Below, in pieces: positions 1 through 64,000 of a stretch of 64,000 bases of DNA. The notes beneath the pieces are model-generated. The model was given only the letters and a program-made list of their open reading frames with translations, was not told where the DNA came from and ran no database searches. The stretch is from Thalassospira profundimaris. Lineage in GTDB: Bacteria; Pseudomonadota; Alphaproteobacteria; Rhodospirillales; Thalassospiraceae. A program made the translations under genes and the position numbers. Location of the stretch: contig NZ_JPWF01000018.1 of the NCBI RefSeq assembly GCF_003326675.1, positions 1-64,000 on the forward strand. The letters run 5' to 3'. The stretch's first letter is position 1. Every line of letters begins with the position of its first letter.

Positions 1-59
1 GCGGCTCCTGCAACCCAGTCGCCCGCGATCAGATGTTTTCCTGTCAGGGTATAGGACAT
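1..59 (-). CDS. Aldehyde dehydrogenase, N-terminal fragment (probable 2,5-dioxovalerate dehydrogenase)
   Basis: An ATG at position 59 on the minus strand opens a frame that runs off the window edge, reading MSYTLTGKHLIAGDWVAGA. This looks like the start of alpha-ketoglutarate semialdehyde (2,5-dioxovalerate) dehydrogenases, which oxidise the product of the dehydratase encoded 28 bases upstream. The pathway context supports the call more than the 19 residues do. It would be the last enzyme of the non-phosphorylative sugar-acid route feeding 2-oxoglutarate. Confidence 0.6.
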   Translation of the reverse strand, partial: MSYTLTGKHLIAGDWVAGA

Positions 60-87
60 GGATGTCTCCTCTGTGCGGCGGGGCCGC

Positions 88-999
88 TTATTTCACCAGA
101 TTGTTTTGACGCATGAAGCCGACCAGTTTGGTCTGCTGTGCGTCGGTCAAAGGCCATGCAGATGGCGGGCGCGTTGCACCACAATCATCACCAAGCAGTT
201 GAAGGGCCGCTTTGACGCCGGTCACGTTCGTGCCGTTCATTTCTTCGGCGCGGACTTCTTCAAAGGCGCTCATATCACGGATCAGATCACGGGCCTTGGC
301 ATAGTCACCGGCCTCGAGGGCTGCGTGAATTGCCATGGAACGTTCCGGCCAGACATTGATAAGACCCGATGTAAAGCCACGCGCACCAACCGCATAGAAT
401 GCCGGCGCCCAGGTTTCGGCAAGACCGCCAACCCAGACAATATCGGGGTCACAGGCATTGATCGCCTCGGACAGTTTCATGGCGTTGGGGGTTGCCCATT
501 TAACGCCAGCCACACCTTCGATGGCACAGAGATCGGCAATCGCCTTGGTGCCGATGGTGTCATTGCGCAGATACAGCATCATCGGAAGCCCGCCCGATGC
601 GTCGGCAATGCGTTTGATATATTCAACAACGCCGCGCGGGGCGACGAAGGGATCTGGCGGCTGATGGATCATAAGGGCCTCGGCCCCGGCTTCGGCAGAT
701 GCCTTGGCAAGTGCGCAAGCGTCACGCACGCCGCGACCAATACCGGCCAGCATCGGCGCACGACCGTCCAGCATCTCGGCCACCGATTTGGCCATGGTGA
801 TGGCTTCGTCCGTGGTCAGCGCATAAAATTCGCCGGTATTGCCATTCACCACCGGAAAATGAACACCCGCAGCAAGTGCACGGTCAATAATCGGTTTCAG
901 CTTGGCCGGGGCAAGATCGCCATTTTCGTCATAAGGGGTGACAAGAATGCCGGAAATACCTGACAGCACGCCACGCAGATCGGCTTTGGAAAGTGCCAT
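88..999 (-). CDS. 2-keto-3-deoxy sugar acid dehydratase (DapA/KDG aldolase superfamily)
   Basis: A 303-residue TIM-barrel protein of the dihydrodipicolinate synthase superfamily. The pyruvate-binding GNTGEFYALT segment lies at about 53-62, Tyr143 is in MMLYLRN, and the Schiff-base lysine is Lys167 in GVAGVKWAT. In this family the two likely roles are L-2-keto-3-deoxyarabonate dehydratase and 5-dehydro-4-deoxyglucarate dehydratase; both give alpha-ketoglutarate semialdehyde. It sits between an IlvD/Edd sugar-acid dehydratase and an aldehyde dehydrogenase fragment, all on one strand, which fits a three-step pathway from arabonate (or a related aldonate) to 2-oxoglutarate. The exact substrate cannot be settled from sequence alone. 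Confidence 0.85.
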   Translation of the reverse strand: MALSKADLRGVLSGISGILVTPYDENGDLAPAKLKPIIDRALAAGVHFPVVNGNTGEFYALTTDEAITMAKSVAEMLDGRAPMLAGIGRGVRDACALAKASAEAGAEALMIHQPPDPFVAPRGVVEYIKRIADASGGLPMMLYLRNDTIGTKAIADLCAIEGVAGVKWATPNAMKLSEAINACDPDIVWVGGLAETWAPAFYAVGARGFTSGLINVWPERSMAIHAALEAGDYAKARDLIRDMSAFEEVRAEEMNGTNVTGVKAALQLLGDDCGATRPPSAWPLTDAQQTKLVGFMRQNNLVK

Positions 1000-1090
1000 G
1001 GATCAATATCCCTGATTGGTTTGTTTCGTGTCGTCGGGATGGTGCGCCAAACGCCCCATCCCGGTTTCTGATTATGGGCTCCGGATAAGC

Positions 1091-2836
1091 CTAGAAAATA
1101 TCAGGCTCGCCCGCGGTTTCACCGAATTCCGGCGACAGGAAGTCAAAATCGCAACCCTCGTTGGCCTGGGTGACATGCTTGCCAAACATCCAGCCATATC
1201 CACGCTGATAGCGCGGCTCGGGTGCCTGCCATGCGGCACGACGACGTTCAAGTTCATCCTCGTCGACCAGCATGTCCAAACGACGGTTATCAAGATCAAG
1301 CTTGACGATATCGCCGGTTTTCAAAAGGGCTAGCGGACCACCGATATAGGATTCCGGTGCCACATGAAGCACGCAGGCCCCATAAGACGTCCCCGACATA
1401 CGCGCATCCGAAATACGCAACATGTCACGATGGCCCTGTTTGATCAGTGCCTTGGGGATCGGAAGCATGCCCCATTCCGGGAAGCCCGGGCCACCAAGCG
1501 GACCGGCATTGCGCAGCACCATCACATGATCCGGCGTGATGTCGAGATTTTCATCATCCACCGCCTTTTTCATTTCCGGGTAGCTGTCAAAGACAAGTGC
1601 CGGGCCCTGATGATTGCGGAAACGTTCATCACAGGCCGCCGGTTTGATCACGGCACCATCCGGGCAGAGATTGCCACGCAGAACCGCAAGCGATCCTTCA
1701 TGATAGACCGGATTTGAAAGCGGACGGATGACATCATCATTATAAACCGTCGCACCTTCGAGGGTCTGGGCAAGGGTTTTACCCGTAACCGTGGTGACAG
1801 ATGTATCAAGCTTGTCGCCAAGCTGTGCCATCAAGGCACGCAGGCCACCGGCATAGAAGAAATCTTCCATCAGGTAATCGCCCTTGCCCGACGGGCGGAT
1901 ATTGGCGATCAGTGGCGTGGTGCGGCCAAGCTCATCAAGATCATCAAGGGTGATTTTGATCCCGGCACGGCGCGCCATGGCCAGCAAATGCACAACAGCA
2001 TTGGTCGAACAGCCGGTCGCCATCGCAACCACAGCCGAGTTCCGCACAGATTCCGGGGTAACGATCTTGTTCGGGGTCAGATCCTCCCACACCATATCAA
2101 CGATGCGACGACCACACTGGGTCGACATACGGATATGACCGGCATCCGGTGCCGGGATCGAGGATGCACCCGGAAGGCAAAGCCCCATCGCCTCGGCAAT
2201 GGCGGTCATGGTGGATGCGGTCCCCATGGTCATGCAGTGACCATATGAACGGGCAATACCGCCCTCGACGCCGACCCATTCTTCGTCACTGATGTTACCA
2301 GCACGGCGTTCATCCCAGTATTTCCAGGCATCTGAGCCCGAACCCAGAATTTTACCGGCATAGTTCCCACGCAACATCGGACCCGCAGGCAGATAGATCA
2401 TCGGCACACCGGCCGAAAGTGCGCCCATCACCAGACCCGGCGTGGTTTTGTCACAGCCGCCCATCAGCACCACGCCATCAAGCGGGTGGGAGCGAATCAT
2501 TTCCTCGGTCTCCATCGCAAGCAGGTTGCGATACAGCATCGAGGTCGGCTTGGTGAAGGATTCGTCCACCGAGATGGTTGGCAGTTCAACCGGGAAACCA
2601 CCGGCCTGATGCACACCTTTTTTAACGTCGGCAGCACGTTCGCGGAAATGCAGATGGCACGGATTGATTTCCGACCATGTATTCAGGATGCCGATCACCG
2701 GGCGACCGGTCCAGTCTTCGGGATCAAGGCCCATTTGCATCAGGCGCGAACGATGCCCGAACGAACGAAGATCATCGGGCGCAAACCAGCGCGCGCTTCT
2801 GAGATCTTCTGCGGATTTTTTAATTTTGTCGGACAT
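1091..2836 (-). CDS. Sugar-acid dehydratase, IlvD/Edd family (arabonate dehydratase-like)
   Basis: A 581-residue Fe-S dehydratase. Family signatures are GGCDKTTPG, the ARSYGHCMTMGTASTM segment and GCSTNAVVHL, whose cysteines bind the cluster in IlvD/Edd enzymes. The opening RSARWFAPDDLRSFGHRSR is characteristic of the L-arabonate/D-xylonate branch rather than true IlvD. A GGGAGGAAC ribosome site six to ten bases ahead supports the ATG at 2836; an open extension to 2902 has no such site. It removes water from an aldonate to give a 2-keto-3-deoxy acid for the enzyme downstream. One of two identical palindromic operators lies 83 bases upstream of the start. Confidence 0.88.
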   Translation of the reverse strand: MSDKIKKSAEDLRSARWFAPDDLRSFGHRSRLMQMGLDPEDWTGRPVIGILNTWSEINPCHLHFRERAADVKKGVHQAGGFPVELPTISVDESFTKPTSMLYRNLLAMETEEMIRSHPLDGVVLMGGCDKTTPGLVMGALSAGVPMIYLPAGPMLRGNYAGKILGSGSDAWKYWDERRAGNISDEEWVGVEGGIARSYGHCMTMGTASTMTAIAEAMGLCLPGASSIPAPDAGHIRMSTQCGRRIVDMVWEDLTPNKIVTPESVRNSAVVAMATGCSTNAVVHLLAMARRAGIKITLDDLDELGRTTPLIANIRPSGKGDYLMEDFFYAGGLRALMAQLGDKLDTSVTTVTGKTLAQTLEGATVYNDDVIRPLSNPVYHEGSLAVLRGNLCPDGAVIKPAACDERFRNHQGPALVFDSYPEMKKAVDDENLDITPDHVMVLRNAGPLGGPGFPEWGMLPIPKALIKQGHRDMLRISDARMSGTSYGACVLHVAPESYIGGPLALLKTGDIVKLDLDNRRLDMLVDEDELERRRAAWQAPEPRYQRGYGWMFGKHVTQANEGCDFDFLSPEFGETAGEPDIF

Positions 2837-2918
2837 GGCGTTCCTCCCGTCATTCGGCCGCCGCGAACTCCGTCCACCGGACACAATCAGGGCGGCCTGC
2901 ACTTTTGATTGATGTATT

Positions 2919-2934
2919 ATGTATGCGCATACAT
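2919..2934. promoter_or_regulatory. 16-bp perfect palindromic operator, copy 1
   Basis: ATGTATGCGCATACAT is a perfect palindrome with a central CG step, as in many LacI-family operators. It lies upstream of the minus-strand sugar-acid dehydratase, just downstream of a TTGACA on that strand (rc of 2943-2948), so bound protein would cover the promoter. An identical copy is at 3042-3057. The LacI-type protein at 6553-7593 is the nearest candidate ligand; a GntR-type regulator encoded elsewhere is the alternative. Confidence 0.8.
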
Positions 2935-3041
2935 TGACAAGATGTCAAGCAAACTTACATGTCAAAATGGCAGATTTATCATACGTAAAATCGCCGACAG
3001 ATTCAGCAATTGACAGGCTTTGTCACAAGATGTATCAAAAT

Positions 3042-3057
3042 ATGTATGCGCATACAT
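3042..3057. promoter_or_regulatory. 16-bp perfect palindromic operator, copy 2
   Basis: Identical to copy 1 and 123 bp from it centre to centre. On the plus strand a TTGACA at 3010-3015 and a TATCAA at 3033-3038 with 17-base spacing would put the transcription start inside this palindrome, ahead of tctC. Binding here should block that promoter. Confidence 0.8.
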
Positions 3058-3185
3058 AAAGCTTGAAAATTTACAAGCTGACTAACAACAAGAACAAGCA
3101 ACACCAACGCCTTATGGGAACCACACCATCGGGCATCGCGGGGATACCCCCACCATTCAGGAATGCGTCATTCGGGAGGACTCTT

Positions 3186-4232
3186 ATGACCGGACTTTTT
3201 AAATCCATCGCTGCTGCTGCCGGCTTTGCCGCCATGGTTGCCTCGCCAGTTCTGGCTTCTGCGGCTGATCTGCCGAGCAATATCCGCCTTGTTATCGGTT
3301 CAAAATCGACCGGCGGTGACACCTATCAGAACAGCGCGATTGTCGCTGAAGCCCTTGCCAAGAAGCTCGACATCAATGTGAAGGTTGATGCAGTTGGCGC
3401 AGGCGAGGCCTTCAAGGCGTTGCAGCGCGATTCGCGCGGCACCACCATCATGATTTTCCATGATCAGTCTTATCTTGCGAACCTGTATGGCGTTCGCGGC
3501 TATGACGATATCTTTGAGAACTACGTTGTCGGCCCGACGGTTGCGATCAACCCGGGCAATGCGTATCTGGTTGCCAAAAACTCGCCGCTGCAGTCGATGG
3601 AAGACGTCTTTGCAGCCGCAGCAGCCGGTCAGCGCGTGCGCGTTGCCATTCAGGCCGGTGGCGTTTCGGAAATCGGTTTCTCGGCTATGAAAAACGCCGC
3701 CAAGGTCATGAACCCGGGTTCGGAAGCAAACATTGTTCCGGTCAACACCGGTTCGCAGGCTGATAAAAACCAGCTGATGTTTGATGGTCAGGCCGATGTC
3801 ATCAACGGTTCGGTCCAGGCGAACGAACAGTTCACCCAGCTTGCCGCAGATGATCAGAAAGCCATGCGCTTTGTCTGGCTGACCGCACGTGAAGAAACCA
3901 TCGCACAGGCGAACCCGGAAGGCATGGGCAACACCAACCGCGATGAACTTCTTGCCTTCACCACCCCGAATGTCAGCGTCACCTTTGACGGTTCAAGTGA
4001 CTTCACCTTCGACAAGGAATTCTTCCTGCTGTTCAACAAGGACATGGATGCAGAACAGATTGCAACCATCGACAATGCGTTGAAGGAAATCTATGCCGAG
4101 GGTGAAATTCAGAAAACCCAGAAGGCTTCGTTCTTCATCCCGAACTACAAGCCGCAGGCCGAGGCATCGGCATATCTGAAAGCGAAACGCGATCAGTACC
4201 GCCAGGTCATCGACGCGATTGCGACGAACTGA
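3186..4232 (+). CDS. tctC: TctC-family periplasmic carboxylate-binding protein
   Basis: A 348-residue extracytoplasmic receptor of the tripartite tricarboxylate transporter (TTT/Bug) family. A signal peptide with a Leu/Ala core ends near SAAD at about residue 27-28. The ATG at 3186 is preceded by GGGAGG; an open frame continues upstream to 3063 but would place a charged stretch ahead of the signal peptide. It heads tctC-tctB-tctA, divergent from the sugar-acid dehydratase genes, so the cargo is probably a sugar acid or dicarboxylate used by that pathway. A strong hairpin follows the stop codon, which would favour excess receptor over membrane subunits. Confidence 0.88.
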   Translation: MTGLFKSIAAAAGFAAMVASPVLASAADLPSNIRLVIGSKSTGGDTYQNSAIVAEALAKKLDINVKVDAVGAGEAFKALQRDSRGTTIMIFHDQSYLANLYGVRGYDDIFENYVVGPTVAINPGNAYLVAKNSPLQSMEDVFAAAAAGQRVRVAIQAGGVSEIGFSAMKNAAKVMNPGSEANIVPVNTGSQADKNQLMFDGQADVINGSVQANEQFTQLAADDQKAMRFVWLTAREETIAQANPEGMGNTNRDELLAFTTPNVSVTFDGSSDFTFDKEFFLLFNKDMDAEQIATIDNALKEIYAEGEIQKTQKASFFIPNYKPQAEASAYLKAKRDQYRQVIDAIATN

Positions 4233-4241
4233 TTTCCCGGT

Positions 4242-4272
4242 TGGCCCGGCATACCAATGCCGGGCCACTTTT
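4242..4272 (+). terminator. Intrinsic terminator/attenuator between tctC and tctB
   Basis: Arms TGGCCCGGCAT (4242-4252) and ATGCCGGGCCA (4257-4267) pair perfectly around a four-base loop, followed by CTTTT. It lies just behind the receptor gene and ahead of the membrane genes, so partial termination is likely. Confidence 0.75.
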
Positions 4273-4388
4273 GCCTGATCTGGCGATGGCGCAAACCCAT
4301 CCCACTTCCCGCTAAATAGCCCGACGTGATTTTCAACCTGTTTGAAAATCAGTACGATGGGCAAAACAGGCACATCCGGAGGCGTCCC

Positions 4389-4814
4389 ATGTCGTTTGAC
4401 TCACCCTTCCATGTGACGGTCGATTTCAGCACCTCGCACATGATTTTTCCGACGATCATTGCCGTGATCCTCGGCATATTGTTCATTTCCATTCTGATCA
4501 CACGCGGCAGCACCATTCTTGCCACTGTTTCAAACGGCAACTGGTGGCCGGCCGGCATCGACCACAAGCGTTTCTTTGGTACGATTGCCCTGACCGTGAT
4601 CTATTTTCTGGCCATGCCGGAAGTGGGGGATATTTTCCCCAATACCGGACTTGGATTTTACCTTTGTTCGATCCCGTATCTGTTCGCGCTAAGTACGCTT
4701 TATCTGCACGAGCGCAGCCGTCGAACCCTGATGATCGCAGGCGTGAATGCGCTGATCGCGCCAAGCGTGGTCTGGTACATCCTGTCCGAACTTTTCAATA
4801 TCTCGCTGCCTTAA
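4389..4814 (+). CDS. tctB: TctB-family small membrane subunit
   Basis: A 141-residue hydrophobic protein with about four predicted membrane helices (from about residues 18, 58, 80 and 117), the normal form of the small TTT membrane subunit. GGAGG at 4378-4382 sits six bases before the ATG at 4389; the longer frame from 4326 has no such site. Between tctC and tctA, it should form the membrane complex with TctA. Confidence 0.85.
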   Translation: MSFDSPFHVTVDFSTSHMIFPTIIAVILGILFISILITRGSTILATVSNGNWWPAGIDHKRFFGTIALTVIYFLAMPEVGDIFPNTGLGFYLCSIPYLFALSTLYLHERSRRTLMIAGVNALIAPSVVWYILSELFNISLP

Positions 4815-4873
4815 GGTTTCCGGTACGTCGTATCGGCCCCTTGTTTGGCGCGGATTGATCCAAGAGATTTATC

Positions 4874-6376
4874 ATGGAACTTCTATCGATCCTGACACCG
4901 CTGTTTTTCGGACTGGTTGCCGCGGGCACCGTGATCGGCATTATTTTTGGTGCGATCCCGGGCATGACCGCCACCATGGCGGTGGCTGTCTGTTTGCCCC
5001 TGACCTATTCACTGGGTCTTGAAAATGGCCTGGCCCTGTTGCTTGGTCTTTATGTCGGGGGCATTTCGGGCGGTCTGGTCCCGGCCATTCTTTTGAATAT
5101 TCCGGGCACCCCGTCATCGATCACCACCACCCTTGACGGGTATCCGATGACGCAAAATGGCGAAGGCGAGCGCGCCCTTAAGATTGGCATTACCTCGTCA
5201 CTGGTTGGCGGGTTGATCAGCCTTGCCGCTCTTTATCTGTTTGCCCCGGCACTGGCCGATTTTGCGATCAAGTTTTCCTATATCGAGAAATTCCTGATCA
5301 TCTTCTTTGCCCTGACAGTGATGGCAGCCCTTTCCAACAGCTTGCTGGTCGGGATTTTCAGCGGTTTTCTGGGCGTCTTTATCAGCCTGATCGGGGCCTA
5401 TGACATTTCGCGGGGCGGCAATGGCGAGCTGCGCCTTGTCCCGGAATTCCTTGAATATTACCTTGAAGGCGGTTTCTCGCTTCTGCCGGTTCTGATCGGT
5501 CTGTTTGGTCTTTCGACCATTCTGATTGATGCCGAAGACGGCATGAAGGAAGGCAAGGGCCTTTCGGGTGTGAAGATCGGCGGCAAGCCGTTCAAATTGT
5601 CCGTTTTCAAGGGTCAGATCATTAACCTGATCCGGTCATCATCGATTGGCACCTTTGTCGGCATCCTGCCCGGTGTTGGCGGCAGTGCGGCATCCATCCT
5701 TGCCTATAGCCAGGAAAAGAACTTTTCCAAGAACCCGGAAAAGTTCGGCAAAGGCGCACCGGCCGGTGTGATCGCATCGGAAAGTGCCAATAACGGTTTG
5801 ACGGGTGGCGCACTTGTACCGTTGCTGTCACTTGGCATTCCCGGGGATTCAACCACCGCCATTCTGATTGGTGCCTTTACCCTGCAAGGCGTTCAGGTTG
5901 GTCCGCTGTTTATCGGCAATAATCCAATCACCTGGGATGCGATGATCATTGCCATGCTGGCAGCCAATATCATCATGTTCCTTGTCATGGTTCTGGCCAT
6001 TCGCCATATCGCCAAGGTCGTCACGGTTCCCAAGAACATCCTGTTCCCGATCATTCTTATGATGTGTGTGGTCGGGGCCTATACCATCAATTATGGCGTG
6101 ATGTTTGATGTCTGGACGCTTTTGATCTTTGGTCTGTTTGGCTATCTCGCCCACAAGATCGGATTGGAAATCGCGCCCTTTATCATCGGCTTTATCCTTG
6201 GTCCGTCGGCCGAGATCTATTTCGTCAAAAGTCTGGAATCCTTTGGCACGCTTTCGATCTTCTTTACCAAAAGCTGGATCGCGGCATTGCTGTGGGTTCT
6301 GATTGTGCTGTCGATTGCCTTCTCCGTTTCGGTGGCACGCAAGAAAAAGCGGATGGCGGACAATATGGACGCCTGA
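4874..6376 (+). CDS. tctA: TctA-family large membrane subunit
   Basis: A 500-residue polytopic protein of the TctA family. The conserved GAIPGMTATM segment is near residue 27, LLNIPGTPSSITTTLDGYP near 78, and the mirrored motifs GILPGVGGS and LSLGIPGDSTTA are in the second half, as expected for the inverted-repeat fold. It is the translocating subunit, driven by the ion gradient and fed by TctC. The C-terminus is Lys/Arg-rich and cytoplasmic. Confidence 0.92.
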   Translation: MELLSILTPLFFGLVAAGTVIGIIFGAIPGMTATMAVAVCLPLTYSLGLENGLALLLGLYVGGISGGLVPAILLNIPGTPSSITTTLDGYPMTQNGEGERALKIGITSSLVGGLISLAALYLFAPALADFAIKFSYIEKFLIIFFALTVMAALSNSLLVGIFSGFLGVFISLIGAYDISRGGNGELRLVPEFLEYYLEGGFSLLPVLIGLFGLSTILIDAEDGMKEGKGLSGVKIGGKPFKLSVFKGQIINLIRSSSIGTFVGILPGVGGSAASILAYSQEKNFSKNPEKFGKGAPAGVIASESANNGLTGGALVPLLSLGIPGDSTTAILIGAFTLQGVQVGPLFIGNNPITWDAMIIAMLAANIIMFLVMVLAIRHIAKVVTVPKNILFPIILMMCVVGAYTINYGVMFDVWTLLIFGLFGYLAHKIGLEIAPFIIGFILGPSAEIYFVKSLESFGTLSIFFTKSWIAALLWVLIVLSIAFSVSVARKKKRMADNMDA

Positions 6377-6394
6377 TCATCCGCCTCAAAGACA

Positions 6395-6460
6395 GGGCAA
6401 GAAGCAACAGTCCCTCCCTGTGCTGTAAAGTGGCCCTTACCCGAGCCACGCTTCTTGCCC
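6395..6460. repeat. 11-bp inverted repeat with long loop downstream of tctA
   Basis: GGGCAAGAAGC (6395-6405) and GCTTCTTGCCC (6450-6460) are perfect complements separated by 44 bases. There is no T-run behind the right arm, so it is not a standard terminator. It may stabilise the tctA transcript end or act as a loose terminator ahead of the regulator gene. Confidence 0.5.
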
Positions 6461-6552
6461 GCCATTTTGTGCTGATGTAATAACACCTGTGTCAGTCCGG
6501 CGAAAAAGCCCGCCCCCTGACATTCAACACCCAAGCAAGAGACCAAAAACCT

Positions 6553-7593
6553 TTGTCATCTGCGCCCGGAAAAACCGATCAAGCAACCCTTGCCGAAATC
6601 AAAAGCGGTACAGTCACGATGGAAACCGTCGGACGTATCGCAGGTGTTTCGCAGGTGACGGTTTCGCGTGCGCTGAATGATCCGAAAAAGGTTTCGGCCA
6701 AGACCCTGCAACGCATTCAGGATGCCATCGAGCTTACCGGCTATGTGCCCAACATGGTGGCCGGCGCATTGGCGTCGCGGCGCAGCAAGCTGATTGCGGC
6801 CCTTGTGCCATCAATCACCAACGTCATCTATTCCGACCTGATGCAAAATTTCATCAATGTCATTCGCGGGTCGGGTTATCACGTTTTGATGGCGGAAACC
6901 GGCTTTTCGCAGGACGAGGAACAGGCGGTTGTTTCGACAATGCTTAGCCGCCGTCCAGACGGGATCCTGCTGACCGGTATCCATCATTCATCGGGCTGCA
7001 AGAAGATGCTGCTGGGGGCTGGTATTCCGGTGATTGAAGTCTGGGACATTACGGAAAACCCGCTTGATGTCTGTATCGGCTTTTCACATATCCGGGCAGG
7101 CGAAGAAATGGCCCGCTATGCGGCGGGCAAGGGTTATGACAAGGCCCTGATTGTATCGGCAGGCGACGAACGTGCATTACGACGCAAGAATGCCTTTGCC
7201 AATCAATTCACACAATTGACCGGCAATGCCCCGATAGAAGTCCTGTATGAAGCAGGTGCAACCATCGAACGCGGGCGTAATGGCCTTCGCAGTGGTTTGG
7301 AAAAGGGATTTCAGAGCGGCATTATCATGTGCAGTTCCGACCTTTTGGCGCATGGCATCCTGATCGAAGCACAGGCGCGCGGGATTAAAATCCCCGAGGA
7401 TATGGCAGTTCTTGGATTTGGTAATCAGGACTTTTCGCCCTTTACCTTGCCCGCGCTGACCACAGTTGAAATCAACCGTCCGGATTTGGGCCGACGTGCC
7501 GCCGAGGCACTGGTGGCACGTATTGAAAACCAGCCCCTGCCCGACAAGTCGATTGATGTCGGTTTTGAATTGATTGAACGCGCCTCAACCTGA
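6553..7593 (+). CDS. LacI-family transcriptional regulator
   Basis: About 346 residues. The N-terminal helix-turn-helix (VGRIAGVSQVTVSRALNDP) and hinge region (YVPNMVAGALASRR) are followed by a periplasmic-binding-protein-like sensor domain, as in GntR/IdnR-type LacI proteins. The start is uncertain: a TTG at 6553 gives a 22-residue leader before the HTH, while an ATG at 6619 begins directly at the HTH but lacks a ribosome site. It follows tctA and is the likely repressor for the two identical palindromes at 2919 and 3042. The effector is probably a sugar acid or keto acid of that pathway. Confidence 0.9.
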   Translation: MSSAPGKTDQATLAEIKSGTVTMETVGRIAGVSQVTVSRALNDPKKVSAKTLQRIQDAIELTGYVPNMVAGALASRRSKLIAALVPSITNVIYSDLMQNFINVIRGSGYHVLMAETGFSQDEEQAVVSTMLSRRPDGILLTGIHHSSGCKKMLLGAGIPVIEVWDITENPLDVCIGFSHIRAGEEMARYAAGKGYDKALIVSAGDERALRRKNAFANQFTQLTGNAPIEVLYEAGATIERGRNGLRSGLEKGFQSGIIMCSSDLLAHGILIEAQARGIKIPEDMAVLGFGNQDFSPFTLPALTTVEINRPDLGRRAAEALVARIENQPLPDKSIDVGFELIERAST

Positions 7594-7604
7594 CCCGAAA
7601 CAGA

Positions 7605-8414
7605 TCAGGCAAAACGCCGAAACAACCCGCGCCGTTCACGACAAATAAGCGTTAGTCCCGCCTGCCGTGCAAGGTTCACCGCGGTCAGGGTCGGCCCGGA
7701 CAGGGTCACAAGCCCGCCCACCCCACATTGCACGGTTTTGGTGACAATTTCATAAGAACAGCGGCTGGTCATCAGAACAAAGCCGCCTTGTGTATCAATC
7801 CCCTGACGGGCAACAGCGCCCAGCACCTTATCAAGGGCGTTGTGACGACCGATATCCTCGCGGACCAGTTTGATGTTACCGCCAGCATCGACAAAGGCGC
7901 TTGCGTGCAAAAGCCCGCCACCTTCGCGATTTCGGGTTTGATGATCGGGCAATGCGTCAATGGCCTGTAACACGATATCCTGGGCCATATTGCCCGGCGT
8001 TACCTTGCCGATCTTGTCCATTGCCACCGCATCAAGCGATTGAACCCCGCACAGACCACAGCCGGAACGGCCTTCAAGGGTGCGCTGACGATCCGCAAGA
8101 CGGTCAAACACGTCTTCGTGCAGATCGGCCTCGATCACATAGCCCTGAAGGGTTTTGCGCACATCGCGAAGGGTAATCTGGGAAATGTCATCGGCGATCC
8201 CTTCGGACAGGGCAAAGCCGACCATGAAATCTTCCAGATCATGGGGAGATACCATCATCACCGCATGGGATTTGCCATTAAACGTCAGTGCAGCCGGAAC
8301 TTCCGGCTGCAAGATCATTGGCGCATCGTCATTACCGTCATCACGTGAAATGGCCCGTGCAAGATCAACATCACGGCCATCAAGAATGCGGTTCTCGGAA
8401 GGTTTTGGTGTCAT
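7605..8414 (-). CDS. fdhD: Formate dehydrogenase accessory sulfurtransferase FdhD (FdsC)
   Basis: A 269-residue FdhD protein. The paired cysteines that relay sulfur to the molybdenum cofactor are in SGCGLCG, and EDIGRHNALDKVLG plus TSRCSYEIV are strongly conserved family blocks. It sulfurates the bis-MGD cofactor before insertion into FdsA. It is the last gene of the fds operon, overlapping fdsD by an ATGA. In Cupriavidus and Rhodobacter the order is usually fdsC then fdsD; here fdsD comes first. It converges on the LacI gene with an 11-base gap and no clear terminator. Confidence 0.95.
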   Translation of the reverse strand: MTPKPSENRILDGRDVDLARAISRDDGNDDAPMILQPEVPAALTFNGKSHAVMMVSPHDLEDFMVGFALSEGIADDISQITLRDVRKTLQGYVIEADLHEDVFDRLADRQRTLEGRSGCGLCGVQSLDAVAMDKIGKVTPGNMAQDIVLQAIDALPDHQTRNREGGGLLHASAFVDAGGNIKLVREDIGRHNALDKVLGAVARQGIDTQGGFVLMTSRCSYEIVTKTVQCGVGGLVTLSGPTLTAVNLARQAGLTLICRERRGLFRRFA

Positions 8415-8635
8415 GCAGGTTCTTTGACCTTACGGATCAGGGGGGCTGCTTCGAGAACCAGCGGATCAAATCCGTCATGTCCGGCAGCAATCAGGTCAAA
8501 CAACTGTTTGCGCATCCGCGGTTCCCAGAAATCGCTGATATGACCGGCAACGCCGGTTGCGCCTTCATCCTTGGGCTGGGATTTGAAAAAGGTCGCGATC
8601 TGATTGGCCATATAGACAAGCTTGTCAGGTGCCAT
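8411..8635 (-). CDS. fdsD: Formate dehydrogenase delta subunit FdsD
   Basis: A 74-residue soluble protein with the FdsD pattern: an N-terminal amphipathic helix (LVYMANQIATFF), a GVAGHISDFWEPRMRKQL core and a hydrophobic C-terminal helix. In Rhodobacter-type FDH it helps maturation of the enzyme. It is separated from fdsA by 94 bases holding a long imperfect hairpin, and overlaps fdhD by four bases. Confidence 0.9.
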   Translation of the reverse strand: MAPDKLVYMANQIATFFKSQPKDEGATGVAGHISDFWEPRMRKQLFDLIAAGHDGFDPLVLEAAPLIRKVKEPA

Positions 8636-8679
8636 TGCTGTTCACTCTTTGGCTTATACTTTTCAACAGATACAGGATT

Positions 8680-8722
8680 TGCCAGATATCGTGCGTAAGG
8701 GAGTATAGCACAATATCTGGCA
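8680..8722 (-). repeat. Long hairpin in the fdsA-fdsD intergenic region
   Basis: TGCCAGATAT (8680-8689) pairs with ATATCTGGCA (8713-8722). After one mismatch the stem continues as GTGC/GCAC, leaving a loop of about 13 bases. No T-run follows. It may mark an RNA-processing or attenuation point between the catalytic genes and the accessory genes fdsD-fdhD. Confidence 0.6.
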
Positions 8723-8729
8723 GGGTATC

Positions 8730-11609
8730 CTATTCGGCGGCATCCACACGCGGTTTGATCCGCCGCGATTGTTCGGCCTGACGGTCATATTCCACCTGCC
8801 ATTCCGACGGCCCGTTGCTTGACGAGACCTGAACGGCTGTGACCTTGTATTCCGGGCAGTTGGTCGCCCAGTCAGTAAAGTCGGTGGTGATTACGTTGGC
8901 CTGGGTTCCCGGATGGTGGAAGGTTGTGTAAACCACACCCGGTGCGACGCGATCAGTAATGGTGGCGCGAAGGGATGTTTCGCCCGACCGCGATGCAAGG
9001 CGGATCCAGTCACCTTCGCGAATGCCGCGCTGTTCGGCGTCATGCGGATGGATTTCCAGAAGGTCTTCCTTGTGCCAGGCGGTATTTTCGGTCCGGCGGG
9101 TTTGTGCGCCCACATTGTACTGGCTCAGAATACGGCCCGTCGTCAGAAGCAGCGGGAAGCGCGGCCCGGTGCGTTCATCGGTTGCGACATATTCGGTAAC
9201 AACGAACTTGCCCTTGCCGCGAACAAAGCCATCCATATGCATGACCGGCGTGCCAAGCGGCGCCTTGGCATTACATGGCCACTGTACCGAACCTTCACGT
9301 TCGAGAAGGTCATAGCTGACATTGGTGAAACTTGGCGTGGTTGCGGCAATTTCCGCCATAACCTGTGACGGATGGGTGTAGTTCCAGTCAAGTCCCATCG
9401 CACGGGCAAGGTTCTGGGTGACTTCCCAGTCGGCAAAGCCGTTCAAAGGCGTCATCACCTTGCGAACACGGTTGATACGGCGTTCGGCGTTGGTGAATGT
9501 CCCGTCCTTTTCAAGGAAGGTCGAACCGGGCAGGAACACATGGGCATAGTTCGCGGTTTCGTTCAGGAACAGGTCGTGGACGACAACACATTCCATCGCC
9601 GCAAGACCGGCCGCCACATGCTTGGTATCAGGGTCGGACTGAAGGATGTCCTCGCCCTGAATATAGATACCCTTGAAGGTGCCTTCGACGGCAGCATCAA
9701 GCATGTTGGGGATACGAAGCCCCGGCTCGTCATTCAGTTTCACACCCCAGATATCTTCAAAGATATCGCGGGTCGCACTGTCCTGAATATGGCGATAGCC
9801 CGGCAATTCATGCGGGAACGATCCCATATCACAGGAACCCTGCACGTTGTTCTGACCACGCAGCGGGTTCACGCCAACGCCCGGACGGCCGATATTGCCG
9901 GTCGCCATGGCAAGGTTGGCAATCGCCATCACGGTGGTGGAACCCTGGCTGTGTTCTGTCACACCCAGACCGTAATAGATTGCACCATTACGGCCCGCCG
10001 CAAAGCTGCGTGCCGCCTTGCGCATAGTTTCGGCATCAACGCCGATCATGTCGGCAATCGCTTCGGGGCTGTGGCGCGGATCGGACACAAAGGTTGCCCA
10101 ATCCTGGAATTCATCCCAGTCGCAACGTTCGCGAACAAAGGCTTCGTCAAACAGGCCTTCGGTCACGATGACATGGGCAAGCGATGTCAGAACCGCAACG
10201 TTGGTGCCCGGGCGCAGGGCGATATGGGCGACTGCTTCGATATGCGGGGAGCGGACCAGATCAATCCGGCGCGGATCAATCACGATCAGTTTCGCCCCCT
10301 GACGCAGACGTTTTTTCAAACGCGAGGCAAAAACAGGATGCCCGTCGGTCGGGTTGGCGCCAATCAGAATGACAACATCGGTCTGTTCGACAGAATCAAA
10401 ATCCTGTGTCCCGGCCGATGTGCCAAAGGTGGTTTTCAGGCCATACCCGGTTGGCGAATGACAGACACGCGCACAGGTATCAACGTTGTTATTACCGAAC
10501 CCGGCACGGATCAGTTTCTGAACAAGGAAGGTTTCCTCGTTCGTGCAACGCGATGACGTGATCCCGCCCAAGGCACCCTTGCCGTATTTGGCCTGAATGC
10601 CCCTGAACTTGTCAGCGGTAAAGCGAAGGGCTTCTTCCCAACTGACTTCCTGCCAGGGATCATCGACACTTTCGCGGATCATCGGATTAAGGATGCGGTC
10701 CTTGTGATTGGCATAGCCATAGGCAAAACGCCCCTTCACACAGGAATGGCCACGGTTGGCCTTGCCATCCTTGAACGGCACCATGCGCACCAGTTCCTCG
10801 CCGCGCATTTCGGCCTTGAACGAACAGCCGACACCACAATAAGCACAGGTGGTAACAACCGAATGTTCCGGCTGACCAATTTCAATGATCGACTTTTCCT
10901 GAAGCGTTCCGGTCGGGCAGGCCTGAACACAGGCACCGCAGGATACACATTCGGAATCAAGGAAATCTTCGTGCATGCCCGGTGAAACACGGGATTCAAA
11001 ACCGCGACCTTCGATGGTCAGGGCAAAGGTCCCCTGTACTTCTTCACAGGCCCGCACACAGCGCGAACAGACAATGCATTTCGACGGGTCATAGGTGAAA
11101 TACGGGTTGGTGGTATCCTTTGCCATATAGCGCGGATTTTCTTCGCCGTTCTGGCGGACCTGAACGTGGTTGCCACCTTCATAGCCATAGCGCACATCGC
11201 GCAGACCAACCGCACCTGCCATAGCCTGAAGTTCGCAATCGCCATTGGCCGCACAGGTCAGGCAATCGAGCGGATGATCGGAAATATAAAGTTCCATCAC
11301 CCCCTTGCGGATTTTCTTAAGCCGTTCGGTCTGGGTATGGACAACCATGCCATCCGATGCCGGGGTGGTGCAGGATGCCGGCGTGCCGTTGCGGCCTTCG
11401 ACTTCGACCAGACACAGGCGGCAGGAACCGAATGCATCGACCATATCGGTCGCACAGAGTTTGGGAACCTGAATACCGGCTTCCATCGAGGCCCGCATCA
11501 CCGATGTGCCCTCGGGCACAGTCACGTTCTTGCCATCAATGGTCAAGGTGACGGTTTTTTCGGATTTGGCGGCGGGGGTTCCGTAGTCAACTTCTTTGAT
11601 CAAGGACAT
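8730..11609 (-). CDS. fdsA: NAD-dependent formate dehydrogenase alpha (catalytic) subunit FdsA
   Basis: A 959-residue molybdenum/tungsten formate dehydrogenase. It starts with a [2Fe-2S] ferredoxin domain (cysteines near 52, 63, 66, 80) and a NuoG-like cluster domain. Two [4Fe-4S] motifs follow, CIVCSRCVRAC and CVSCGACVQAC, then CAYCGVGC opening the catalytic module. The metal ligand is Cys379 in NVDTCARVCHSPTGYG, so this is the cysteine form, not selenocysteine. It oxidises formate to CO2 and passes electrons to FdsB/FdsG for NAD+ reduction. It lies four bases behind fdsB. Confidence 0.97.
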   Translation of the reverse strand: MSLIKEVDYGTPAAKSEKTVTLTIDGKNVTVPEGTSVMRASMEAGIQVPKLCATDMVDAFGSCRLCLVEVEGRNGTPASCTTPASDGMVVHTQTERLKKIRKGVMELYISDHPLDCLTCAANGDCELQAMAGAVGLRDVRYGYEGGNHVQVRQNGEENPRYMAKDTTNPYFTYDPSKCIVCSRCVRACEEVQGTFALTIEGRGFESRVSPGMHEDFLDSECVSCGACVQACPTGTLQEKSIIEIGQPEHSVVTTCAYCGVGCSFKAEMRGEELVRMVPFKDGKANRGHSCVKGRFAYGYANHKDRILNPMIRESVDDPWQEVSWEEALRFTADKFRGIQAKYGKGALGGITSSRCTNEETFLVQKLIRAGFGNNNVDTCARVCHSPTGYGLKTTFGTSAGTQDFDSVEQTDVVILIGANPTDGHPVFASRLKKRLRQGAKLIVIDPRRIDLVRSPHIEAVAHIALRPGTNVAVLTSLAHVIVTEGLFDEAFVRERCDWDEFQDWATFVSDPRHSPEAIADMIGVDAETMRKAARSFAAGRNGAIYYGLGVTEHSQGSTTVMAIANLAMATGNIGRPGVGVNPLRGQNNVQGSCDMGSFPHELPGYRHIQDSATRDIFEDIWGVKLNDEPGLRIPNMLDAAVEGTFKGIYIQGEDILQSDPDTKHVAAGLAAMECVVVHDLFLNETANYAHVFLPGSTFLEKDGTFTNAERRINRVRKVMTPLNGFADWEVTQNLARAMGLDWNYTHPSQVMAEIAATTPSFTNVSYDLLEREGSVQWPCNAKAPLGTPVMHMDGFVRGKGKFVVTEYVATDERTGPRFPLLLTTGRILSQYNVGAQTRRTENTAWHKEDLLEIHPHDAEQRGIREGDWIRLASRSGETSLRATITDRVAPGVVYTTFHHPGTQANVITTDFTDWATNCPEYKVTAVQVSSSNGPSEWQVEYDRQAEQSRRIKPRVDAAE

Positions 11610-11613
11610 CGTA

Positions 11614-13170
11614 TCACTCCGCAGCTATATCAAGCGCACGCGGCTTGAAATCATCAGGGAAATGGTTCAGCGCACTCAGGACCGGATAGGGTGTAAATCC
11701 GCCCAGTGCGCACAACGATCCGAACTTCATGGTTTCACAAAGATCGCGCAGCAGATCGACCTGTAATTCAGGGTCTTCGCCACGTTCAAGTTTGTCGACA
11801 ACTTCGGTGCCACGGATCGATCCGATCCGGCATGGCGTGCATTTGCCACACGACTCAATGGCACAGAATTCCATGGCAAAGCGGGCCTGTTTCATCATGT
11901 CGACGGTATCGTCAAACACGACCACACCGGCATGACCGATCAAACCATCGCGCTTGGCGAATTCTTCGTAATCAAACGGTGTATCAAACAGTTCACGCGG
12001 GAAATAGGCACCCAACGGACCACCAACCTGAACGGCCTTGACCGGACGCCCCGATGCCGTGCCACCGCCGATCTGTTCGACGATTTCGCCGAGCGTCATG
12101 CCAAAGCCGACCTCGTAAAGACCGCCATGTTTGACATTGCCGGCGATCTGGATCGGGATGGTGCCACGCGACCGGCCCATGCCGAAATCACGATAATATT
12201 CAGGGCCCTTTTCAAGAATGACCGGCACCGAACACAATGAAATCACGTTATTCACAACCGTCGGACGACCAAGGAAACCCTGAAGGGCGGGAAGTGGCGG
12301 TTTGGCGCGGACAACGCCACGCTTGCCTTCCATGCTGTTAAGAAGCGAGGTTTCCTCGCCACAGACATAGGCCCCTGCCCCCATGCGGACTTCCATATCG
12401 AAGACCTTGCCCGACCCAAGGACATTGTTACCTAGAACACCGGCAGAACGGGCAACTTCAATCGCCTCGTTCATGATGCGGATGGCATCGGGATATTCCG
12501 AACGGGTATAGACATATCCCTTGGTTGCCCCGGTCGCCAGACCGGCAATGATCATGCCTTCGATCAGGACAAACGGTTCGCCTTCCATGATCATGCGATC
12601 GGCAAAGGTGCCGCTGTCGCCTTCGTCGGCGTTACAGACGATATATTTTTGATCGCCATCCGCCTCGCGCACGGTATTCCATTTGATCCCGGTCGGGAAA
12701 CCGGCACCGCCGCGCCCACGCAGGCCACTGTCGGTGACGGCCTTTACGATGTCGGCCCCCGACATTTTCAGCGCATTTTCAAGGCCGGTCAAACCGTCCT
12801 GGGCGCGGTAATCGTCAAGGGAAAGCGGATCAATGATGCCGCACCGCTGGAAGGTCAGACGCGACTGGCTTTTGAGGAACGGGATATCCTGGGTGCGTCC
12901 CAGAAACAGTTTGTGCGCCCCGCCAGCCAGGAAATCTGCCTCAAACAGGGCGTCGATATCATCGGTGCTGACCGGGCCATAGGCAACACGACCGCGCGGT
13001 GTTTCCACCTCGACCATCGGTTCAAGCCAGTACATGCCAAACGATCCGTTGCGCACGACCTGAATATCGGCACCGGCTTTGTCTGCCTTCTGGACGATGG
13101 CCGCGGCAACCTCGTTTGCGCCAAGGGCAACGGCACCGGAATCAAGCGGTACATAAACCTTGATACTCAT
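11614..13170 (-). CDS. fdsB: Formate dehydrogenase beta subunit FdsB (NADH/FMN-binding)
   Basis: A 518-residue NuoF-type subunit. An N-terminal thioredoxin-like extension is followed by the NADH/FMN-binding core (GLRGRGGAGFPTGIKW, CNADEGDSGTFADR, GAGAYVCGEETSLLNSMEG) and the [4Fe-4S] motif ESCGKCTPCRIGS. It carries the site where NAD+ is reduced. Its start overlaps the fdsG stop by four bases, indicating translational coupling. Confidence 0.97.
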   Translation of the reverse strand: MSIKVYVPLDSGAVALGANEVAAAIVQKADKAGADIQVVRNGSFGMYWLEPMVEVETPRGRVAYGPVSTDDIDALFEADFLAGGAHKLFLGRTQDIPFLKSQSRLTFQRCGIIDPLSLDDYRAQDGLTGLENALKMSGADIVKAVTDSGLRGRGGAGFPTGIKWNTVREADGDQKYIVCNADEGDSGTFADRMIMEGEPFVLIEGMIIAGLATGATKGYVYTRSEYPDAIRIMNEAIEVARSAGVLGNNVLGSGKVFDMEVRMGAGAYVCGEETSLLNSMEGKRGVVRAKPPLPALQGFLGRPTVVNNVISLCSVPVILEKGPEYYRDFGMGRSRGTIPIQIAGNVKHGGLYEVGFGMTLGEIVEQIGGGTASGRPVKAVQVGGPLGAYFPRELFDTPFDYEEFAKRDGLIGHAGVVVFDDTVDMMKQARFAMEFCAIESCGKCTPCRIGSIRGTEVVDKLERGEDPELQVDLLRDLCETMKFGSLCALGGFTPYPVLSALNHFPDDFKPRALDIAAE

Positions 13171-13640
13171 GCCCCCACCTCATTGAGAATGCGGTTCATA
13201 CGATCACTGGTGACGCGCCCGACAACCTTGCCATCAACCATGGCGGCTGGTGCACAAGCACACAGACCAAGACAGAAAACAGGTTCCAGCGTGATCTTGC
13301 GATCCGCCGTGGTTTGCGACCAATCCACCCGAAGGTGACGGCGCACCTGATCACCAAGGGCATCCGCCCCCATTGCCTGACAGGCTTCTGCCCGGCAAAT
13401 CTTGATGACATGCTTGCCCGCCTTTTCTTCGCGGAAGTCGTGATAGAAACTGGCCACCCCGTGGACTTCCGCCCGGCTGAGGTTCAGTTTTTTGGCAATT
13501 GTCTGAAGCGCGCCTTCGGGGATATGGCCGAACTCCTCCTGCACTTCGTGCAGAATAGGAAGTAACGGGCCTTCCATTGTAATCAGCTGATCACAAATGG
13601 CCTCGACGCGGACATTCTGGTCCTTGGTCGTTTCCGACAT
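13167..13640 (-). CDS. fdsG: Formate dehydrogenase gamma subunit FdsG
   Basis: A 157-residue NuoE-type [2Fe-2S] protein. Cluster cysteines are in CRAEACQAMGAD and CLGLCACAPAAM, giving the usual C-x4-C / C-x3-C arrangement. The ATG at 13640 is preceded by GAGAGG at a good distance; the longer frame to 13700 adds a Lys/Asn-rich stretch not seen in the family. It is the first gene of fdsGBA-D-fdhD. A LysR-type site lies about 105 bases upstream, and a 6-bp GC hairpin (13694-13712) lies in the presumed leader. Confidence 0.95.
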   Translation of the reverse strand: MSETTKDQNVRVEAICDQLITMEGPLLPILHEVQEEFGHIPEGALQTIAKKLNLSRAEVHGVASFYHDFREEKAGKHVIKICRAEACQAMGADALGDQVRRHLRVDWSQTTADRKITLEPVFCLGLCACAPAAMVDGKVVGRVTSDRMNRILNEVGA

Positions 13641-13736
13641 GCAAGCCTCTCTCTCATGCATGTTGCAGTTATCATTATTGTTTTTTTTAGTGTCGGGCAT
13701 CTTGGGTGCCCGTTCAATAAAGCCATCCCGTTACGC

Positions 13737-13753
13737 GATAGCGAAAACCTATC
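13737..13753. promoter_or_regulatory. Probable LysR-type (FdsR) binding site upstream of fdsG
   Basis: GATAG-N7-CTATC forms a dyad containing the T-N11-A core typical of LysR sites (ATAG at 13738-13741, CTAT at 13749-13752). Its centre is about 105 bases upstream of the fdsG ATG, which suits activation from about -65 if the leader is about 40 bases. The LysR gene lies directly upstream. Confidence 0.6.
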
Positions 13754-13771
13754 AAGGCGCAATCAGACGGC

Positions 13772-14662
13772 TCAAAGTTCCGAAAGCAGCTTTGCCTCTT
13801 TGAGCAAAGCCGACACAACCGGGGTTGCCGGTTCACGTTTGGCAGCAATCATTCCAACAAGATGCGACGCATCGGGTTCAATGATCGGGATGGATTTCAC
13901 CCGGTCATGCAGACTGAATTCCTGGATCATCTTGACCGGCATGATGCTTGCCCAGTTTCCCGTGTGAACATGGGTAAACAGCGCAATCATTGAATCACTT
14001 TCCAAAGTCGGGGCAACCCGGGCACCGGCTTCGTTAAGGTGCTGATTGATGATGCGGCGGTTTTGCATATCAGGCGTCAAAAGGCAGAGCGGGAATTCTG
14101 CGGCTTCGCGCCAGGTGATGCTTTCACGATCACCGATATCATCGAAATTCGACGTCACCAGATGATAGCGTTCATAATAAAGCGGGATCGAGGTCACCCG
14201 TCCCAGCGGTTCATTATCAAGATAGGTAATGCCAACATCAATTTGCAGATCGTCAAGCAGCGCCTGAATCTCGGTCGAGGTGCGCGACAGGATCGCAAAT
14301 GTCACATCGGGATGCTTTTCGCGAAACGGGGTTGTCAGTTCATGGATCATCGAAAGTGCGGTTGGAACCACGGCAATCTGAACCTGTCCGGTAAGGCCGA
14401 ACCGCATGGCGCGCATTTCATCGCGCATGGAACGGGTGCTGCCGACGATATGGCGCGCCCATTCCAGAACACGTTCGCCTTCTGGTGTGAGGCCCTGATA
14501 ACGCGACCCGCGCTTGACCAGAACCACGCCCAGATGGTCTTCAAGCTGGCGGAGCGCACTGGACAAAGTTGGTTGTGTAACGCCGCATTCTTCGGCGGCA
14601 TGTCCAAAATGCTGCTCGCGTGCGAGCACCATAAACATTTCGAGTTTGTCGATCATTTCCAT
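13772..14662 (-). CDS. LysR-family regulator, probable FdsR
   Basis: About 296 residues from the ATG at 14662 (a second ATG follows at 14656). A winged HTH (FGHAAEECGVTQPTLSSALRQ) and the linker helix lead into a type-2 periplasmic-binding effector domain. It is encoded immediately upstream of the formate dehydrogenase operon on the same strand, with 131 bases between, and is the likely formate-responsive activator of fdsG. The open frame extends to 14794 but adds residues unlike any LysR N-terminus. Confidence 0.9.
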   Translation of the reverse strand: MEMIDKLEMFMVLAREQHFGHAAEECGVTQPTLSSALRQLEDHLGVVLVKRGSRYQGLTPEGERVLEWARHIVGSTRSMRDEMRAMRFGLTGQVQIAVVPTALSMIHELTTPFREKHPDVTFAILSRTSTEIQALLDDLQIDVGITYLDNEPLGRVTSIPLYYERYHLVTSNFDDIGDRESITWREAAEFPLCLLTPDMQNRRIINQHLNEAGARVAPTLESDSMIALFTHVHTGNWASIMPVKMIQEFSLHDRVKSIPIIEPDASHLVGMIAAKREPATPVVSALLKEAKLLSEL

Positions 14663-14889
14663 TCCGGCATCCGGTTTGGCGCGGGATGCTCTGCACTGCG
14701 TTGAGACCGGCCTTTTATCAAGCCGCTTGAAGAGATGAGAAACACCCGCATCTGTTGTGCGTGTTCTGGTTGCAGGATAACCGATTATCCCCACGGGCTA
14801 AAAGGTTATTCCTGCAACAGAACGCGGGGGCAGGCTGGATGAACGGAACCTTCCCCCGGGACATGACCGTGGTAATCACGTCCCCGAAT

Positions 14890-14915
14890 GACTGACAAAA
14901 TGGGCGATGTCAGTC
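14890..14915. repeat. 8-bp hairpin between the LysR and OFA genes
   Basis: GACTGACA (14890-14897) and TGTCAGTC (14908-14915) pair around a ten-base loop, just beyond the stronger hairpin at 14921-14952. It may serve as a back-up termination structure for the OFA gene or as an operator ahead of lysR. The rest of 14663-14960 shows no open frame that I can support. Confidence 0.45.
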
Positions 14916-14920
14916 AAACA

Positions 14921-14952
14921 GGCGTCGATTGCAGGGTGCGGCAATCGACGCC
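14921..14952 (-). terminator. Strong hairpin downstream of the OFA transporter gene
   Basis: GGCGTCGATTGC (14921-14932) and GCAATCGACGCC (14941-14952) form a perfect 12-bp stem with an eight-base loop, starting eight bases beyond the stop codon. On the minus strand it is followed by TGTTTG, a weak T-tract. Confidence 0.7.
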
Positions 14953-14960
14953 CAAGGTCC

Positions 14961-16694
14961 TTACGCTTTGGAAGTTGCTTCCTTACCGGCGGCTTCGCCA
15001 CCTTCCTGCGTTTCCATGTAGTGCTTGTCGTGGATCGGACGCACCATCTTGTTGGCGATCAGTGCAATCGCCAGAAGTGCCGCCATCGCATACATGGTGG
15101 TGTTATAAAGGCTCGACGTCGGATCAACCGTACCGGCCGGTGCGATTTCCATCAGACGACCGATGGTAACGGTTTTGGCCGCAACCAGCTGATCAAGCTG
15201 TTCGACACCTGCACCGAATTTGGCCTGGAATGCCGCCGGATCGACCTTGCTTGCCAGATCCTTGATCGAGTTGGTGACCGAGGTTTGACGCAACTGGGTG
15301 ATCGCAAGCGGACCAAGAACGCCAGCCGTGCTCCATGCGGTCAGAAGACGACCATGGATACCGCCAACATATTTGGTGCCGAAAACGTCGGCCAGATAAG
15401 CCGGGATGGTTGCAAAGCCACCGCCATACATCGTGAAGATGATCATGGTTGCGGCATAGAACATGATCAACCAGGTCACAGCCGGATTGACACTGACCTG
15501 TTCTGCGGCAAACGGGATCGACAGATAAAGTGCGATACCCAGAATGAAGAAGCAGTAATAGGTGTTCTTGCGCCCGATATAATCCGACATGGATGCCCAG
15601 AAGAAGCGGCCACACATGTTAAAGACCGAAATCATGAACACATAGGTCGCCGCAAAGGCCGAGTTGACCACGAACGGCAAGGTCGTGCCAAAGATTTCAG
15701 ACATCATGGTTTTGGCAACGCCAATCACCCCGATGCCCGCCGTAACGTTAAAGCACAGAACAATCCACAGCAGATAGAATTGCGGGGTTTTCAGCGCCTG
15801 ATCGATATGGACGTTTTTATGAGTGATCATACGCTTGGATGCGGCATCACCAGTCGGCGGCGTCCAACCTTTTGGCAACCAGCCTTCACGCGGCACACGA
15901 TAGGAGAAGGATGCAATCATCATGACAATGAAATAGGCAATGCCAAGCGTAAAGAAGGTTCCAGCGGCACCGGTGTTGCCTGTGCCAGCGACATAAACGC
16001 CTTCCTCGATCGGAACCGGGGCAGCAGCGACCTGTGCGGCACCAGCCACCACAACTTCAACCATCTGACCGCCTACTTCAGCCATACGTTTGCCACCTTC
16101 GGTAACAAGGTTAACGGCACTTTCCGGGCCAAGATATTCCGGCACCTTGTAGAAAGCCCCAAGCAAAGCTTCCTTGATCGGGGTTGCGATCATCGCACCA
16201 CCGCCAAACCCCATGATGGCCATGCCTGTCGCCATCCCACGCCGGTCAGGGAACCAGCGGATCAGGGTTGAAACCGGTGACACATAGCCAAGACCAAGCC
16301 CGGCCCCACCAATCACGCCATAACCAAGATAGACCAGCCACAATTGATGGGTAGCAATCCCAAGGCCACCAATGATGAAACCACCGCCCCAGCAAAAGGC
16401 GGCAACAACGCCAACCATACGCGGGCCAACTTCTTCAAGCCACTTGCCCCCGAATGCGGCGGCAAGACCAAGACTTACAATGGCAACAGAGAAAATCCAG
16501 ACAACAGATTGAAGGCCCCAGTCGCCAGAGCTTGCCGCGACCACACCAAATTCCTTGATCAGCGGCGGGTTGAAAATACTCCAGGCATAAACGGAGCCGA
16601 TACATAGATGAATTGCAATGGATGCTGGCGGTACTTTCCAGCGATTGAAATCGTCGCCTGCGACGATATGTTGTTTCTTAAGCTTGTCAAACAT
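14961..16694 (-). CDS. Oxalate/formate antiporter-family (OFA) MFS transporter, long form
   Basis: A 577-residue major facilitator protein with the OFA signature near the start (CIGSVYAWSIFNPP) and the family segment GLGYVSPVSTLIRWFPDRRG. About 12 helices are visible. Compared with classic OFA proteins of about 420 residues it has a large insert (about residues 185-275, Ala/Val-rich, between the halves) and a second insert in the last third. Formate or oxalate uptake is suggested by the fds operon next door, but OFA members also carry pyruvate, lactate and other acids. Upstream there is a sigma-54 promoter match and two spaced palindromes. Confidence 0.88.
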   Translation of the reverse strand: MFDKLKKQHIVAGDDFNRWKVPPASIAIHLCIGSVYAWSIFNPPLIKEFGVVAASSGDWGLQSVVWIFSVAIVSLGLAAAFGGKWLEEVGPRMVGVVAAFCWGGGFIIGGLGIATHQLWLVYLGYGVIGGAGLGLGYVSPVSTLIRWFPDRRGMATGMAIMGFGGGAMIATPIKEALLGAFYKVPEYLGPESAVNLVTEGGKRMAEVGGQMVEVVVAGAAQVAAAPVPIEEGVYVAGTGNTGAAGTFFTLGIAYFIVMMIASFSYRVPREGWLPKGWTPPTGDAASKRMITHKNVHIDQALKTPQFYLLWIVLCFNVTAGIGVIGVAKTMMSEIFGTTLPFVVNSAFAATYVFMISVFNMCGRFFWASMSDYIGRKNTYYCFFILGIALYLSIPFAAEQVSVNPAVTWLIMFYAATMIIFTMYGGGFATIPAYLADVFGTKYVGGIHGRLLTAWSTAGVLGPLAITQLRQTSVTNSIKDLASKVDPAAFQAKFGAGVEQLDQLVAAKTVTIGRLMEIAPAGTVDPTSSLYNTTMYAMAALLAIALIANKMVRPIHDKHYMETQEGGEAAGKEATSKA

Positions 16695-16797
16695 GACGTT
16701 TTTTTCCTCCCGGCATTATGATTTTTCTTGCCTTGCCACCCCCCGGTTGAAGGCATTGTGCAGGGCAACCACGGTAAAACCCGGAATTCTCAACGTC

Positions 16798-16812
16798 GCA
16801 ATCGCTGTGCCA
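16798..16812 (-). promoter_or_regulatory. Sigma-54 (RpoN) promoter match for the OFA transporter
   Basis: On the minus strand the sequence is TGGCAC-AGCGA-TTGC, with exact GG-N10-GC spacing and full agreement at the -24 (TGGCAC) and -12 (TTGC) boxes. Transcription would begin near 16786, giving a leader of about 90 bases before the ATG at 16694, which has a GGGAGG upstream. Confidence 0.78.
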
Positions 16813-16878
16813 CACGACAAAATTCGCACATTCCTGCGACCCACTCGCAGAAATTGCTGATATTGCAGCGCACGCGCA

Positions 16879-16935
16879 TGGACAAAATGTCCAACTTTTT
16901 AAACACTCCAAAGTAGCAGTCAGACAAAATGTCCA
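16879..16935. promoter_or_regulatory. Tandem palindromic upstream activator sites
   Basis: TGGACA-AAA-TGTCCA at 16879-16893 is a perfect 6-bp dyad. A second copy of the 13-base core GACAAAATGTCCA lies at 16923-16935, 42 bases away or four helical turns. The centres are about 75 and 117 bases upstream of the -24 box, the usual position of enhancer sites for NtrC-family activators. The likely protein is the response regulator at 19602-21035. The rest of 16695-17163 holds no gene that I can see; a CTGCGA/TCGCAG dyad lies at 16834-16850. Confidence 0.65.
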
Positions 16936-17163
16936 CTCGCAGATGCAACATTTCATGCCCTGCGGATACACCGCCCTGCCCGGCGCTATTTGATCGGGAC
17001 TTTGCATTTTTAAATGCGATCTGATAGCCGTAAAGGGTCAGAAACAGGTTAGGTCGGTGCGGTTGGCCCGGCCCCCGCGAATGCGGGTCCTTCCGCTGCA
17101 ATGTAACGGCCCATGACTTTCAGGATGTGTGCATCGGACACACGCCCACAGAAAGGAATGGCC

Positions 17164-17586
17164 ATGCAACAGCAAATCTCTGTCATCACACTTGGTATCG
17201 AAAACCTTGACCAGTCCCGGCGGTTCTATCAGCACGGTTTTGGCTGGAAGCCGGTATTTGAAGATGCCGATATCAGCTTTTATCAGATGAATGGCTTCGT
17301 GCTGGGCACATGGTTAAAGGGCGCGTTGCTTGACGATATGCAGCGTCCGGCAATCACCGGGGCCTCGGCCATATCGCTTGCCCATAATGTCGCAAACGAA
17401 GATCAGGTCAGAAACCTGATGGATCGTTTGCGTGCGAACGGAGGCACGGTGCTGCGCCCGGCCGATGCACCACCCTATGGGGGATTGCGCGGATATGTCG
17501 CCGACCCGGACGGACATGCATGGGAAATTGCATGGAACCCGGCATGGGCAATTGATGCCAACGGTCATGTAACATTTGGCGTTTAA
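17164..17586 (+). CDS. VOC-superfamily (glyoxalase/bleomycin resistance-like) protein
   Basis: A 140-residue vicinal-oxygen-chelate fold protein: ISVITLGIENLDQSRRFYQ opens the first beta-alpha-beta-beta-beta module, and YVADPDGHAWEIAWNP closes the second. GAAAGGA sits six bases from the ATG at 17164; the ATG at 17158 would be too close to it. Substrate unknown. It is a lone plus-strand gene between the divergent OFA gene and the convergent histidine kinase gene. Confidence 0.88.
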   Translation: MQQQISVITLGIENLDQSRRFYQHGFGWKPVFEDADISFYQMNGFVLGTWLKGALLDDMQRPAITGASAISLAHNVANEDQVRNLMDRLRANGGTVLRPADAPPYGGLRGYVADPDGHAWEIAWNPAWAIDANGHVTFGV

Positions 17587-17610
17587 GGGCATCGGGACCA
17601 GTGCCCTGCT

Positions 17611-19605
17611 CTAGCCTGCTTCGGGGAGCCAGATGGTAAAGGTCGTGCCCATGTTTGCCGTACTTTGAACATCAAGCGTGCCGCCCTGACGATCAATCAG
17701 GGTCTTGGTAATCGACAGGCCAAGACCCGTCCCCTGCTGACGCTTGGTGGTATAGAACGGATCGAAAATCCGGTTAAGCACCTCCTCGCTCATACCGATG
17801 CCGGTATCACGGATCGTCATCAGTACACCCGGGCGACCATTGCGCTCGGCATCGTCGTCAATCAGGGTCAGCGTGCCGCGGTCCGGCATGGCATGCAGGG
17901 CATTGACCATCAGATTGACCAGCACCTGTTGCAATTCGGTCCGGTTCATCAGAACCAGACGGGTCGAGTGATGTTCGCGTATGACGTCGATATCTGCCCG
18001 GCTTAGAAGATGGGCGACCAAGGGCATGGAATCCTCGATCACCTGCGCGACACTGTGGCGTTCGACAAAGCCTGCATATTCTTCGGGTTTGGCAAATTGC
18101 AGAAGCTTGGTGACGATCAGATTGATGCGATTGACCTGCTCGTCAATCAGGCGGAATTCGGTATTGGCGATCCGGGCATGATCGCCCAGAAGATCGCGAA
18201 CCACATCCAGATTGCCCTGAAGAACTGCAACCGGATTGTTGATTTCATGGGCCACACCGGCGGTAATTTCGCCAATTGCCGCCAGTTTTTCCGACATGAT
18301 CAGTTGTTTGGTCGTGGTTTCCAGTGCCTGATTGGCTTCGCGCAATTCGCGGGTTCTGGCATCGACCCGGGCGTTAAGCTGATCATTCCATGCACGTAGG
18401 CGTTTGTCACGTTCCTGTACCTGATCAAGCAATTCATCAAGATGATCCGCGACAAGGGCAATTTCATCTTCGACCTGATCAAGGTTGGTGCGGGCGGACA
18501 AATCACCACTTTCGACCCGGACGATGGTGTTGGTCATCCGTTCAAGCGGTTTGAAAATACCGCGTGCCCAGCGCAGGAAAATCGGTACAGACAATGCCGT
18601 AACAAACAGGAACGCCCCGATCAGGATCAGCATGCTTTCATATTTGGTCTGGGCAAAGGGGGCTTCGAGGAAGCCGACATACAGCATCCCGACCCGCTTG
18701 CCAAAGCTGTCCTTGATCGGCTCATAGGCCGAAATGTACCAGTCATTGACCACAAAGGCGCTATCGAGCCAAACCTTGCCGTCTTCAAGAACTGCTTGCC
18801 GTACCACACGTGAAACCCGTGTCCCCAAGGCACGACGATTTGCGAACAAGCGAACATTGGTACTGATCCGCACATCATCAAGAAACAGGGTAGCTGTTCC
18901 CTGACTGCCTTCAGGCAAGCTGCTTTGGCGATAGACCAGATCGTTGATCGTATCGATAAAGCCCAAATTCTGGTTAAGCAGAATACCCCCGACCAGTGCC
19001 GCGGTTTGCCCCGATGGCAGTTCGACCGGGCTTGCCGAATGCACCACCATGCCGCGGGTTTCGGTATTGCGTGCTGTGGGTACTGCATTGGGGGTTTCAA
19101 CCAGATCAAGGCGCGCCCGTGCGGCCAGATCGGGCGAAAATGCCATCAGGTCTGTGTTGCTGAAGATATCGACACTGGTCGATGACCGCCCGGCAAAGGC
19201 ACTGGCAATGACCGGCCAGTCGGAACTGTTGCTGCTGGCAGATTTGTCGGCAAGATACAGGAAATCAAGCCCAAGAGCCTTTTGGCGCTTCGCCAGCAGG
19301 TCTTTGACCCCGTCCGGGTCATTGGCAGACAACACATTGCGAAAGGCGACAGATTGTCCAAGGGCCGCGATCTGTTCGCCGGTATTATCAAGGATATGCG
19401 TGAAATATTGATGGGCAATCGTCAAATCGCCGCTGACCTTTGAGGTCAGCAACGCATCAAATTTCGAATTCCAGCGCACCATCATCGTGCCCAGCAACAG
19501 GGGCAGGATCACCAGTGTTGGCAATAATGCGATTGCCAGCAGCTTGAAGCGGACAGAACGGGTGCGTTTGGCCTTGCCGGGTTTTGATCCGGAAAACAGT
19601 ATCAT
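17611..19605 (-). CDS. Membrane sensor histidine kinase (DctB/NtrB type)
   Basis: A 664-residue sensor. A first membrane helix at about 20-42, a large periplasmic cache-like region, a second helix near 320-345 and a HAMP domain are followed by a coiled coil. The HisKA box GEITAGVAHEINNPV holds the phosphorylated His near 450, and the ATPase has N, G1 and G2 boxes (NLMVNALHAM, DTGIGM, GTGLGLS). The ATG at 19605 overlaps the response-regulator stop as ATGA. Family pairing with a sigma-54 activator suggests it senses an external carboxylate; the OFA transporter upstream is the nearest target. Confidence 0.93.
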   Translation of the reverse strand: MILFSGSKPGKAKRTRSVRFKLLAIALLPTLVILPLLLGTMMVRWNSKFDALLTSKVSGDLTIAHQYFTHILDNTGEQIAALGQSVAFRNVLSANDPDGVKDLLAKRQKALGLDFLYLADKSASSNSSDWPVIASAFAGRSSTSVDIFSNTDLMAFSPDLAARARLDLVETPNAVPTARNTETRGMVVHSASPVELPSGQTAALVGGILLNQNLGFIDTINDLVYRQSSLPEGSQGTATLFLDDVRISTNVRLFANRRALGTRVSRVVRQAVLEDGKVWLDSAFVVNDWYISAYEPIKDSFGKRVGMLYVGFLEAPFAQTKYESMLILIGAFLFVTALSVPIFLRWARGIFKPLERMTNTIVRVESGDLSARTNLDQVEDEIALVADHLDELLDQVQERDKRLRAWNDQLNARVDARTRELREANQALETTTKQLIMSEKLAAIGEITAGVAHEINNPVAVLQGNLDVVRDLLGDHARIANTEFRLIDEQVNRINLIVTKLLQFAKPEEYAGFVERHSVAQVIEDSMPLVAHLLSRADIDVIREHHSTRLVLMNRTELQQVLVNLMVNALHAMPDRGTLTLIDDDAERNGRPGVLMTIRDTGIGMSEEVLNRIFDPFYTTKRQQGTGLGLSITKTLIDRQGGTLDVQSTANMGTTFTIWLPEAG

Positions 19606-21035
19606 TCCTGTTCCCAGCTTGCGCATTTGCGATCAATGGTCTTGCGCGATACGCCCAGACGCCGGGCGGCTTCATTGCGGTTGCCGTTGGTTTTATGCAA
19701 CATCGCCAGGATATGGCGGCGTTCCATTTCATCAAGGGTTTCATCGCCTTCGACCTGTGCGCCGTGATCGGCCCGTTCATCGCGGAATTCATCGGGGAAC
19801 CGCCCAAGGATAAGGGTGCGTTCAATCAGGTTGCGCAATTCGCGCACATTGCCCGGCCAGTCATAACGGGTCAGCCCGGCCCGCACGGCCCCATCCATCG
19901 GGACCTGGCGCACGCCAAGCTGTTTGGACAATTTGGTCATGAACAGTTCGGCCAGTTCCAGCACATCATCGCCACGTTCACGCAAGGGCGGCATTTCGAT
20001 ATGCATGACATTGATGCGGTAAAACAGATCGGCGCGGAAACGGCCGGCTTCGACCTCGGCCTCCAGATCGGCATTGGTGGCAAAGATAAAGCGCAGATCG
20101 ACCGGCGCTTCACGTTCCGAGCCGACCGGGCGGATACGGCGGCTTTCGATTGCGCGCAAAAGCTTGCTTTGGGTGGCCAGTGACAATTCGCCAACTTCAT
20201 CGAGAAACAGGGTTCCGCCCTGTGCATGCATGAAAAGACCATCACGGGCCGATTGCGCACCGGTAAAGGCGCCTTTGACATGGCCGAACAATTCGGCCTC
20301 GATCATTTCGGACGGAATGGCGGCACAGTTAATCGGCACGAACGGCTTTTGCGCACGATCCGAAAGGGAATGAAGCGAACGGGCGGTAACTTCCTTGCCC
20401 GTGCCGCTTTGCCCGGAAATCAGGATCGATGTCGGAAGTGGTGCCACCCGGGCAATCGTTTCGCGGATTTCCTGTACCTGCGGAGAATAGCCAATCAGCT
20501 TATCCCGCAAAAGGACATGATCCGATGTTGCGCGCAATTCATGGCGCAAAACATGGTTTTCCCGACGCAACCGCATGCGATCCAGACAACGGGCAACCGC
20601 GTTTAAAATCTGATTGGAACGAAACGGTTTGAGGACAAAATCAACCGCACCAGCGCGCAAGGCCTTGATCGCGGTATCAAGATCGGCATAGGCCGTCATC
20701 AGGATGGCGTCGGAGAAAAAGCCGATTTCCCGTTGTTCGGTCAGCCATTCGACACCGCTTTTGCCCGGCATGATGTTATCAAGAATGACGACATCGAAAT
20801 GATGCTGATCAAGCAAGGCGGTTGCTTCTTCGCAATCAGCGGCCTCTTCGACCCGCTTGGCGCGCGGGCCCAATGTGCGGACCAGAAAATTGCGCATGCC
20901 CGGTTCGTCGTCGACGATCAGGATCGATGCCTTTTCAAGCCACGGACCAAATTCCGGCCCCGGCCCGCTATATCCCGCGTCATTGCCAACAGCGGTCGCA
21001 GCCCCGTCGGACGCGCCCAGAACGCTTGATTTCAT
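19602..21035 (-). CDS. Sigma-54-dependent response regulator (NtrC/DctD family)
   Basis: A 477-residue enhancer-binding protein. The receiver domain has its phosphoacceptor Asp in VVILDNIMPG. The AAA+ domain has Walker A SGQSGTGKE, the sigma-54 contact loop GAFTGA near 254, Walker B GGTLFLDEVGE and the arginine-finger region. A Fis-type HTH (NEAARRLGVSRKTIDRK) ends it. GGAGG precedes the ATG. It is co-transcribed with the kinase. A sigma-54 promoter match with paired upstream palindromes lies about 2.8 kb away at the OFA gene. A solo end of a MITE-like repeat sits 64 bases upstream of its start. Confidence 0.95.
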   Translation of the reverse strand: MKSSVLGASDGAATAVGNDAGYSGPGPEFGPWLEKASILIVDDEPGMRNFLVRTLGPRAKRVEEAADCEEATALLDQHHFDVVILDNIMPGKSGVEWLTEQREIGFFSDAILMTAYADLDTAIKALRAGAVDFVLKPFRSNQILNAVARCLDRMRLRRENHVLRHELRATSDHVLLRDKLIGYSPQVQEIRETIARVAPLPTSILISGQSGTGKEVTARSLHSLSDRAQKPFVPINCAAIPSEMIEAELFGHVKGAFTGAQSARDGLFMHAQGGTLFLDEVGELSLATQSKLLRAIESRRIRPVGSEREAPVDLRFIFATNADLEAEVEAGRFRADLFYRINVMHIEMPPLRERGDDVLELAELFMTKLSKQLGVRQVPMDGAVRAGLTRYDWPGNVRELRNLIERTLILGRFPDEFRDERADHGAQVEGDETLDEMERRHILAMLHKTNGNRNEAARRLGVSRKTIDRKCASWEQE

Positions 21036-21098
21036 GATGTTCCTCCGCAGAAACTTATTTTTGTTTTTTAAAAGCTTAGATCAGCGGAGAGAGAAAAG

Positions 21099-21132
21099 CA
21101 AAGTGGATCAGATTTAAGGCAACATGCTTTAG
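21099..21132 (+). repeat. Solo terminal-repeat copy of the MITE-like element
   Basis: These 34 bases match the right terminal repeat of the element at 45320-45583 with three differences, including CAGATTTAAGGCAA and ATGCTTTAG. No partner arm is seen nearby, so this is a remnant end. It lies in the upstream region of the sigma-54 regulator gene. Confidence 0.75.
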
Positions 21133-21188
21133 CCCCCCTACCCCAATGCATAATTGCCATGCGACGAAGAATTTGGTAATGATTGCGC

Positions 21189-21236
21189 ATCCACACACGA
21201 AATGCGCCCAGATGCCTTTTCGGTGTGGATTTTTTA
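21189..21236 (+). terminator. Orphan intrinsic terminator ahead of the polysaccharide locus
   Basis: ATCCACAC (21189-21196) pairs with GTGTGGAT (21223-21230). After a one-base bulge the stem continues as CGAAA/TTTCG, and seven Ts follow. It points in the plus direction, but no plus-strand gene precedes it, since the sigma-54 regulator gene runs the other way. It therefore ends a short transcript or attenuates the leader of the gene at 21326. Confidence 0.65.
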
Positions 21237-21325
21237 TTTCCGCAAAACGAGATCGCCCTTAACAGGACGCACAACATGCGCCCGCATGATCCGTTATGCC
21301 CGAATTCAGGGGAAAGGAACATTCC

Positions 21326-22297
21326 ATGACCAGACTGAATTACGATATCACAGGAAAACGCATATATATTGCCGGACATCACGGCATGATCGGACAGGCC
21401 ATCATACGCCGGTTACAGCAGGAAGATTGCACCATCCTGACGCGTACACGCCGCGAACTTGACCTTTTGCGCCAGGCACCGGTTACAAGATGGCTTAAAC
21501 AGGCAAAGCCGGATGTTGTGATTATTGCCGCAGGCAAATCAGGTGGATCAAGGGTGCATAATGATCTTCCGGGGGATTTTCTTTATGAAAACCTGATGAT
21601 TGCAACCAATCTGATACAGGGGGCCTTTGAGGCGGATGTCGAAAAGCTTTTGAACATTTCGGCCCCGTATATTTACCCGGAAAATCCCATCTTGCCGACG
21701 CCGGAACATCAATTGCTTATGGGTAAACTTGCCCCCGCATATGAAAATGCAGCAATTGCCAAATTGGCGGCGTTAAAGCTTTGCCAATCCTATCACCAGC
21801 AATTTGGTGCGGATTTCACCACAATCATTCCACCCGAAATTTACGGCCCCGGCGATAATTTTGACCTGCTTTCAGCCCGAACCATCCCGACAATCATCCG
21901 TCATATCCATGATGCAAAATGCGAAGGACGACACATCGCCAAATTGCCGGGGCACGGTACAGTCGTGCGAGAATTTTTATACGTGGATGATTGCGCCGAT
22001 GCAATCATAACCATCCTTGAACATCATCGCCGCAACAGCCCGATAAATGTCGGCACCAGCCAAAGCATTCCCATTTCCACACTTGCCTTCATGATTGCCG
22101 ATATCGTCGGGTTTGACGGCAAAGTCGACTTTGCACGCCAGATTCCGCAGGGCGCGGCAGAACGCAATATGCAGGGAAATACGATCAGGATGCTGGGCTG
22201 GTCCCCGGCGCATAGCCTTGAACAGGGGCTTGTCAAAACCTATGACGCCTTTTGCAATGGGTACTATCGGGAAAATAAGTTGAAACTTGTATCCTGA
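21326..22297 (+). CDS. GDP-L-fucose synthase-like SDR protein lacking catalytic residues
   Basis: A 323-residue extended SDR that tracks GDP-L-fucose synthase along its length: GHHGMIGQAI nucleotide motif, DFLYENLMIATNLI, YGPGDNF, and VREFLYVDDCADA. At the active site it differs. The usual Ser-Ser-Cys before IYP is Ala113-Pro114-Tyr115, the catalytic Tyr is Ala142 (only Lys146 of Tyr-x3-Lys remains) and the catalytic His is Arg185. The ATG at 21326 has AAAGGAAC upstream. It opens the exopolysaccharide locus, is followed by a strong terminator, and has host-like base composition. It may be a non-catalytic or re-purposed homologue. Confidence 0.82.
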   Translation: MTRLNYDITGKRIYIAGHHGMIGQAIIRRLQQEDCTILTRTRRELDLLRQAPVTRWLKQAKPDVVIIAAGKSGGSRVHNDLPGDFLYENLMIATNLIQGAFEADVEKLLNISAPYIYPENPILPTPEHQLLMGKLAPAYENAAIAKLAALKLCQSYHQQFGADFTTIIPPEIYGPGDNFDLLSARTIPTIIRHIHDAKCEGRHIAKLPGHGTVVREFLYVDDCADAIITILEHHRRNSPINVGTSQSIPISTLAFMIADIVGFDGKVDFARQIPQGAAERNMQGNTIRMLGWSPAHSLEQGLVKTYDAFCNGYYRENKLKLVS

Positions 22298-22307
22298 TTG
22301 AACAATC

Positions 22308-22357
22308 AGCTCCGGCCCATGGCACACCAAGACCGTGGGCCGGAGCTTTCGATTTTT
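22308..22357 (+). terminator. Intrinsic terminator after the fucose-synthase-like gene
   Basis: AGCTCCGGCCCA (22308-22319) and TGGGCCGGAGCT (22336-22347) form a perfect 12-bp stem, followed by TTCGATTTTT. It separates this gene from the main polysaccharide operon. Confidence 0.85.
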
Positions 22358-22428
22358 GCTGCAACGTCAATTGCCCCATACTTTGTAGAGGCAACCTACA
22401 CCAAAAACATCACAAAACTATACCATTG

Positions 22429-22457
22429 AACAGGTTTTAGATATATTAAAACCTGTT
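22429..22457. promoter_or_regulatory. 11-bp perfect inverted repeat ahead of the priming transferase gene
   Basis: AACAGGTTTTA (22429-22439) and TAAAACCTGTT (22447-22457) flank GATATAT. It is AT-rich with no T-run behind it, so it looks more like an operator than a terminator. It lies 81 bases before the start of the main polysaccharide operon. Confidence 0.55.
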
Positions 22458-22538
22458 AATCCTCTTCGCTCTTGACCGACAACGATACTCGCCATCCAAC
22501 CATAAGGTGAGATTAAAAATAAAGTTGCGGTTGGCGCC

Positions 22539-24044
22539 ATGAAAAAAGCCGGGGAACAGACAGACCCATTGGGTACGGTTTGGAACCTTATTGATCAGGG
22601 TCAGCTTTGGGGAGCTGCGACAGTGCTTGCGCATAGCAGAAGCCACGTGCTTCTACGCGATTTAATGGCGGTTTCGGACGTCGTCGTTCTTTTTGCTTCT
22701 GCGATGCTTGCATCCTGGTTGCGATTTGGCACATTCATACCGACAGATCATCTTTTGATGCCGGCATTTGCCGCGCCATTATTTTATATGGCGGCCATGA
22801 TGGTTTTGCGCGGGTATCACACCCTTGATCCGCAAACATTACAGATGGGCCTTTTGCGGCTTTGCTGCGCACAGGCCATTTCCTTTGCCTTGTTGCTTGG
22901 CATTGCCTATTTTTCCAAGGTATCGGATGATTTTTCCCGTTTGTGGACGGGGTATTTTGCCATTATTGGTGTTGCGTCCCTTATATTGCTTCGGCTTTGC
23001 GCCTTTGGTGCGATCCGCGCCCTTGGCAAACAGAAATCCTTTCGCCCCAAGATCGTCCTTATATCGTCAAACCCGACGCCATCGATCCTTGAGATGCTTG
23101 AACAACGGATCGGGTCCCAGCACCAATACCGGATTATTCATCGCAGTATTATAAACGGCGGTAAAACCGGCACAGCCGACCTTCAGGCCGAACTGAACAA
23201 AATCCGGGCACTTGCCCCGGATATGATCATCTTGGCAATCAGCCAATCGGACCGGGCACGTTTTGCCGATCAACTTGATGATATTGATGCGATATCGGCC
23301 GACATCCTCGAAGTTGGCGATTTAACAAGCCATATGTCGCCTTGCGCCCCGGATCACGATCTTTTGCTTGAACCGGGACGCGAATGGATTGTGATGGCAG
23401 GCCTTCCCTTCATTCGCCGTGCCATGCGCCCGTTTGGGCAACGCGGATGGTGGATCAAGCGTGCCGAGGACGTCATCCTTGGATTGATCGCAGTAATTAT
23501 TGCAGCCCCCGTCATGCTTGCCGTGGCATTTGCCATAAAGCTGACAAGTGCCGGACCGGTACTTTACGTGCAGAAACGCCATGGTTTTAACGGCGAGACG
23601 ATACGCGTCCTGAAATTTCGCTCCATGTATGTCGACCAGTGCGCCACGAAGCGCGATGACACCGTTCCACAAGCAACCCGCAATGATCCGCGCATAACCC
23701 CCGTTGGCAAATTCATCCGCAAAACAAGTTTGGATGAATTACCACAATTGTTTAATGTATTGCGCGGGGATATGTCACTGGTTGGGCCGCGCCCGCACGC
23801 GACACAGCACAACACCGCCTATCGCACAAGGATTGACGGATATTTCGCCCGGCATCGGGTGAAGCCGGGAATTACTGGTTGGGCGCAGGTTAATGGTTGG
23901 CGCGGGGAGACAGACACAGACGAGAAGATGCGGCAGCGAGTGCTGCATGACATGTATTACATTGCCAATTGGTCTCCAATATTAGATGTCCGGGTTTTAA
24001 CCCTGACCATTGCCACTTTTTTCAAGCAAAAAAATGCTCATTAA
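22539..24044 (+). CDS. Undecaprenyl-phosphate glycosylphosphotransferase (priming enzyme, WcaJ/PssY type)
   Basis: A 501-residue polyprenyl-phosphate hexose-1-phosphate transferase. Four N-terminal helices and a central Rossmann-like region precede the catalytic C-terminal third: the WWIKRAEDVILGL membrane dip, KLTSAGPVLYVQKRHG, VLKFRSMY, RKTSLDELPQLFNVLRGDMS, VGPRPHA and KPGITGWAQVNGWRG. It links the first sugar phosphate to undecaprenyl phosphate at the inner membrane and so starts each repeat unit. Its stop is nearly contiguous with galE. Confidence 0.93.
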   Translation: MKKAGEQTDPLGTVWNLIDQGQLWGAATVLAHSRSHVLLRDLMAVSDVVVLFASAMLASWLRFGTFIPTDHLLMPAFAAPLFYMAAMMVLRGYHTLDPQTLQMGLLRLCCAQAISFALLLGIAYFSKVSDDFSRLWTGYFAIIGVASLILLRLCAFGAIRALGKQKSFRPKIVLISSNPTPSILEMLEQRIGSQHQYRIIHRSIINGGKTGTADLQAELNKIRALAPDMIILAISQSDRARFADQLDDIDAISADILEVGDLTSHMSPCAPDHDLLLEPGREWIVMAGLPFIRRAMRPFGQRGWWIKRAEDVILGLIAVIIAAPVMLAVAFAIKLTSAGPVLYVQKRHGFNGETIRVLKFRSMYVDQCATKRDDTVPQATRNDPRITPVGKFIRKTSLDELPQLFNVLRGDMSLVGPRPHATQHNTAYRTRIDGYFARHRVKPGITGWAQVNGWRGETDTDEKMRQRVLHDMYYIANWSPILDVRVLTLTIATFFKQKNAH

Positions 24045-24054
24045 GAAATCTACT

Positions 24055-25092
24055 ATGACAACATCAAAAGGCACTATTTTATTAACTGGCGGACTTGGAT
24101 ATATCGGCAGCCATACCGCTATCACATTAATAGAAAACGGATATGAAGTTGTTATTGTTGACAACTTGAGCAATAGCTCCCTATCAACATTAGGGAGAAT
24201 CGAGAAAATATTATCAAAGAAAATTACGTTCTTCAAATCAAGTATCGATGACAAGAAAACACTAGACAACATATTCACAAACATCGAAATTGATGCTGTG
24301 ATTCACTTCTCCGCATTCAAATCAGTTACTGAATCCGTACAAAATCCACTAGAATATTACAAAAATAATGTCTCAAATTTCATAGATTTTCTTAAAATTT
24401 GCGACGAACATGGTATGAACCGTATTATCTATAGTAGTAGTGCGACGGTATATTCCCCGAATGCTTCTTCGCCGATTACCGAGGACGCAGCAACAGGCCC
24501 TGTAAATCCTTATGGAAACACAAAGCTGTGCGGTGAAATGATTTTACGTGATCTTTGTTCTGAGCAAAGCAATTGGCAAGTCGGGATCTTAAGATATTTC
24601 AACCCTGCTGGAGCCCACGAAAGCGCATTAATCGGGGAATCACCACGTGGAACACCCAACAATTTGATGCCTTATATTGCAGATGTAGCCATCGGAAAAC
24701 GAAACCATTTAAACATTTATGGCGATGACTATCCAACAGTCGACGGCACAGGCGTCAGGGATTACATCCATGTAATGGATTTGGCCGAAGGACACCTTGC
24801 TACACTTGAATACTTACTTCACACAAAGGAAAGTGTGACTTTGAACCTTGGAACTGGTACGGGAACAAGCGTTCTACAATTGGTAAAAACTTACGAAAAT
24901 GCTAGCGGATACAAGATCCCTTATCACATGACAGATAGGCGTCCGGGGGATATCGCTGCTTGCTATGCAGACCCAGAACGCGCAAAGAGACTACTTGGCT
25001 GGAAGGCCAAAAGAAGTATCCACGACATGTGCCTCTCAAGTTGGAAATGGATTTCCCAGAAAACTGAATATCAAAGGTCAGAATCGGAATGA
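24055..25092 (+). CDS. galE: UDP-glucose 4-epimerase
   Basis: A 345-residue extended SDR with TGGLGYIGSH at the nucleotide site and the Ser / Tyr-x3-Lys catalytic set in YSSSATVYS and NPYGNTK. The GVRDYIHVMDLAEGH and LNLGTGTGTSVLQ segments are typical of GalE. It interconverts UDP-glucose and UDP-galactose for the polymer. An upstream ATG at 24034 overlaps the preceding stop codon and is an alternative start. Its codons are far more AT-rich than those of the gene before it, so the composition shift begins here. Confidence 0.9.
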   Translation: MTTSKGTILLTGGLGYIGSHTAITLIENGYEVVIVDNLSNSSLSTLGRIEKILSKKITFFKSSIDDKKTLDNIFTNIEIDAVIHFSAFKSVTESVQNPLEYYKNNVSNFIDFLKICDEHGMNRIIYSSSATVYSPNASSPITEDAATGPVNPYGNTKLCGEMILRDLCSEQSNWQVGILRYFNPAGAHESALIGESPRGTPNNLMPYIADVAIGKRNHLNIYGDDYPTVDGTGVRDYIHVMDLAEGHLATLEYLLHTKESVTLNLGTGTGTSVLQLVKTYENASGYKIPYHMTDRRPGDIAACYADPERAKRLLGWKAKRSIHDMCLSSWKWISQKTEYQRSESE

Positions 25093-25185
25093 GACGCACT
25101 TTCAATGTTCGCCCCTTGTCATCCAACGCGCCAAATCCATCTTAGGAACCCTAAGTGAAATTGAGAAAAAAGGAGGGGGCGAAAG

Positions 25186-25275
25186 TTGTCACAAACGCAA
25201 AAAGCCGGGGGACATAAAGCTCCCACACTCTCCAACGATAGGCCTGCTCATAAAATCGAGGATCCCTCACAGTGA
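25186..25275 (+). CDS. Possible 29-residue leader ORF coupled to manC
   Basis: A TTG at 25186 has an almost ideal ribosome site, AGGAGGGGG at 25171-25179. The frame runs 29 codons, beginning MSQTQKAGGHKAPTL, and its TGA (25273-25275) overlaps the manC GTG (25272-25274). It resembles nothing I recognise. It may exist to deliver ribosomes to manC, which has only a modest site of its own, rather than to make a useful peptide. Confidence 0.4.
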   Translation: MSQTQKAGGHKAPTLSNDRPAHKIEDPSQ

Positions 25276-26699
25276 CAAAACAATTGCTCATCCCAGTTAT
25301 TCTGGCTGGCGGCCAAGGCACCCGCCTATGGCCCATGTCACGTGCGAGCAGACCTAAACAGTTTTTACCGCTGACAGGTCAGATCAGCCTGTTTCAAGAG
25401 GCCCTTCTACGGGTAGCACAAGATTCACGCTACGACGCACCAATAGTTCTGACAGGGGAGCCCTATCGCTTTCTTGTCAAAGAGCAGGCAGCAGTAGTCA
25501 ACGTCCAGTTGCGGGACATTTTGCTTGAGCCTTCCCCGCGCAACACAGCTGCGGCAATTGCTGCCGTTTGCGCAGCACTTGAAGAAGAAGGTGAGAAAAA
25601 CGCACTGATTCACGTACTCGCATCCGACCATCAAATAGAGATCGGAGATGACTGGAACAGTGCGATTGATCACGCAACCACAGCAGCCAAGAATGGCCGC
25701 CTCGTTACATTCGGGATTACACCAAATGAACCGGTGACAGGATATGGTTATATCCGTGCAGGCAAAGAGAAAGATGGTGTAGCACCGGTCATACGCTTTA
25801 TAGAAAAGCCGGATCGGGAAACAGCCGAGAAAATGATTGCTGAAGGCGGGCACTACTGGAACTCAGGCATGTTCCTATTTGCTATTCAAACTTTCCTAAA
25901 AGAATGCACACATCTTGCATCAGAGCTACGAATAGCTACCAGGAATGCGGTCAAGAAATCCATACGCGACCTAGATTTCCTCCGCCTTGATGCAGAAAGT
26001 TTCGCTACAGCAGAAAACATCTCCGTCGATTACGCAATTTTCGAGAAGACTAGTAAGGCAAGCGTTGTACCGACGGCAATCCGTTGGTCAGATCTAGGGA
26101 GTTGGGAAGCAGTTTGGAAGGCCGAAGTTCCGGACGAGAATGGCAATGTTATTCGTGGCAAAGCAACGCTTTCAGACACAAGAAACGCATTGGCGATCAC
26201 GGACGGTCCACATGTGGCCATCAACGGGCTTGATGATGTCGCGGTCATCGCAGCAGCAGATGCAGTGTTTGTTGGTCGGCTTTCGCAAGCACAAACGATG
26301 GGCTCATTCGTTAAACATCTTAGGGCAAATCCCGCCACGCAGGCAATCACAGAAATACATGAAACAGTGTATCGGCCCTGGGGTAGCTACACGACACTCG
26401 TTTCCGGAGAGCGTCATCAGGTCAAGAAAATCACCGTCAAACCCGGTAAGCGTCTTTCGCTACAAAAACACCATCACCGCGCTGAACATTGGGTGGTTGT
26501 AAAAGGTACTGCCGAGGTAACTGTAGAACACGATATCAGAATCTTGCATGAGAACGAAAGCACTTTCATCCCCATCGGGGCAATACATAGGCTTGGAAAC
26601 CCAGGAAAAATCGTTCTGGAATTGATAGAAATCCAGTCGGGAGCTTATCTTGGCGAAGATGATATTGTACGGATCGAAGATGAATTTGGAAGAGTATAA
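25272..26699 (+). CDS. manC: Mannose-1-phosphate guanylyltransferase / mannose-6-phosphate isomerase
   Basis: A 475-residue bifunctional type-II enzyme. The pyrophosphorylase signature GGQGTRLWPMSRASRPKQF is followed by SPRNTAAAIAA, FIEKPD and HYWNSGMFLF. The C-terminal cupin carries RPWGSY, KPGKRLSLQKHHHRAEHW and FIPIGAIHRLGNPG. It makes GDP-mannose, the likely substrate of the epimerase encoded just downstream. The start is a GTG at 25272, overlapping the stop of a short upstream reading frame. Confidence 0.95.
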   Translation: MTKQLLIPVILAGGQGTRLWPMSRASRPKQFLPLTGQISLFQEALLRVAQDSRYDAPIVLTGEPYRFLVKEQAAVVNVQLRDILLEPSPRNTAAAIAAVCAALEEEGEKNALIHVLASDHQIEIGDDWNSAIDHATTAAKNGRLVTFGITPNEPVTGYGYIRAGKEKDGVAPVIRFIEKPDRETAEKMIAEGGHYWNSGMFLFAIQTFLKECTHLASELRIATRNAVKKSIRDLDFLRLDAESFATAENISVDYAIFEKTSKASVVPTAIRWSDLGSWEAVWKAEVPDENGNVIRGKATLSDTRNALAITDGPHVAINGLDDVAVIAAADAVFVGRLSQAQTMGSFVKHLRANPATQAITEIHETVYRPWGSYTTLVSGERHQVKKITVKPGKRLSLQKHHHRAEHWVVVKGTAEVTVEHDIRILHENESTFIPIGAIHRLGNPGKIVLELIEIQSGAYLGEDDIVRIEDEFGRV

Positions 26700-26717
26700 A
26701 AGGAAAGGATGAAATAG

Positions 26718-27707
26718 GTGAAAACAGCATTGGTGACTGGCGGTGGTGGCTTTATTGGCGCACATCTGGTTTCGCGCTTGAAACGTGAGGGCTTCTGGGT
26801 GCGAGCGGTTGACCTCAAGTATCCGGATTTTTCAGAAACAGATGCAGATGATTTCGTGATTGGCGATTTGCGCGACCAAGCTGTCTGCAGCCGAGTTATT
26901 GATAGACGCTTTGACGAAGTTTACCAGCTTGCGGCCGATATGGGTGGAGCAGGATATATATTTACGGGCGAACATGACGCCGACGTCATGCACAATTCGG
27001 CAACTATTAATCTCAACATGGTTGATGCGTGCCTGAAGCGCAACATCAAGCATGTGTTCTATTCTTCCTCTGCCTGTATGTATCCCGCCTACAATCAGGA
27101 AGATCCAAACAACCCTAACTGCGCAGAGGACTCCGCCTACCCAGCGGCACCCGATAGCGAATACGGTTGGGAGAAGCTTTTCTCCGAGCGCCTTTATCTG
27201 GCGTTCAACCGGAACCACAACATGGAATGTCGCGTTGCGCGCTACCACAATATCTTTGGACCGCAAGGGACTTGGGAAGGTGGCAAGGAGAAAGCTCCGG
27301 CAGCCATCTGCCGCAAGGTGGCTGAAGCACAAGGCGGTGGGGACATCGAAATCTGGGGTGACGGAAACCAGACAAGATCCTTCCTTTATATTGACGAGTG
27401 TCTGGAGGGAACAACACGCCTTTTGCGCTCTCCATATAACGGGCCATTCAACGTAGGGTCTGACGAAATGGTAACAATCAACCAACTCGTCGATATGGTT
27501 TCACATATCGCCGGCAAGAAGCTTCACAAGAACCACATCCCAGGCCCTCTCGGCGTACGCGGACGCAATTCAGACAATAGACTAATTGCCGAGACACTTG
27601 GCTGGAAACCTTCGTCCCCTCTAGTGAAAGGGCTTGAAAAGACCTACGCGTGGGTAGAAGAACAAGTACGCAGAAAACGTGGCGAAAATCAGCCATCTAC
27701 TAAATAA
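26718..27707 (+). CDS. GDP-mannose 3,5-epimerase-like NAD-dependent epimerase
   Basis: A 329-residue extended SDR starting at a GTG. It matches plant GDP-mannose 3,5-epimerase closely: SSSACMYP with the catalytic Cys, YGWEKL with Tyr-x3-Lys, RYHNIFGPQGTWEGG, KEKAPAAICRK with the second catalytic Lys, WGDGNQTRSFLYIDEC, and HIPGPLGVRGRNSDN. The enzyme turns GDP-mannose into GDP-L-galactose (and GDP-L-gulose). With manC directly upstream, the locus probably supplies an L-galactose-type sugar. Confidence 0.88.
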   Translation: MKTALVTGGGGFIGAHLVSRLKREGFWVRAVDLKYPDFSETDADDFVIGDLRDQAVCSRVIDRRFDEVYQLAADMGGAGYIFTGEHDADVMHNSATINLNMVDACLKRNIKHVFYSSSACMYPAYNQEDPNNPNCAEDSAYPAAPDSEYGWEKLFSERLYLAFNRNHNMECRVARYHNIFGPQGTWEGGKEKAPAAICRKVAEAQGGGDIEIWGDGNQTRSFLYIDECLEGTTRLLRSPYNGPFNVGSDEMVTINQLVDMVSHIAGKKLHKNHIPGPLGVRGRNSDNRLIAETLGWKPSSPLVKGLEKTYAWVEEQVRRKRGENQPSTK

Positions 27708-27734
27708 GTAAGCGTAGAGAAAGAGAAGAACCTG

Positions 27735-28583
27735 ATGAGCGCTAACTCCCACAACAGCATCCCCCGAATGCAAATCCTTGGCATTTCCGTGAGTGTAGTA
27801 AATATGGCGCACGCAGTAACTACTTTCATTGAATGGGCTCGCACGGGAAAGGCAAGAAAGGTATTCGTGCGCGATGTGGCAAGCCTGATGCTGGCCGTCA
27901 AAGAACCACGCTTGCAAGCCTTGCATGAAAATGCCGACATGGTAACGCCAGACGGCATGCCTTTGGCATGGATAGGGAAATTGCGTGGATACGGGCGAAA
28001 AATTGGGCGTGTTTCCGGCGCAGATATTGTCGATGCAGTCTGCGCGGCTTCGCTAAAAACAGGACAAACCCATTATTTTTATGGCGGACAGGAAGGCGTT
28101 GCCGAACGCATGGCCGCCAATCTGGCTCATAAATACCCTGGCCTGAAAGTGGCCGGGACGTTTTCTCCTCCCTGGAGGGAAATAGGTCCTGCGAGTGAAC
28201 TGACGGATGAAATACGTAACGAACTTGACGCCATCCGCGCAAGTGGCGCAGATTTTGTTTGGATCGGCTTGTCAAGCCCCAAGCAAGACTACTTTATATC
28301 CAAGGCTGCCCCTTATAGTGGACGGGGCGTATTCTTCGCCGTAGGCGCTGCTTTTGACTTTCATTCGGGAAATGTAAAGCGGGCACCAGTGTGGATGCAA
28401 AAATTAGGGCTTGAATGCATCCATCGGCTCTTTAGCGATCCGAAACGTCTCTGGCGACGATATATCCTGCTCGCGCCGAAATTCATATGGCTTATCGCAC
28501 TGGAGAATTTAGACCAAGGTAAAGCCAGTCGTAACAAATTGCCTCAAATTCGCTCGAGACGCCCAAAAAGCAGGACACGCTAA
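27735..28583 (+). CDS. WecG/TagA/CpsF-family glycosyltransferase (GT26)
   Basis: A 282-residue GT26 protein: ADMVTPDGMPLAWIGKLRG, GADIVDAVC, YFYGGQEGVAERMA, and WIGLSSPKQDYFI are the family blocks, with a C-terminal LFSDPKRLWRRYI segment for membrane association. Such enzymes add a second sugar to the lipid-linked primer at the cytoplasmic face. The sugar is not predictable here. Confidence 0.9.
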   Translation: MSANSHNSIPRMQILGISVSVVNMAHAVTTFIEWARTGKARKVFVRDVASLMLAVKEPRLQALHENADMVTPDGMPLAWIGKLRGYGRKIGRVSGADIVDAVCAASLKTGQTHYFYGGQEGVAERMAANLAHKYPGLKVAGTFSPPWREIGPASELTDEIRNELDAIRASGADFVWIGLSSPKQDYFISKAAPYSGRGVFFAVGAAFDFHSGNVKRAPVWMQKLGLECIHRLFSDPKRLWRRYILLAPKFIWLIALENLDQGKASRNKLPQIRSRRPKSRTR

Positions 28584-28586
28584 ACT

Positions 28587-29939
28587 ATGCTCGCTTTTAC
28601 GAACAGCTTTATACGAAAGCTTCCATTCAAAATGGTGCAGAATGTTGGCGCTCTTACAATAGTCCAGATCACGAATTATTTAGTGCAACTGGTGAGCTTA
28701 CCTTGGCTGACTAGGCATTTGGGAAACGAAGGTTGGGGGCACTATGCCTGGACCCTCGTAATAGTTGAATACTTCACTATATTGATTAACTGGAGCTTCT
28801 CCCTGCATGGCGTTCGTAAAATTGCTATTTTACAAACGGATCGCACGGCATTGTCGCGAGTTTTTTGTGCAGGCTGGACGATCCAATTGGGCTTAGTTCT
28901 ACTATCTACCCTAGTATGGGGCTGTCTACTAACTGCTGTGCCATTTTTTGAATCCTTTAGTCCTTATACCTTACCTGTTACGGCTCAAATATTTGCAACG
29001 GCACTGTTTCCCGTCTGGTTGTTGGTTGGGATTGAGCGAATGAAAGATATAGCCGCCATTCAAATACTAATTAGTATATCGAGCCTTCCCTTGATTTTAT
29101 TGCTAGTTGACGATCCTCACGATGGACCATTAGCGATGGGCATAGTCGCAGGATGCAAGATCGCAGGGGCAATTGTTGCAATTATGTGGATAGTCCAGCA
29201 GAAGATCATTTTGTGGCAGTGGCCCACACGCAACGATTTAAGGGTTGAGTTTCTAGAAAGCGGATCTCTTTTTATCTCGAGAGTTGCAGTTGCACTATAC
29301 ACGATATTAATACCTACGCTTTTAGGAACGTTGGCTGGCACAATTATGGTCGGTTATTATGTACTAGCAGATCGTATCCGCAAAATAATCACTCTCATTC
29401 TCGACCCCTTATCCCAATCTCTAGCCCCCCGCATAAGCCATCTCTTTGCGCATGATGCAGTCAGAGCGTGGAAACAACTCCGCTTTTATGCCGCGTTAGT
29501 TCTAATGATATCAGGGGCGGGCAGCATCGTTTTGTGGCTGTGTGCAGAAAAAATCGTCAGCTTAATTGCTTCAGATGGATTTACGGAAACGGTAATCCTA
29601 TTGACTTGGTTTGCACCATTGCCTCTGATTACCAATATCAGCTTAATTTTGTCCCGCCAGTTATTAATACCGTTTGGACTGTATAAAATAATAAATGGTG
29701 TAACACTGATTGCTGCCTTTTTAAGCCTAACCATCGCGATACCATTGATAACACTTTATGGTGCCAAAGGGGCCGTCATGACAGTCCTCACTGTGGAAAC
29801 TTGGATTACGACCGCAATGGGAATTATGGCGTGGTGGAAAATCTCCCATATGAAAACCCTCCCTCTATCACCTAACCGCCCTAGAACGCCAAATACCGCA
29901 ATGGAGCAAGTCAATGTCACTCGTTCGGTTCGCCGCTGA
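28587..29939 (+). CDS. Wzx-type polysaccharide flippase
   Basis: A 450-residue polytopic protein of the MATE/polysaccharide-synthesis (Polysacc_synt) type with about 12-14 helices. LVQLVSLPWLTRHLGNEGWGHYAW near the start is the usual first-helix pair of Wzx proteins. It should flip the undecaprenyl-linked repeat unit to the periplasm. The last 26 bases overlap the radical SAM gene, so the two are translationally linked. Strongly AT-rich. Confidence 0.88.
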   Translation: MLAFTNSFIRKLPFKMVQNVGALTIVQITNYLVQLVSLPWLTRHLGNEGWGHYAWTLVIVEYFTILINWSFSLHGVRKIAILQTDRTALSRVFCAGWTIQLGLVLLSTLVWGCLLTAVPFFESFSPYTLPVTAQIFATALFPVWLLVGIERMKDIAAIQILISISSLPLILLLVDDPHDGPLAMGIVAGCKIAGAIVAIMWIVQQKIILWQWPTRNDLRVEFLESGSLFISRVAVALYTILIPTLLGTLAGTIMVGYYVLADRIRKIITLILDPLSQSLAPRISHLFAHDAVRAWKQLRFYAALVLMISGAGSIVLWLCAEKIVSLIASDGFTETVILLTWFAPLPLITNISLILSRQLLIPFGLYKIINGVTLIAAFLSLTIAIPLITLYGAKGAVMTVLTVETWITTAMGIMAWWKISHMKTLPLSPNRPRTPNTAMEQVNVTRSVRR

Positions 29940-31017
29940 CTACATTAGAGATGTCGCGGTTCATGATTTTCATAATGACCGGCGGCATCCTAGCTTCATC
30001 AATTTTTCCGTATCCAATCGCTGCAATGCCAAATGCGTCATGTGCGATATATGGCGCTACAAAAGCCAAGATGCCACAGGAAATGAACTTCAAGGGATAT
30101 TTACCAATCCTTATTTGCATAAGATCCGCGATTTTGGGATCACTGGAGGAGAACCCTTCATTAGAGCAGATATAACCAACGTCATTGAACAAGCGATAAC
30201 TAATATTCCAAACCTGCGTCAAATAGCCATTACTACAAATGGATTTAATACAGAGCGCATCAAAGCAACCTTGCCCAAAATGATAGATTTGGTTCGCCCG
30301 AAATCGATCAAGCTATTGATAACCGTTTCCGTTGACGGACTGGGGGAAACTCACAATCAATCTCGTGGTGTCCCAAATGTTTGGGACAAAGTAAAATGTA
30401 CTTTAGATTATATCCAAAAATTAAAAGATCCAGAAATATCATTATCAACAGCCTGCACCATAAGTAGAGTTAACGCCAACATTGAACAATTACAAAATCT
30501 TGACACTTACATGAAAGAAAATAAAATTCCTATTATCTACAGACTAGCCGTTTATGTATCACGAATATACAATAATGAATTAATGAAAGTATGGGGAATC
30601 AGCCCAGAAACACCAGAAGCACGTGCTGTAACTACTTTTTTAAAGGAAGTAGTTTCTTCATCACGCTATAGCGGGCGCTCAGAGTTTTATAACTTTATCA
30701 TAGCCTATTTGTCCGGTCACTATAACATTGACACTATCCCTGATAACATTCGCCCGCGCTGTAAAGAGCAATATGACGGGGGAATGCTGGACTCAAATGG
30801 AGATCTTTATGTCTGCTCTGTATCCGGTCAGAAGATAGGTAATGTTTTGACAGATCAAATTGAGCCTGCACAAATACGGGCAGCAAGAAAACTTGTAAGA
30901 GAAAAACACTGCAAGTCCTGCATGCATGACCATGCGATACATCCTCGCCTTCAAACTCTTGCGACTGCTCTGAGCGAAAGAATGGGGTTTCGGGCTACAA
31001 AGAAAGGTAAAATATAA
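29914..31017 (+). CDS. Radical SAM protein with SPASM/twitch-like C-terminus
   Basis: A 367-residue radical SAM enzyme. Cys37, Cys41 and Cys44 form CNAKCVMC; ITGGEPFIR is the GGEP SAM-binding motif, and ITTNGFN and VSVDGLG are further core blocks. The C-terminal part has extra cysteines (RPRCKEQYDGG, YVCSVSG, HCKSCMHDHA) that could bind one or two auxiliary clusters. No peptide substrate is encoded nearby; the setting between a flippase and a PhyH oxygenase points to a sugar or lipid-linked glycan substrate. Function is not known. Confidence 0.88.
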   Translation: MSLVRFAADYIRDVAVHDFHNDRRHPSFINFSVSNRCNAKCVMCDIWRYKSQDATGNELQGIFTNPYLHKIRDFGITGGEPFIRADITNVIEQAITNIPNLRQIAITTNGFNTERIKATLPKMIDLVRPKSIKLLITVSVDGLGETHNQSRGVPNVWDKVKCTLDYIQKLKDPEISLSTACTISRVNANIEQLQNLDTYMKENKIPIIYRLAVYVSRIYNNELMKVWGISPETPEARAVTTFLKEVVSSSRYSGRSEFYNFIIAYLSGHYNIDTIPDNIRPRCKEQYDGGMLDSNGDLYVCSVSGQKIGNVLTDQIEPAQIRAARKLVREKHCKSCMHDHAIHPRLQTLATALSERMGFRATKKGKI

Positions 31018-31052
31018 ACACCTCTAGTCACCATAAAACGGAGAAACCAAAA

Positions 31053-31931
31053 ATGACATACCGAGAAGACTTTATAAAAAATGGATATGTAACCATTAAG
31101 TCAGCATTTTCAAAATCTGAATATCAACACCTTCGAAAAACAATATTATCATACGATAAAGGAAAAAGAATAATACAACCAAACAATGTTATTTCAGACC
31201 AGCATCTAAATAAGGTATTAAACAACAAACAAATAAAAGATGCATTGATCAACATCTTCCAAGAGGAAGTACTTTACTATCCTAACATTCACATACAAAT
31301 GAATTCCTTCACACAAAGCGCTCATCATAGTATGAGCGGTCTACATATTGATGCTAGCTCAGAACTAACATCACGACGATGCGCATTGACAGACACTTTA
31401 CCGAGGTGGGTAAATATTGGAGTTTACTTACAAGATTGGAACAATGGTGGCTATGGCGGAGGCATCATGATCCTTCCGCAAACACATAAACTGATACGTT
31501 TTTTATGCCGCTGGGAATGGGGGGCAAAACTCTCAAACTTTATTGTTCGTTTGTTGCGTCGGGCACCCGATTTTTGTGGAAAAACAATCCCCTCTAACTC
31601 AGGTGACGTTATCATATTCGACAATAGACTTATGCACGCCTCTCTATTAGGAAAAAAAGCAAAGGCAATGCTTCTCCCGTCGCACGAACCACATCAAAAC
31701 AAGATCGATGCGATTCCAGAACATTACAGAAAATATGCATTTTATTGGTTTGCCGGACCTCAACGCTGGTGGGAAGAAGTCATAGAGTTCAATTTTTATG
31801 CGCGTGTCCTTTCGGACGATCAGGTTTTCTCCGAAGATGCATTCAATTACCAAACATTTAAACAAGCCCAACACACTCAAGACTGGCAGCAACAGATTGC
31901 CAAGAATGCTAGTTCGGAGCGACACGATTGA
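31053..31931 (+). CDS. PhyH-family Fe(II)/2-oxoglutarate-dependent dioxygenase-like protein
   Basis: A 292-residue double-stranded beta-helix protein of the phytanoyl-CoA dioxygenase family. His98-x-Asp100 in GLHIDAS and the distal His195 in NRLMHAS make the iron triad. The Arg that normally binds 2-oxoglutarate about ten residues after the distal His is not evident; Lys201, Lys202 and Lys204 fill the region. It lies between the radical SAM gene and a glycosyltransferase whose TTG overlaps its stop. A hydroxylating tailoring enzyme is likely; the substrate is unknown. Very AT-rich (the 60 bases from 31081 hold 18 G/C). Confidence 0.82.
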   Translation: MTYREDFIKNGYVTIKSAFSKSEYQHLRKTILSYDKGKRIIQPNNVISDQHLNKVLNNKQIKDALINIFQEEVLYYPNIHIQMNSFTQSAHHSMSGLHIDASSELTSRRCALTDTLPRWVNIGVYLQDWNNGGYGGGIMILPQTHKLIRFLCRWEWGAKLSNFIVRLLRRAPDFCGKTIPSNSGDVIIFDNRLMHASLLGKKAKAMLLPSHEPHQNKIDAIPEHYRKYAFYWFAGPQRWWEEVIEFNFYARVLSDDQVFSEDAFNYQTFKQAQHTQDWQQQIAKNASSERHD

Positions 31932-33028
31932 CAAAACAAACAGTAGCACAATCTCCCCCTCGCATAGCAATTATCATACATTCTCTTAATGTTGGTGGGG
32001 CAGAACTAGTCGCTAGAAATTTGGCACTCGCACTACAAGGCCAAGGATTTCAAATTATGATTTTACCTCTAAGGCCAGCACCGAACAATCAAGCATTCAC
32101 CTGCTTGCACAGCTCTTCCGTTCATATAGGCCAATCGTATGCACAGCCTATCCGCAATTTTTCGCATTTACGGCAATTACGTAACTGGACACTTCGTCAG
32201 TTAAATGATTTTGGTGCTGATGTGATCCATTCTCACGGTGAACTTGCAGATATGGTTAATGCTCTTTTACCTAGGAAAGATTTTATTAGAATACGCACAA
32301 CACATAATGAACGTTTTTTAGGGAATAAAATTCCTTGGCAATGGCTCTCCGTCTTTATCGAGAACATCCTGACAAGAGCAGGAAGGTTTGACCATGTGAT
32401 CTGCATATCAAAGAAAATTGAGCAGCAGATACATTACCAAAGAAAATCTATAATCTATAATGCGTTAACGACATACACAACCAATCGACTGAAGAAACAA
32501 TCTAAGCGCAAACCAGACGTAAGAATTATTGGACGCATTTCGGCACAAAAGGCACAATATGCATTCATTGACCATTGCCGGAAGAGTTTTGACAGCTTAC
32601 GAAACTTACCATTTAATCTGACGCTGATTGGCAAAGAAGATGATACTTCTCTTTCCCGAAAAATAGAACAAGAGTCGTGCGGACACGTCCGTTTCAAAGG
32701 GCTTTGCTCCAACCAAATAGATATGTATAGAGAAGCCGATTGGGTGATCATTCCCTCACAGTACGAAGGATTATCATCTGTTATGGTAGAGGCTGTGTGT
32801 AACGGAATCCCTGTAATTTCGATGCCAGTTTCAGGCGCTGAAGATGTACTTTCTCTAAATGGCTTAGGCTATTTTGTGACGAACTATGACGAAATGATTG
32901 AGGTTATTTTAGGCACCAAACCCTGGACAATTCCCATTGAAAAGCGAATTGCTCTTTCAGAGCAATTTTCAATTGAGAAAGCTTCCCTGAGCCACGCCCA
33001 ACTCTATGACAGCTTTTTCTGCAAATAG
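31928..33028 (+). CDS. GT4-family glycosyltransferase
   Basis: A 366-residue GT-B glycosyltransferase. HSLNVGGAELVARNLA is the N-terminal signature; the C-terminal half has GRISAQKAQ and PSQYEGLSSVMVEAVCNGIPVI, with the donor-binding E-x7-E. It starts at a TTG inside the previous stop (ATTGA), a coupled start; the next ATG would remove the signature. It adds one sugar of the repeat unit; donor unknown. Confidence 0.88.
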   Translation: MTKQTVAQSPPRIAIIIHSLNVGGAELVARNLALALQGQGFQIMILPLRPAPNNQAFTCLHSSSVHIGQSYAQPIRNFSHLRQLRNWTLRQLNDFGADVIHSHGELADMVNALLPRKDFIRIRTTHNERFLGNKIPWQWLSVFIENILTRAGRFDHVICISKKIEQQIHYQRKSIIYNALTTYTTNRLKKQSKRKPDVRIIGRISAQKAQYAFIDHCRKSFDSLRNLPFNLTLIGKEDDTSLSRKIEQESCGHVRFKGLCSNQIDMYREADWVIIPSQYEGLSSVMVEAVCNGIPVISMPVSGAEDVLSLNGLGYFVTNYDEMIEVILGTKPWTIPIEKRIALSEQFSIEKASLSHAQLYDSFFCK

Positions 33029-33037
33029 AGGCCACCC

Positions 33038-34273
33038 ATGAAATTGTTAGATGTGAAATTACGAATAAAAGCTCTCATCAAATGGCTGAGGTGGCGCTGG
33101 CATTGCTTACGCGCAACAGGAAAACACATGCCTAGAGGAACATACCCTGTTTTCTATGTAGCAGGCTGGTATGGAACCGAGACAGCGGGAGACAAACTTA
33201 TTTTACTCGGCATAGCTCAGCAAATCTGGGCCGTTAATCCAAAAGCTTCAATCGTTTTGATAACGTCAAACATTTACTATTCCGTGTCATCAATCAATGA
33301 GTTGGCTTCATTAGCTTCGTCTAGCGGATCGCACCCTGAATTGGTCTCCCAATTATTGAACCAAGTTGAAGTCCGTGGAGATTTTATTGTACCACGCCTA
33401 GGAAAAGGTGACATTCTAATTTTCGGTGGCGGCCCCATTATGGATGATGCAACGTTATTTTTGTGGTTATGCTGGGTTAAACGCTTGCATCGAAGAGGCG
33501 GTGTTTCAGGAATACTCGGATGCGGATGGGGGCCTTTACGGCTTAAACTGACGCGGCGCTGGGCTCAAGAACTTGTCGATGCCGCGGATGGAACAATCTT
33601 ACGGCAACACAGCAATATGGTAACTACAACTAGCTTAGACCCCTCCTTTCTAACCTGGCCCATTATCCGACATTATCGCTCAGACAGACGCAACGGAACT
33701 GCAATTAATATACGATTTGTACCGAAACAATATGGGGCCCCACCTGCGAAAAATATTAATCAACAAATTACATGGCTAGAAGACAAACTAAGCTGGCTAC
33801 AAACTATCGTACCATTATCCGGCGTCTCAATATTTTCCACACATGAACTGGATCAGGAGGGAGACCTTAAAACCACAGCTACTCTTATGTCACACTTTAA
33901 AAAGAATGTCGACATGACCCCACCTACTCTGCATGATATACTATCATTATTAGGTCATTCTCAATTCAGTATTGCCATGCGATACCATGGAGCTATCATT
34001 TCTTTATTGATGGGATGTAAAGTTCTAGGAATTGACTATAATAAAGGCGGAGGAAAACTAAGTTTTTTATATAATGACCTTGGATTTTCTACGCCACCAG
34101 CAAGCTTATTTGATGGTGACAGCCCCAACAATTATCAGATTGAGAATTGGAATACCTTAGATACCGAAACTATCGAAGTGTCTCTCATTTCTGCCGAGAA
34201 AACATACCAAAAGCTGGTAGAGAGCTTAGTCGAGAAATTAAAAGAGAATATTACGAAACCTAGAATACGATGA
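33038..34273 (+). CDS. Polysaccharide pyruvyltransferase family protein
   Basis: A 411-residue protein of the CsaB/WcaK pyruvyltransferase family: NxGDxL-like WYGTETAGDKLILLGI near the start, GDILIFGGGPIMDD, GCGWGPL, and RYHGAIISLLMGCKVLGIDYNKG. The family adds ketal-linked pyruvate, giving the polymer negative charge. It overlaps the next gene by four bases. The opening Gly-Asn-x-Gly-Asp is changed to Thr-Ala-Gly-Asp, as in some divergent members. Confidence 0.85.
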   Translation: MKLLDVKLRIKALIKWLRWRWHCLRATGKHMPRGTYPVFYVAGWYGTETAGDKLILLGIAQQIWAVNPKASIVLITSNIYYSVSSINELASLASSSGSHPELVSQLLNQVEVRGDFIVPRLGKGDILIFGGGPIMDDATLFLWLCWVKRLHRRGGVSGILGCGWGPLRLKLTRRWAQELVDAADGTILRQHSNMVTTTSLDPSFLTWPIIRHYRSDRRNGTAINIRFVPKQYGAPPAKNINQQITWLEDKLSWLQTIVPLSGVSIFSTHELDQEGDLKTTATLMSHFKKNVDMTPPTLHDILSLLGHSQFSIAMRYHGAIISLLMGCKVLGIDYNKGGGKLSFLYNDLGFSTPPASLFDGDSPNNYQIENWNTLDTETIEVSLISAEKTYQKLVESLVEKLKENITKPRIR

Positions 34274-35490
34274 CCCAAATGCAGAACTTAACGTTAACAT
34301 CATCAGCTCACCCTACCAAGACAAGGGGGCTAGACTGGTATTGCGCATCCATACTTGCGTATATGATATTTTACCCACTGCTACGCCCACTTGGAACTCC
34401 GGTACTTTTGGTTGTATGTATGTTAGCAGCTCTAACCTGCATACAGGGTCGACTCAATCCGTTAGGACATCGTTATCTTCCGTTTCTATTTTATGCTGCG
34501 GTGGTTCTGACACTTTCGCTCATGCGAATCATGCCTCAGTCATGGACTCAACATCATGATAACTTCTCCGCTATTCGGCATTTCGTACCATTATTAATAT
34601 TACCGTTTATCTTCACGACTTTTCGTCTTTTTTTTCTCCATAACTTTGACCGACTAGAAAAGAATGCCTTCTCAATTACCTTATTACTATATGGAATCCA
34701 TCTTCTTGTCTCTTCGGTATCCACAAGCATTTCAGATGATGGATACGGAAGTATTTATACTCTCGCAAACAATACAATTACCTTATGGATTTCACTTATA
34801 TTACTCATCTGCAGGAAGAAAACACCATCATTTATCGCAATCCCCTTGCTCGCATGCACTTTTGTCTTGGCCTCAAGCTCCCAAACGCAACTAGTTGCTC
34901 TAATTTTACCTCTATCTCTTCTGGTAAAGCGTAATGGACTCTACGCTTTGATCGGGATAAGTATTGCACTAACGGCATTTTTGCTCATTGCTCCAATTTA
35001 CCCCTACGAGCTATACGTGATTGACGACAATTCCGGCGTCCGTGCTGTCATGTGGAGAGACGTCTGGCGTCTTCTATCGGACTCAAACGGATTAGGTGTA
35101 GGCTTCGGAACTGAATACATCACAAATCAGTTCTATGCCCTCACAACAGCAAATTGGGGGCTTGAGAATTATCACGAGGACTTTCTTTATATTGGAACGC
35201 ATAGCACTATCTATGACATGTCTTTACGCTTAGGAATTCCTGGTCTTTTTCTTTTCTTGGTCTGGCTCTTACCAATCGTTTTCTCTCGGCGAAATATCCC
35301 TACCGGCTCAGAACACTCAATGTTCTGGACTGCAGGGTGCATTTTCATCATCATGAACACCGTAAATGTTGGAATTTATTCGATTAATTTCCTCTTTAGC
35401 AGCGCAATAACCCTCGGCTTCATGCAAGCTTTGCGTGACCGTGCTGCGTTAAACTACGGATCGCATTATGCGCATTCTCGTACTTCATAA
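34270..35490 (+). CDS. Wzy-type O-antigen/exopolysaccharide polymerase
   Basis: A 406-residue polytopic protein with about ten to eleven helices and a large periplasmic loop in the second half (VRAVMWRDVWRLLSDSNGLG through NYHEDFLYIGTHSTIYD), the pattern of Wzy_C/O-antigen ligase family proteins. Within a Wzx/Wzy locus it is the likely polymerase. Its start overlaps the pyruvyltransferase stop and its end overlaps the next gene by 23 bases. Confidence 0.82.
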   Translation: MTQMQNLTLTSSAHPTKTRGLDWYCASILAYMIFYPLLRPLGTPVLLVVCMLAALTCIQGRLNPLGHRYLPFLFYAAVVLTLSLMRIMPQSWTQHHDNFSAIRHFVPLLILPFIFTTFRLFFLHNFDRLEKNAFSITLLLYGIHLLVSSVSTSISDDGYGSIYTLANNTITLWISLILLICRKKTPSFIAIPLLACTFVLASSSQTQLVALILPLSLLVKRNGLYALIGISIALTAFLLIAPIYPYELYVIDDNSGVRAVMWRDVWRLLSDSNGLGVGFGTEYITNQFYALTTANWGLENYHEDFLYIGTHSTIYDMSLRLGIPGLFLFLVWLLPIVFSRRNIPTGSEHSMFWTAGCIFIIMNTVNVGIYSINFLFSSAITLGFMQALRDRAALNYGSHYAHSRTS

Positions 35491-36655
35491 CACCTACCAA
35501 GAGTCCGGCGGAGAAGATGCCGTTGTAGCAGCGGAGAATGCGCTGCTAATGCGCGGAGGACACGATGTACATTTAGAAATAGTTTCAAACGATTCAATCC
35601 AAGGATTGTTATCAAAACTACATACCTTTCTCACTACACCTCATAGTGCAAGACGCAAAAGCTGGATGCGCGATCTAATCGCGCTTCACAAACCGGATGT
35701 GGTACATATACATAACTTTTTTCCGCTCCTCACCCCAGCTATTCATGAGGCAGCAAGTGAATCTGGCGTGGCCGTGGTGCAAACTTTGCATAATTACCGC
35801 CTCCTTTGCGCAGGAGCATTGTTTCTGCGCGATGGTTCAGCTTGCGAAAAATGCCTTGTTGGGAGCAACATTTGGAGTGTAGTTCATCGTTGCTATCGTA
35901 GCTCCTTGCCCGGTTCAGTTGCAATTTTCCGAATGCAAAACAAGGCCCGACAACAAGAAACATGGCAACGCCATGTACATCGCTTCATCACATTAACCGA
36001 TTTTGCGCGGAGAAAATTCATCGCAGGCGGCTTACCGCATACACGTCTTAGCGTTAAGCCAAATTTCGCATATAATACAATCACCTCCGAGCAGAATTCG
36101 CGCATTGGCGCACTTTTCGTAGGTCGCCTTTCGCCGGAAAAGGGGGCAGATATCCTCCTAGAAGCCTGGAGGAACTTACAACATGTTCCTTTGACCATCG
36201 CGGGAGACGGGCCCGAGCGCGCGCGGCTGGAAGCCTTGGCTCCACCGCATGTCCGTTTCCTTGGGCAATGCAAACCAACAGAAGTGTCGAACATGATGGC
36301 AAAAGCACAAGCACTTGTAATGCCCTCACTTTGTTATGAGGGTTTTCCGATGACATTGGTTGAAGCTTTTGCCAATAACCTTCCCGTAATTGGATCTAGG
36401 CTTGGCGCAATAGAGGAACTGATAGAGGACGGAATCACCGGACATCACTTTGCCCCCGGTGATGCTGCGGATCTTACCTCCATCGCAACGCACGCCTTCG
36501 CTAACCCGGCGCGCCTTTCTGCTATGGGCCAAGCCGCACGCAGCAGATATGAAGAACATTATACGCCCGAGCGCAATTTGGAGATTCTCGAGGCGATTTA
36601 TAGAGAAGCGATAATTGAAGCTCGAAATCATATATCCACGCCCAAAGATATCTGA
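35468..36655 (+). CDS. GT4-family glycosyltransferase
   Basis: A 395-residue GT-B enzyme. HNTYQESGGEDAVV near the start and HKPDVVHIHNFFPLLTPAI fit a known GT4 subgroup of exopolysaccharide loci. The second domain has FVGRLSPEKGADILLEAW, IAGDGPERARLE and PSLCYEGFPMTLVEAFANNLPVI. It is the last gene of the variable plus-strand cassette. Cysteines in GSACEKCLVG are frequent in this subgroup. Confidence 0.9.
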   Translation: MRILVLHNTYQESGGEDAVVAAENALLMRGGHDVHLEIVSNDSIQGLLSKLHTFLTTPHSARRKSWMRDLIALHKPDVVHIHNFFPLLTPAIHEAASESGVAVVQTLHNYRLLCAGALFLRDGSACEKCLVGSNIWSVVHRCYRSSLPGSVAIFRMQNKARQQETWQRHVHRFITLTDFARRKFIAGGLPHTRLSVKPNFAYNTITSEQNSRIGALFVGRLSPEKGADILLEAWRNLQHVPLTIAGDGPERARLEALAPPHVRFLGQCKPTEVSNMMAKAQALVMPSLCYEGFPMTLVEAFANNLPVIGSRLGAIEELIEDGITGHHFAPGDAADLTSIATHAFANPARLSAMGQAARSRYEEHYTPERNLEILEAIYREAIIEARNHISTPKDI

Positions 36656-36708
36656 TCTGCAGCGGCCTTACTAACAGTTCAAGCTCACACAGTAAAACAG
36701 CGTTTCAG

Positions 36709-38184
36709 CTAGCCCTTACTAGGCCAGCTTTGGGACCAGCCCAATGCAAGAACAAACATTAAACATATACCCATCGCAGGAATCTGGACGCTGAAATCGA
36801 CAAGACTATGAACGGCAACAATCAAAGCAGAAGCCGTACCCAAAATCGGGTAAATCTGATCGCGATGTCGAGAAACAACGCCCGATACATTTCTTGCAAA
36901 AATCACAATGAACGTGGCAAGAACCATAATCAGCGAAATTAGACCTGCGTCAAAAGAAAACTCAAGATAACTGTTATGCGCTAAATCCCATGTGGCCCAG
37001 GCAACATTCTGTGGCTTGAACTGACGAAAGCCACTCTCAAAAGTTCCGTAGCCATACCCAGTTGCCGGAGACAGCTGGATACCCTGCATTACCCCTTCAT
37101 AGACAGCAAAGCGAATGGTCCCGTCTCCCTCAGCGTACTCAAATCGCTGATCCAAGGCATCACCACTAAACCAGTAGCCGACCACTAGCAGGCAAACGAC
37201 GCCACCGGCAGACCTTCTGGCCAATTTTCGAGGCAAAACCCTGCTGACGGCAAGGCCAATTAAGACGACGAATAAACCGAGCATACCACTAGAGAAGCCA
37301 GCACGGGAATGTGTCAACATCAACGCCGTCCCAGTCATCAGTCCCCCGACGACAGGCAACCATGCCTTTTTCTGAACACCATCCGTCATCAGTCGCAGCA
37401 TTTCCCGCCACGTACTACTCTTTCTTACGTCATGCTCAAGTACATTCACGAGCACAACAATTGAGGACGCCAGTCCCAGCGCAGCATAAGTTGCGTAACT
37501 ATTACGATTAACAAATGTACTGGTTAGATCCCCCCGATAGCTTGTCTTATCGAACCAAAGGACCTTCTCCCAGCCACCGAAGAACACAACAAGCCCGTAA
37601 ATCGCATAACACGTCGAAACGATGACGAAGAATTTAAGCATCATCGATGCGTTCTTGCGATCCCGTCCATGGCGCGCTGCAAGCCAGAATACTCCCGCAT
37701 AGGCCAGCAGCACCATCAATGCATCCCATGTCATTTCGGGACTGATCGTTACATAGTTCGGAAGCAACTGTCCAAGTTGTGCACTGACCTCTGACCATAT
37801 CGGGTGGGCGATATCGGTAAAGATATCCGGTGTTGCCTGAAGGATAATCCAGATGATGACAGGTAGGAACAGAAGGAACGGCAACGCGACGCGGCCCATG
37901 AAGCGGCTTTCGCCGCGCACCGGATCAAATCCGGCGGCAACGGCATCAAGCAAAACAAGAACGCCGACCCAAAGCGATAATATGGACCAAGCCCAAGGGC
38001 GGTTTGAACCAAACGGCAAGGGTGCAAGTGCAATAAGTACAAGCAATCCATAAAAGCCTATTCGCCGTAATATATGCACGCTATTTGCCCCTGCCTGTCC
38101 CGTGTGATCATTACCGGAATTCAGTATCCCAAACCTCATCGTGTTATACACAGCCCCGGAAATGCTGCAAACCGATTTGGTCAT
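36709..38184 (-). CDS. O-antigen ligase/polymerase family membrane protein
   Basis: About 491 residues with ten or more helices and the Wzy_C domain (THSRAGFSSGMLG, then a periplasmic loop with GYGYGTFESGF and AHNSYLEFSFDAG). It is encoded convergently with the cassette and divergently from wzc, and its base composition is host-like, unlike the Wzy at 34270. It could be a ligase, or the polymerase of a different glycan. Start unclear: ATG at 38184 or ATG at 38139; neither has a strong ribosome site. Confidence 0.85.
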   Translation of the reverse strand: MTKSVCSISGAVYNTMRFGILNSGNDHTGQAGANSVHILRRIGFYGLLVLIALAPLPFGSNRPWAWSILSLWVGVLVLLDAVAAGFDPVRGESRFMGRVALPFLLFLPVIIWIILQATPDIFTDIAHPIWSEVSAQLGQLLPNYVTISPEMTWDALMVLLAYAGVFWLAARHGRDRKNASMMLKFFVIVSTCYAIYGLVVFFGGWEKVLWFDKTSYRGDLTSTFVNRNSYATYAALGLASSIVVLVNVLEHDVRKSSTWREMLRLMTDGVQKKAWLPVVGGLMTGTALMLTHSRAGFSSGMLGLFVVLIGLAVSRVLPRKLARRSAGGVVCLLVVGYWFSGDALDQRFEYAEGDGTIRFAVYEGVMQGIQLSPATGYGYGTFESGFRQFKPQNVAWATWDLAHNSYLEFSFDAGLISLIMVLATFIVIFARNVSGVVSRHRDQIYPILGTASALIVAVHSLVDFSVQIPAMGICLMFVLALGWSQSWPSKG

Positions 38185-38230
38185 GAACGTGAAGTGACCG
38201 TGAATTTGATCAAATTATGGTTGTGAACTA

Positions 38231-38259
38231 TTGCCGTATATAAACAAATTCCGTATAGG
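38231..38259 (+). promoter_or_regulatory. Possible sigma-70-type promoter for the wzc operon
   Basis: TTGCCG (38231-38236) and TATAGG (38254-38259) are spaced by 17 bases, placing a transcription start near 38266, about 55 bases before the proposed wzc start. Only partial matches to consensus. Confidence 0.35.
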
Positions 38260-38321
38260 TTTGAAACTTGCGCCACATTATTCGATGTGGTCGTAACCGG
38301 GTCAGAATTTGGGGAACCGTT

Positions 38322-40619
38322 TTGAATAATACGACGAAGGTCAGCGGCGTGGCCGATAACGGCGCGCTTGACGTCAAAACATCGCGCTTGAAAAACCTGA
38401 CAGACCGCATTTCGCAATCGGCAAATGGCGATGAAATTGATTTGCAGGAACTGCTGCGCACCCTTTGGCGCCGAAAATCACTTATATTTTCTGTTGTGGC
38501 AATCCTGACCGCCCTTACCACCCTTGTCGTGTTTCAGGTTACCCCGAAATATACAGCAACGACCAACGTGATCATCGATGGCCGTAAAAATAACGTTGTC
38601 GATATCGAAAGCGTGATGAGTGGTATGTCAGCCGAAATGGGCGCGCTGCTTAGTCAGGTTGAAGTTATCCGATCAACATCCCTGATCAGACGTGTTGTTG
38701 AAAAGCTTAACCTTGAAAACGACCCGGAATTCAACGCAGCAATTGCCAAAAAATCGTGGCTCGCAAGCTTGTTGGACCCAAAAACATTTGTTCCGGACGA
38801 TGTCTTGCTTGCACTTGGTTTGACCGACAATGAAATCATCCTGAGCCAGGATGAACTGGCCGAACAAACGACCAACCGCGTTGTCAACACTGTGCAAGAA
38901 AGCATGGAAGTTGCCGTTGTTGGAAGATCACAGGTCATAGCCATCAATTTCACATCCGTAAGCGCACGAAAATCGGCATTGATCGCCAATACAATCGCCG
39001 ATCAATATATCGTCGATCAGCTTGAAGCAAAATTCGAAGCAACCCGTCGCGCCACATCGTGGCTTAATGATCGTCTGGGCGATTTGCGTCAACGGGTTGA
39101 AGTATCGGAACAGGCGGTTGAGGCGTATCGCGAAACCATATCGGCGCAGTCTGGTCAAAGCAGCTCTATGACTGAGCAGCAGATATCGGAACTGAATTCC
39201 CAGCTGATCCTTGCACAGGCCAACCGCGCAGAAGCACAAGCACGCTTAAATCAGGTTCAACGCCTGCTAAACAGCAGCTCTGACATTTCATCTGCCGCAG
39301 AAGTTTTGAACTCACAGCTGATCCAGCGTCTGCGTTCACAGGAAGCCGAAGTCATCCGAAAGGTGTCGGAGCTAGAATCCCGCTACGGTGATCGTCACCC
39401 CCAGATGATCAAGGCCCGGGCAGAGCTGACCGACCTGCGTGCCTCGATCGAGGGTGAAGTTCGTAAAATTGCCCAAAGCCTGCGCAACGAAATGGGTGTT
39501 GCCGACGCCCGGGTTGCGACATTGCGCCAAAGCTTAAACCAGCTTGAAGTCAAGAACAGCAGTCAGAACCAGGCAGCCGTTCGCCTTCGCGAGCTTGAAC
39601 GCGAAGCCAATGCAAACCGGTTGCTTTATGAAAACTTCCTGTCACGTTTCAAGGAAACCAACAATCAGGAAGACCTTCAGGAAGCCGACGCCCGCATTAT
39701 TTCCCGCGCCGAAGTGCCGGTTGATCCATCCGCCCCGAAGAAGAAACTGATTATCGCGGTTGCGCTTGTCGGTTCCCTCTTCCTGGGTGTGGTCCTTGTG
39801 TTTGTTCTTGAACAACTCGACAATACCTTCCGGGGTGCAGAGCAGATCGAACAAATGACCGGCATTCCGGCAATCGGGATGGTGCCGCTGTTAACCGGCA
39901 CGTTGCTTGGTCGAACGGATGTCGGGCGATACCCGTCACAGAAGCCGGGATCAGCAACAACTGAGTCCGTCAGAAGCCTTCGCACATCCCTGATGCTGTC
40001 CAATGTTGATGCCCCGCCAAAAGTGGTTGGCATCACGTCCACAGTTCCGTCAGAGGGTAAATCCACACTGGCGGCATGGCTGGCGCAAGTCGCAGCAACA
40101 TCCGGTCAACGTGTCTTGCTTGTCGATTGTGACCTTCGCCGTCCAACCGTGCATAGAACTTTCAGTGTTGATAACGAACACAGCATTGTGGAGCTGTTGG
40201 CCGGTGAATGCCAACTTGATCAGGCCATCAAGAAGGATGAGGAAACCGGTATTTACCTGCTTCCGGCAAAGAATACCCAGGCCAATGCGCTTGATCTGCT
40301 GTCATCGGCCCATATGGCAGATAACGTCAAGGCACTTCGGGAACATTTTGACTTTATCGTTCTTGATGCCCCGCCTGTACTTGCCGTTTCTGACGCCAAG
40401 GTCATCGGCCTGATGGCGGATAAAATGCTTTATGTCGTCAAGTGGGATGGCACACCGCGCGGCCTTGTTCAGGCGGGCCTGAAGGAAACTGTTGAGTCCG
40501 GTATTGACCTTGCAGGCACGGTTCTTTCGCAAGTCAATGTCAAAAAGCACTCGAAATACGGTTATGGCGACTATGGTTATTATTATGGCCGCTACAAAGA
40601 TTATTATTCGAGCAAGTAA
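38322..40619 (+). CDS. wzc: Polysaccharide co-polymerase with BY-kinase domain (Wzc type, PCP-2a)
   Basis: About 765 residues. A Wzz domain with a helix near 50 is followed by a long periplasmic coiled coil (GNVR/LEV region) and a second helix. The cytoplasmic tyrosine kinase has Walker A TVPSEGKSTL (about 575), Walker A' VLLVDCDLRRP and Walker B FIVLDAPPV. The C-terminus is a tyrosine cluster (YGYGDYGYYYGRYKDYY), the autophosphorylation tail that controls chain length. TTG at 38322 has GGGGA upstream; an open frame extends to a TTG at 38268. It heads the export gene group. Confidence 0.93.
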   Translation: MNNTTKVSGVADNGALDVKTSRLKNLTDRISQSANGDEIDLQELLRTLWRRKSLIFSVVAILTALTTLVVFQVTPKYTATTNVIIDGRKNNVVDIESVMSGMSAEMGALLSQVEVIRSTSLIRRVVEKLNLENDPEFNAAIAKKSWLASLLDPKTFVPDDVLLALGLTDNEIILSQDELAEQTTNRVVNTVQESMEVAVVGRSQVIAINFTSVSARKSALIANTIADQYIVDQLEAKFEATRRATSWLNDRLGDLRQRVEVSEQAVEAYRETISAQSGQSSSMTEQQISELNSQLILAQANRAEAQARLNQVQRLLNSSSDISSAAEVLNSQLIQRLRSQEAEVIRKVSELESRYGDRHPQMIKARAELTDLRASIEGEVRKIAQSLRNEMGVADARVATLRQSLNQLEVKNSSQNQAAVRLRELEREANANRLLYENFLSRFKETNNQEDLQEADARIISRAEVPVDPSAPKKKLIIAVALVGSLFLGVVLVFVLEQLDNTFRGAEQIEQMTGIPAIGMVPLLTGTLLGRTDVGRYPSQKPGSATTESVRSLRTSLMLSNVDAPPKVVGITSTVPSEGKSTLAAWLAQVAATSGQRVLLVDCDLRRPTVHRTFSVDNEHSIVELLAGECQLDQAIKKDEETGIYLLPAKNTQANALDLLSSAHMADNVKALREHFDFIVLDAPPVLAVSDAKVIGLMADKMLYVVKWDGTPRGLVQAGLKETVESGIDLAGTVLSQVNVKKHSKYGYGDYGYYYGRYKDYYSSK

Positions 40620-40622
40620 CGG

Positions 40623-41312
40623 ATGAAACGTACAATTTTGCGCCGGCTCCCCGCGATTATCGGGTTGGTCGGCGCAGTTTTTCTGCTGTCACTGGCCGTC
40701 CCCAGAACCATCAGTTCAATCACTTACGAACTGACAACACCCGTTTTCGACAATAGAAACAATCCACAGATTTCCGAAGAACAACTTCTGGAAATAAAAG
40801 ACGATCTTCTTTATGCGATCTCGTGGGTCGACAATCCGGTAACCTGGTCAAGACTGGGATATGTTTATCTTGCACTTGGCAACCGATCCACTGCCCCCGA
40901 TCAAAAAACACTTAATCTGGAAGAAGCTGAAAACGCATTTACCAATGCAGTCGCCGGATCACCGATGGATCCATATTACTGGCTGCGCCTCAGCTATGCG
41001 CGGCTGCTTTCCGGTGGAAAAAACGATGGCAGCGCGGTTGAAGCCCTGAAAATGTCGCTTCTTACGGGCCCTTACGAGCGCCCCATTGCCGTTGAACAAA
41101 TTCAATATGCCGCCCTGCTGTGGGATCAACTGGACGATGAACAACAAAATATTGTTCGGGAAAAAGTTCGGTGGATTTCCGGGCTGGAAAATAAAAAGCT
41201 TCTGACATTGGCCAAGTCCAATATCGAGGCTATGACAGTAATCCTATCTGCCTTGGCAGATGGCGATTTGAACCGGTTCACACGATTTATCAAAGCATTA
41301 AACAAAACCTAA
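40623..41312 (+). CDS. VpsP-like polysaccharide-locus protein
   Basis: A 229-residue protein with an N-terminal membrane helix (IIGLVGAVFLLSLAV) and a helical, TPR-like body (WSRLGYVYLALGN, AENAFTNAV, YYWLRLSYARLLSG). It follows wzc by three bases. Size, topology and position match VpsP-type proteins encoded beside Wzc-like co-polymerases; their role is not established. Confidence 0.6.
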   Translation: MKRTILRRLPAIIGLVGAVFLLSLAVPRTISSITYELTTPVFDNRNNPQISEEQLLEIKDDLLYAISWVDNPVTWSRLGYVYLALGNRSTAPDQKTLNLEEAENAFTNAVAGSPMDPYYWLRLSYARLLSGGKNDGSAVEALKMSLLTGPYERPIAVEQIQYAALLWDQLDDEQQNIVREKVRWISGLENKKLLTLAKSNIEAMTVILSALADGDLNRFTRFIKALNKT

Positions 41313-41383
41313 CCCCCACCATCGCATCCTGTCCGATTGCCAAGACAGAATGGGCATGCAAGTTTAAAAACACCAACCTGTGG

Positions 41384-41389
41384 TATAAT
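41384..41389 (+). promoter_or_regulatory. Possible extended -10 promoter for the Ala-rich repeat gene
   Basis: A perfect TATAAT at 41384-41389 is preceded by TGG, giving an extended -10. No clear -35 box. The leader would be about 170 bases to the ATG at 41564. Region 41313-41563 holds no other gene that I can support. Confidence 0.4.
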
Positions 41390-41563
41390 TGCAACTCAAC
41401 GTGGTGTTTACGTGCCGCAACACAGAAAAACAGTGACAAAACAATTGATCAGACAAATTTGTTCCTGTAATTTTCTGATGATATAAGATTCGTCGTGCTG
41501 AGCTGCTTCGCGAATAGCGGACTCTTGGTTACGCAAGATCCATTATTTGGAGACTTTGGGAAC

Positions 41564-42487
41564 ATGATGTCTATTCGCAAGTTGACCTTCGCAACTGCAC
41601 TCGCAAGCGGCCTTCTCATGGGGGCAGCCAACCTTTCAATGGCCCAGGAACAGCCGGCAGGATTGTCGACCGCCATCGAAGCACAAATTATCGCGGCTGC
41701 AGGAAATCCTGACGCGCTTGGTGCAGCTGTTGCCACCCTTGCACAACAAAACCCGACCCTTGCAGCAGCAATTGCTGCGCGCGCAGCACGCGCAAACCCG
41801 GCAGCCGCCGCACAGGTCGCCCAATCCGTTTCACAGGCAGTACCGACCGCCGCAGCATCGGTTGCGGCATCGGTCACAACGGTTGCGCCGGCATCAGCAG
41901 CCGCCATTGCAGGTGCAGTGTCGACCGCCGTGCCGGCCGCAGCTGCGCAGGTCGCAACAGCCGTTGCATCCAAGGCACCAGCTGCAGCCGCACAGGTAGC
42001 AGCAGCAGCAACACGTGCAGCCCCACAGGCCGCCGTTCAGGTTGCTGCGGCAGTTTCGCGGGCTAATCCAACCGCAGCAGCGCAAATCGCGGCCCAGGTT
42101 TCAGTCGCTGCGGCGCAAAGTGGTTCAACGGCGACGGCTGGTACGATTGCAGCAACGGTTGCTGCATCATCACGAACCAGTGCCGCAGCCGTGCTTACTT
42201 CCGTCGCGGCAGCAACCGGTAACTCGGTTGCATCTGTTGCCTCTCAGGCAGCGCAGGGCGCAGCGGAAGCCGCAGAAGCAGCTGCAAGTGCGGACGCGAC
42301 TGTTGCCGAAGCCAATGCCGCATCCCAGGAAGCGGATAACGCTGTCGAGACGGCGGAGGCACCTGCAACGGATACAGCCACAACAGAAACGGCGCAGAAC
42401 GATACGACAGGCGAGACTGAAACTGAAGAACCTGCCGCTGAGCCTGAAACTGACAGCGAAGCACAGAACAACGCAAGCCCGACCTGA
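41564..42487 (+). CDS. Secreted Ala-rich protein with nine 15-residue tandem repeats
   Basis: A 307-residue protein. The signal peptide ends near LSMA|QEQ (residue 27-28). From Pro49 to about 183 it is nine consecutive 15-residue units, each starting with Pro and shaped like P-x-A-A-A-x-V-A-x-x-V-x-x-A-x; examples are PTAAASVAASVTTVA and PAAAAQVATAVASKA. An Ala/Ser-rich stretch and an acidic Thr/Glu-rich tail follow. Start choice: ATG 41564 or 41567; the frame to 41495 would hide the signal peptide. It sits between the VpsP-like and beta-barrel genes, which suggests a periplasmic or surface role in polymer export. No known function recognised. Confidence 0.8.
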   Translation: MMSIRKLTFATALASGLLMGAANLSMAQEQPAGLSTAIEAQIIAAAGNPDALGAAVATLAQQNPTLAAAIAARAARANPAAAAQVAQSVSQAVPTAAASVAASVTTVAPASAAAIAGAVSTAVPAAAAQVATAVASKAPAAAAQVAAAATRAAPQAAVQVAAAVSRANPTAAAQIAAQVSVAAAQSGSTATAGTIAATVAASSRTSAAAVLTSVAAATGNSVASVASQAAQGAAEAAEAAASADATVAEANAASQEADNAVETAEAPATDTATTETAQNDTTGETETEEPAAEPETDSEAQNNASPT

Positions 42488-42546
42488 TTTCTAGGTTTGT
42501 TAACTCTATCCAGTTATTACTACGTATTTACTAAGGGGAAATAGAC

Positions 42547-43809
42547 GTGAGTTTTCTCAAAGGGGGACTTCTTTCGACCGTAGCTGCAGGTGCAATTGCC
42601 GCAGCCGTCGTTACACCGGTCCATGCCCAGGAACAGGTCAATCCGAACCAGGGCGTCGCACAGCGTACTGCTGAAGGTTATGATCCCGTAGGGATGCCGG
42701 TTGGCTCCTTCCGCTTCTTCCCGAAAGTAGAAGTTGTCGAAGATTACAACGACAACATCTATAAATCTGACACAGACGAAAGTGACGACTTCATTACCAA
42801 AGTGAAGCCGACGCTTAATCTTCGTTCAGACTGGAATCAGCATTCCTTGCAGTTTGATGCCGGTGCCGAAGTTGGTCGTTATGCGTCATCCGATGATGAT
42901 GATTACGAGGACTACAACTTTGGTGTTCGGGGACGCTATGATGCCTCCCAGGCATTAAAGTTCAATGCTTCCGGGAAATATTTGTTCGGGCATGAAGACC
43001 GTGGTGGCGATGATGTTGCGACCGACGCAGCGGCTCCGGTTGAATATGAACAGATGGACGGTGAACTTGGCGTAACCTATAAGCCGAACCGCTTCAGCAT
43101 CGGTGCACGTGCAACTGCCAAAGACTACGATTATGATGATAACCGTACTCTTCTTGGCGGCACCACCAACAACGATGACCGTGACCGGTTTGAAACTCTT
43201 GGTGAAGTTCGTCTTGGTTACGAAATTCAGGACGGTTACGAAGCCTACCTGAAGTCGAGCTACAATGACCGTGATTACGATGATCGTGTAGATGACAATA
43301 ACGAAAATCGTGATTCGGATGGCTACAAGGTTCAGGCTGGTATCGCCATTGATCTTGATCGACTGATCCGTGCAGATCTTGCCGCCGGTTGGATGGAACA
43401 GGATTACACAGACAGCAGCCTGCGTGATGTAGACGGTTATTCCCTTGATGCACGTGTGCGTTGGAACTTGACGGAACTGACCACCATTCGCGGTACAGCT
43501 TCCCGTTCAATCAACGAGACAACCACAGCAAATGCGTCCTCGACCATTGGCACCAACTTCGGTGTTGGCGTTGATCACGAATTCCTTCGTAACCTTGTCG
43601 CCAAAGCAGACCTTAAATATGGTCTGAGCGAGTATGAAGGCCTGACCCGTGAAGATGACAAATACACCGCATCTGTTGGGATCGATTATAAACTGAACCG
43701 CAACTTCTATGCTGGTGCCAAGTACCAGTTTGAAGAGCGTGATTCCAACCAGAACACCAATGATTACGATCAGAACATCTTCACCATTACCCTTGGTGCA
43801 CAGTTCTAA
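42547..43809 (+). CDS. Outer-membrane beta-barrel protein of the polysaccharide locus
   Basis: A 420-residue protein with a signal peptide ending at VHA|QEQ, then many alternating 10-12-residue strands rich in Tyr and Asp, and a C-terminal ITLGAQF with the terminal Phe used for BAM insertion. It fits the BBP2-type putative beta-barrel porin family (VpsM-like). It starts at a GTG with AGGGGAA upstream. Beside a short OPX protein, it may be the actual outer-membrane pore. A strong terminator follows. Confidence 0.85.
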   Translation: MSFLKGGLLSTVAAGAIAAAVVTPVHAQEQVNPNQGVAQRTAEGYDPVGMPVGSFRFFPKVEVVEDYNDNIYKSDTDESDDFITKVKPTLNLRSDWNQHSLQFDAGAEVGRYASSDDDDYEDYNFGVRGRYDASQALKFNASGKYLFGHEDRGGDDVATDAAAPVEYEQMDGELGVTYKPNRFSIGARATAKDYDYDDNRTLLGGTTNNDDRDRFETLGEVRLGYEIQDGYEAYLKSSYNDRDYDDRVDDNNENRDSDGYKVQAGIAIDLDRLIRADLAAGWMEQDYTDSSLRDVDGYSLDARVRWNLTELTTIRGTASRSINETTTANASSTIGTNFGVGVDHEFLRNLVAKADLKYGLSEYEGLTREDDKYTASVGIDYKLNRNFYAGAKYQFEERDSNQNTNDYDQNIFTITLGAQF

Positions 43810-43849
43810 AAGTATCAGACAGCTGTTCCTGTCTTGGTCAAAATGCTAT

Positions 43850-43884
43850 AGTCCCTTCGGGTAAACTCGAAGGGACTTTTTTTT
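43850..43884 (+). terminator. Strong intrinsic terminator between beta-barrel and OPX genes
   Basis: AGTCCCTTCG (43850-43859) and CGAAGGGACT (43868-43877) pair perfectly, followed by eight Ts. Only 12 bases separate the T-run from the OPX start codon. An extended -10 (TGCTATAGT, 43844-43852) overlaps the left arm. Confidence 0.92.
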
Positions 43885-43896
43885 ACAGGGTTGAAA

Positions 43897-44430
43897 ATGC
43901 GTCACATTTTTGGATTTTTCATTGCGGCTTGTGTAGCAGTATTGTTGTCATTCCCTGCAACAGCCCAGCAACCGACTTACACCCTTGGCTCCGGCGACAA
44001 GGTCCGCGTTACCGTATTTGGTGAACAGGATCTTTCTGGTGAATTTGAAATCAGTGGCGATGGCCAGATATCGCTTCCGCTGATTGGCAATCTTGATGCC
44101 GGTGGGAAAAGCCTTCGACAACTTAAAGAGACAATGGAATCCGCCCTTCGCGAAGGTTACCTCAAAGACCCCAAAGTCGCGATCGAAGTTATGAACTATC
44201 GTCCATTTTATATTCTGGGCGAAGTCAATGAACCGGGTAGCTATCCGTATGTCAGTGGCATGAGCGTTTTGAATGCGGTTGCGCTTGGCGGGGGCTTTAC
44301 CTATCGCGCGGATAAGGAAGATATCCTGATTATCCGGGGCGGCGATGAAAGCCGGAAGCCGGAAAAGGCAACACCGGAAACGGTTGTTCTTCCGGGCGAT
44401 ATTGTCCGCGTTGAAGAACGGTTCTTCTAA
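43897..44430 (+). CDS. Short polysaccharide export (OPX) protein
   Basis: A 177-residue periplasmic protein. A signal peptide ends near ATAQQ. The polysaccharide-export domain (YTLGSGDKVRVTVFGEQDLSGEF) is followed by one SLBB domain (YILGEVNEPGSYPYVSGMSVLNAVALGGGF). Wza-type proteins of about 370 residues carry further domains and a C-terminal membrane helix; these are absent. AGGG lies six bases before the ATG at 43897. It probably works with the beta-barrel encoded upstream. Confidence 0.92.
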   Translation: MRHIFGFFIAACVAVLLSFPATAQQPTYTLGSGDKVRVTVFGEQDLSGEFEISGDGQISLPLIGNLDAGGKSLRQLKETMESALREGYLKDPKVAIEVMNYRPFYILGEVNEPGSYPYVSGMSVLNAVALGGGFTYRADKEDILIIRGGDESRKPEKATPETVVLPGDIVRVEERFF

Positions 44431-44463
44431 TCGCTTCGCGACAACAAACCACCTTTGTGATTT

Positions 44464-44486
44464 GGCCCGGCATTGCCGGGCCTTTT
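44464..44486 (+). terminator. Intrinsic terminator after the OPX gene
   Basis: GGCCCGGC (44464-44471) and GCCGGGCC (44475-44482) with a three-base loop are followed by TTTT. It ends the export operon and lies against the convergent phosphatase gene. Confidence 0.85.
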
Positions 44487-44490
44487 CGGT

Positions 44491-45264
44491 TTAAAGAATG
44501 CTGTAGCTGTTCTGTTCAAGTCGCAGGCAGGTCAGATTGCCACTATGGTAGGCACCTGTATCGATACCAATCCGGTTTGGTCTAAAAACCGGCTCTTCTG
44601 TTATCGTGTGGCCATGCACTACAATATGTGAGTATCCGCCCATATGGCCAAGAAACGGTTCGCGGATCCAACGCAGGCTTTCGCCAGTTTGCTGGTCAAT
44701 CGGTTGGTCCGGATTAATCCCGGCATGGGTGAAATAATAATCACCAAAGACCACAGCATCTTCGAGAGCCCGATAAAATCCCAGATGCCCACTTTCATCA
44801 AGCTTGTCGAGAAGATCTTCTGCCGCCTTGGCAAGTTTCTCGGGCGTCATCACACCAGGCGGCATTCCGACACCATAGCTCAGCAGCGTTTCCGCCCCCC
44901 CATATGTTAACCAGGATGTCGAACCAACCGGGTCGTCGAGAAACCGCATCAAAAATTCTTCATGATTTCCCATGATCACATGCTGTCGAGCACCGGCTTT
45001 CTGGCTGGCTATCAGTAGGTCAATAACTGCCTTACTTTCTGGTCCCCGATCAACATAATCGCCCAAATAAACGACGGTCTTCACAGATCCTGTCGGCACT
45101 TCGTCACGGTCAATCTTTTCGATCACGGCTCTCAGCAAATCCGCACGCCCGTGAATATCCCCAACCGCATACACAACCTGCCCGTCAGGAATAAGAGCCT
45201 CGCCGAGTAGAACTGTCTTGGATGATGGCTTATCAGCACGTTTTTTCGAGAACCAGTTGAACAA
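44491..45264 (-). CDS. PP1-like serine/threonine phosphatase / metallophosphoesterase
   Basis: A 257-residue calcineurin-like phosphoesterase with the PPP motifs GDIHGR, GDYVDRGPES, MGNHEEF, a HAG segment and VVHGHT, all metal ligands present. GGGAGG at 45271-45276 is six bases from a TTG at 45264, the best start; the frame continues to 45555 but those residues come from an inserted repeat element. Candidates are a protein phosphatase or a dinucleoside tetraphosphatase. Next to a BY-kinase locus, but such phosphatases act on Ser/Thr, not usually on Wzc. Confidence 0.88.
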   Translation of the reverse strand: MFNWFSKKRADKPSSKTVLLGEALIPDGQVVYAVGDIHGRADLLRAVIEKIDRDEVPTGSVKTVVYLGDYVDRGPESKAVIDLLIASQKAGARQHVIMGNHEEFLMRFLDDPVGSTSWLTYGGAETLLSYGVGMPPGVMTPEKLAKAAEDLLDKLDESGHLGFYRALEDAVVFGDYYFTHAGINPDQPIDQQTGESLRWIREPFLGHMGGYSHIVVHGHTITEEPVFRPNRIGIDTGAYHSGNLTCLRLEQNSYSIL

Positions 45265-45317
45265 GTTTTCCTCCCGCTTCTGGCCTATTGAAGATAGGCA
45301 TCCGGTTGAAGGATACC

Positions 45318-45585
45318 TAAAGCATATTGCCTTAAATCTGATCCACTTTGCCGGAGGCATCGTTTTGTCCGGCAAGGAAAGGTTTGCAGAGCGTAGCGGG
45401 GCTACGGTCAAGAACCTTGACGCTGCGGGGCAAAACGATGTCCCGGCTCGAAGGGTTTGATTTTGGCGGCCTTTGGCAACGTTACACCGCTTGAACGATG
45501 CGCCGCATCGTCCTGTGCGCTGTGCCTTGCCAAATGACACGCCAAAAACAACCAAAGTGAACCAGATTTAAGGCAATATGCTTTA
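45318..45585. mobile_element. MITE-like element, 264 bp between TA dinucleotides
   Basis: Two 34-base ends, 45317-45350 and 45553-45586, are inverted copies with two mismatches. Each is bordered by TA (45318-45319 and 45584-45585), which fits the TA duplication of IS630/Tc1-mariner insertions; the element proper is 45320-45583. It encodes nothing that I can support and is full of stems: TTGCCGGA/TCCGGCAA (45348-45375), CGTAGC/GCTACG and ACGATGCG/CGCATCGT. A solo end lies at 21099-21132. It separates the SH3 gene from the phosphatase gene and fills the 338-base gap. Confidence 0.75.
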
Positions 45586-45602
45586 GCCCCCGACAGTCAC
45601 GA

Positions 45603-46415
45603 TTACTTGTTCGCAACAAGCGACATAGCGACCCAAACGCTATAAACCTTGCCATCCTGACCTGAATAGGAGAACCGTCCCCAGCCGTCCTGTTCTTCCA
45701 TCAACTTAAGAGGAGTTGACGACGGCATTTTGAACGCGATGTCATAACCGGTTCCCGGTCCCATGCGGGCATTTACAGTATCTGACGTCGTGTGCCAGAT
45801 TTTGACATCCTCAACCGGCAATGCCGCAGCGTCATTGCTTGCCGCGGCAACTTCTTCGGCTGCGACTTCTTCCTTCACCGAGACAGCGGTTTTTTCCGCT
45901 ACGGCTGGTGCAGCCTCTGCCATGACGTCAGACGCAGATTGCCCCTGCTCCTCGCGGGCGGTGCTTGTTTCCGCCTCAGCGGGCATGGCCGCATCGCTTT
46001 GCGTTGTCTGCGTTCCGGATGGTTCAGCATTGCCCGCGGCACCGGTAATCAGTTCAATCTGACGCCCGTCAACTGCCAGCTCCACGAGCTGCCAACAATA
46101 GCTGCCACCGGTCAGGCCGCAGGTATATGTTACACGCCCATAGAATGGCGGAGTCACACTTTCCTTGGCAAGGGTGCCGCGGAAGTTCCATTCAAACTCG
46201 CCCATGCGGTTGCCGGGCACAAGCATGGTGAGGCTGTATTCATGGAGCTGAAGGGTTGGCTGCAGAGCTTCAAGGATACCTGCATAAATCTCGGCCGGGT
46301 TCGGCGAGAACTTGCCTTCCTGTTCTTTCATGATGTCCAGACGATGCTGATAATATCCCCAGCCCCCAGCACCAATTGCTGCCAAAAGGACCACAAAGAA
46401 AATCAGCTTTTTCAT
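45603..46415 (-). CDS. Membrane-anchored protein with C-terminal bacterial SH3 domain
   Basis: A 270-residue protein. An N-terminal helix (LIFFVVLLAAIGAGGWGYY) anchors it. A globular segment with a CGLTGGSYCWQLVEL cysteine pair comes next, then an Ala/Glu-rich linker at about 125-205, and an SH3b domain begins at VNARMGPGTGYDIAF. The SH3b domain probably binds peptidoglycan or a periplasmic partner. No operon partner is certain because a MITE-like element lies behind it. Confidence 0.75.
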   Translation of the reverse strand: MKKLIFFVVLLAAIGAGGWGYYQHRLDIMKEQEGKFSPNPAEIYAGILEALQPTLQLHEYSLTMLVPGNRMGEFEWNFRGTLAKESVTPPFYGRVTYTCGLTGGSYCWQLVELAVDGRQIELITGAAGNAEPSGTQTTQSDAAMPAEAETSTAREEQGQSASDVMAEAAPAVAEKTAVSVKEEVAAEEVAAASNDAAALPVEDVKIWHTTSDTVNARMGPGTGYDIAFKMPSSTPLKLMEEQDGWGRFSYSGQDGKVYSVWVAMSLVANK

Positions 46416-46698
46416 TACCGTCTATCCAACCTGCTGTCTGAAACCATTGCTGCGCGCACGGTCAGTTTTATCCACACCGGGCTTTCCTCCCTCACTTTTT
46501 CGGGGATTTGCGACCGGCAATTTAACCTTCGGTAATCTATAACGAAAACAGCAGGAAACTACAAACAACTTGGGAATATTTAAGGCGGTTCTTTATGGGA
46601 AAGAACAATACAAGAATGGCATTCAGGTAGCCTGCACACAAAGAAAAGGGAGAGGAAATAACAACATGTCCCTCCCCCCAATTTGCAAGCCGGAAATG

Positions 46699-47457
46699 TT
46701 AGCCCCCTTTGCGATGAATTGCAAAAGGGGACCAGCTTTGGCTGACGGGCATGACTTCAAGCGAATTGACATTCATATGCGGCGGCAGGCTTGCCACCCA
46801 GAAAATGGTTTCGGCAATGTCTTCGGGCTGGATCGGGTCGGCCCCGCGATAGAGCTTGTCATAGGCTTCCTGATTGCCACCCGTGCGCACAAGGGTAAAT
46901 TCACTTTCGCACAGCCCCGGCTCGATGGACGTTACGCGCACGCCGGTTCCGGCAAGATCACAGCGAATACCCAGCGAGAATTGCTGCACAAAGGCCTTGG
47001 TCGCGCCATAGACATTGCCGCCCGGATAGGGCCAGTTCGCCGCAATTGACGCAAGGTTGACAATCGCGCCTTTGCGTTCGATGAGTTTGTCGAGCACAAC
47101 TCGCGTCATCGCCACCAATCCCTTGGTATTAGTGTCAATCATCGTCATCCAGTCACTAAGATTGCATTCCTGTGCCGGACTTGTTCCCAATGCCAGACCG
47201 GCATTATTCACCAGCAAATCAATCGCGGAAAATTCGGGCGGCAGACTGTCGATTGCCTTTGTGATTGCATCGGCATCCTGAATATCAAAGCAAAGTGCAT
47301 GGGCAACACCCGCCCCGCCCAGCTCGGAAACCAGTGCATCCAGACGTTCGACACGGCGCCCGGTCACGATAACTTTCCAACCTTCGGCGACAAAACGGCG
47401 GGCTGTTGCCGCCCCGAAGCCGGCAGTTGCCCCTGTGATCAATGCTGTCTTTGTCAT
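46699..47457 (-). CDS. ydfG: SDR oxidoreductase, YdfG-like 3-hydroxy acid dehydrogenase
   Basis: A 252-residue classical short-chain dehydrogenase: TGATAGFG cofactor site with GRR (NADP preference), NNAGLALG, and the Ser / Tyr-x3-Lys site in LASIAANWPYPGGNVYGATK. The PVSQSW tail is shared with E. coli YdfG, an NADP-dependent dehydrogenase of serine, allo-threonine and 3-hydroxypropionate-type acids. Follows the TauE/SafE gene by 57 bases; about 280 bases after it (46416-46698) hold only a loose GGGAGAGG / CCTCCCC pairing. Confidence 0.88.
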   Translation of the reverse strand: MTKTALITGATAGFGAATARRFVAEGWKVIVTGRRVERLDALVSELGGAGVAHALCFDIQDADAITKAIDSLPPEFSAIDLLVNNAGLALGTSPAQECNLSDWMTMIDTNTKGLVAMTRVVLDKLIERKGAIVNLASIAANWPYPGGNVYGATKAFVQQFSLGIRCDLAGTGVRVTSIEPGLCESEFTLVRTGGNQEAYDKLYRGADPIQPEDIAETIFWVASLPPHMNVNSLEVMPVSQSWSPFAIHRKGG

Positions 47458-47514
47458 GATTGTCTTCCTGTGGTCAAAGGTTGAAACCGGCGGCCGGACG
47501 ACGGCCTGTGGAAA

Positions 47515-48258
47515 CTAAATGCTGATAAGAATGGTCTGGGTGATGCCGAAAAACGCGATCAACATCAAACTGATGGCACAAACGCGACGCCACATGGTCG
47601 CTGTCATCTGTCGATAAATCTTCTCGCCCGGGAAATAGGACAACACGGCAATCCCCAAAAGCGGCAAAGCCATCATCAAGAAACCGTCGGGCAACATTCC
47701 CGCCCCGGCACGGGTTGCAAATCCAAGAATGTCCACCGCCCCGAAATAGACTGCAAGCGTATTGCGAATGCGGTTGTCCTGCGTTCCCCCGGCCAGCAAC
47801 CAGGCGGCCGCCAACGGCCCGCCGACTGCAAATCCCGACATCAGGATACCGACAAAACATGCCAAAACCGCCCCGATGACAAAATGCCCCATCCAGCGCG
47901 GCGGGTGATGTAGCATGGCAACGATTGCGGCAATGGCAATTGCGCAGTTCGTGGCAATCCTTGCCGTCTGATCATCAAGCGACACCGCGACATAAGGACC
48001 AATCACAGCCCCGATCAAGCCAAAGAACAGAAGGATTGAGCAGGCCCGCCAGTCAATTTTGGATCGGTCAAAATCACGCAATATCAGAAATGTCAGGGTG
48101 ATATCGATCAGAAGAATAATCGGTGTTGCCGTTTGCGGCGGCAAAATTGCCGATAGTCCCAGTGCTGCCAAAAGCGCAAAGCCAAATCCAGTCACCCCGC
48201 GAAACAATGCGGCAATCGCAACCACCAGACCGGGCAAAATCAATTCACTTATCGTCAC
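47515..48258 (-). CDS. TauE/SafE-family membrane permease
   Basis: About 247 residues with eight predicted helices. The first-helix motif GVTGFGFALLAALGL and the second-half counterpart MSGFAVGGPLAAAWLL are the family hallmarks; members export sulfonates/sulfite or move other anions. A GTG at 48258 starts right at the first helix; the frame reaches 48441 but adds a polar 61-residue leader. Divergent from the aminotransferase gene. Confidence 0.82.
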   Translation of the reverse strand: MTISELILPGLVVAIAALFRGVTGFGFALLAALGLSAILPPQTATPIILLIDITLTFLILRDFDRSKIDWRACSILLFFGLIGAVIGPYVAVSLDDQTARIATNCAIAIAAIVAMLHHPPRWMGHFVIGAVLACFVGILMSGFAVGGPLAAAWLLAGGTQDNRIRNTLAVYFGAVDILGFATRAGAGMLPDGFLMMALPLLGIAVLSYFPGEKIYRQMTATMWRRVCAISLMLIAFFGITQTILISI

Positions 48259-48325
48259 GTCCGATCGTTCCCCAGCTCGTTCCCCGGCAAAATCATTCTT
48301 ACCATTTCCTGTTAGGGCAAAGCGC

Positions 48326-48410
48326 CTAGCCGGGCTAGTACCACCAGAATGCTTTTGATGGATCCACAATCCCCACTGGACCCACCTATTGTTCCATTCT
48401 GGCACTATGG
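48326..48410. promoter_or_regulatory. Putative MocR-type binding region upstream of the aminotransferase gene
   Basis: Holds a CTAGCC-G-GGCTAG palindrome (48326-48338), TGGACC (48377-48382) and CTGGCACTATGG (48399-48410). The last is nearly the same as CTGGCACCATAG at 51389-51400, upstream of the MocR gene and ABC genes. The half-sites TGGACC and TGGCAC are 23 bases apart, like the direct repeats of GabR-type regulators. Confidence 0.45.
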
Positions 48411-48479
48411 CAGCAAAATCAAACCACGTTAGATAACGCAATCAAACTGCATCGCTGACACGCCAGACAGGAAGAAAGC

Positions 48480-49799
48480 ATGACTGTACTTGCCAAACCG
48501 AACATGACCAACCATTGGATGCCGTTCACCAATAACCGTATGTTCCGCGAAGAACCGCAAATGTTCGCCAAGGCCAAGGGTGTCACATACTGGACACCGG
48601 AAGGTCGTGAAATTCTTGATGGTGCGTCCGGTCTGTTTTGCTGTGCGGCCGGCCATGGTCGCCCGGAAATTGCCGACGCGGTTCACAAGCAACTTTCGAC
48701 ACTTGATTATTCCCCGCATTTTCAGCGTGCCGCACCGGTTTCCTTTGAATTTGCCGAAAAGCTTGCTGGCATTCTGCCCGATGGCATTGATCGCGTGTTC
48801 TTTGCCGGTTCCGGTTCCGAGGCCGTCGATACCGCAATGAAGATGTGCCTTGCCTATCACCGGGCAACAGGCAATGCACAACGCACGCGCTTTGTATCAC
48901 GTGCCTGGGGATATCACGGGGTCAATCTTGGTGGCACATCATTGGCCGGAATGGTCAATAACCGGCGTGATTTTTCCGGTATCACCTGTGACGTGGTCCA
49001 TATGCGCCACACCTGGACCGAAGAACAGCGCTTTACCCGTGGTCAGCCGGAAACCGATGCCGATCTTGCCAATGATCTTGAAGAAATCTGCAAGACCTAT
49101 GGCGGGGATACGATTGCTGCGGTCTTTGTCGAACCGATTGCCGGATCGATTGGTACCATCGTTCCGCCAAAAGGCTATCTCGAACGGCTTCGTGCCATTT
49201 GCGATAAATACGGCATTCTTCTTGTCTTTGACGAAGTGATTACCGGTTTTGGCCGTACAGGTTCTGCTTTTGCCTCCCAGGAATTCGCGGTAAAGCCGGA
49301 TCTGATCACCATGGCCAAGGCCCTGACCAACGGCGCCATTCCAATGAGTGCGGTTGCCACCAGTGCCGAAATTCAGGCCGCCGTGTTCGAAGCAGCAGGC
49401 GATGCCGACCGCCCGGAATTCTTCCACGGATATACCTATTCCGCCCATCCGGTTGCCTGTGCCGCCGGGATTGCGGCGCTTGATATCTATGCCAGTGAAG
49501 GTCTGTTTGACCGTGCCAAATCCCTGTCGGCACATTTCCTTGATGGCGTGTTTGGCCTGCGCAACCTGCCCCATGTATCCGACTTGCGCGGCTATGGCAT
49601 GATGGCGGGTATTCAGCTGACACCGGGCAAGGCGCCGGGTGAAAAAGGAAGCTGGGTCCAGCGCGAATTGTTCAAGGAAGGCCTGCATGTCAAGGCAACC
49701 GGGGACGCCCTGATCTTTGCCCCGGCACTGGTCAGCACCGAAGAAAACATCAACGACATGATTGCCATCCTGCAAAAGGTTCTTGGCACCCAGATTTAA
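48480..49799 (+). CDS. Class III omega-aminotransferase (beta-alanine:pyruvate type)
   Basis: A 439-residue PLP enzyme of the class III family: FAGSGSEAVDTAMKM phosphate-binding region, GYHGVNLGG, DEVITGFGRTGS with the ring-binding Asp, and the PLP lysine in MAKALTNGAIPM. NHWMPFTNNRMF at the N-terminus and HGYTYSAHP are typical of omega-amino acid:pyruvate aminotransferases. It probably transfers the amino group of beta-alanine, putrescine or a related omega-amine to pyruvate. Likely regulated with the ABC importer by the MocR protein. Confidence 0.93.
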   Translation: MTVLAKPNMTNHWMPFTNNRMFREEPQMFAKAKGVTYWTPEGREILDGASGLFCCAAGHGRPEIADAVHKQLSTLDYSPHFQRAAPVSFEFAEKLAGILPDGIDRVFFAGSGSEAVDTAMKMCLAYHRATGNAQRTRFVSRAWGYHGVNLGGTSLAGMVNNRRDFSGITCDVVHMRHTWTEEQRFTRGQPETDADLANDLEEICKTYGGDTIAAVFVEPIAGSIGTIVPPKGYLERLRAICDKYGILLVFDEVITGFGRTGSAFASQEFAVKPDLITMAKALTNGAIPMSAVATSAEIQAAVFEAAGDADRPEFFHGYTYSAHPVACAAGIAALDIYASEGLFDRAKSLSAHFLDGVFGLRNLPHVSDLRGYGMMAGIQLTPGKAPGEKGSWVQRELFKEGLHVKATGDALIFAPALVSTEENINDMIAILQKVLGTQI

Positions 49800-49818
49800 T
49801 GGGCTGACTTTCGATCTA

Positions 49819-49852
49819 GGGATCGCGCCTTAACCGGTCGCGGTCCCTTTTT
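49819..49852 (+). terminator. Intrinsic terminator of the aminotransferase gene
   Basis: GGGATCGCG (49819-49827) pairs with CGCGGTCCC (49839-49847) using one G-U pair, followed by TTTTT. The right half lies inside the 3' end of the convergent MocR gene. Confidence 0.75.
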
Positions 49853-51344
49853 GCATGTCAGTCGCCACCGCGTGGATCGCATCGCGAAGCTGCCCAATCC
49901 CGGCGGCAATCAGGTCCTTGTCAATTGCGGCAAAGCCCAGCCGCAACCGGTTACGCGGTGCAGTGTCTTCGTTGGCATAATGCACATCGCCCGGTTCAAC
50001 CAGCACACCACGCTTGGCTGCTTCGCGGTGAACCGACCATGCATCCATCCCCTGTGGCAATATGACCCAGACGGCCGACCCGCCGGTGGTTGCGGTGACA
50101 TGAATGTCGGGCAACTGTCTGGACAATTCCGATTGCATGATTTGCCATTTTTCAGACAGACGATCCCGTGTCCGGCGCAGATGGGCATCAAGATGCCCTT
50201 CGCCGATAAACAGCGCCATGGCGCGCTGATCCTGTGCGGATGGGTGGCGATAGCTCAGCCGCCGCAAAGCCCGAAGCTCCTTGATCAGTTCGCTATCGGC
50301 CAGAATGTAGCCAATGCGCAATCCCGGGAACATCAGTTTGGTCAAGCTGCCGATATAGATGATGTGGCCCGAATTATCATAGCTTTTAAGCGCCGCACGT
50401 TGATGGCCAAGATAGTTCAGTTCGTGTTCGTAATCGTCTTCGACAATGATGAAGTCATCCTGGCGGGCCCGTTCGACAATTTGCAAACGACGATCAAGTG
50501 ACATGGTGACACTGGTCGGGCATTGATGCGAAGGCGTGGTATAGACGACATCGCAATCGCGCAATTGCGCGGAACTTGCCAACCCTTCGCTATCAATCGG
50601 CAATGGCACGATATCCGCACCCGTGGCCCCGAATATATTACGGGCATCAACATAGCCCGGATCTTCAACCCCGACCTTGCGCCCTGCCCCGGCCAATAAT
50701 TGCCCGACCAGAAACAGCGCATTTTGCGCCCCGATGGTAATCAGCAACTGTTCAGGATGCGCACGCAAACCGCGATGGGGAAGAATGCGGGTGATGATTT
50801 GTTCGAGCAGTTTCGGGTCATCCATATCGACCTGATCACCGACCCAGCTTTGCGAATGGGCGAGACTTCCGGCCAGACGCATGGAATCCCGCCAGCGCGA
50901 TATGGTTGCCTTGTCCGGGGCCACCTGCCCGTAAATAAACGGATAGGGAAAATCACGCCAATTGGCGGGCTTTACGATGTTACGTGCCTTTGACGGACGG
51001 AACTGCAAATGCCGGTTCCAAAGATCCGGATCACGTTGCGGGGAAAACAGCGATGCGGTTCTGGTGTCCACACTGAGGCGAAGCTGTTGACGAATATATT
51101 GTTCATTGACGAAATGCCCGCGCCGCCAAACTGCTGTCAAATAGCCGTCATCCAGCAATCGCTGATAAACCAGCACCACCGTATTGCGCGAGACCTTCAA
51201 CGCCGAGGCCAGATCACGGGTCGATGGCAATGGTTCGTGCGATGGAAGTCGTCCTTCCAGAATCGCATCGACCAACCCCTGATGGAGCTGCTGTTGCAGG
51301 GTTTGACCACTGATCGTCGGGTCTTCCAGACGGATATCTAGCAT
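49830..51344 (-). CDS. MocR/GabR-type regulator (GntR HTH fused to aminotransferase-like domain)
   Basis: A 504-residue protein. The GntR winged HTH lies at about 25-85 (LPSTRDLASALKVSRNTVVLVYQRLLDDGYL). After a linker comes a fold-type I aminotransferase-like domain with the PLP lysine in GSLTKLMFPGLRIGY. Such regulators bind PLP and an amine effector. Between an omega-aminotransferase and a polyamine-type ABC operon, and divergent from the latter, it probably controls both. Confidence 0.93.
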   Translation of the reverse strand: MLDIRLEDPTISGQTLQQQLHQGLVDAILEGRLPSHEPLPSTRDLASALKVSRNTVVLVYQRLLDDGYLTAVWRRGHFVNEQYIRQQLRLSVDTRTASLFSPQRDPDLWNRHLQFRPSKARNIVKPANWRDFPYPFIYGQVAPDKATISRWRDSMRLAGSLAHSQSWVGDQVDMDDPKLLEQIITRILPHRGLRAHPEQLLITIGAQNALFLVGQLLAGAGRKVGVEDPGYVDARNIFGATGADIVPLPIDSEGLASSAQLRDCDVVYTTPSHQCPTSVTMSLDRRLQIVERARQDDFIIVEDDYEHELNYLGHQRAALKSYDNSGHIIYIGSLTKLMFPGLRIGYILADSELIKELRALRRLSYRHPSAQDQRAMALFIGEGHLDAHLRRTRDRLSEKWQIMQSELSRQLPDIHVTATTGGSAVWVILPQGMDAWSVHREAAKRGVLVEPGDVHYANEDTAPRNRLRLGFAAIDKDLIAAGIGQLRDAIHAVATDMQKGTATG

Positions 51345-51364
51345 CGGGTACTACCGGTTTCTTT

Positions 51365-51417
51365 TGGCACTGCAACAGACTAGCCGCACTGGCACCATAG
51401 TTTTTGCCTTGTGGCTC
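51365..51417. promoter_or_regulatory. Putative MocR direct-repeat sites
   Basis: TGGCAC at 51365-51370, TGGCAC at 51390-51395 and TGGCTC at 51412-51417 recur at 25- and 22-base steps in the divergent MocR/importer region. CTAGCCG at 51380-51386 repeats half of the palindrome at 48326, and CTGGCACCATAG (51389-51400) matches the aminotransferase upstream region at 10 of 12 bases. Confidence 0.45.
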
Positions 51418-51577
51418 TATTACTAGAGTAACCGGCAGTTATACCATTTTGTCAATGACCTAGAATGCGAACCAGAACCGTAAACCAATACGGTCGGTCC
51501 AGGGAGAGATGTCTGTCAGGGGGGCGCATAGTGCGCCGCACAAAAGGGAAAAATCCCGGCTATCAGGAGACATACGG

Positions 51578-52726
51578 ATGACCAAGTTCAACTCCGGCCC
51601 AAAAATCAACCGGCGCACACTTCTTAAAGGTTCGTTGGCCGCCGGTTCTGCGCTGGCCATGCCAGCCATCATCAGCAGAAGTGCCCTTGCCTCTTCGGGC
51701 GAGATCAACATTCTGATGTGGTCGGACTATCTGCCCGAAACTTTCCTTAAATCATTCACCGATGCCACCGGTATCAAGGTCAATTACACCGGCATCGGTT
51801 CGAACGAAGAAATCATCAACAAGCTGAAAGCATCCAAAGGTCGCGGCTTTGATATCGTCTCGCCGACCAACAACCGTGCGCTTCAGTGGAAAGCACTTGA
51901 GCTGCTTCAGCCGTTTGACATGACCAAGATCGCCATTGATGCCGTCAACCCGGCCATGGGCAAGATCGGCAGCACCGACTGGGGCTTTGTTTCCGGTGAA
52001 ACATTCTGGCTGCCACATATCTGGGGCACCGAAGGCATGGCATGGCGCACCGACCTATTCAAGCCGGACGGCATGTTCCCGTCTTATGGTGATGTCTGGT
52101 CCGAAGCCAATGCCGGCAAAACCATGGGCCGCGCGCATTCCATGATGCTGGGGGCCGGTCTTTACATGGAAACCATTGGCGAGCTTGAGCCGGGCGACAT
52201 GTGGAAAGCCTACACCTCCGAAGATGCCATGCGTCCGATCTGGGACAAGGTTTCGGAATTCTGCATTGCGCGCAAAGGCAATATCAAACTGCTTTGGAAT
52301 GATGCCGACACGCAGAAAAACGGTCTTCTGAACGAAGGCGTGATTGTTGGTCAGACCTGGGATGGTCCGCCGCTTGCGCTTAAAACCGCGGGTGAGCCGG
52401 TCATGTATCGTGCCCCGAAAGAAGGTGCAATGGCATGGGTCGACGGCATGGCAATGCCAACCGGTGCGGCCAACACCGAACAGGTTTACGAGTTCATCAA
52501 ATATGCCTTCAAGCCGGAACTGGCAGGCGAGGCGATTGACCATCATGGTTACAACTCGCCGGTTCTCGGTGCTGACAAGTTCGCGGGCGAAGCCTATGCC
52601 AAGAACTTTGCCGATGCCTATCCGGGCGATGCACTTGCCAAGCTTAACCCCTGGCCGTCCGAACCGCAGTGGTATGCCGATATCCGTACGGAATATGCAA
52701 ACCGCTTCGAAAGTGCTGGCGTCTAG
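51578..52726 (+). CDS. potD: Polyamine-type ABC transporter substrate-binding protein (PotD/PotF family)
   Basis: A 382-residue periplasmic binding protein. The N-terminus INRRTLLKGSLAAGSALAMP is a twin-arginine-like signal ending near ALA|SSG. INILMWSDYLPETFLKSF and the DIVSP segment fit the PotD/PotF fold. AGGAG lies nine bases before the ATG at 51578. The ligand may be putrescine, spermidine or another amine; the neighbouring omega-aminotransferase favours a diamine or omega-amino acid. Confidence 0.9.
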   Translation: MTKFNSGPKINRRTLLKGSLAAGSALAMPAIISRSALASSGEINILMWSDYLPETFLKSFTDATGIKVNYTGIGSNEEIINKLKASKGRGFDIVSPTNNRALQWKALELLQPFDMTKIAIDAVNPAMGKIGSTDWGFVSGETFWLPHIWGTEGMAWRTDLFKPDGMFPSYGDVWSEANAGKTMGRAHSMMLGAGLYMETIGELEPGDMWKAYTSEDAMRPIWDKVSEFCIARKGNIKLLWNDADTQKNGLLNEGVIVGQTWDGPPLALKTAGEPVMYRAPKEGAMAWVDGMAMPTGAANTEQVYEFIKYAFKPELAGEAIDHHGYNSPVLGADKFAGEAYAKNFADAYPGDALAKLNPWPSEPQWYADIRTEYANRFESAGV

Positions 52727-52741
52727 GACATTTCCGTATCA

Positions 52742-52774
52742 GGGCGGCACGGCACAACCGCGTGCCGCCCTTTT
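52742..52774 (+). terminator. Intrinsic terminator/attenuator between potD and potA
   Basis: GGGCGGCACG (52742-52751) and CGTGCCGCCC (52761-52770) form a perfect ten-base stem followed by TTTT. It lies behind the binding-protein gene inside the operon, so it would lower expression of the ATPase and permeases relative to the receptor. Confidence 0.85.
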
Positions 52775-52855
52775 CCGTTTCCAGTTTCAGAATACCGAAC
52801 TGCTGCCGGTCTCCCGGCTGGCAGGGTTATGACATTTGCAGGGGTTGGCACCTTT

Positions 52856-53953
52856 ATGACCAAAGAGATTTCGCTTGAGCATGTTTGGGTCGAATTCGGC
52901 GAATTTACTGCCGTCCAAAAAGCTAACCTTAACATTGCCGGGGGCGAGTTCTTTTCGTTCCTGGGGCCGTCGGGCTGTGGCAAGACAACCTTGCTGCGCT
53001 GTATTTCCGGTTTTCAGGAACCCACGCGCGGGCTTGTCAAAATTGGCGGCAAGGATATGAAGGGTGTCGGCCCGAACAAACGCCCGACCGCCCTGATTTT
53101 CCAGAACCTTGCCCTGTTTCCATTGCGCTCGGTTGCCGACAATATTTCATTCCCGCTTGAAGTCCGCGGGGTCGACAAGAAAACCCGGCGCAAGCGTGCC
53201 GATGAATTGCTTGAACTGATTGCCCTTCCCGGTCAGGGCGACAAGAAAGTCAGCGAACTTTCGGGCGGCCAGAAGCAGCGCGTTGCCATTGCCCGCGCCC
53301 TTGCCGTCGAACCCGATATTCTTTTGCTGGATGAACCGCTATCCGCACTTGATCTGAAATTGCGCCAGCATATGCGCACCGAATTGCGCGCCATCCAGAA
53401 ACAGGTTGGGCTGACCTTTATCTATATCACCCATGATCAGGGCGAAGCTTTGACCATGTCTGACCGTATTGCAGTCATGAACAAGGGCAAGATCGAACAG
53501 ATCGGTGATGGCAAGACCATCTATGACCATCCATCAACCAGCTTTGTCGCATCCTTTGTCGGCGAGAATAACGTTCTTGAAGGCACGGTTTTGACCAATG
53601 ACGGCAAGATGATGCAAATCGATGCCGGCCTTGGCACGCTTTTCCATGTCGAAAGCCACCCGGCTGGTGGTCCGGCCCTTGCCCCCGGTGATGCCTGTCA
53701 GCTGTTTGTAAGGCCCGAGGCCCTTAAGATTGCCAAGAGTGACAACAGCCTCAATCAATTTGAAACCCGGTTCGTCACCGAAGAGTTTGAAGGCAATATG
53801 CGTCACATTGTCCTTGATGCCCAAGGCAAGAAGCTGAAGCTTTCACTGATCAATGACGGCACCCACAGCATCGGCGCCAGCGCACCGGTCAAACTTGATT
53901 TCGCACCGGCACTTGGCATCGCGCTGAAACCCGGCGAACTGGCCAGCGCGTAA
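52856..53953 (+). CDS. potA: ABC transporter ATP-binding protein (PotA type)
   Basis: About 365 residues. The ABC domain has Walker A GPSGCGKTT, Q-loop FQNLALFP, signature LSGGQKQR, Walker B LLLDEP and the switch His in ITHDQGEAL. A C-terminal TOBE domain follows. ATG 52856 has AGGGG ten bases upstream; an in-frame ATG at 52829 adds nine residues and is the alternative. Confidence 0.93.
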   Translation: MTKEISLEHVWVEFGEFTAVQKANLNIAGGEFFSFLGPSGCGKTTLLRCISGFQEPTRGLVKIGGKDMKGVGPNKRPTALIFQNLALFPLRSVADNISFPLEVRGVDKKTRRKRADELLELIALPGQGDKKVSELSGGQKQRVAIARALAVEPDILLLDEPLSALDLKLRQHMRTELRAIQKQVGLTFIYITHDQGEALTMSDRIAVMNKGKIEQIGDGKTIYDHPSTSFVASFVGENNVLEGTVLTNDGKMMQIDAGLGTLFHVESHPAGGPALAPGDACQLFVRPEALKIAKSDNSLNQFETRFVTEEFEGNMRHIVLDAQGKKLKLSLINDGTHSIGASAPVKLDFAPALGIALKPGELASA

Positions 53954-53969
53954 CAAGGGGTGCTTATCA

Positions 53970-54890
53970 ATGCGTGATTTGTTTTATGACCTTGTGAAAC
54001 GCAACGGGATGGCTGTTTCCATCTATCTGATGGTGGCGGTCAGTTTGTGGGTGTTTCTTCTGATTATTCTGCCCCAGTTAACCATGCTGGATTATTCGTT
54101 CCGCTTTAATCTGCCGCCGGGCAAAATCGGCGGACCGGAAGACGTTTATACCCTTGATCAATATCGGTATTTCTTTCAGGGCAGCGGATCATCGGGCGGG
54201 TTGAATACCCTTGATATCGGCATCCTGTTCAAAACATTGATGTCGGCGGTATTTGTAACGGTCTTTGATCTTTTGATCTGTTATCCGGTGGCGTTTGTTC
54301 TGGCGAAATCATCGACCGGGGCGAAGGCACGGTTACTGGTTCTTGCCCTTATTGTTCCTTACTGGATCAACGAAATCCTGCGTGCCTTTGCCTTTCGCAT
54401 CCTGTTTGGCAGCACGGGCGTGATCAATGAAGTCGGCATGGGACTTGGTCTGTTTGACAGTCCGGTTGATTTCATCCGCGAAGATGTCGCGCTTTATGCC
54501 GGGCTTGCATATGCCTACATCCTTTTGATGATCTTCCCGCTTTATAACGCGATTGAAAGCCTTGATCGCAACCAGATCGAAGCCGCACAGGATATGGGGG
54601 CGAACTGGTGGCAGGTCCATTCCAAGGTCGTCATCCCCTATGCCAAGCCGGGGATTGCATCCGGCATGACCATGGTCTTTATGCTGACCGCCGGGGCGTT
54701 GGCTGCACCGCAAATTCTGGGTGGTCCTTCGAACCTTTGGTTCACGCAGCTTGTCTATCAATGGTTCAATTCCGGGGGTAACTGGCCGCGTGGATCGGCC
54801 TATGCGATGATCCTGCTTGTGGTGTGTATTGCGCTTGTTCTTCTGACCATGCGGATCTTCAAGGTTTCCATCGGGGAGATCAAACGATGA
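53970..54890 (+). CDS. potB: ABC transporter permease (PotB type)
   Basis: A 306-residue permease with six helices. The cytoplasmic EAA loop IEAAQDMGANWWQVHSKVVIP contacts the ATPase. A long periplasmic loop follows the first helix, as in PotB/PotH. Its stop overlaps the next ATG as ATGA. Confidence 0.93.
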   Translation: MRDLFYDLVKRNGMAVSIYLMVAVSLWVFLLIILPQLTMLDYSFRFNLPPGKIGGPEDVYTLDQYRYFFQGSGSSGGLNTLDIGILFKTLMSAVFVTVFDLLICYPVAFVLAKSSTGAKARLLVLALIVPYWINEILRAFAFRILFGSTGVINEVGMGLGLFDSPVDFIREDVALYAGLAYAYILLMIFPLYNAIESLDRNQIEAAQDMGANWWQVHSKVVIPYAKPGIASGMTMVFMLTAGALAAPQILGGPSNLWFTQLVYQWFNSGGNWPRGSAYAMILLVVCIALVLLTMRIFKVSIGEIKR

Positions 54891-56143
54891 AGATCAAATC
54901 CCCAACCGCAGTGATCCCCGGCATTTATCTGGCGCTGTTCTTTGCCTATTTGTTCGGCCCCCTGATCATTATGGTGATCACGGCGTTCAATTCGTCCAAC
55001 TTCCCGCGTGTCTCGCCATGGGAATGCTTTACCACCGACTGGTTTGGCAAACTGGTGGCCGATGACAAACTGATCGAAGGTCTTGGCAATTCGCTTTTGA
55101 TCGGTGTCGGTGTGGTCGCCGTTGCCATTCCGATTGGACTGGCCGCCGCCATCATGCTTTCGCAGGTTGGGCCAAGATTGCGCGCATCCCTTTACACGAT
55201 CTTTATCGCGCCAATCCTTGTGCCCGGCGTGGTGATCGGTCTTTCGACCCTGATTTTCTGGGATCGGATCGGGACGTTTTTCAACGCGCCTTATGAAAGC
55301 TTTTTCTATGACGGCACGTTTCTGACCATCTTTGGCCAGGTCACCTTCATTGCCGCCTATTCCATGCTGGTGTTTTTATCGCGTATCCAGCGGTTTGACA
55401 CCACCCTGACCGAGGCGGCCCTTGATATGGGGGCGACACCGACACAGGCCTTTGTCAAAGTGCTGTTGCCGTTCATGGCCCCGGCGATTGGTTCGGCAAC
55501 TGTCCTTGCGTTTCTAGCATCGCTTGAAAATTACAACACCACCGTTTTCACCATCGTTTCAAGCAGCACCTTTACCACGGTTCTGTCGTCAAAGGTGCGA
55601 TATGGCCTTGATCCATCAATCTCAGCCGTTGCGGTAATCATCATTTCCATCACTCTGATCGGGGCGATCATTTATGAATGCCGCAACCGGTATCATTCCA
55701 AGGGATGGTCATTGGTGGTTGCCGAACGTCCGGTGCTTAAGGTTGCGACCCATCCGGGATCCGTTGCCGCCGTTCTGGGCCTTCTGGCAATCGGTGCGGT
55801 TCTGTTTATCCAGAACCATGATTCCAGTGCCTGCACCGCGCAAATTCTGGAAGACAAACGCGCCATCCAGCAAAAGCTGATGGAACAGCAATCCCTTGAT
55901 ACGCCAGCAGTCACACCGGCCCCGACGACGCCGAAACTGGGCCCGCTTGGCGGGGAAGATACCGGTGGCACAAGTGCCCCAAGCCCGTTTGGCGGAAATG
56001 CTGGCAGCATCTTTAGCCCGGAAAACTTGTCGGGATCGGCAGGCAGCACACCATCAACATCAGATGCCCCGACGTCGCCCCCATCTTCGGGCGTCGGCGG
56101 GATATTTGCCCCGGAGAACCTGACAGGTTCGGGCGCGAATTAG
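54887..56143 (+). CDS. potC: ABC transporter permease (PotC type) with unusual C-terminal extension
   Basis: A 418-residue protein. The first 280 or so residues are a normal six-helix PotC permease with EAA loop LTEAALDMGATPTQAFVKVLLP. After a basic stretch, an additional helix (VAAVLGLLAIGAVLFIQ) crosses the membrane, then a short coiled segment and a Pro/Ser/Gly-rich tail. The tail holds two related motifs, GSIFSPENLSGSAG and GGIFAPENLTGSGAN. PotC proteins normally end near 260-280 residues. There is no frameshift and the reading frame is clean. The tail's function is unknown. Confidence 0.9.
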   Translation: MKIKSPTAVIPGIYLALFFAYLFGPLIIMVITAFNSSNFPRVSPWECFTTDWFGKLVADDKLIEGLGNSLLIGVGVVAVAIPIGLAAAIMLSQVGPRLRASLYTIFIAPILVPGVVIGLSTLIFWDRIGTFFNAPYESFFYDGTFLTIFGQVTFIAAYSMLVFLSRIQRFDTTLTEAALDMGATPTQAFVKVLLPFMAPAIGSATVLAFLASLENYNTTVFTIVSSSTFTTVLSSKVRYGLDPSISAVAVIIISITLIGAIIYECRNRYHSKGWSLVVAERPVLKVATHPGSVAAVLGLLAIGAVLFIQNHDSSACTAQILEDKRAIQQKLMEQQSLDTPAVTPAPTTPKLGPLGGEDTGGTSAPSPFGGNAGSIFSPENLSGSAGSTPSTSDAPTSPPSSGVGGIFAPENLTGSGAN

Positions 56144-56173
56144 GGGGCACATTTCCCCCGCACACAAGAACGA

Positions 56174-56200
56174 CAAAGGGCAGCATCACGCTGCCCTTTG
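56174..56200. terminator. Bidirectional terminator between potC and the Rid-family gene
   Basis: CAAAGGGCAGC (56174-56184) and GCTGCCCTTTG (56190-56200) form a perfect 11-bp stem with a five-base loop; A/T ends on both sides let it serve both converging operons. Confidence 0.8.
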
Positions 56201-56224
56201 TTCATCAGACCAAGATCATTCCGA

Positions 56225-56620
56225 TCAGTTCGGAATAACGGCCGTGCCTTCGATCTCGAGCAATGCTTCGTCTTCGACAAGGGCACTGACCACGACCATG
56301 GTCATGGCCGGGAAATTCTTGCCAAGAACATCGCGGTACGCGCGGCCAACTTCGCGCTGTTTGGCAAGATATTCCTGTTTGTCGGTGACATACCAGGTCA
56401 GGCGGGTCAGATGTTCGGGTTTGCCACCCGCTGCATCAAGAACAGCAGCGATATTTTTAAGCGCCTGTTCCATCTGTCCGACAAAATCCTTGGCAACGAA
56501 GACCTGATCTTCGTTCCAGCCAATTTGTCCGCCGATATACAGGGTGGCACCTTGTGCAAGCACACCGTTTGCATATCCCTTGGGCTCTTTCCATCCGTCT
56601 GGCTGAACGATTTTATGCAT
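56225..56620 (-). CDS. Rid-family protein (YjgF/YER057c/UK114)
   Basis: A 131-residue Rid-fold protein with GQIGWNEDQ, MEQALKNIAAVLDAAG and LTRLTWYVTD blocks. The Arg that binds the substrate carboxylate in RidA (P-A-R-S region) is replaced by Met in FPAMTMVVVSALV, so it is not a classical 2-aminoacrylate deaminase. It is last in the tryptophan/aromatic operon and overlaps the thioesterase gene by eight bases. A hydrolase or enamine/imine scavenger acting on a pathway intermediate is plausible. Confidence 0.85.
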   Translation of the reverse strand: MHKIVQPDGWKEPKGYANGVLAQGATLYIGGQIGWNEDQVFVAKDFVGQMEQALKNIAAVLDAAGGKPEHLTRLTWYVTDKQEYLAKQREVGRAYRDVLGKNFPAMTMVVVSALVEDEALLEIEGTAVIPN

Positions 56621-57044
56621 TGTTTTCTACCACTTGATTGATTTCTTTTTCGATTTTGGCACGCAAATCATCTGGCCATGCCACTGACTTTCCGGCCCCT
56701 TTTTTGGTAAAGACCAGTGTTACCGTTGTTTTCAGGCGTTGCTCGTCACCTGCGAAAGCTGCAATTTCCAGCTCAAGACTTGATCGTCCGATCCGCATCG
56801 GTTCCAGACGAAATTCCAGCTGATCACCCAACATGCTTGGCGCGGTAAAGGCGATGGTCAGCCCCGCGGTCGGGACTGCTGCCTGCATCGGACCATGCAT
56901 GGTCGGAAACCCGCATCCGATGACCGTGTCAAACCATTCCTCGACCGTCGCATTCACCATCTCGAAATAGCGCGGATAAAAGACAATCCCCGCCGGATCG
57001 CAATGTTGAAACAGGACTTTCTGCCGATAGGTGAAAATAGCCAT
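56613..57044 (-). CDS. 4-hydroxybenzoyl-CoA-type (4HBT) acyl-CoA thioesterase
   Basis: A 143-residue single-hotdog thioesterase with the class-I 4HBT motif QHCDPAGIVFYPRYFEM, where Asp16 is the catalytic residue. Class members hydrolyse aromatic acyl-CoAs. It lies in the same operon as an acyl-CoA ligase, kynU and kynA, which fits recycling of 2-aminobenzoyl-CoA or a later thioester. It ends inside the Rid gene and starts one base after livF. Confidence 0.9.
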   Translation of the reverse strand: MAIFTYRQKVLFQHCDPAGIVFYPRYFEMVNATVEEWFDTVIGCGFPTMHGPMQAAVPTAGLTIAFTAPSMLGDQLEFRLEPMRIGRSSLELEIAAFAGDEQRLKTTVTLVFTKKGAGKSVAWPDDLRAKIEKEINQVVENNA

Positions 57045-57045
57045 A

Positions 57046-57735
57046 TCAGACCCCCAGATACCGGTCGGCCAACTCGTCGGTCAGCTCGTTCACGGCACCA
57101 GTCCATGCCGTGACGCCCTTTTCAACGACGACATAGCGATCAGCAACCCCTGAAAGTTCCTTAAGCGACTTGTCGACCACAAGGATCGTCAGGCCCGACT
57201 GTTTAAGCTGATTGATCGCCGCCCAGATTTCCTGACGCACCACGGGGGCAAGCCCCTCGGTTGCTTCATCAAGGATCAACAAACGCGGATTGGTCATCAA
57301 TGCGCGCCCGATGGCCAGCATCTGCTGTTCGCCGCCCGAAAGGGTCATGGCCTTTTGATCCCGGCGTTCGGCAAGGCGCGGGAACAGTTCGGCGACCTTG
57401 TCAAAATCCCATTCACCGGGACGGGCCGCAGCGATCAGGTTTTCAGTAACACTTAGACGGGCAAAGCACCGGCGACCTTCGGGCACCAGACCAAGGCCAA
57501 GGCGGGCCGCCTTGTGCGATGGCATCTTTGCAAGGTCGTGACCGGCAAAACGGATCGACCCATCACGATGTTCCATCATGCGACAGATGGTTTTGATCGT
57601 GGTGGTTTTGCCCATGCCGTTACGGCCCATAAGGGCAACCGCTTCGCCCTCATTGAGCGTCAGATCAATGCCAAACAGGGCCTGCGATGCGCCGTAAAAT
57701 GCAGTAACGCCACTCAGTTCGAGAAGTGCAGTCAT
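57046..57735 (-). CDS. livF: Branched-chain/aromatic acid ABC transporter ATP-binding protein LivF
   Basis: A 229-residue ABC ATPase with Walker A GRNGMGKTT, signature LSGGEQQM and Walker B LLILDE, matching LivF in length and sequence. The ATG at 57735 starts MTALLELSGV; the frame extends to 57915 but overlaps livG. In this setting the Liv system probably imports an aromatic substrate rather than leucine. Confidence 0.93.
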   Translation of the reverse strand: MTALLELSGVTAFYGASQALFGIDLTLNEGEAVALMGRNGMGKTTTIKTICRMMEHRDGSIRFAGHDLAKMPSHKAARLGLGLVPEGRRCFARLSVTENLIAAARPGEWDFDKVAELFPRLAERRDQKAMTLSGGEQQMLAIGRALMTNPRLLILDEATEGLAPVVRQEIWAAINQLKQSGLTILVVDKSLKELSGVADRYVVVEKGVTAWTGAVNELTDELADRYLGV

Positions 57736-57736
57736 A

Positions 57737-58486
57737 TCAGGCTTCCTCCCCGAGATAGGCACGTTTGACATCTTCGTTGCCACGGATTTCATCAACCGTA
57801 CCGGTCGCGATAATCCGGCCATAAACCAGCACCGAAATCCGGTCGGCGAGTGCAAAGACCGCATCCATGTCATGTTCGACCAGAAGGATCGGGGCCTGTG
57901 TACGCAAACCATCAAGGAAGCCGGTCAGACGTTTGGAGCCCTCAGGCCCCATACCGGCCATAGGTTCATCCAGAAGGAACGCCTTGGGTTCAAGCGCAAG
58001 GGCAACCGCCATTTCAAGCTGTCGACGTTCGCCGTGTGAAATATCGGCCGCACGCATCTGCGCACGATCAGCAAGACCAACACGTTCAAGCTGCGCCATC
58101 GCCGGTTCGACCAGTGACTTGTCACTCAGAACCGGACGGAAAAAGCGAAACACCTTTCCACTGACCGACTGGCGCGCAAGCATCACATTTTGCAGAACCG
58201 AGAATTCCGGCATCAGGGATGACACCTGAAACGTTCTGGCAAGTCCCATGCGCGAACGGGCAACCGCATCAAGTTCGTTGATCTTCTGACCGTCGAAATG
58301 AATGTCACCGCTGTCGGATTTGATTTCGCCCGCGATCTGCTTGATCAGGGTCGATTTCCCGGCCCCGTTCGGACCGATCAGGGCATGAATTTCGCCTTTG
58401 CGAAGATCAAGGGTCACATCATCACTGGCTAGCAGAGAACCGAACTGTTTGGTGATGTTTGACAGCGAAAGAATGGCATCAGGCAT
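57737..58486 (-). CDS. livG: ABC transporter ATP-binding protein LivG
   Basis: A 249-residue ABC ATPase: Walker A GPNGAGKST, ISHGERRQLE signature variant, Walker B FLLDEPMAGM, and a LivG-type C-terminal VKRAYLG. The ATG at 58486 overlaps the livM stop by eight bases. Confidence 0.93.
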   Translation of the reverse strand: MPDAILSLSNITKQFGSLLASDDVTLDLRKGEIHALIGPNGAGKSTLIKQIAGEIKSDSGDIHFDGQKINELDAVARSRMGLARTFQVSSLMPEFSVLQNVMLARQSVSGKVFRFFRPVLSDKSLVEPAMAQLERVGLADRAQMRAADISHGERRQLEMAVALALEPKAFLLDEPMAGMGPEGSKRLTGFLDGLRTQAPILLVEHDMDAVFALADRISVLVYGRIIATGTVDEIRGNEDVKRAYLGEEA

Positions 58487-59465
58487 GTTTACGCTCCCCG
58501 GCCAGAACACCGACCAAACCACCGCGGGCAAACAGCACCACGATCAGCAACAACACACCAAGCGGGAGCTGCCAGAATTCCCAGACACTGCCAAGCAGAT
58601 GTTCAAGGATGATATAAAGTGCCGCACCTGCAAGCGGACCGAACAAACGTCCAACCCCGCCCAGAATGACAAAGATCATGATTTCGCCCGACATGTGCCA
58701 GGACAGCATTGTCGGACTGACAAAGCGATTAAGATCGGCATAAAGCGCACCGGCAAGGGCCGTAATCATTGCCGAAATCACAAAGGCAACCAGACGAATA
58801 CGGAACGGTGCAATGCCCACCGCGGTCATGCGTTGCGGGTTCTGACGTGCCCCCTGAAGGGCAAGACCAAAGCGCGACCGGATCAGTACCGCCGAAAACA
58901 GCATCACGATCCCCAGCATTACCGCACAAAGGGCAAAGAAGCTGATCGGATCAAGGGTATTGATCCCCGGGAAGCCGTTGCGCACATAGATCGACAATCC
59001 GTCTTCGCCACCATAGGCCGGCCAGGAAATGGCGAAGTAGTAAATCATCTGTGCGAAGGCCAGCGTGATCATAATGAAATAGACACCACTGGTCCGAAGC
59101 GTGATCGCAGCAATCGCCAATGCGACAAGTGCGGAGACCACAAGGGCAACAATCCAGATTACAATCATCTGGGTCGTGCCTTCGATCAGGAACGGGCTTT
59201 CCATGATCGGTTCATAATTCAGCGCGTGGCTGGCAAGAATGCCTGCGGCATAGCCGCCTATGCCAAAGAACGCCGCATGACCGAATGACACAAGGCCACC
59301 AAAACCAAGAACAAGGTTAAGCCCCACACCGGCCATGGCGAAGATAGCCACCTTGGTCGCAAGGGTAATGATGAAAGGTTCATTCATCCCCATCGCAATG
59401 ACCGGCACAGCCACAAAGGCAACGGCAATGATGGTGTTGATAAGTGTTTCGCGGTTCATTGTCAT
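58479..59465 (-). CDS. livM: ABC transporter permease LivM
   Basis: A 328-residue permease with nine or ten helices and the LivM block LNLVLGFGGLVSFGHAAFFGIGGYAAG. A second ATG at 59459 is possible. It starts one base after livH. Confidence 0.93.
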   Translation of the reverse strand: MTMNRETLINTIIAVAFVAVPVIAMGMNEPFIITLATKVAIFAMAGVGLNLVLGFGGLVSFGHAAFFGIGGYAAGILASHALNYEPIMESPFLIEGTTQMIVIWIVALVVSALVALAIAAITLRTSGVYFIMITLAFAQMIYYFAISWPAYGGEDGLSIYVRNGFPGINTLDPISFFALCAVMLGIVMLFSAVLIRSRFGLALQGARQNPQRMTAVGIAPFRIRLVAFVISAMITALAGALYADLNRFVSPTMLSWHMSGEIMIFVILGGVGRLFGPLAGAALYIILEHLLGSVWEFWQLPLGVLLLIVVLFARGGLVGVLAGERKHA

Positions 59466-59466
59466 A

Positions 59467-60384
59467 TCAGGCTTCCGTCCCGAACAAACCGCTTGGACGC
59501 AGGAACAAAACCAGCGCCATCACGATATAAATCAACATGGATGCAAGTGCCGAGCCGACAGCCGTGGCACTGGACGGGTCAAGGAAGGTCGCAAAGGCAT
59601 GCGGCAACAGGAAACGGCCCATCGTGTCGGTAAAGCCGACCAGAAGGGAACCGATCAAAGCCCCCTTGATCGAACCGATCCCGCCAATGACGATGACAAC
59701 AAAGGCCAGAATAAGCACCGGCTCGCCCATGCCGACCTGAACCGACTGGGTGGTACCGACAAAGGCACCTGCAAGACCGGCAAGCGCCGCACCAAGGGCA
59801 AAGACAACCGTATAAAGTTGATCAATATTGACCCCGAGGGCCGCAATCATGCCACGATCCGCCTCGCCCGCACGGATGCGGACACCCAAACGGGTCTTGC
59901 CAATCAAAAGGAACAGGCCCACCGCCACGACAAGACCGGCAATAATGATCGCCAACCGGAAAATCGGATATTCAAGCGCGCCGGGCAGGACCACCGTCCC
60001 GGTCAAAATATCCGGAACGCTGAGGAAAAGCGGGAAGGAACCGAAAATCCAGCGGGTTCCTTCGGAAAAAACCAAAATAAGGGCAAAAGTCGCCAACACC
60101 TGATCAAGATGATCACGGTTATACAAGCGGCGAATAATCAGCATTTCGACCAGCACACCGGCAAGGGCGGCCGCCATCAGGCTGGCAACAAGACCAAGCC
60201 AGAATGAACCGGTCCAGGCAGCAACAGCAGCACAGGCAAATGCACCAACCATATAGAGCGAGCCATGGGCCAGGTTAATCAGCCCCATCACACCGAAAAC
60301 AAGCGTCAGTCCGGATGCCATCAAAAACAACATCAATCCCGACTGAAGGCTGTTTAACAGCTGCTCCAGGAAAAGAGAGAACAT
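59467..60384 (-). CDS. livH: ABC transporter permease LivH
   Basis: A 305-residue permease with the LivH pattern FLMASGLTLVFGVMGLINLAHGS and a VIVIGGIGSIKGALIGSLLVG segment. The ATG at 60384 has GGAG nine bases before it; a GTG at 60402 lacks one. Separated from livK by a GC-rich hairpin. Confidence 0.93.
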   Translation of the reverse strand: MFSLFLEQLLNSLQSGLMLFLMASGLTLVFGVMGLINLAHGSLYMVGAFACAAVAAWTGSFWLGLVASLMAAALAGVLVEMLIIRRLYNRDHLDQVLATFALILVFSEGTRWIFGSFPLFLSVPDILTGTVVLPGALEYPIFRLAIIIAGLVVAVGLFLLIGKTRLGVRIRAGEADRGMIAALGVNIDQLYTVVFALGAALAGLAGAFVGTTQSVQVGMGEPVLILAFVVIVIGGIGSIKGALIGSLLVGFTDTMGRFLLPHAFATFLDPSSATAVGSALASMLIYIVMALVLFLRPSGLFGTEA

Positions 60385-60411
60385 TATTGGAAACTCCGTC
60401 ACAAGGTGGTC

Positions 60412-60442
60412 GGGGGCCGGTCTTTAACCGGAACCGGCCCCC
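60412..60442 (-). terminator. GC-rich hairpin between livK and livH (attenuator or mRNA stabiliser)
   Basis: GGGGGCCGGT (60412-60421) and ACCGGCCCCC (60433-60442) pair perfectly around an 11-base loop. No T-run follows on the minus strand, so it more likely protects the livK message than ends it completely. Confidence 0.65.
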
Positions 60443-60462
60443 GCCGTCTTGTCAGCCCGTGA

Positions 60463-61602
60463 TTACATCGAGCATTCCGACGCATAGGCATCGGCATGGT
60501 CAGAAAGCGCAATACCAACGATTTTGTTGGTCAGAACATCGCCTTCCTTGACGACTTCACGAACATAGATGTCCTGGATCGGATGCTGGTTCGGACCAAA
60601 GACGAACTTGCCGCGTACCGAACTGAAGTCGGCTGCACGAAGCGCATCACGGAAAGCTTCCTTGTCGGAAATGCTTGCCTTGCCCATTGCCGAAAGCAGC
60701 AAATTGGCAGTATCGAAGCCATAAGCAGCATAAAGCGACGGCAGGCGACCATATTCGGCCTGGAAGGTTTCGACGAATGCCTTGTTGGTGGCATTGTCGA
60801 TGTCTTTCGACCAGTTCGAGGTATTCTTGAAGCCGATTGCATCATCGCCAACCGCACCAAGGATGCCCTGATCCATCGAGAATGCCGGACCGATCAGCGG
60901 GATGTTCACACCGGACTGTGCGTACTGTTTCATGAACGCAATGCCCATGCCGCCCGGAAGGAAGAAGAAGACGCTGTCTGCACCCGATGCGCGGATCTGG
61001 GCGATTTCAGCGGCATAGTCGGTCTGACCAAGCTTGGTGTAAATTTCTTCGGCAACGTCACCCATGAAGAAGCGCTTGAAACCGGCAAGGGAATCTTTGC
61101 CTGCCGGATAGTTCGGCGCAAGGATGAAGGCGTTTTTGTAACCGGCACTCGAAGCATAGCCACCGGCTGCTTCATGCAGGTTGTCGTTCTGATAGGAAAC
61201 GCTGAAATAGTTGGCGTTGCAACCTTTGCCAGCCAGCTGCGACGGTGCCGCGTTAACCGACAGATACAGCTTGTCCTGGGCAACCGCAGACGGCACAACT
61301 GCCATCGCAAGGTTCGACCAGATGATGCCGGTCAGAACGTCTACTTTTTCCTGCTGGATCATTTTGTCTGCAAGCTGAACAGCAACGTCCGGCTTGCGCT
61401 GATCGTCTTCGATGACGACCTGCAGATCCGGATTGTTGGCCTGTTTGACTGCCAACATAAAGCCGTCACGTGCATCGATACCAAGGCCCGCACCACCGCC
61501 CGAAAGCGTCGTGATCATACCAACCTTGACCGGTTCTGCCTGCGCTGCACCGGCTGCAAACAAAGCAGCAACTGCTGCGATGGTTGTCTTCATACCCTTC
61601 AT
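60463..61602 (-). CDS. livK: ABC transporter substrate-binding protein LivK-type
   Basis: A 379-residue periplasmic protein. A signal peptide ends AAQA|EPV; KVGMITTLSGGGAGLGIDARDG opens the type-I binding fold. GGAGG lies ahead of the ATG at 61602. Its neighbours (kynA, kynU, acyl-CoA ligase) suggest an aromatic ligand such as tryptophan, kynurenine or anthranilate. The leader between it and kynA (61603-61738) contains a CCACGAC/GTCGTGG dyad (61651-61680). Confidence 0.92.
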   Translation of the reverse strand: MKGMKTTIAAVAALFAAGAAQAEPVKVGMITTLSGGGAGLGIDARDGFMLAVKQANNPDLQVVIEDDQRKPDVAVQLADKMIQQEKVDVLTGIIWSNLAMAVVPSAVAQDKLYLSVNAAPSQLAGKGCNANYFSVSYQNDNLHEAAGGYASSAGYKNAFILAPNYPAGKDSLAGFKRFFMGDVAEEIYTKLGQTDYAAEIAQIRASGADSVFFFLPGGMGIAFMKQYAQSGVNIPLIGPAFSMDQGILGAVGDDAIGFKNTSNWSKDIDNATNKAFVETFQAEYGRLPSLYAAYGFDTANLLLSAMGKASISDKEAFRDALRAADFSSVRGKFVFGPNQHPIQDIYVREVVKEGDVLTNKIVGIALSDHADAYASECSM

Positions 61603-61738
61603 TTAAGCCTCCGTGTTAATACATTCAGTTTTTAGCAACACGTTGATCCCACGACATTTATGTCTTTTTGCGTCGTGGTTCTTGTGAACCTGATGCCTGC
61701 CCCTGATTTTGCAGTATTTGCATCGGGTCCGTCCATCC

Positions 61739-62584
61739 TCAAAGCGCGGTTCGCACCCGCCAGAGTTCCGGAAACAGTTCTACTTCCAGCATTTTTTTCA
61801 AGTAACTGACACCACCGGTTCCACCGGTCCCGCGTTTGAAACCAATAACGCGTTCGACCGTGGTCACATGGTTAAAGCGCCAGCGACGGAAGTAATCTTC
61901 GAAATCAACCAGCTTTTCAGCCAGTTCATAAAGCGACCAGTGTTTTGCCGGATCGCTGTAAACCTTGTGCCAGGCGGCAATCACCGCATCATCAGGCGTA
62001 TAAGGAGCCGAAACATCGCGGTTCCGAATATGATCGGGAATTTCAATGCCTTCGCCCGCGACAAGATTAAGGGCCTCGTCATACAAGCTTGGTGTTGCCA
62101 ATTCGGCCTTAAGCATTTCCATGATGTCTTCGCGATGCGCATGCGGTCGCAACATGGCCTGATTGCGGTTGCCCAGCATGAATTCGATCTGGCGATACTG
62201 ATAGGACTGGAAACCCGATGACGGGCCAAGCGCATCACGGAACGTCGTGTAATCACTTGGCGTCATGGTACGCAAAACGTCCCATGCGTTATTAAGCTGT
62301 TCAAAAATCCGCGACACACGTGCCAGCATTTTAAAGGCCGGGCGCAAGTCACCACCACGAATGGCCTTGCGTGCCGCGGTGATTTCACGGATCGCCAGTT
62401 TCATCCACAATTCGGATGTCTGGTGCTGAATGATGAACAGCAATTCATCATGGGCATCCGATTGCGGGTGCTGTGCCGTCAGGATCGCATCAAGGGACAG
62501 ATAATCCCCATAGGACATCTGATCGGAGAAATCCGTGCGGGCACCTTCGGTGCTGGGATCATAAGGGGTGGTTGGTTTTGCCAT
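61739..62584 (-). CDS. kynA: Tryptophan 2,3-dioxygenase
   Basis: A 281-residue heme dioxygenase. [16 protein letters not shown], the distal-His region [31 protein letters not shown] and [20 protein letters not shown] are family landmarks; the last includes the proximal heme His. It opens the indole ring of L-tryptophan to N-formylkynurenine. The ATG at 62584 lies two bases after kynU. No formamidase gene is visible in the window. Confidence 0.97.
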
Positions 62585-62586
62585 GA

Positions 62587-63780
62587 TCAGGTCACCGCAT
62601 TGCGTTTGTGAAACTCCGGCTTGTCCCAAGCCCTGGTTTCCATGATTTCAGCAAGGATTTTGACCGCACCATCAACATCGGCATTGTCAATATAAAGCGG
62701 GGTAAAGCCAAAGCGGATCACATCGGGTGCACGGAAATCGCCAATCACGCCTCGCGCGATCAATGCCTGCATGACGGCATAGCCTTGATCAAACTTGAAC
62801 GACACCTGCGATCCGCGGTTTGCCGCATCACGCGGACTTGCAAGTTCAAGCATCGGGCAGCTTGCCTCGACACCGGCGATGAACTGTTCACAAAGTTCGA
62901 TGCTGCGCGCACGGATATCGGCCATTTCAACGCCGTCCCACGCCTTCATTGCTTCTTCCAGAACCGTCATCTGAATGACCGGCGGCGTACCGACACGCAT
63001 GCGCGAAACATCGGGTGCCGGGGTGTAATCCGGGTCAAAGGCAAACGGTGCCGCATGACCAAGCCATCCCGAAAGCGCCGGGCGGGCAACCTTGGCATGA
63101 TCCGGACGGACATAGATAAAGGCCGGGGCACCGGGACCACCGTTCAGATATTTATAAGTACACCCCACCGCAAAATCTGCGTTGCAGGCGGTCAGATCAA
63201 CAGGAACCGCACCAGCCGAATGCGCAAGATCCCAAATCACCAAGGCACCGGCAGCGTGCGCCAGATCGGTAATCCGTTTCATGTCATGCATGCGGCCCGT
63301 GCGATAATCCACCTGGGTCAGCATCAGCACAGCCAAATCTTCGTTGATCAGGCTTTCGACATCTTCGGGATTTGGGGTTTTAAGAACATGCCCCTTATCC
63401 AGACTTTTGATCAGGCCATCAGCCATATAAAGATCGGTCGGGAAGTTGCCGTTATCAGAAACGACAACCTTGCGATCCGGGCGCATTTCAAGCGCACTTG
63501 CCAAGGCCTGATAGACTTTGATCGACAGGGTATCGCCCATCACGACCGTACCGGGTGCCGCCCCGATCAAACGGGCGACAAGATTGCCGACGCGTTCGGG
63601 TTGCTCCATCCATTTGGCTTCGTTCCAGCCCCGGATAAGCATTTCCCCCCATTCCTTTTCAATCATCTCCTTGGCACGGTTTGCGGCCGTTTTCGGCAGC
63701 ACGCCAAGCGAGTTCCCGTCAAGGTAAATGACACCTTCGGGAATATGGAACAGGGATTTGGTGGCGGCAAAGTCGGTCAT
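62587..63780 (-). CDS. kynU: Kynureninase
   Basis: A 397-residue PLP enzyme. [27 protein letters not shown] with the cofactor Asp, and the PLP lysine in [16 protein letters not shown] are diagnostic. It cleaves L-kynurenine to anthranilate and alanine. Its ATG overlaps the stop of the upstream acyl-CoA ligase as ATGA, linking anthranilate formation to its CoA activation. Confidence 0.97.
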
Positions 63781-64000
63781 ACAGACATTTCCTGTTTCAG
63801 TCTGAAGCGCTGGATTTTTCCAGTCGCGGTTTTTGGCAGGGTCTCGATAAAGACGATGGAACGCGGATATTTAAACGGCGCGATCGTCGCTTTTACATGA
63901 TCCTGAAGCTGTTTGGCCATCTCTGGCGTGTCTTCAAAACCGGCGGCAAGAACGATATGGGCCTGAACAATGGTGCCACGCGCCTCGTCCGGTGCGCCAA
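63777..64000 (-). CDS. AMP-dependent acyl-CoA ligase, C-terminal part (probable 2-aminobenzoate-CoA ligase)
   Basis: The frame enters from the window edge and ends at TGA 63777-63779. Its 73 visible residues form the mobile C-terminal domain of adenylate-forming ligases: GAPDEARGTIVQAHIVL, VKATIAPFKYPRSIVFIE and the A10 motif LPKTATGKIQRFRLKQ with the catalytic Lys. The benzoate/2-aminobenzoate-CoA ligase branch fits best, and kynureninase makes anthranilate directly downstream. Confidence 0.78.
   Translation of the reverse strand, partial: GAPDEARGTIVQAHIVLAAGFEDTPEMAKQLQDHVKATIAPFKYPRSIVFIETLPKTATGKIQRFRLKQEMSV

Follow-up and report, generated by a model that had tools for sequence, protein, structure and literature searches.

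A genus-restricted probable pseudoenzyme variant of the GDP-L-fucose synthase family in an exopolysaccharide locus of Thalassospira

GDP-L-fucose synthase (GFS) carries out reduction through a Ser-Tyr-Lys triad and epimerisation through a Cys-His dyad (PMC7949155, PMC12362431). We describe a gene of Thalassospira profundimaris whose product has the GFS fold and yet is not a GFS by the criteria we tested; it is a probable pseudoenzyme variant of the GFS family restricted to its genus, in which catalytic residues have been lost across the orthologues while the reading frame is under selection. Our best explanation, which we hold with about as much belief as doubt, is that this pseudo-GFS is a conserved pseudoenzyme that acts without catalysis, with NADP(H) bound, in an accessory or regulatory role. 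Annotation pipelines would probably label these genes as GDP-L-fucose synthase, and the polymers would then be expected to contain fucose, an expectation that fails by this route because four of the five genomes concerned have no GMD. Among the papers searched, none joined the term pseudoenzyme with GDP-L-fucose synthase.

Results

The gene and its product

The window, that is, the whole stretch of DNA that was analysed, comprises 64,000 nucleotides (contig NZ_JPWF01000018.1, positions 1 to 64,000). The gene and the elements on either side of it are as follows.

21190 to 21245, forward strand: conserved 5' leader core, a terminator-like hairpin (21190-21229) and then a U-tract
21326 to 22297, forward strand: pseudo-GFS gene, 323 amino acids, an extended SDR with the GFS fold
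22308 to 22357, forward strand: intrinsic terminator-like inverted repeat (arms within 22308-22347, 93% complementary), then a T-rich tract

Upstream of the ATG at 21326 stands a GGAAAGG-like site, and relatives use the same start; a longer open reading frame from 21296 was rejected as the true gene because the extension is not conserved. In profile searches the protein matches Pfam Epimerase and the NCBIfam family GDPFucSynFcl (332 bits, E 3e-99), the latter below the equivalog cut-off of 500 bits for GFS function. The original prediction had given the gene a terminator of its own, and this was confirmed as the repeat with 15-nt arms at 22308-22347, which stands between pseudo-GFS and wcaJ. 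With a leader on its 5' side and a terminator on its 3' side, pseudo-GFS looks like its own transcription unit.

Both catalytic systems are replaced on a conserved fold

The residue register was drawn from three collinear sources: phmmer comparison with the PDB, an alignment of 77 sequences and the structural match of an AlphaFold model. The letters for E. coli Fcl are those that we take the enzyme to have, and their register agrees with the PDB alignment. Among solved GFS structures, phmmer gave E 4e-79 for the Brucella enzyme (8du0) and E of about 1e-65 for E. coli GFS. The model (mean pLDDT 87.5, pTM 0.88) superposes on E. coli GFS 1gfs with Z 41.4 and an rmsd of 1.8 A over 307 residues, and the C. 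jejuni heptose 4-reductase 8ewu is among its best structural matches (Z 42.6).

In this register, E. coli Ser107, Ser108 and Cys109 become Ala113, Pro114 and Tyr115 in the window protein, Tyr136 and His179 become Ala142 and Arg185, and Lys140 is retained as Lys146. The original prediction had named four replacements, of Ser107, Cys109, Tyr136 and His179, and these are correct by both sequence and structural alignment, as is its statement, for the window protein, that the nucleotide motif and Lys146 remain. The Ser107-Tyr136-Lys140 reduction triad is absent, being Ala113, Ala142 and Lys146 here and Ala or Gly, Ala or Ser, and Lys or Arg across the clade of relatives described below; the Cys109-His179 epimerisation dyad is likewise absent, being Tyr115 and Arg185 here and Tyr or His, and Arg, in the clade. 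Two further pocket residues are lost in the window protein, Asn165 becoming Glu171 and Trp202 becoming Pro208. It had been foreseen that Tyr139 or another residue might prove to occupy the catalytic place, and the structural alignment found neither: Tyr139 aligns with Asn133, three residues ahead of the catalytic Tyr, and three of the eight clade members have Cys there, and no register shift bringing another Tyr to that place was found in the superposition of model and GFS. For three of these catalytic positions, single-substitution variants of E. coli GFS are in the PDB (S107A, Y136E and K140R).

The cofactor side of the protein has fared differently. The GxxGxxG motif for NADP binding is kept, with G17, G20 and G23 invariant in the clade, and window Arg42 aligns with E. 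coli Arg36, presumably the 2'-phosphate contact. Arg215 is also kept and is equivalent to human GFS Arg215, which binds the beta-phosphate (PMC12362431). A part of the original prediction that lost ground is that the protein might bind sugar nucleotides: the loss of Trp202 and Asn165 weakens it, yet the Arg209 equivalent is kept in all clade members and Lys283 is replaced by Arg.

One clade in Thalassospira

A search of 29 Thalassospira genomes (the window genome is G000) found relatives at 52-56% identity in four others, one copy in G013 and a tandem pair, A and B, in each of G010, G017 and G019. These eight intact proteins in five genomes, which rule out a lone sequencing or annotation quirk, group in the tree as one long-stemmed branch supported at 98%. 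All eight lack the equivalents of Ser107, Ser108, Cys109, Tyr136, Asn165, His179 and Trp202; Lys140 is Arg in seven and remains Lys in the window protein alone, while the position of Tyr115 is His in five. Conservation in orthologues had been proposed as a check on the replaced residues, and it favours the claim, with the four catalytic residues absent in 8/8; the assertion that such a protein cannot use the known epimerase/reductase mechanism is well supported for the whole clade.

The same positions are almost fixed elsewhere. Cys109, Lys140, Asn165, His179, Trp202, Arg209 and Lys283 are invariant in 69 cellular relatives, and when the 80 viral-contig relatives most similar to the clade are added, Cys109, Lys140, Asn165 and His179 still stand at 100%, with Ser107 and Tyr136 each present in 144/149; the Ser/Cys/Tyr/Lys/His set is complete in all 80 viral-contig proteins. 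Among the 69 relatives, 82 positions are conserved in 93% or more; every clade member keeps 37 of these, and 19 are lost throughout the clade, several of which now carry a different fixed residue. At least seven canonical-invariant positions have been re-fixed to a new residue (A64G, V66S, F104N, L105I, I141L, H179R and K283R). No clade member was found outside Thalassospira in searches of the order, the sampled class, GTDB genome contigs, plasmids and viral contigs; matches outside the genus fall below about 45% identity and all whose residues were read, the plasmid ones left out, keep Cys, Lys and His.

A second degenerate GFS group was seen in one family of the same order (L062, L063, L065 and L068, from genomes G047, G054, G048 and G053). 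Its proteins have Ala, Ala and Ser for Ser107, Ser108 and Tyr136 and keep Cys109, His179, Lys140, Asn165 and Trp202, as if epimerisation were retained and reduction gone.

Could members of the clade still be active, with altered chemistry that most resembles that of the Campylobacter heptose C4 reductases? We consider this possible, though on the unlikely side. Such an enzyme might transfer hydride from NADPH, with Tyr115 (or His) and Lys146 or Arg as proton relay, or perform non-redox chemistry in a polar pocket (Glu/Asp171, Arg185, Arg280), and the new residues are indeed conserved; the retained Lys146, with Tyr115 and the polar Glu171, Arg185 and Arg280, could suit new chemistry. The GFS paralogue MlghC of C. 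jejuni carries Tyr109/Arg179 and Phe136 and nevertheless works as a C4 reductase (PMC7949155), so that a Tyr/Arg pair like that of the window protein and loss of the catalytic Tyr need not on their own put an end to reductase activity, and human GFS Y143F retains about 3% activity (PMC12362431). As both of these proteins still work, neither losing the Tyr nor losing the dyad is enough by itself to abolish function. However, MlghC retains Ser107 and Lys140, whereas in the clade Ser107 and Tyr136 are Ala, Gly or Ser in every member and Lys140 is Arg in nearly all; furthermore, the Tyr115 that would serve as relay is His in most members and the guanine-stacking Trp202 is gone. We favour the non-catalytic, NADP(H)-bound reading since Ser, Tyr, Cys, His and Trp are gone together, and usually Lys, and the Rossmann motif, Arg42 and Arg215 stay.

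The protein follows the assembly machinery of one locus type

The exopolysaccharide genes of the window that bear on the argument are these.

22539 to 24044, forward strand: WcaJ-type polyprenyl-phosphate sugar phosphotransferase (TIGR03025 over cut-off; TIGR03023 402.6 bits, just under cut-off)
25272 to 26699, forward strand: ManC, mannose-1-phosphate guanylyltransferase/mannose-6-phosphate isomerase, for GDP-mannose supply (TIGR01479, 608 bits)
26718 to 27707, forward strand: epimerase-family SDR, GDP-mannose 3,5-epimerase-like (GME-like) by profile matches
36709 to 38184, reverse strand: Wzy_C-type polymerase/ligase; in the other four genomes its homologues directly precede pseudo-GFS on the upstream side
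38268 to 40619, forward strand: Wzc-like chain-length/tyrosine kinase protein, conserved locus core
40623 to 41312, forward strand: 229-residue protein with no Pfam match, conserved locus core
42547 to 44430, forward strand: BBP2-type outer-membrane porin (42547-43809) and Wza-like export protein (43891-44430), conserved core

The locus that holds pseudo-GFS has, in each of the five genomes, the same wza, porin, 229-residue protein, wzc and wzy and a WcaJ gene. This core occurs in 8/29 genomes, and pseudo-GFS is intact in five of these eight and in none of the other 21, counts that share ancestry and are not independent. The 229-residue protein and this wzy were found in the same eight genomes in the 29-genome search. 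In the window the WcaJ gene starts the exopolysaccharide gene run, and the original description of pseudo-GFS as opening the locus holds in the window genome only; in the relatives the gene is downstream of wzy.

The sugar genes, in contrast to the core, differ: ManC, the GME-like SDR and GalE in the window; ManC and a UDP-GlcNAc 2-epimerase beside pseudo-GFS in G010; an ADH/GFO-IDH fusion in G017, with no ManC within the 36 kb read; and GMD, GFS and ManC in G019. Genome searches found no gmd over cut-off in G000, G010, G013 or G017, and no normal GFS in four of the five pseudo-GFS genomes, that of the window included, where the next-best homologue is the GME-like SDR, at 25% identity. The core being constant and the sugar genes differing, the protein follows the assembly machinery and not a sugar pathway. 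The absence of GMD in most genomes and of a constant sugar pathway adjoining the gene also counts against the altered-chemistry alternative.

The original prediction had left the choice among a regulator, a subunit and a new enzyme, and the same observations make it less likely that the protein serves a fucose enzyme as a dedicated subunit, as neither GFS nor GMD is present in four of the five genomes and the neighbouring sugar genes vary. More generally, the four-helix dimer interface of GFS might let a non-catalytic subunit hetero-oligomerise with an SDR that is active, or let A pair with B. Dimers of GFS-type enzymes do form by way of a helix bundle (PMC7949155), the helices in question are kept in the model and three genomes have the A/B pair; the gene is single-copy in the window and in G013, however, there is no constant adjoining SDR gene, and only one genome of the five has a normal GFS, and we regard this arrangement as improbable.

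Selection and exchange

Purifying selection keeps pseudo-GFS: dN/dS between copies, where dS is not saturated, is 0.19-0.35, and frames are intact down to 52% identity, with lost residues replaced at the same positions across the clade. The neighbours have lower ratios, 0.03-0.06 for wzc and 0.10-0.14 for wzy.

The A+B cassette (L031:8450-11400 compared with L032 and L034) is about 95-97% identical in nucleotides among three Thalassospira genomes. Identity across wzc and most of wzy is mostly 75-93%, rises in the cassette and collapses directly after it, where the variable sugar genes start; dS is about 0.1 in the cassette against 0.5-1.6 in the flanking core genes (G010, G017 and G019). From this contrast with the flanks it follows that species have recently exchanged the cassette. 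A truncated pseudo-GFS remnant with an in-frame stop lies beside wzy in G009 (L132:12230-12470, reverse strand), and hence the gene is dispensable, which speaks against a conserved pseudoenzyme.

The cassette, set beside core genes that are mostly 80-90% identical among the three genomes and ending where locus similarity ends, and the G009 remnant are what might be expected of a weakly selected passenger, a degenerate GFS copy persisting at the border of an exchanged variable exopolysaccharide region. We think this quite unlikely, as there are eight intact frames, old paralogues and orthologues alike have diverged with dN/dS clearly below 1, loss and replacement are uniform at the same positions, and the leader is more conserved than fourfold sites.

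A conserved leader RNA

All eight genes share a leader core of 56 nt, about 80-140 nt before the start codon, in which 42/56 columns are invariant, compared with 6/61 fourfold sites within the genes (8 sequences). It consists of a hairpin (-19.1 kcal/mol, z -4.2) followed by UUUUUUAUUU. The 3' arm GUGUGGA may alternatively pair with the conserved UUCCGC at 21238-21243, a pairing that is 3-6 kcal/mol less stable; both structures can form in 8/8 leaders, and the UUCCGC pairing is possibly an antiterminator. The leader has the layout of a transcription attenuator, from which we infer attenuation, and covariation is too sparse for proof, since the consensus fold shows almost no variation among the outer pairs of the hairpin.

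One copy of the motif TGCGCCCG lies in the leader hairpin; another copy, about 80 nt further downstream, could close a second hairpin. The leader has no Rfam match, and no further copies were found in the window genome or elsewhere in the genus; near matches in G009 and G017, lying between housekeeping genes, were dismissed as chance. A leader peptide was also rejected: one frame is similar in several leaders, and a one-base insertion in G013 breaks it.

Discussion

The course of events that we favour begins with a GFS-type SDR that gave rise to pseudo-GFS once, in Thalassospira or close to it. Both catalytic systems, the reduction triad and the epimerisation dyad, would then have been lost, and the emptied pocket would have come to carry new fixed residues, with the fold kept and NADP(H) binding very probably kept also. 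Bound to cofactor or metabolite, the protein would most likely serve as a non-catalytic sensor or adaptor for the constant export and polymerisation machinery of one exopolysaccharide locus type, and it would be expressed as its own unit through the terminator/antiterminator leader. A bolder form, which we hold to be unlikely, would make genus-specific SDR pseudoenzymes sensors of NADPH or nucleotide sugar that set exopolysaccharide output, with a dedicated attenuator RNA, in a cassette exchanged at the border of the variable region. If the protein is a true pseudoenzyme, a nucleotide-sugar enzyme has here become a component of a polysaccharide locus that does no catalysis, and how an SDR enzyme becomes a regulator is made a testable question by the clean ancestor, the pairs of paralogues and the specific leader RNA.

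A precedent for regulation by an SDR is offered by the NmrA-type dinucleotide-sensing regulators, which lack the catalytic triad, bind NAD(P) and regulate. They belong to a different SDR branch, however, and have no known sequence relation to pseudo-GFS beyond the fold. The closest solved sequence is the Brucella GFS (8du0, 7ll6), likewise alphaproteobacterial, which keeps Ser, Cys, Tyr, Lys and His. With E. coli Fcl/WcaG (1gfs, 1bws, 1e6u) the protein shares the fold over its whole length, 41% identity in structural alignment, GxxGxxG and Arg209; unlike that enzyme, the clade is without Ser107, Cys109, Tyr136, His179, Asn165 and Trp202, and has Arg for Lys140 in 7/8 members and for Lys283; the window genome, moreover, has no GMD. 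The GDP-heptose C4 reductase MlghC (7anc; also 7m13, Cj1428) resembles the window protein in its Tyr/Arg pair, Tyr115/Arg185 here, and in having lost the catalytic Tyr. In contrast, MlghC keeps Ser107, Lys140 and a guanine-site Trp and serves a heptose pathway, whereas the clade has neither Ser107 nor that Trp and has Ala or Ser in place of Tyr136.
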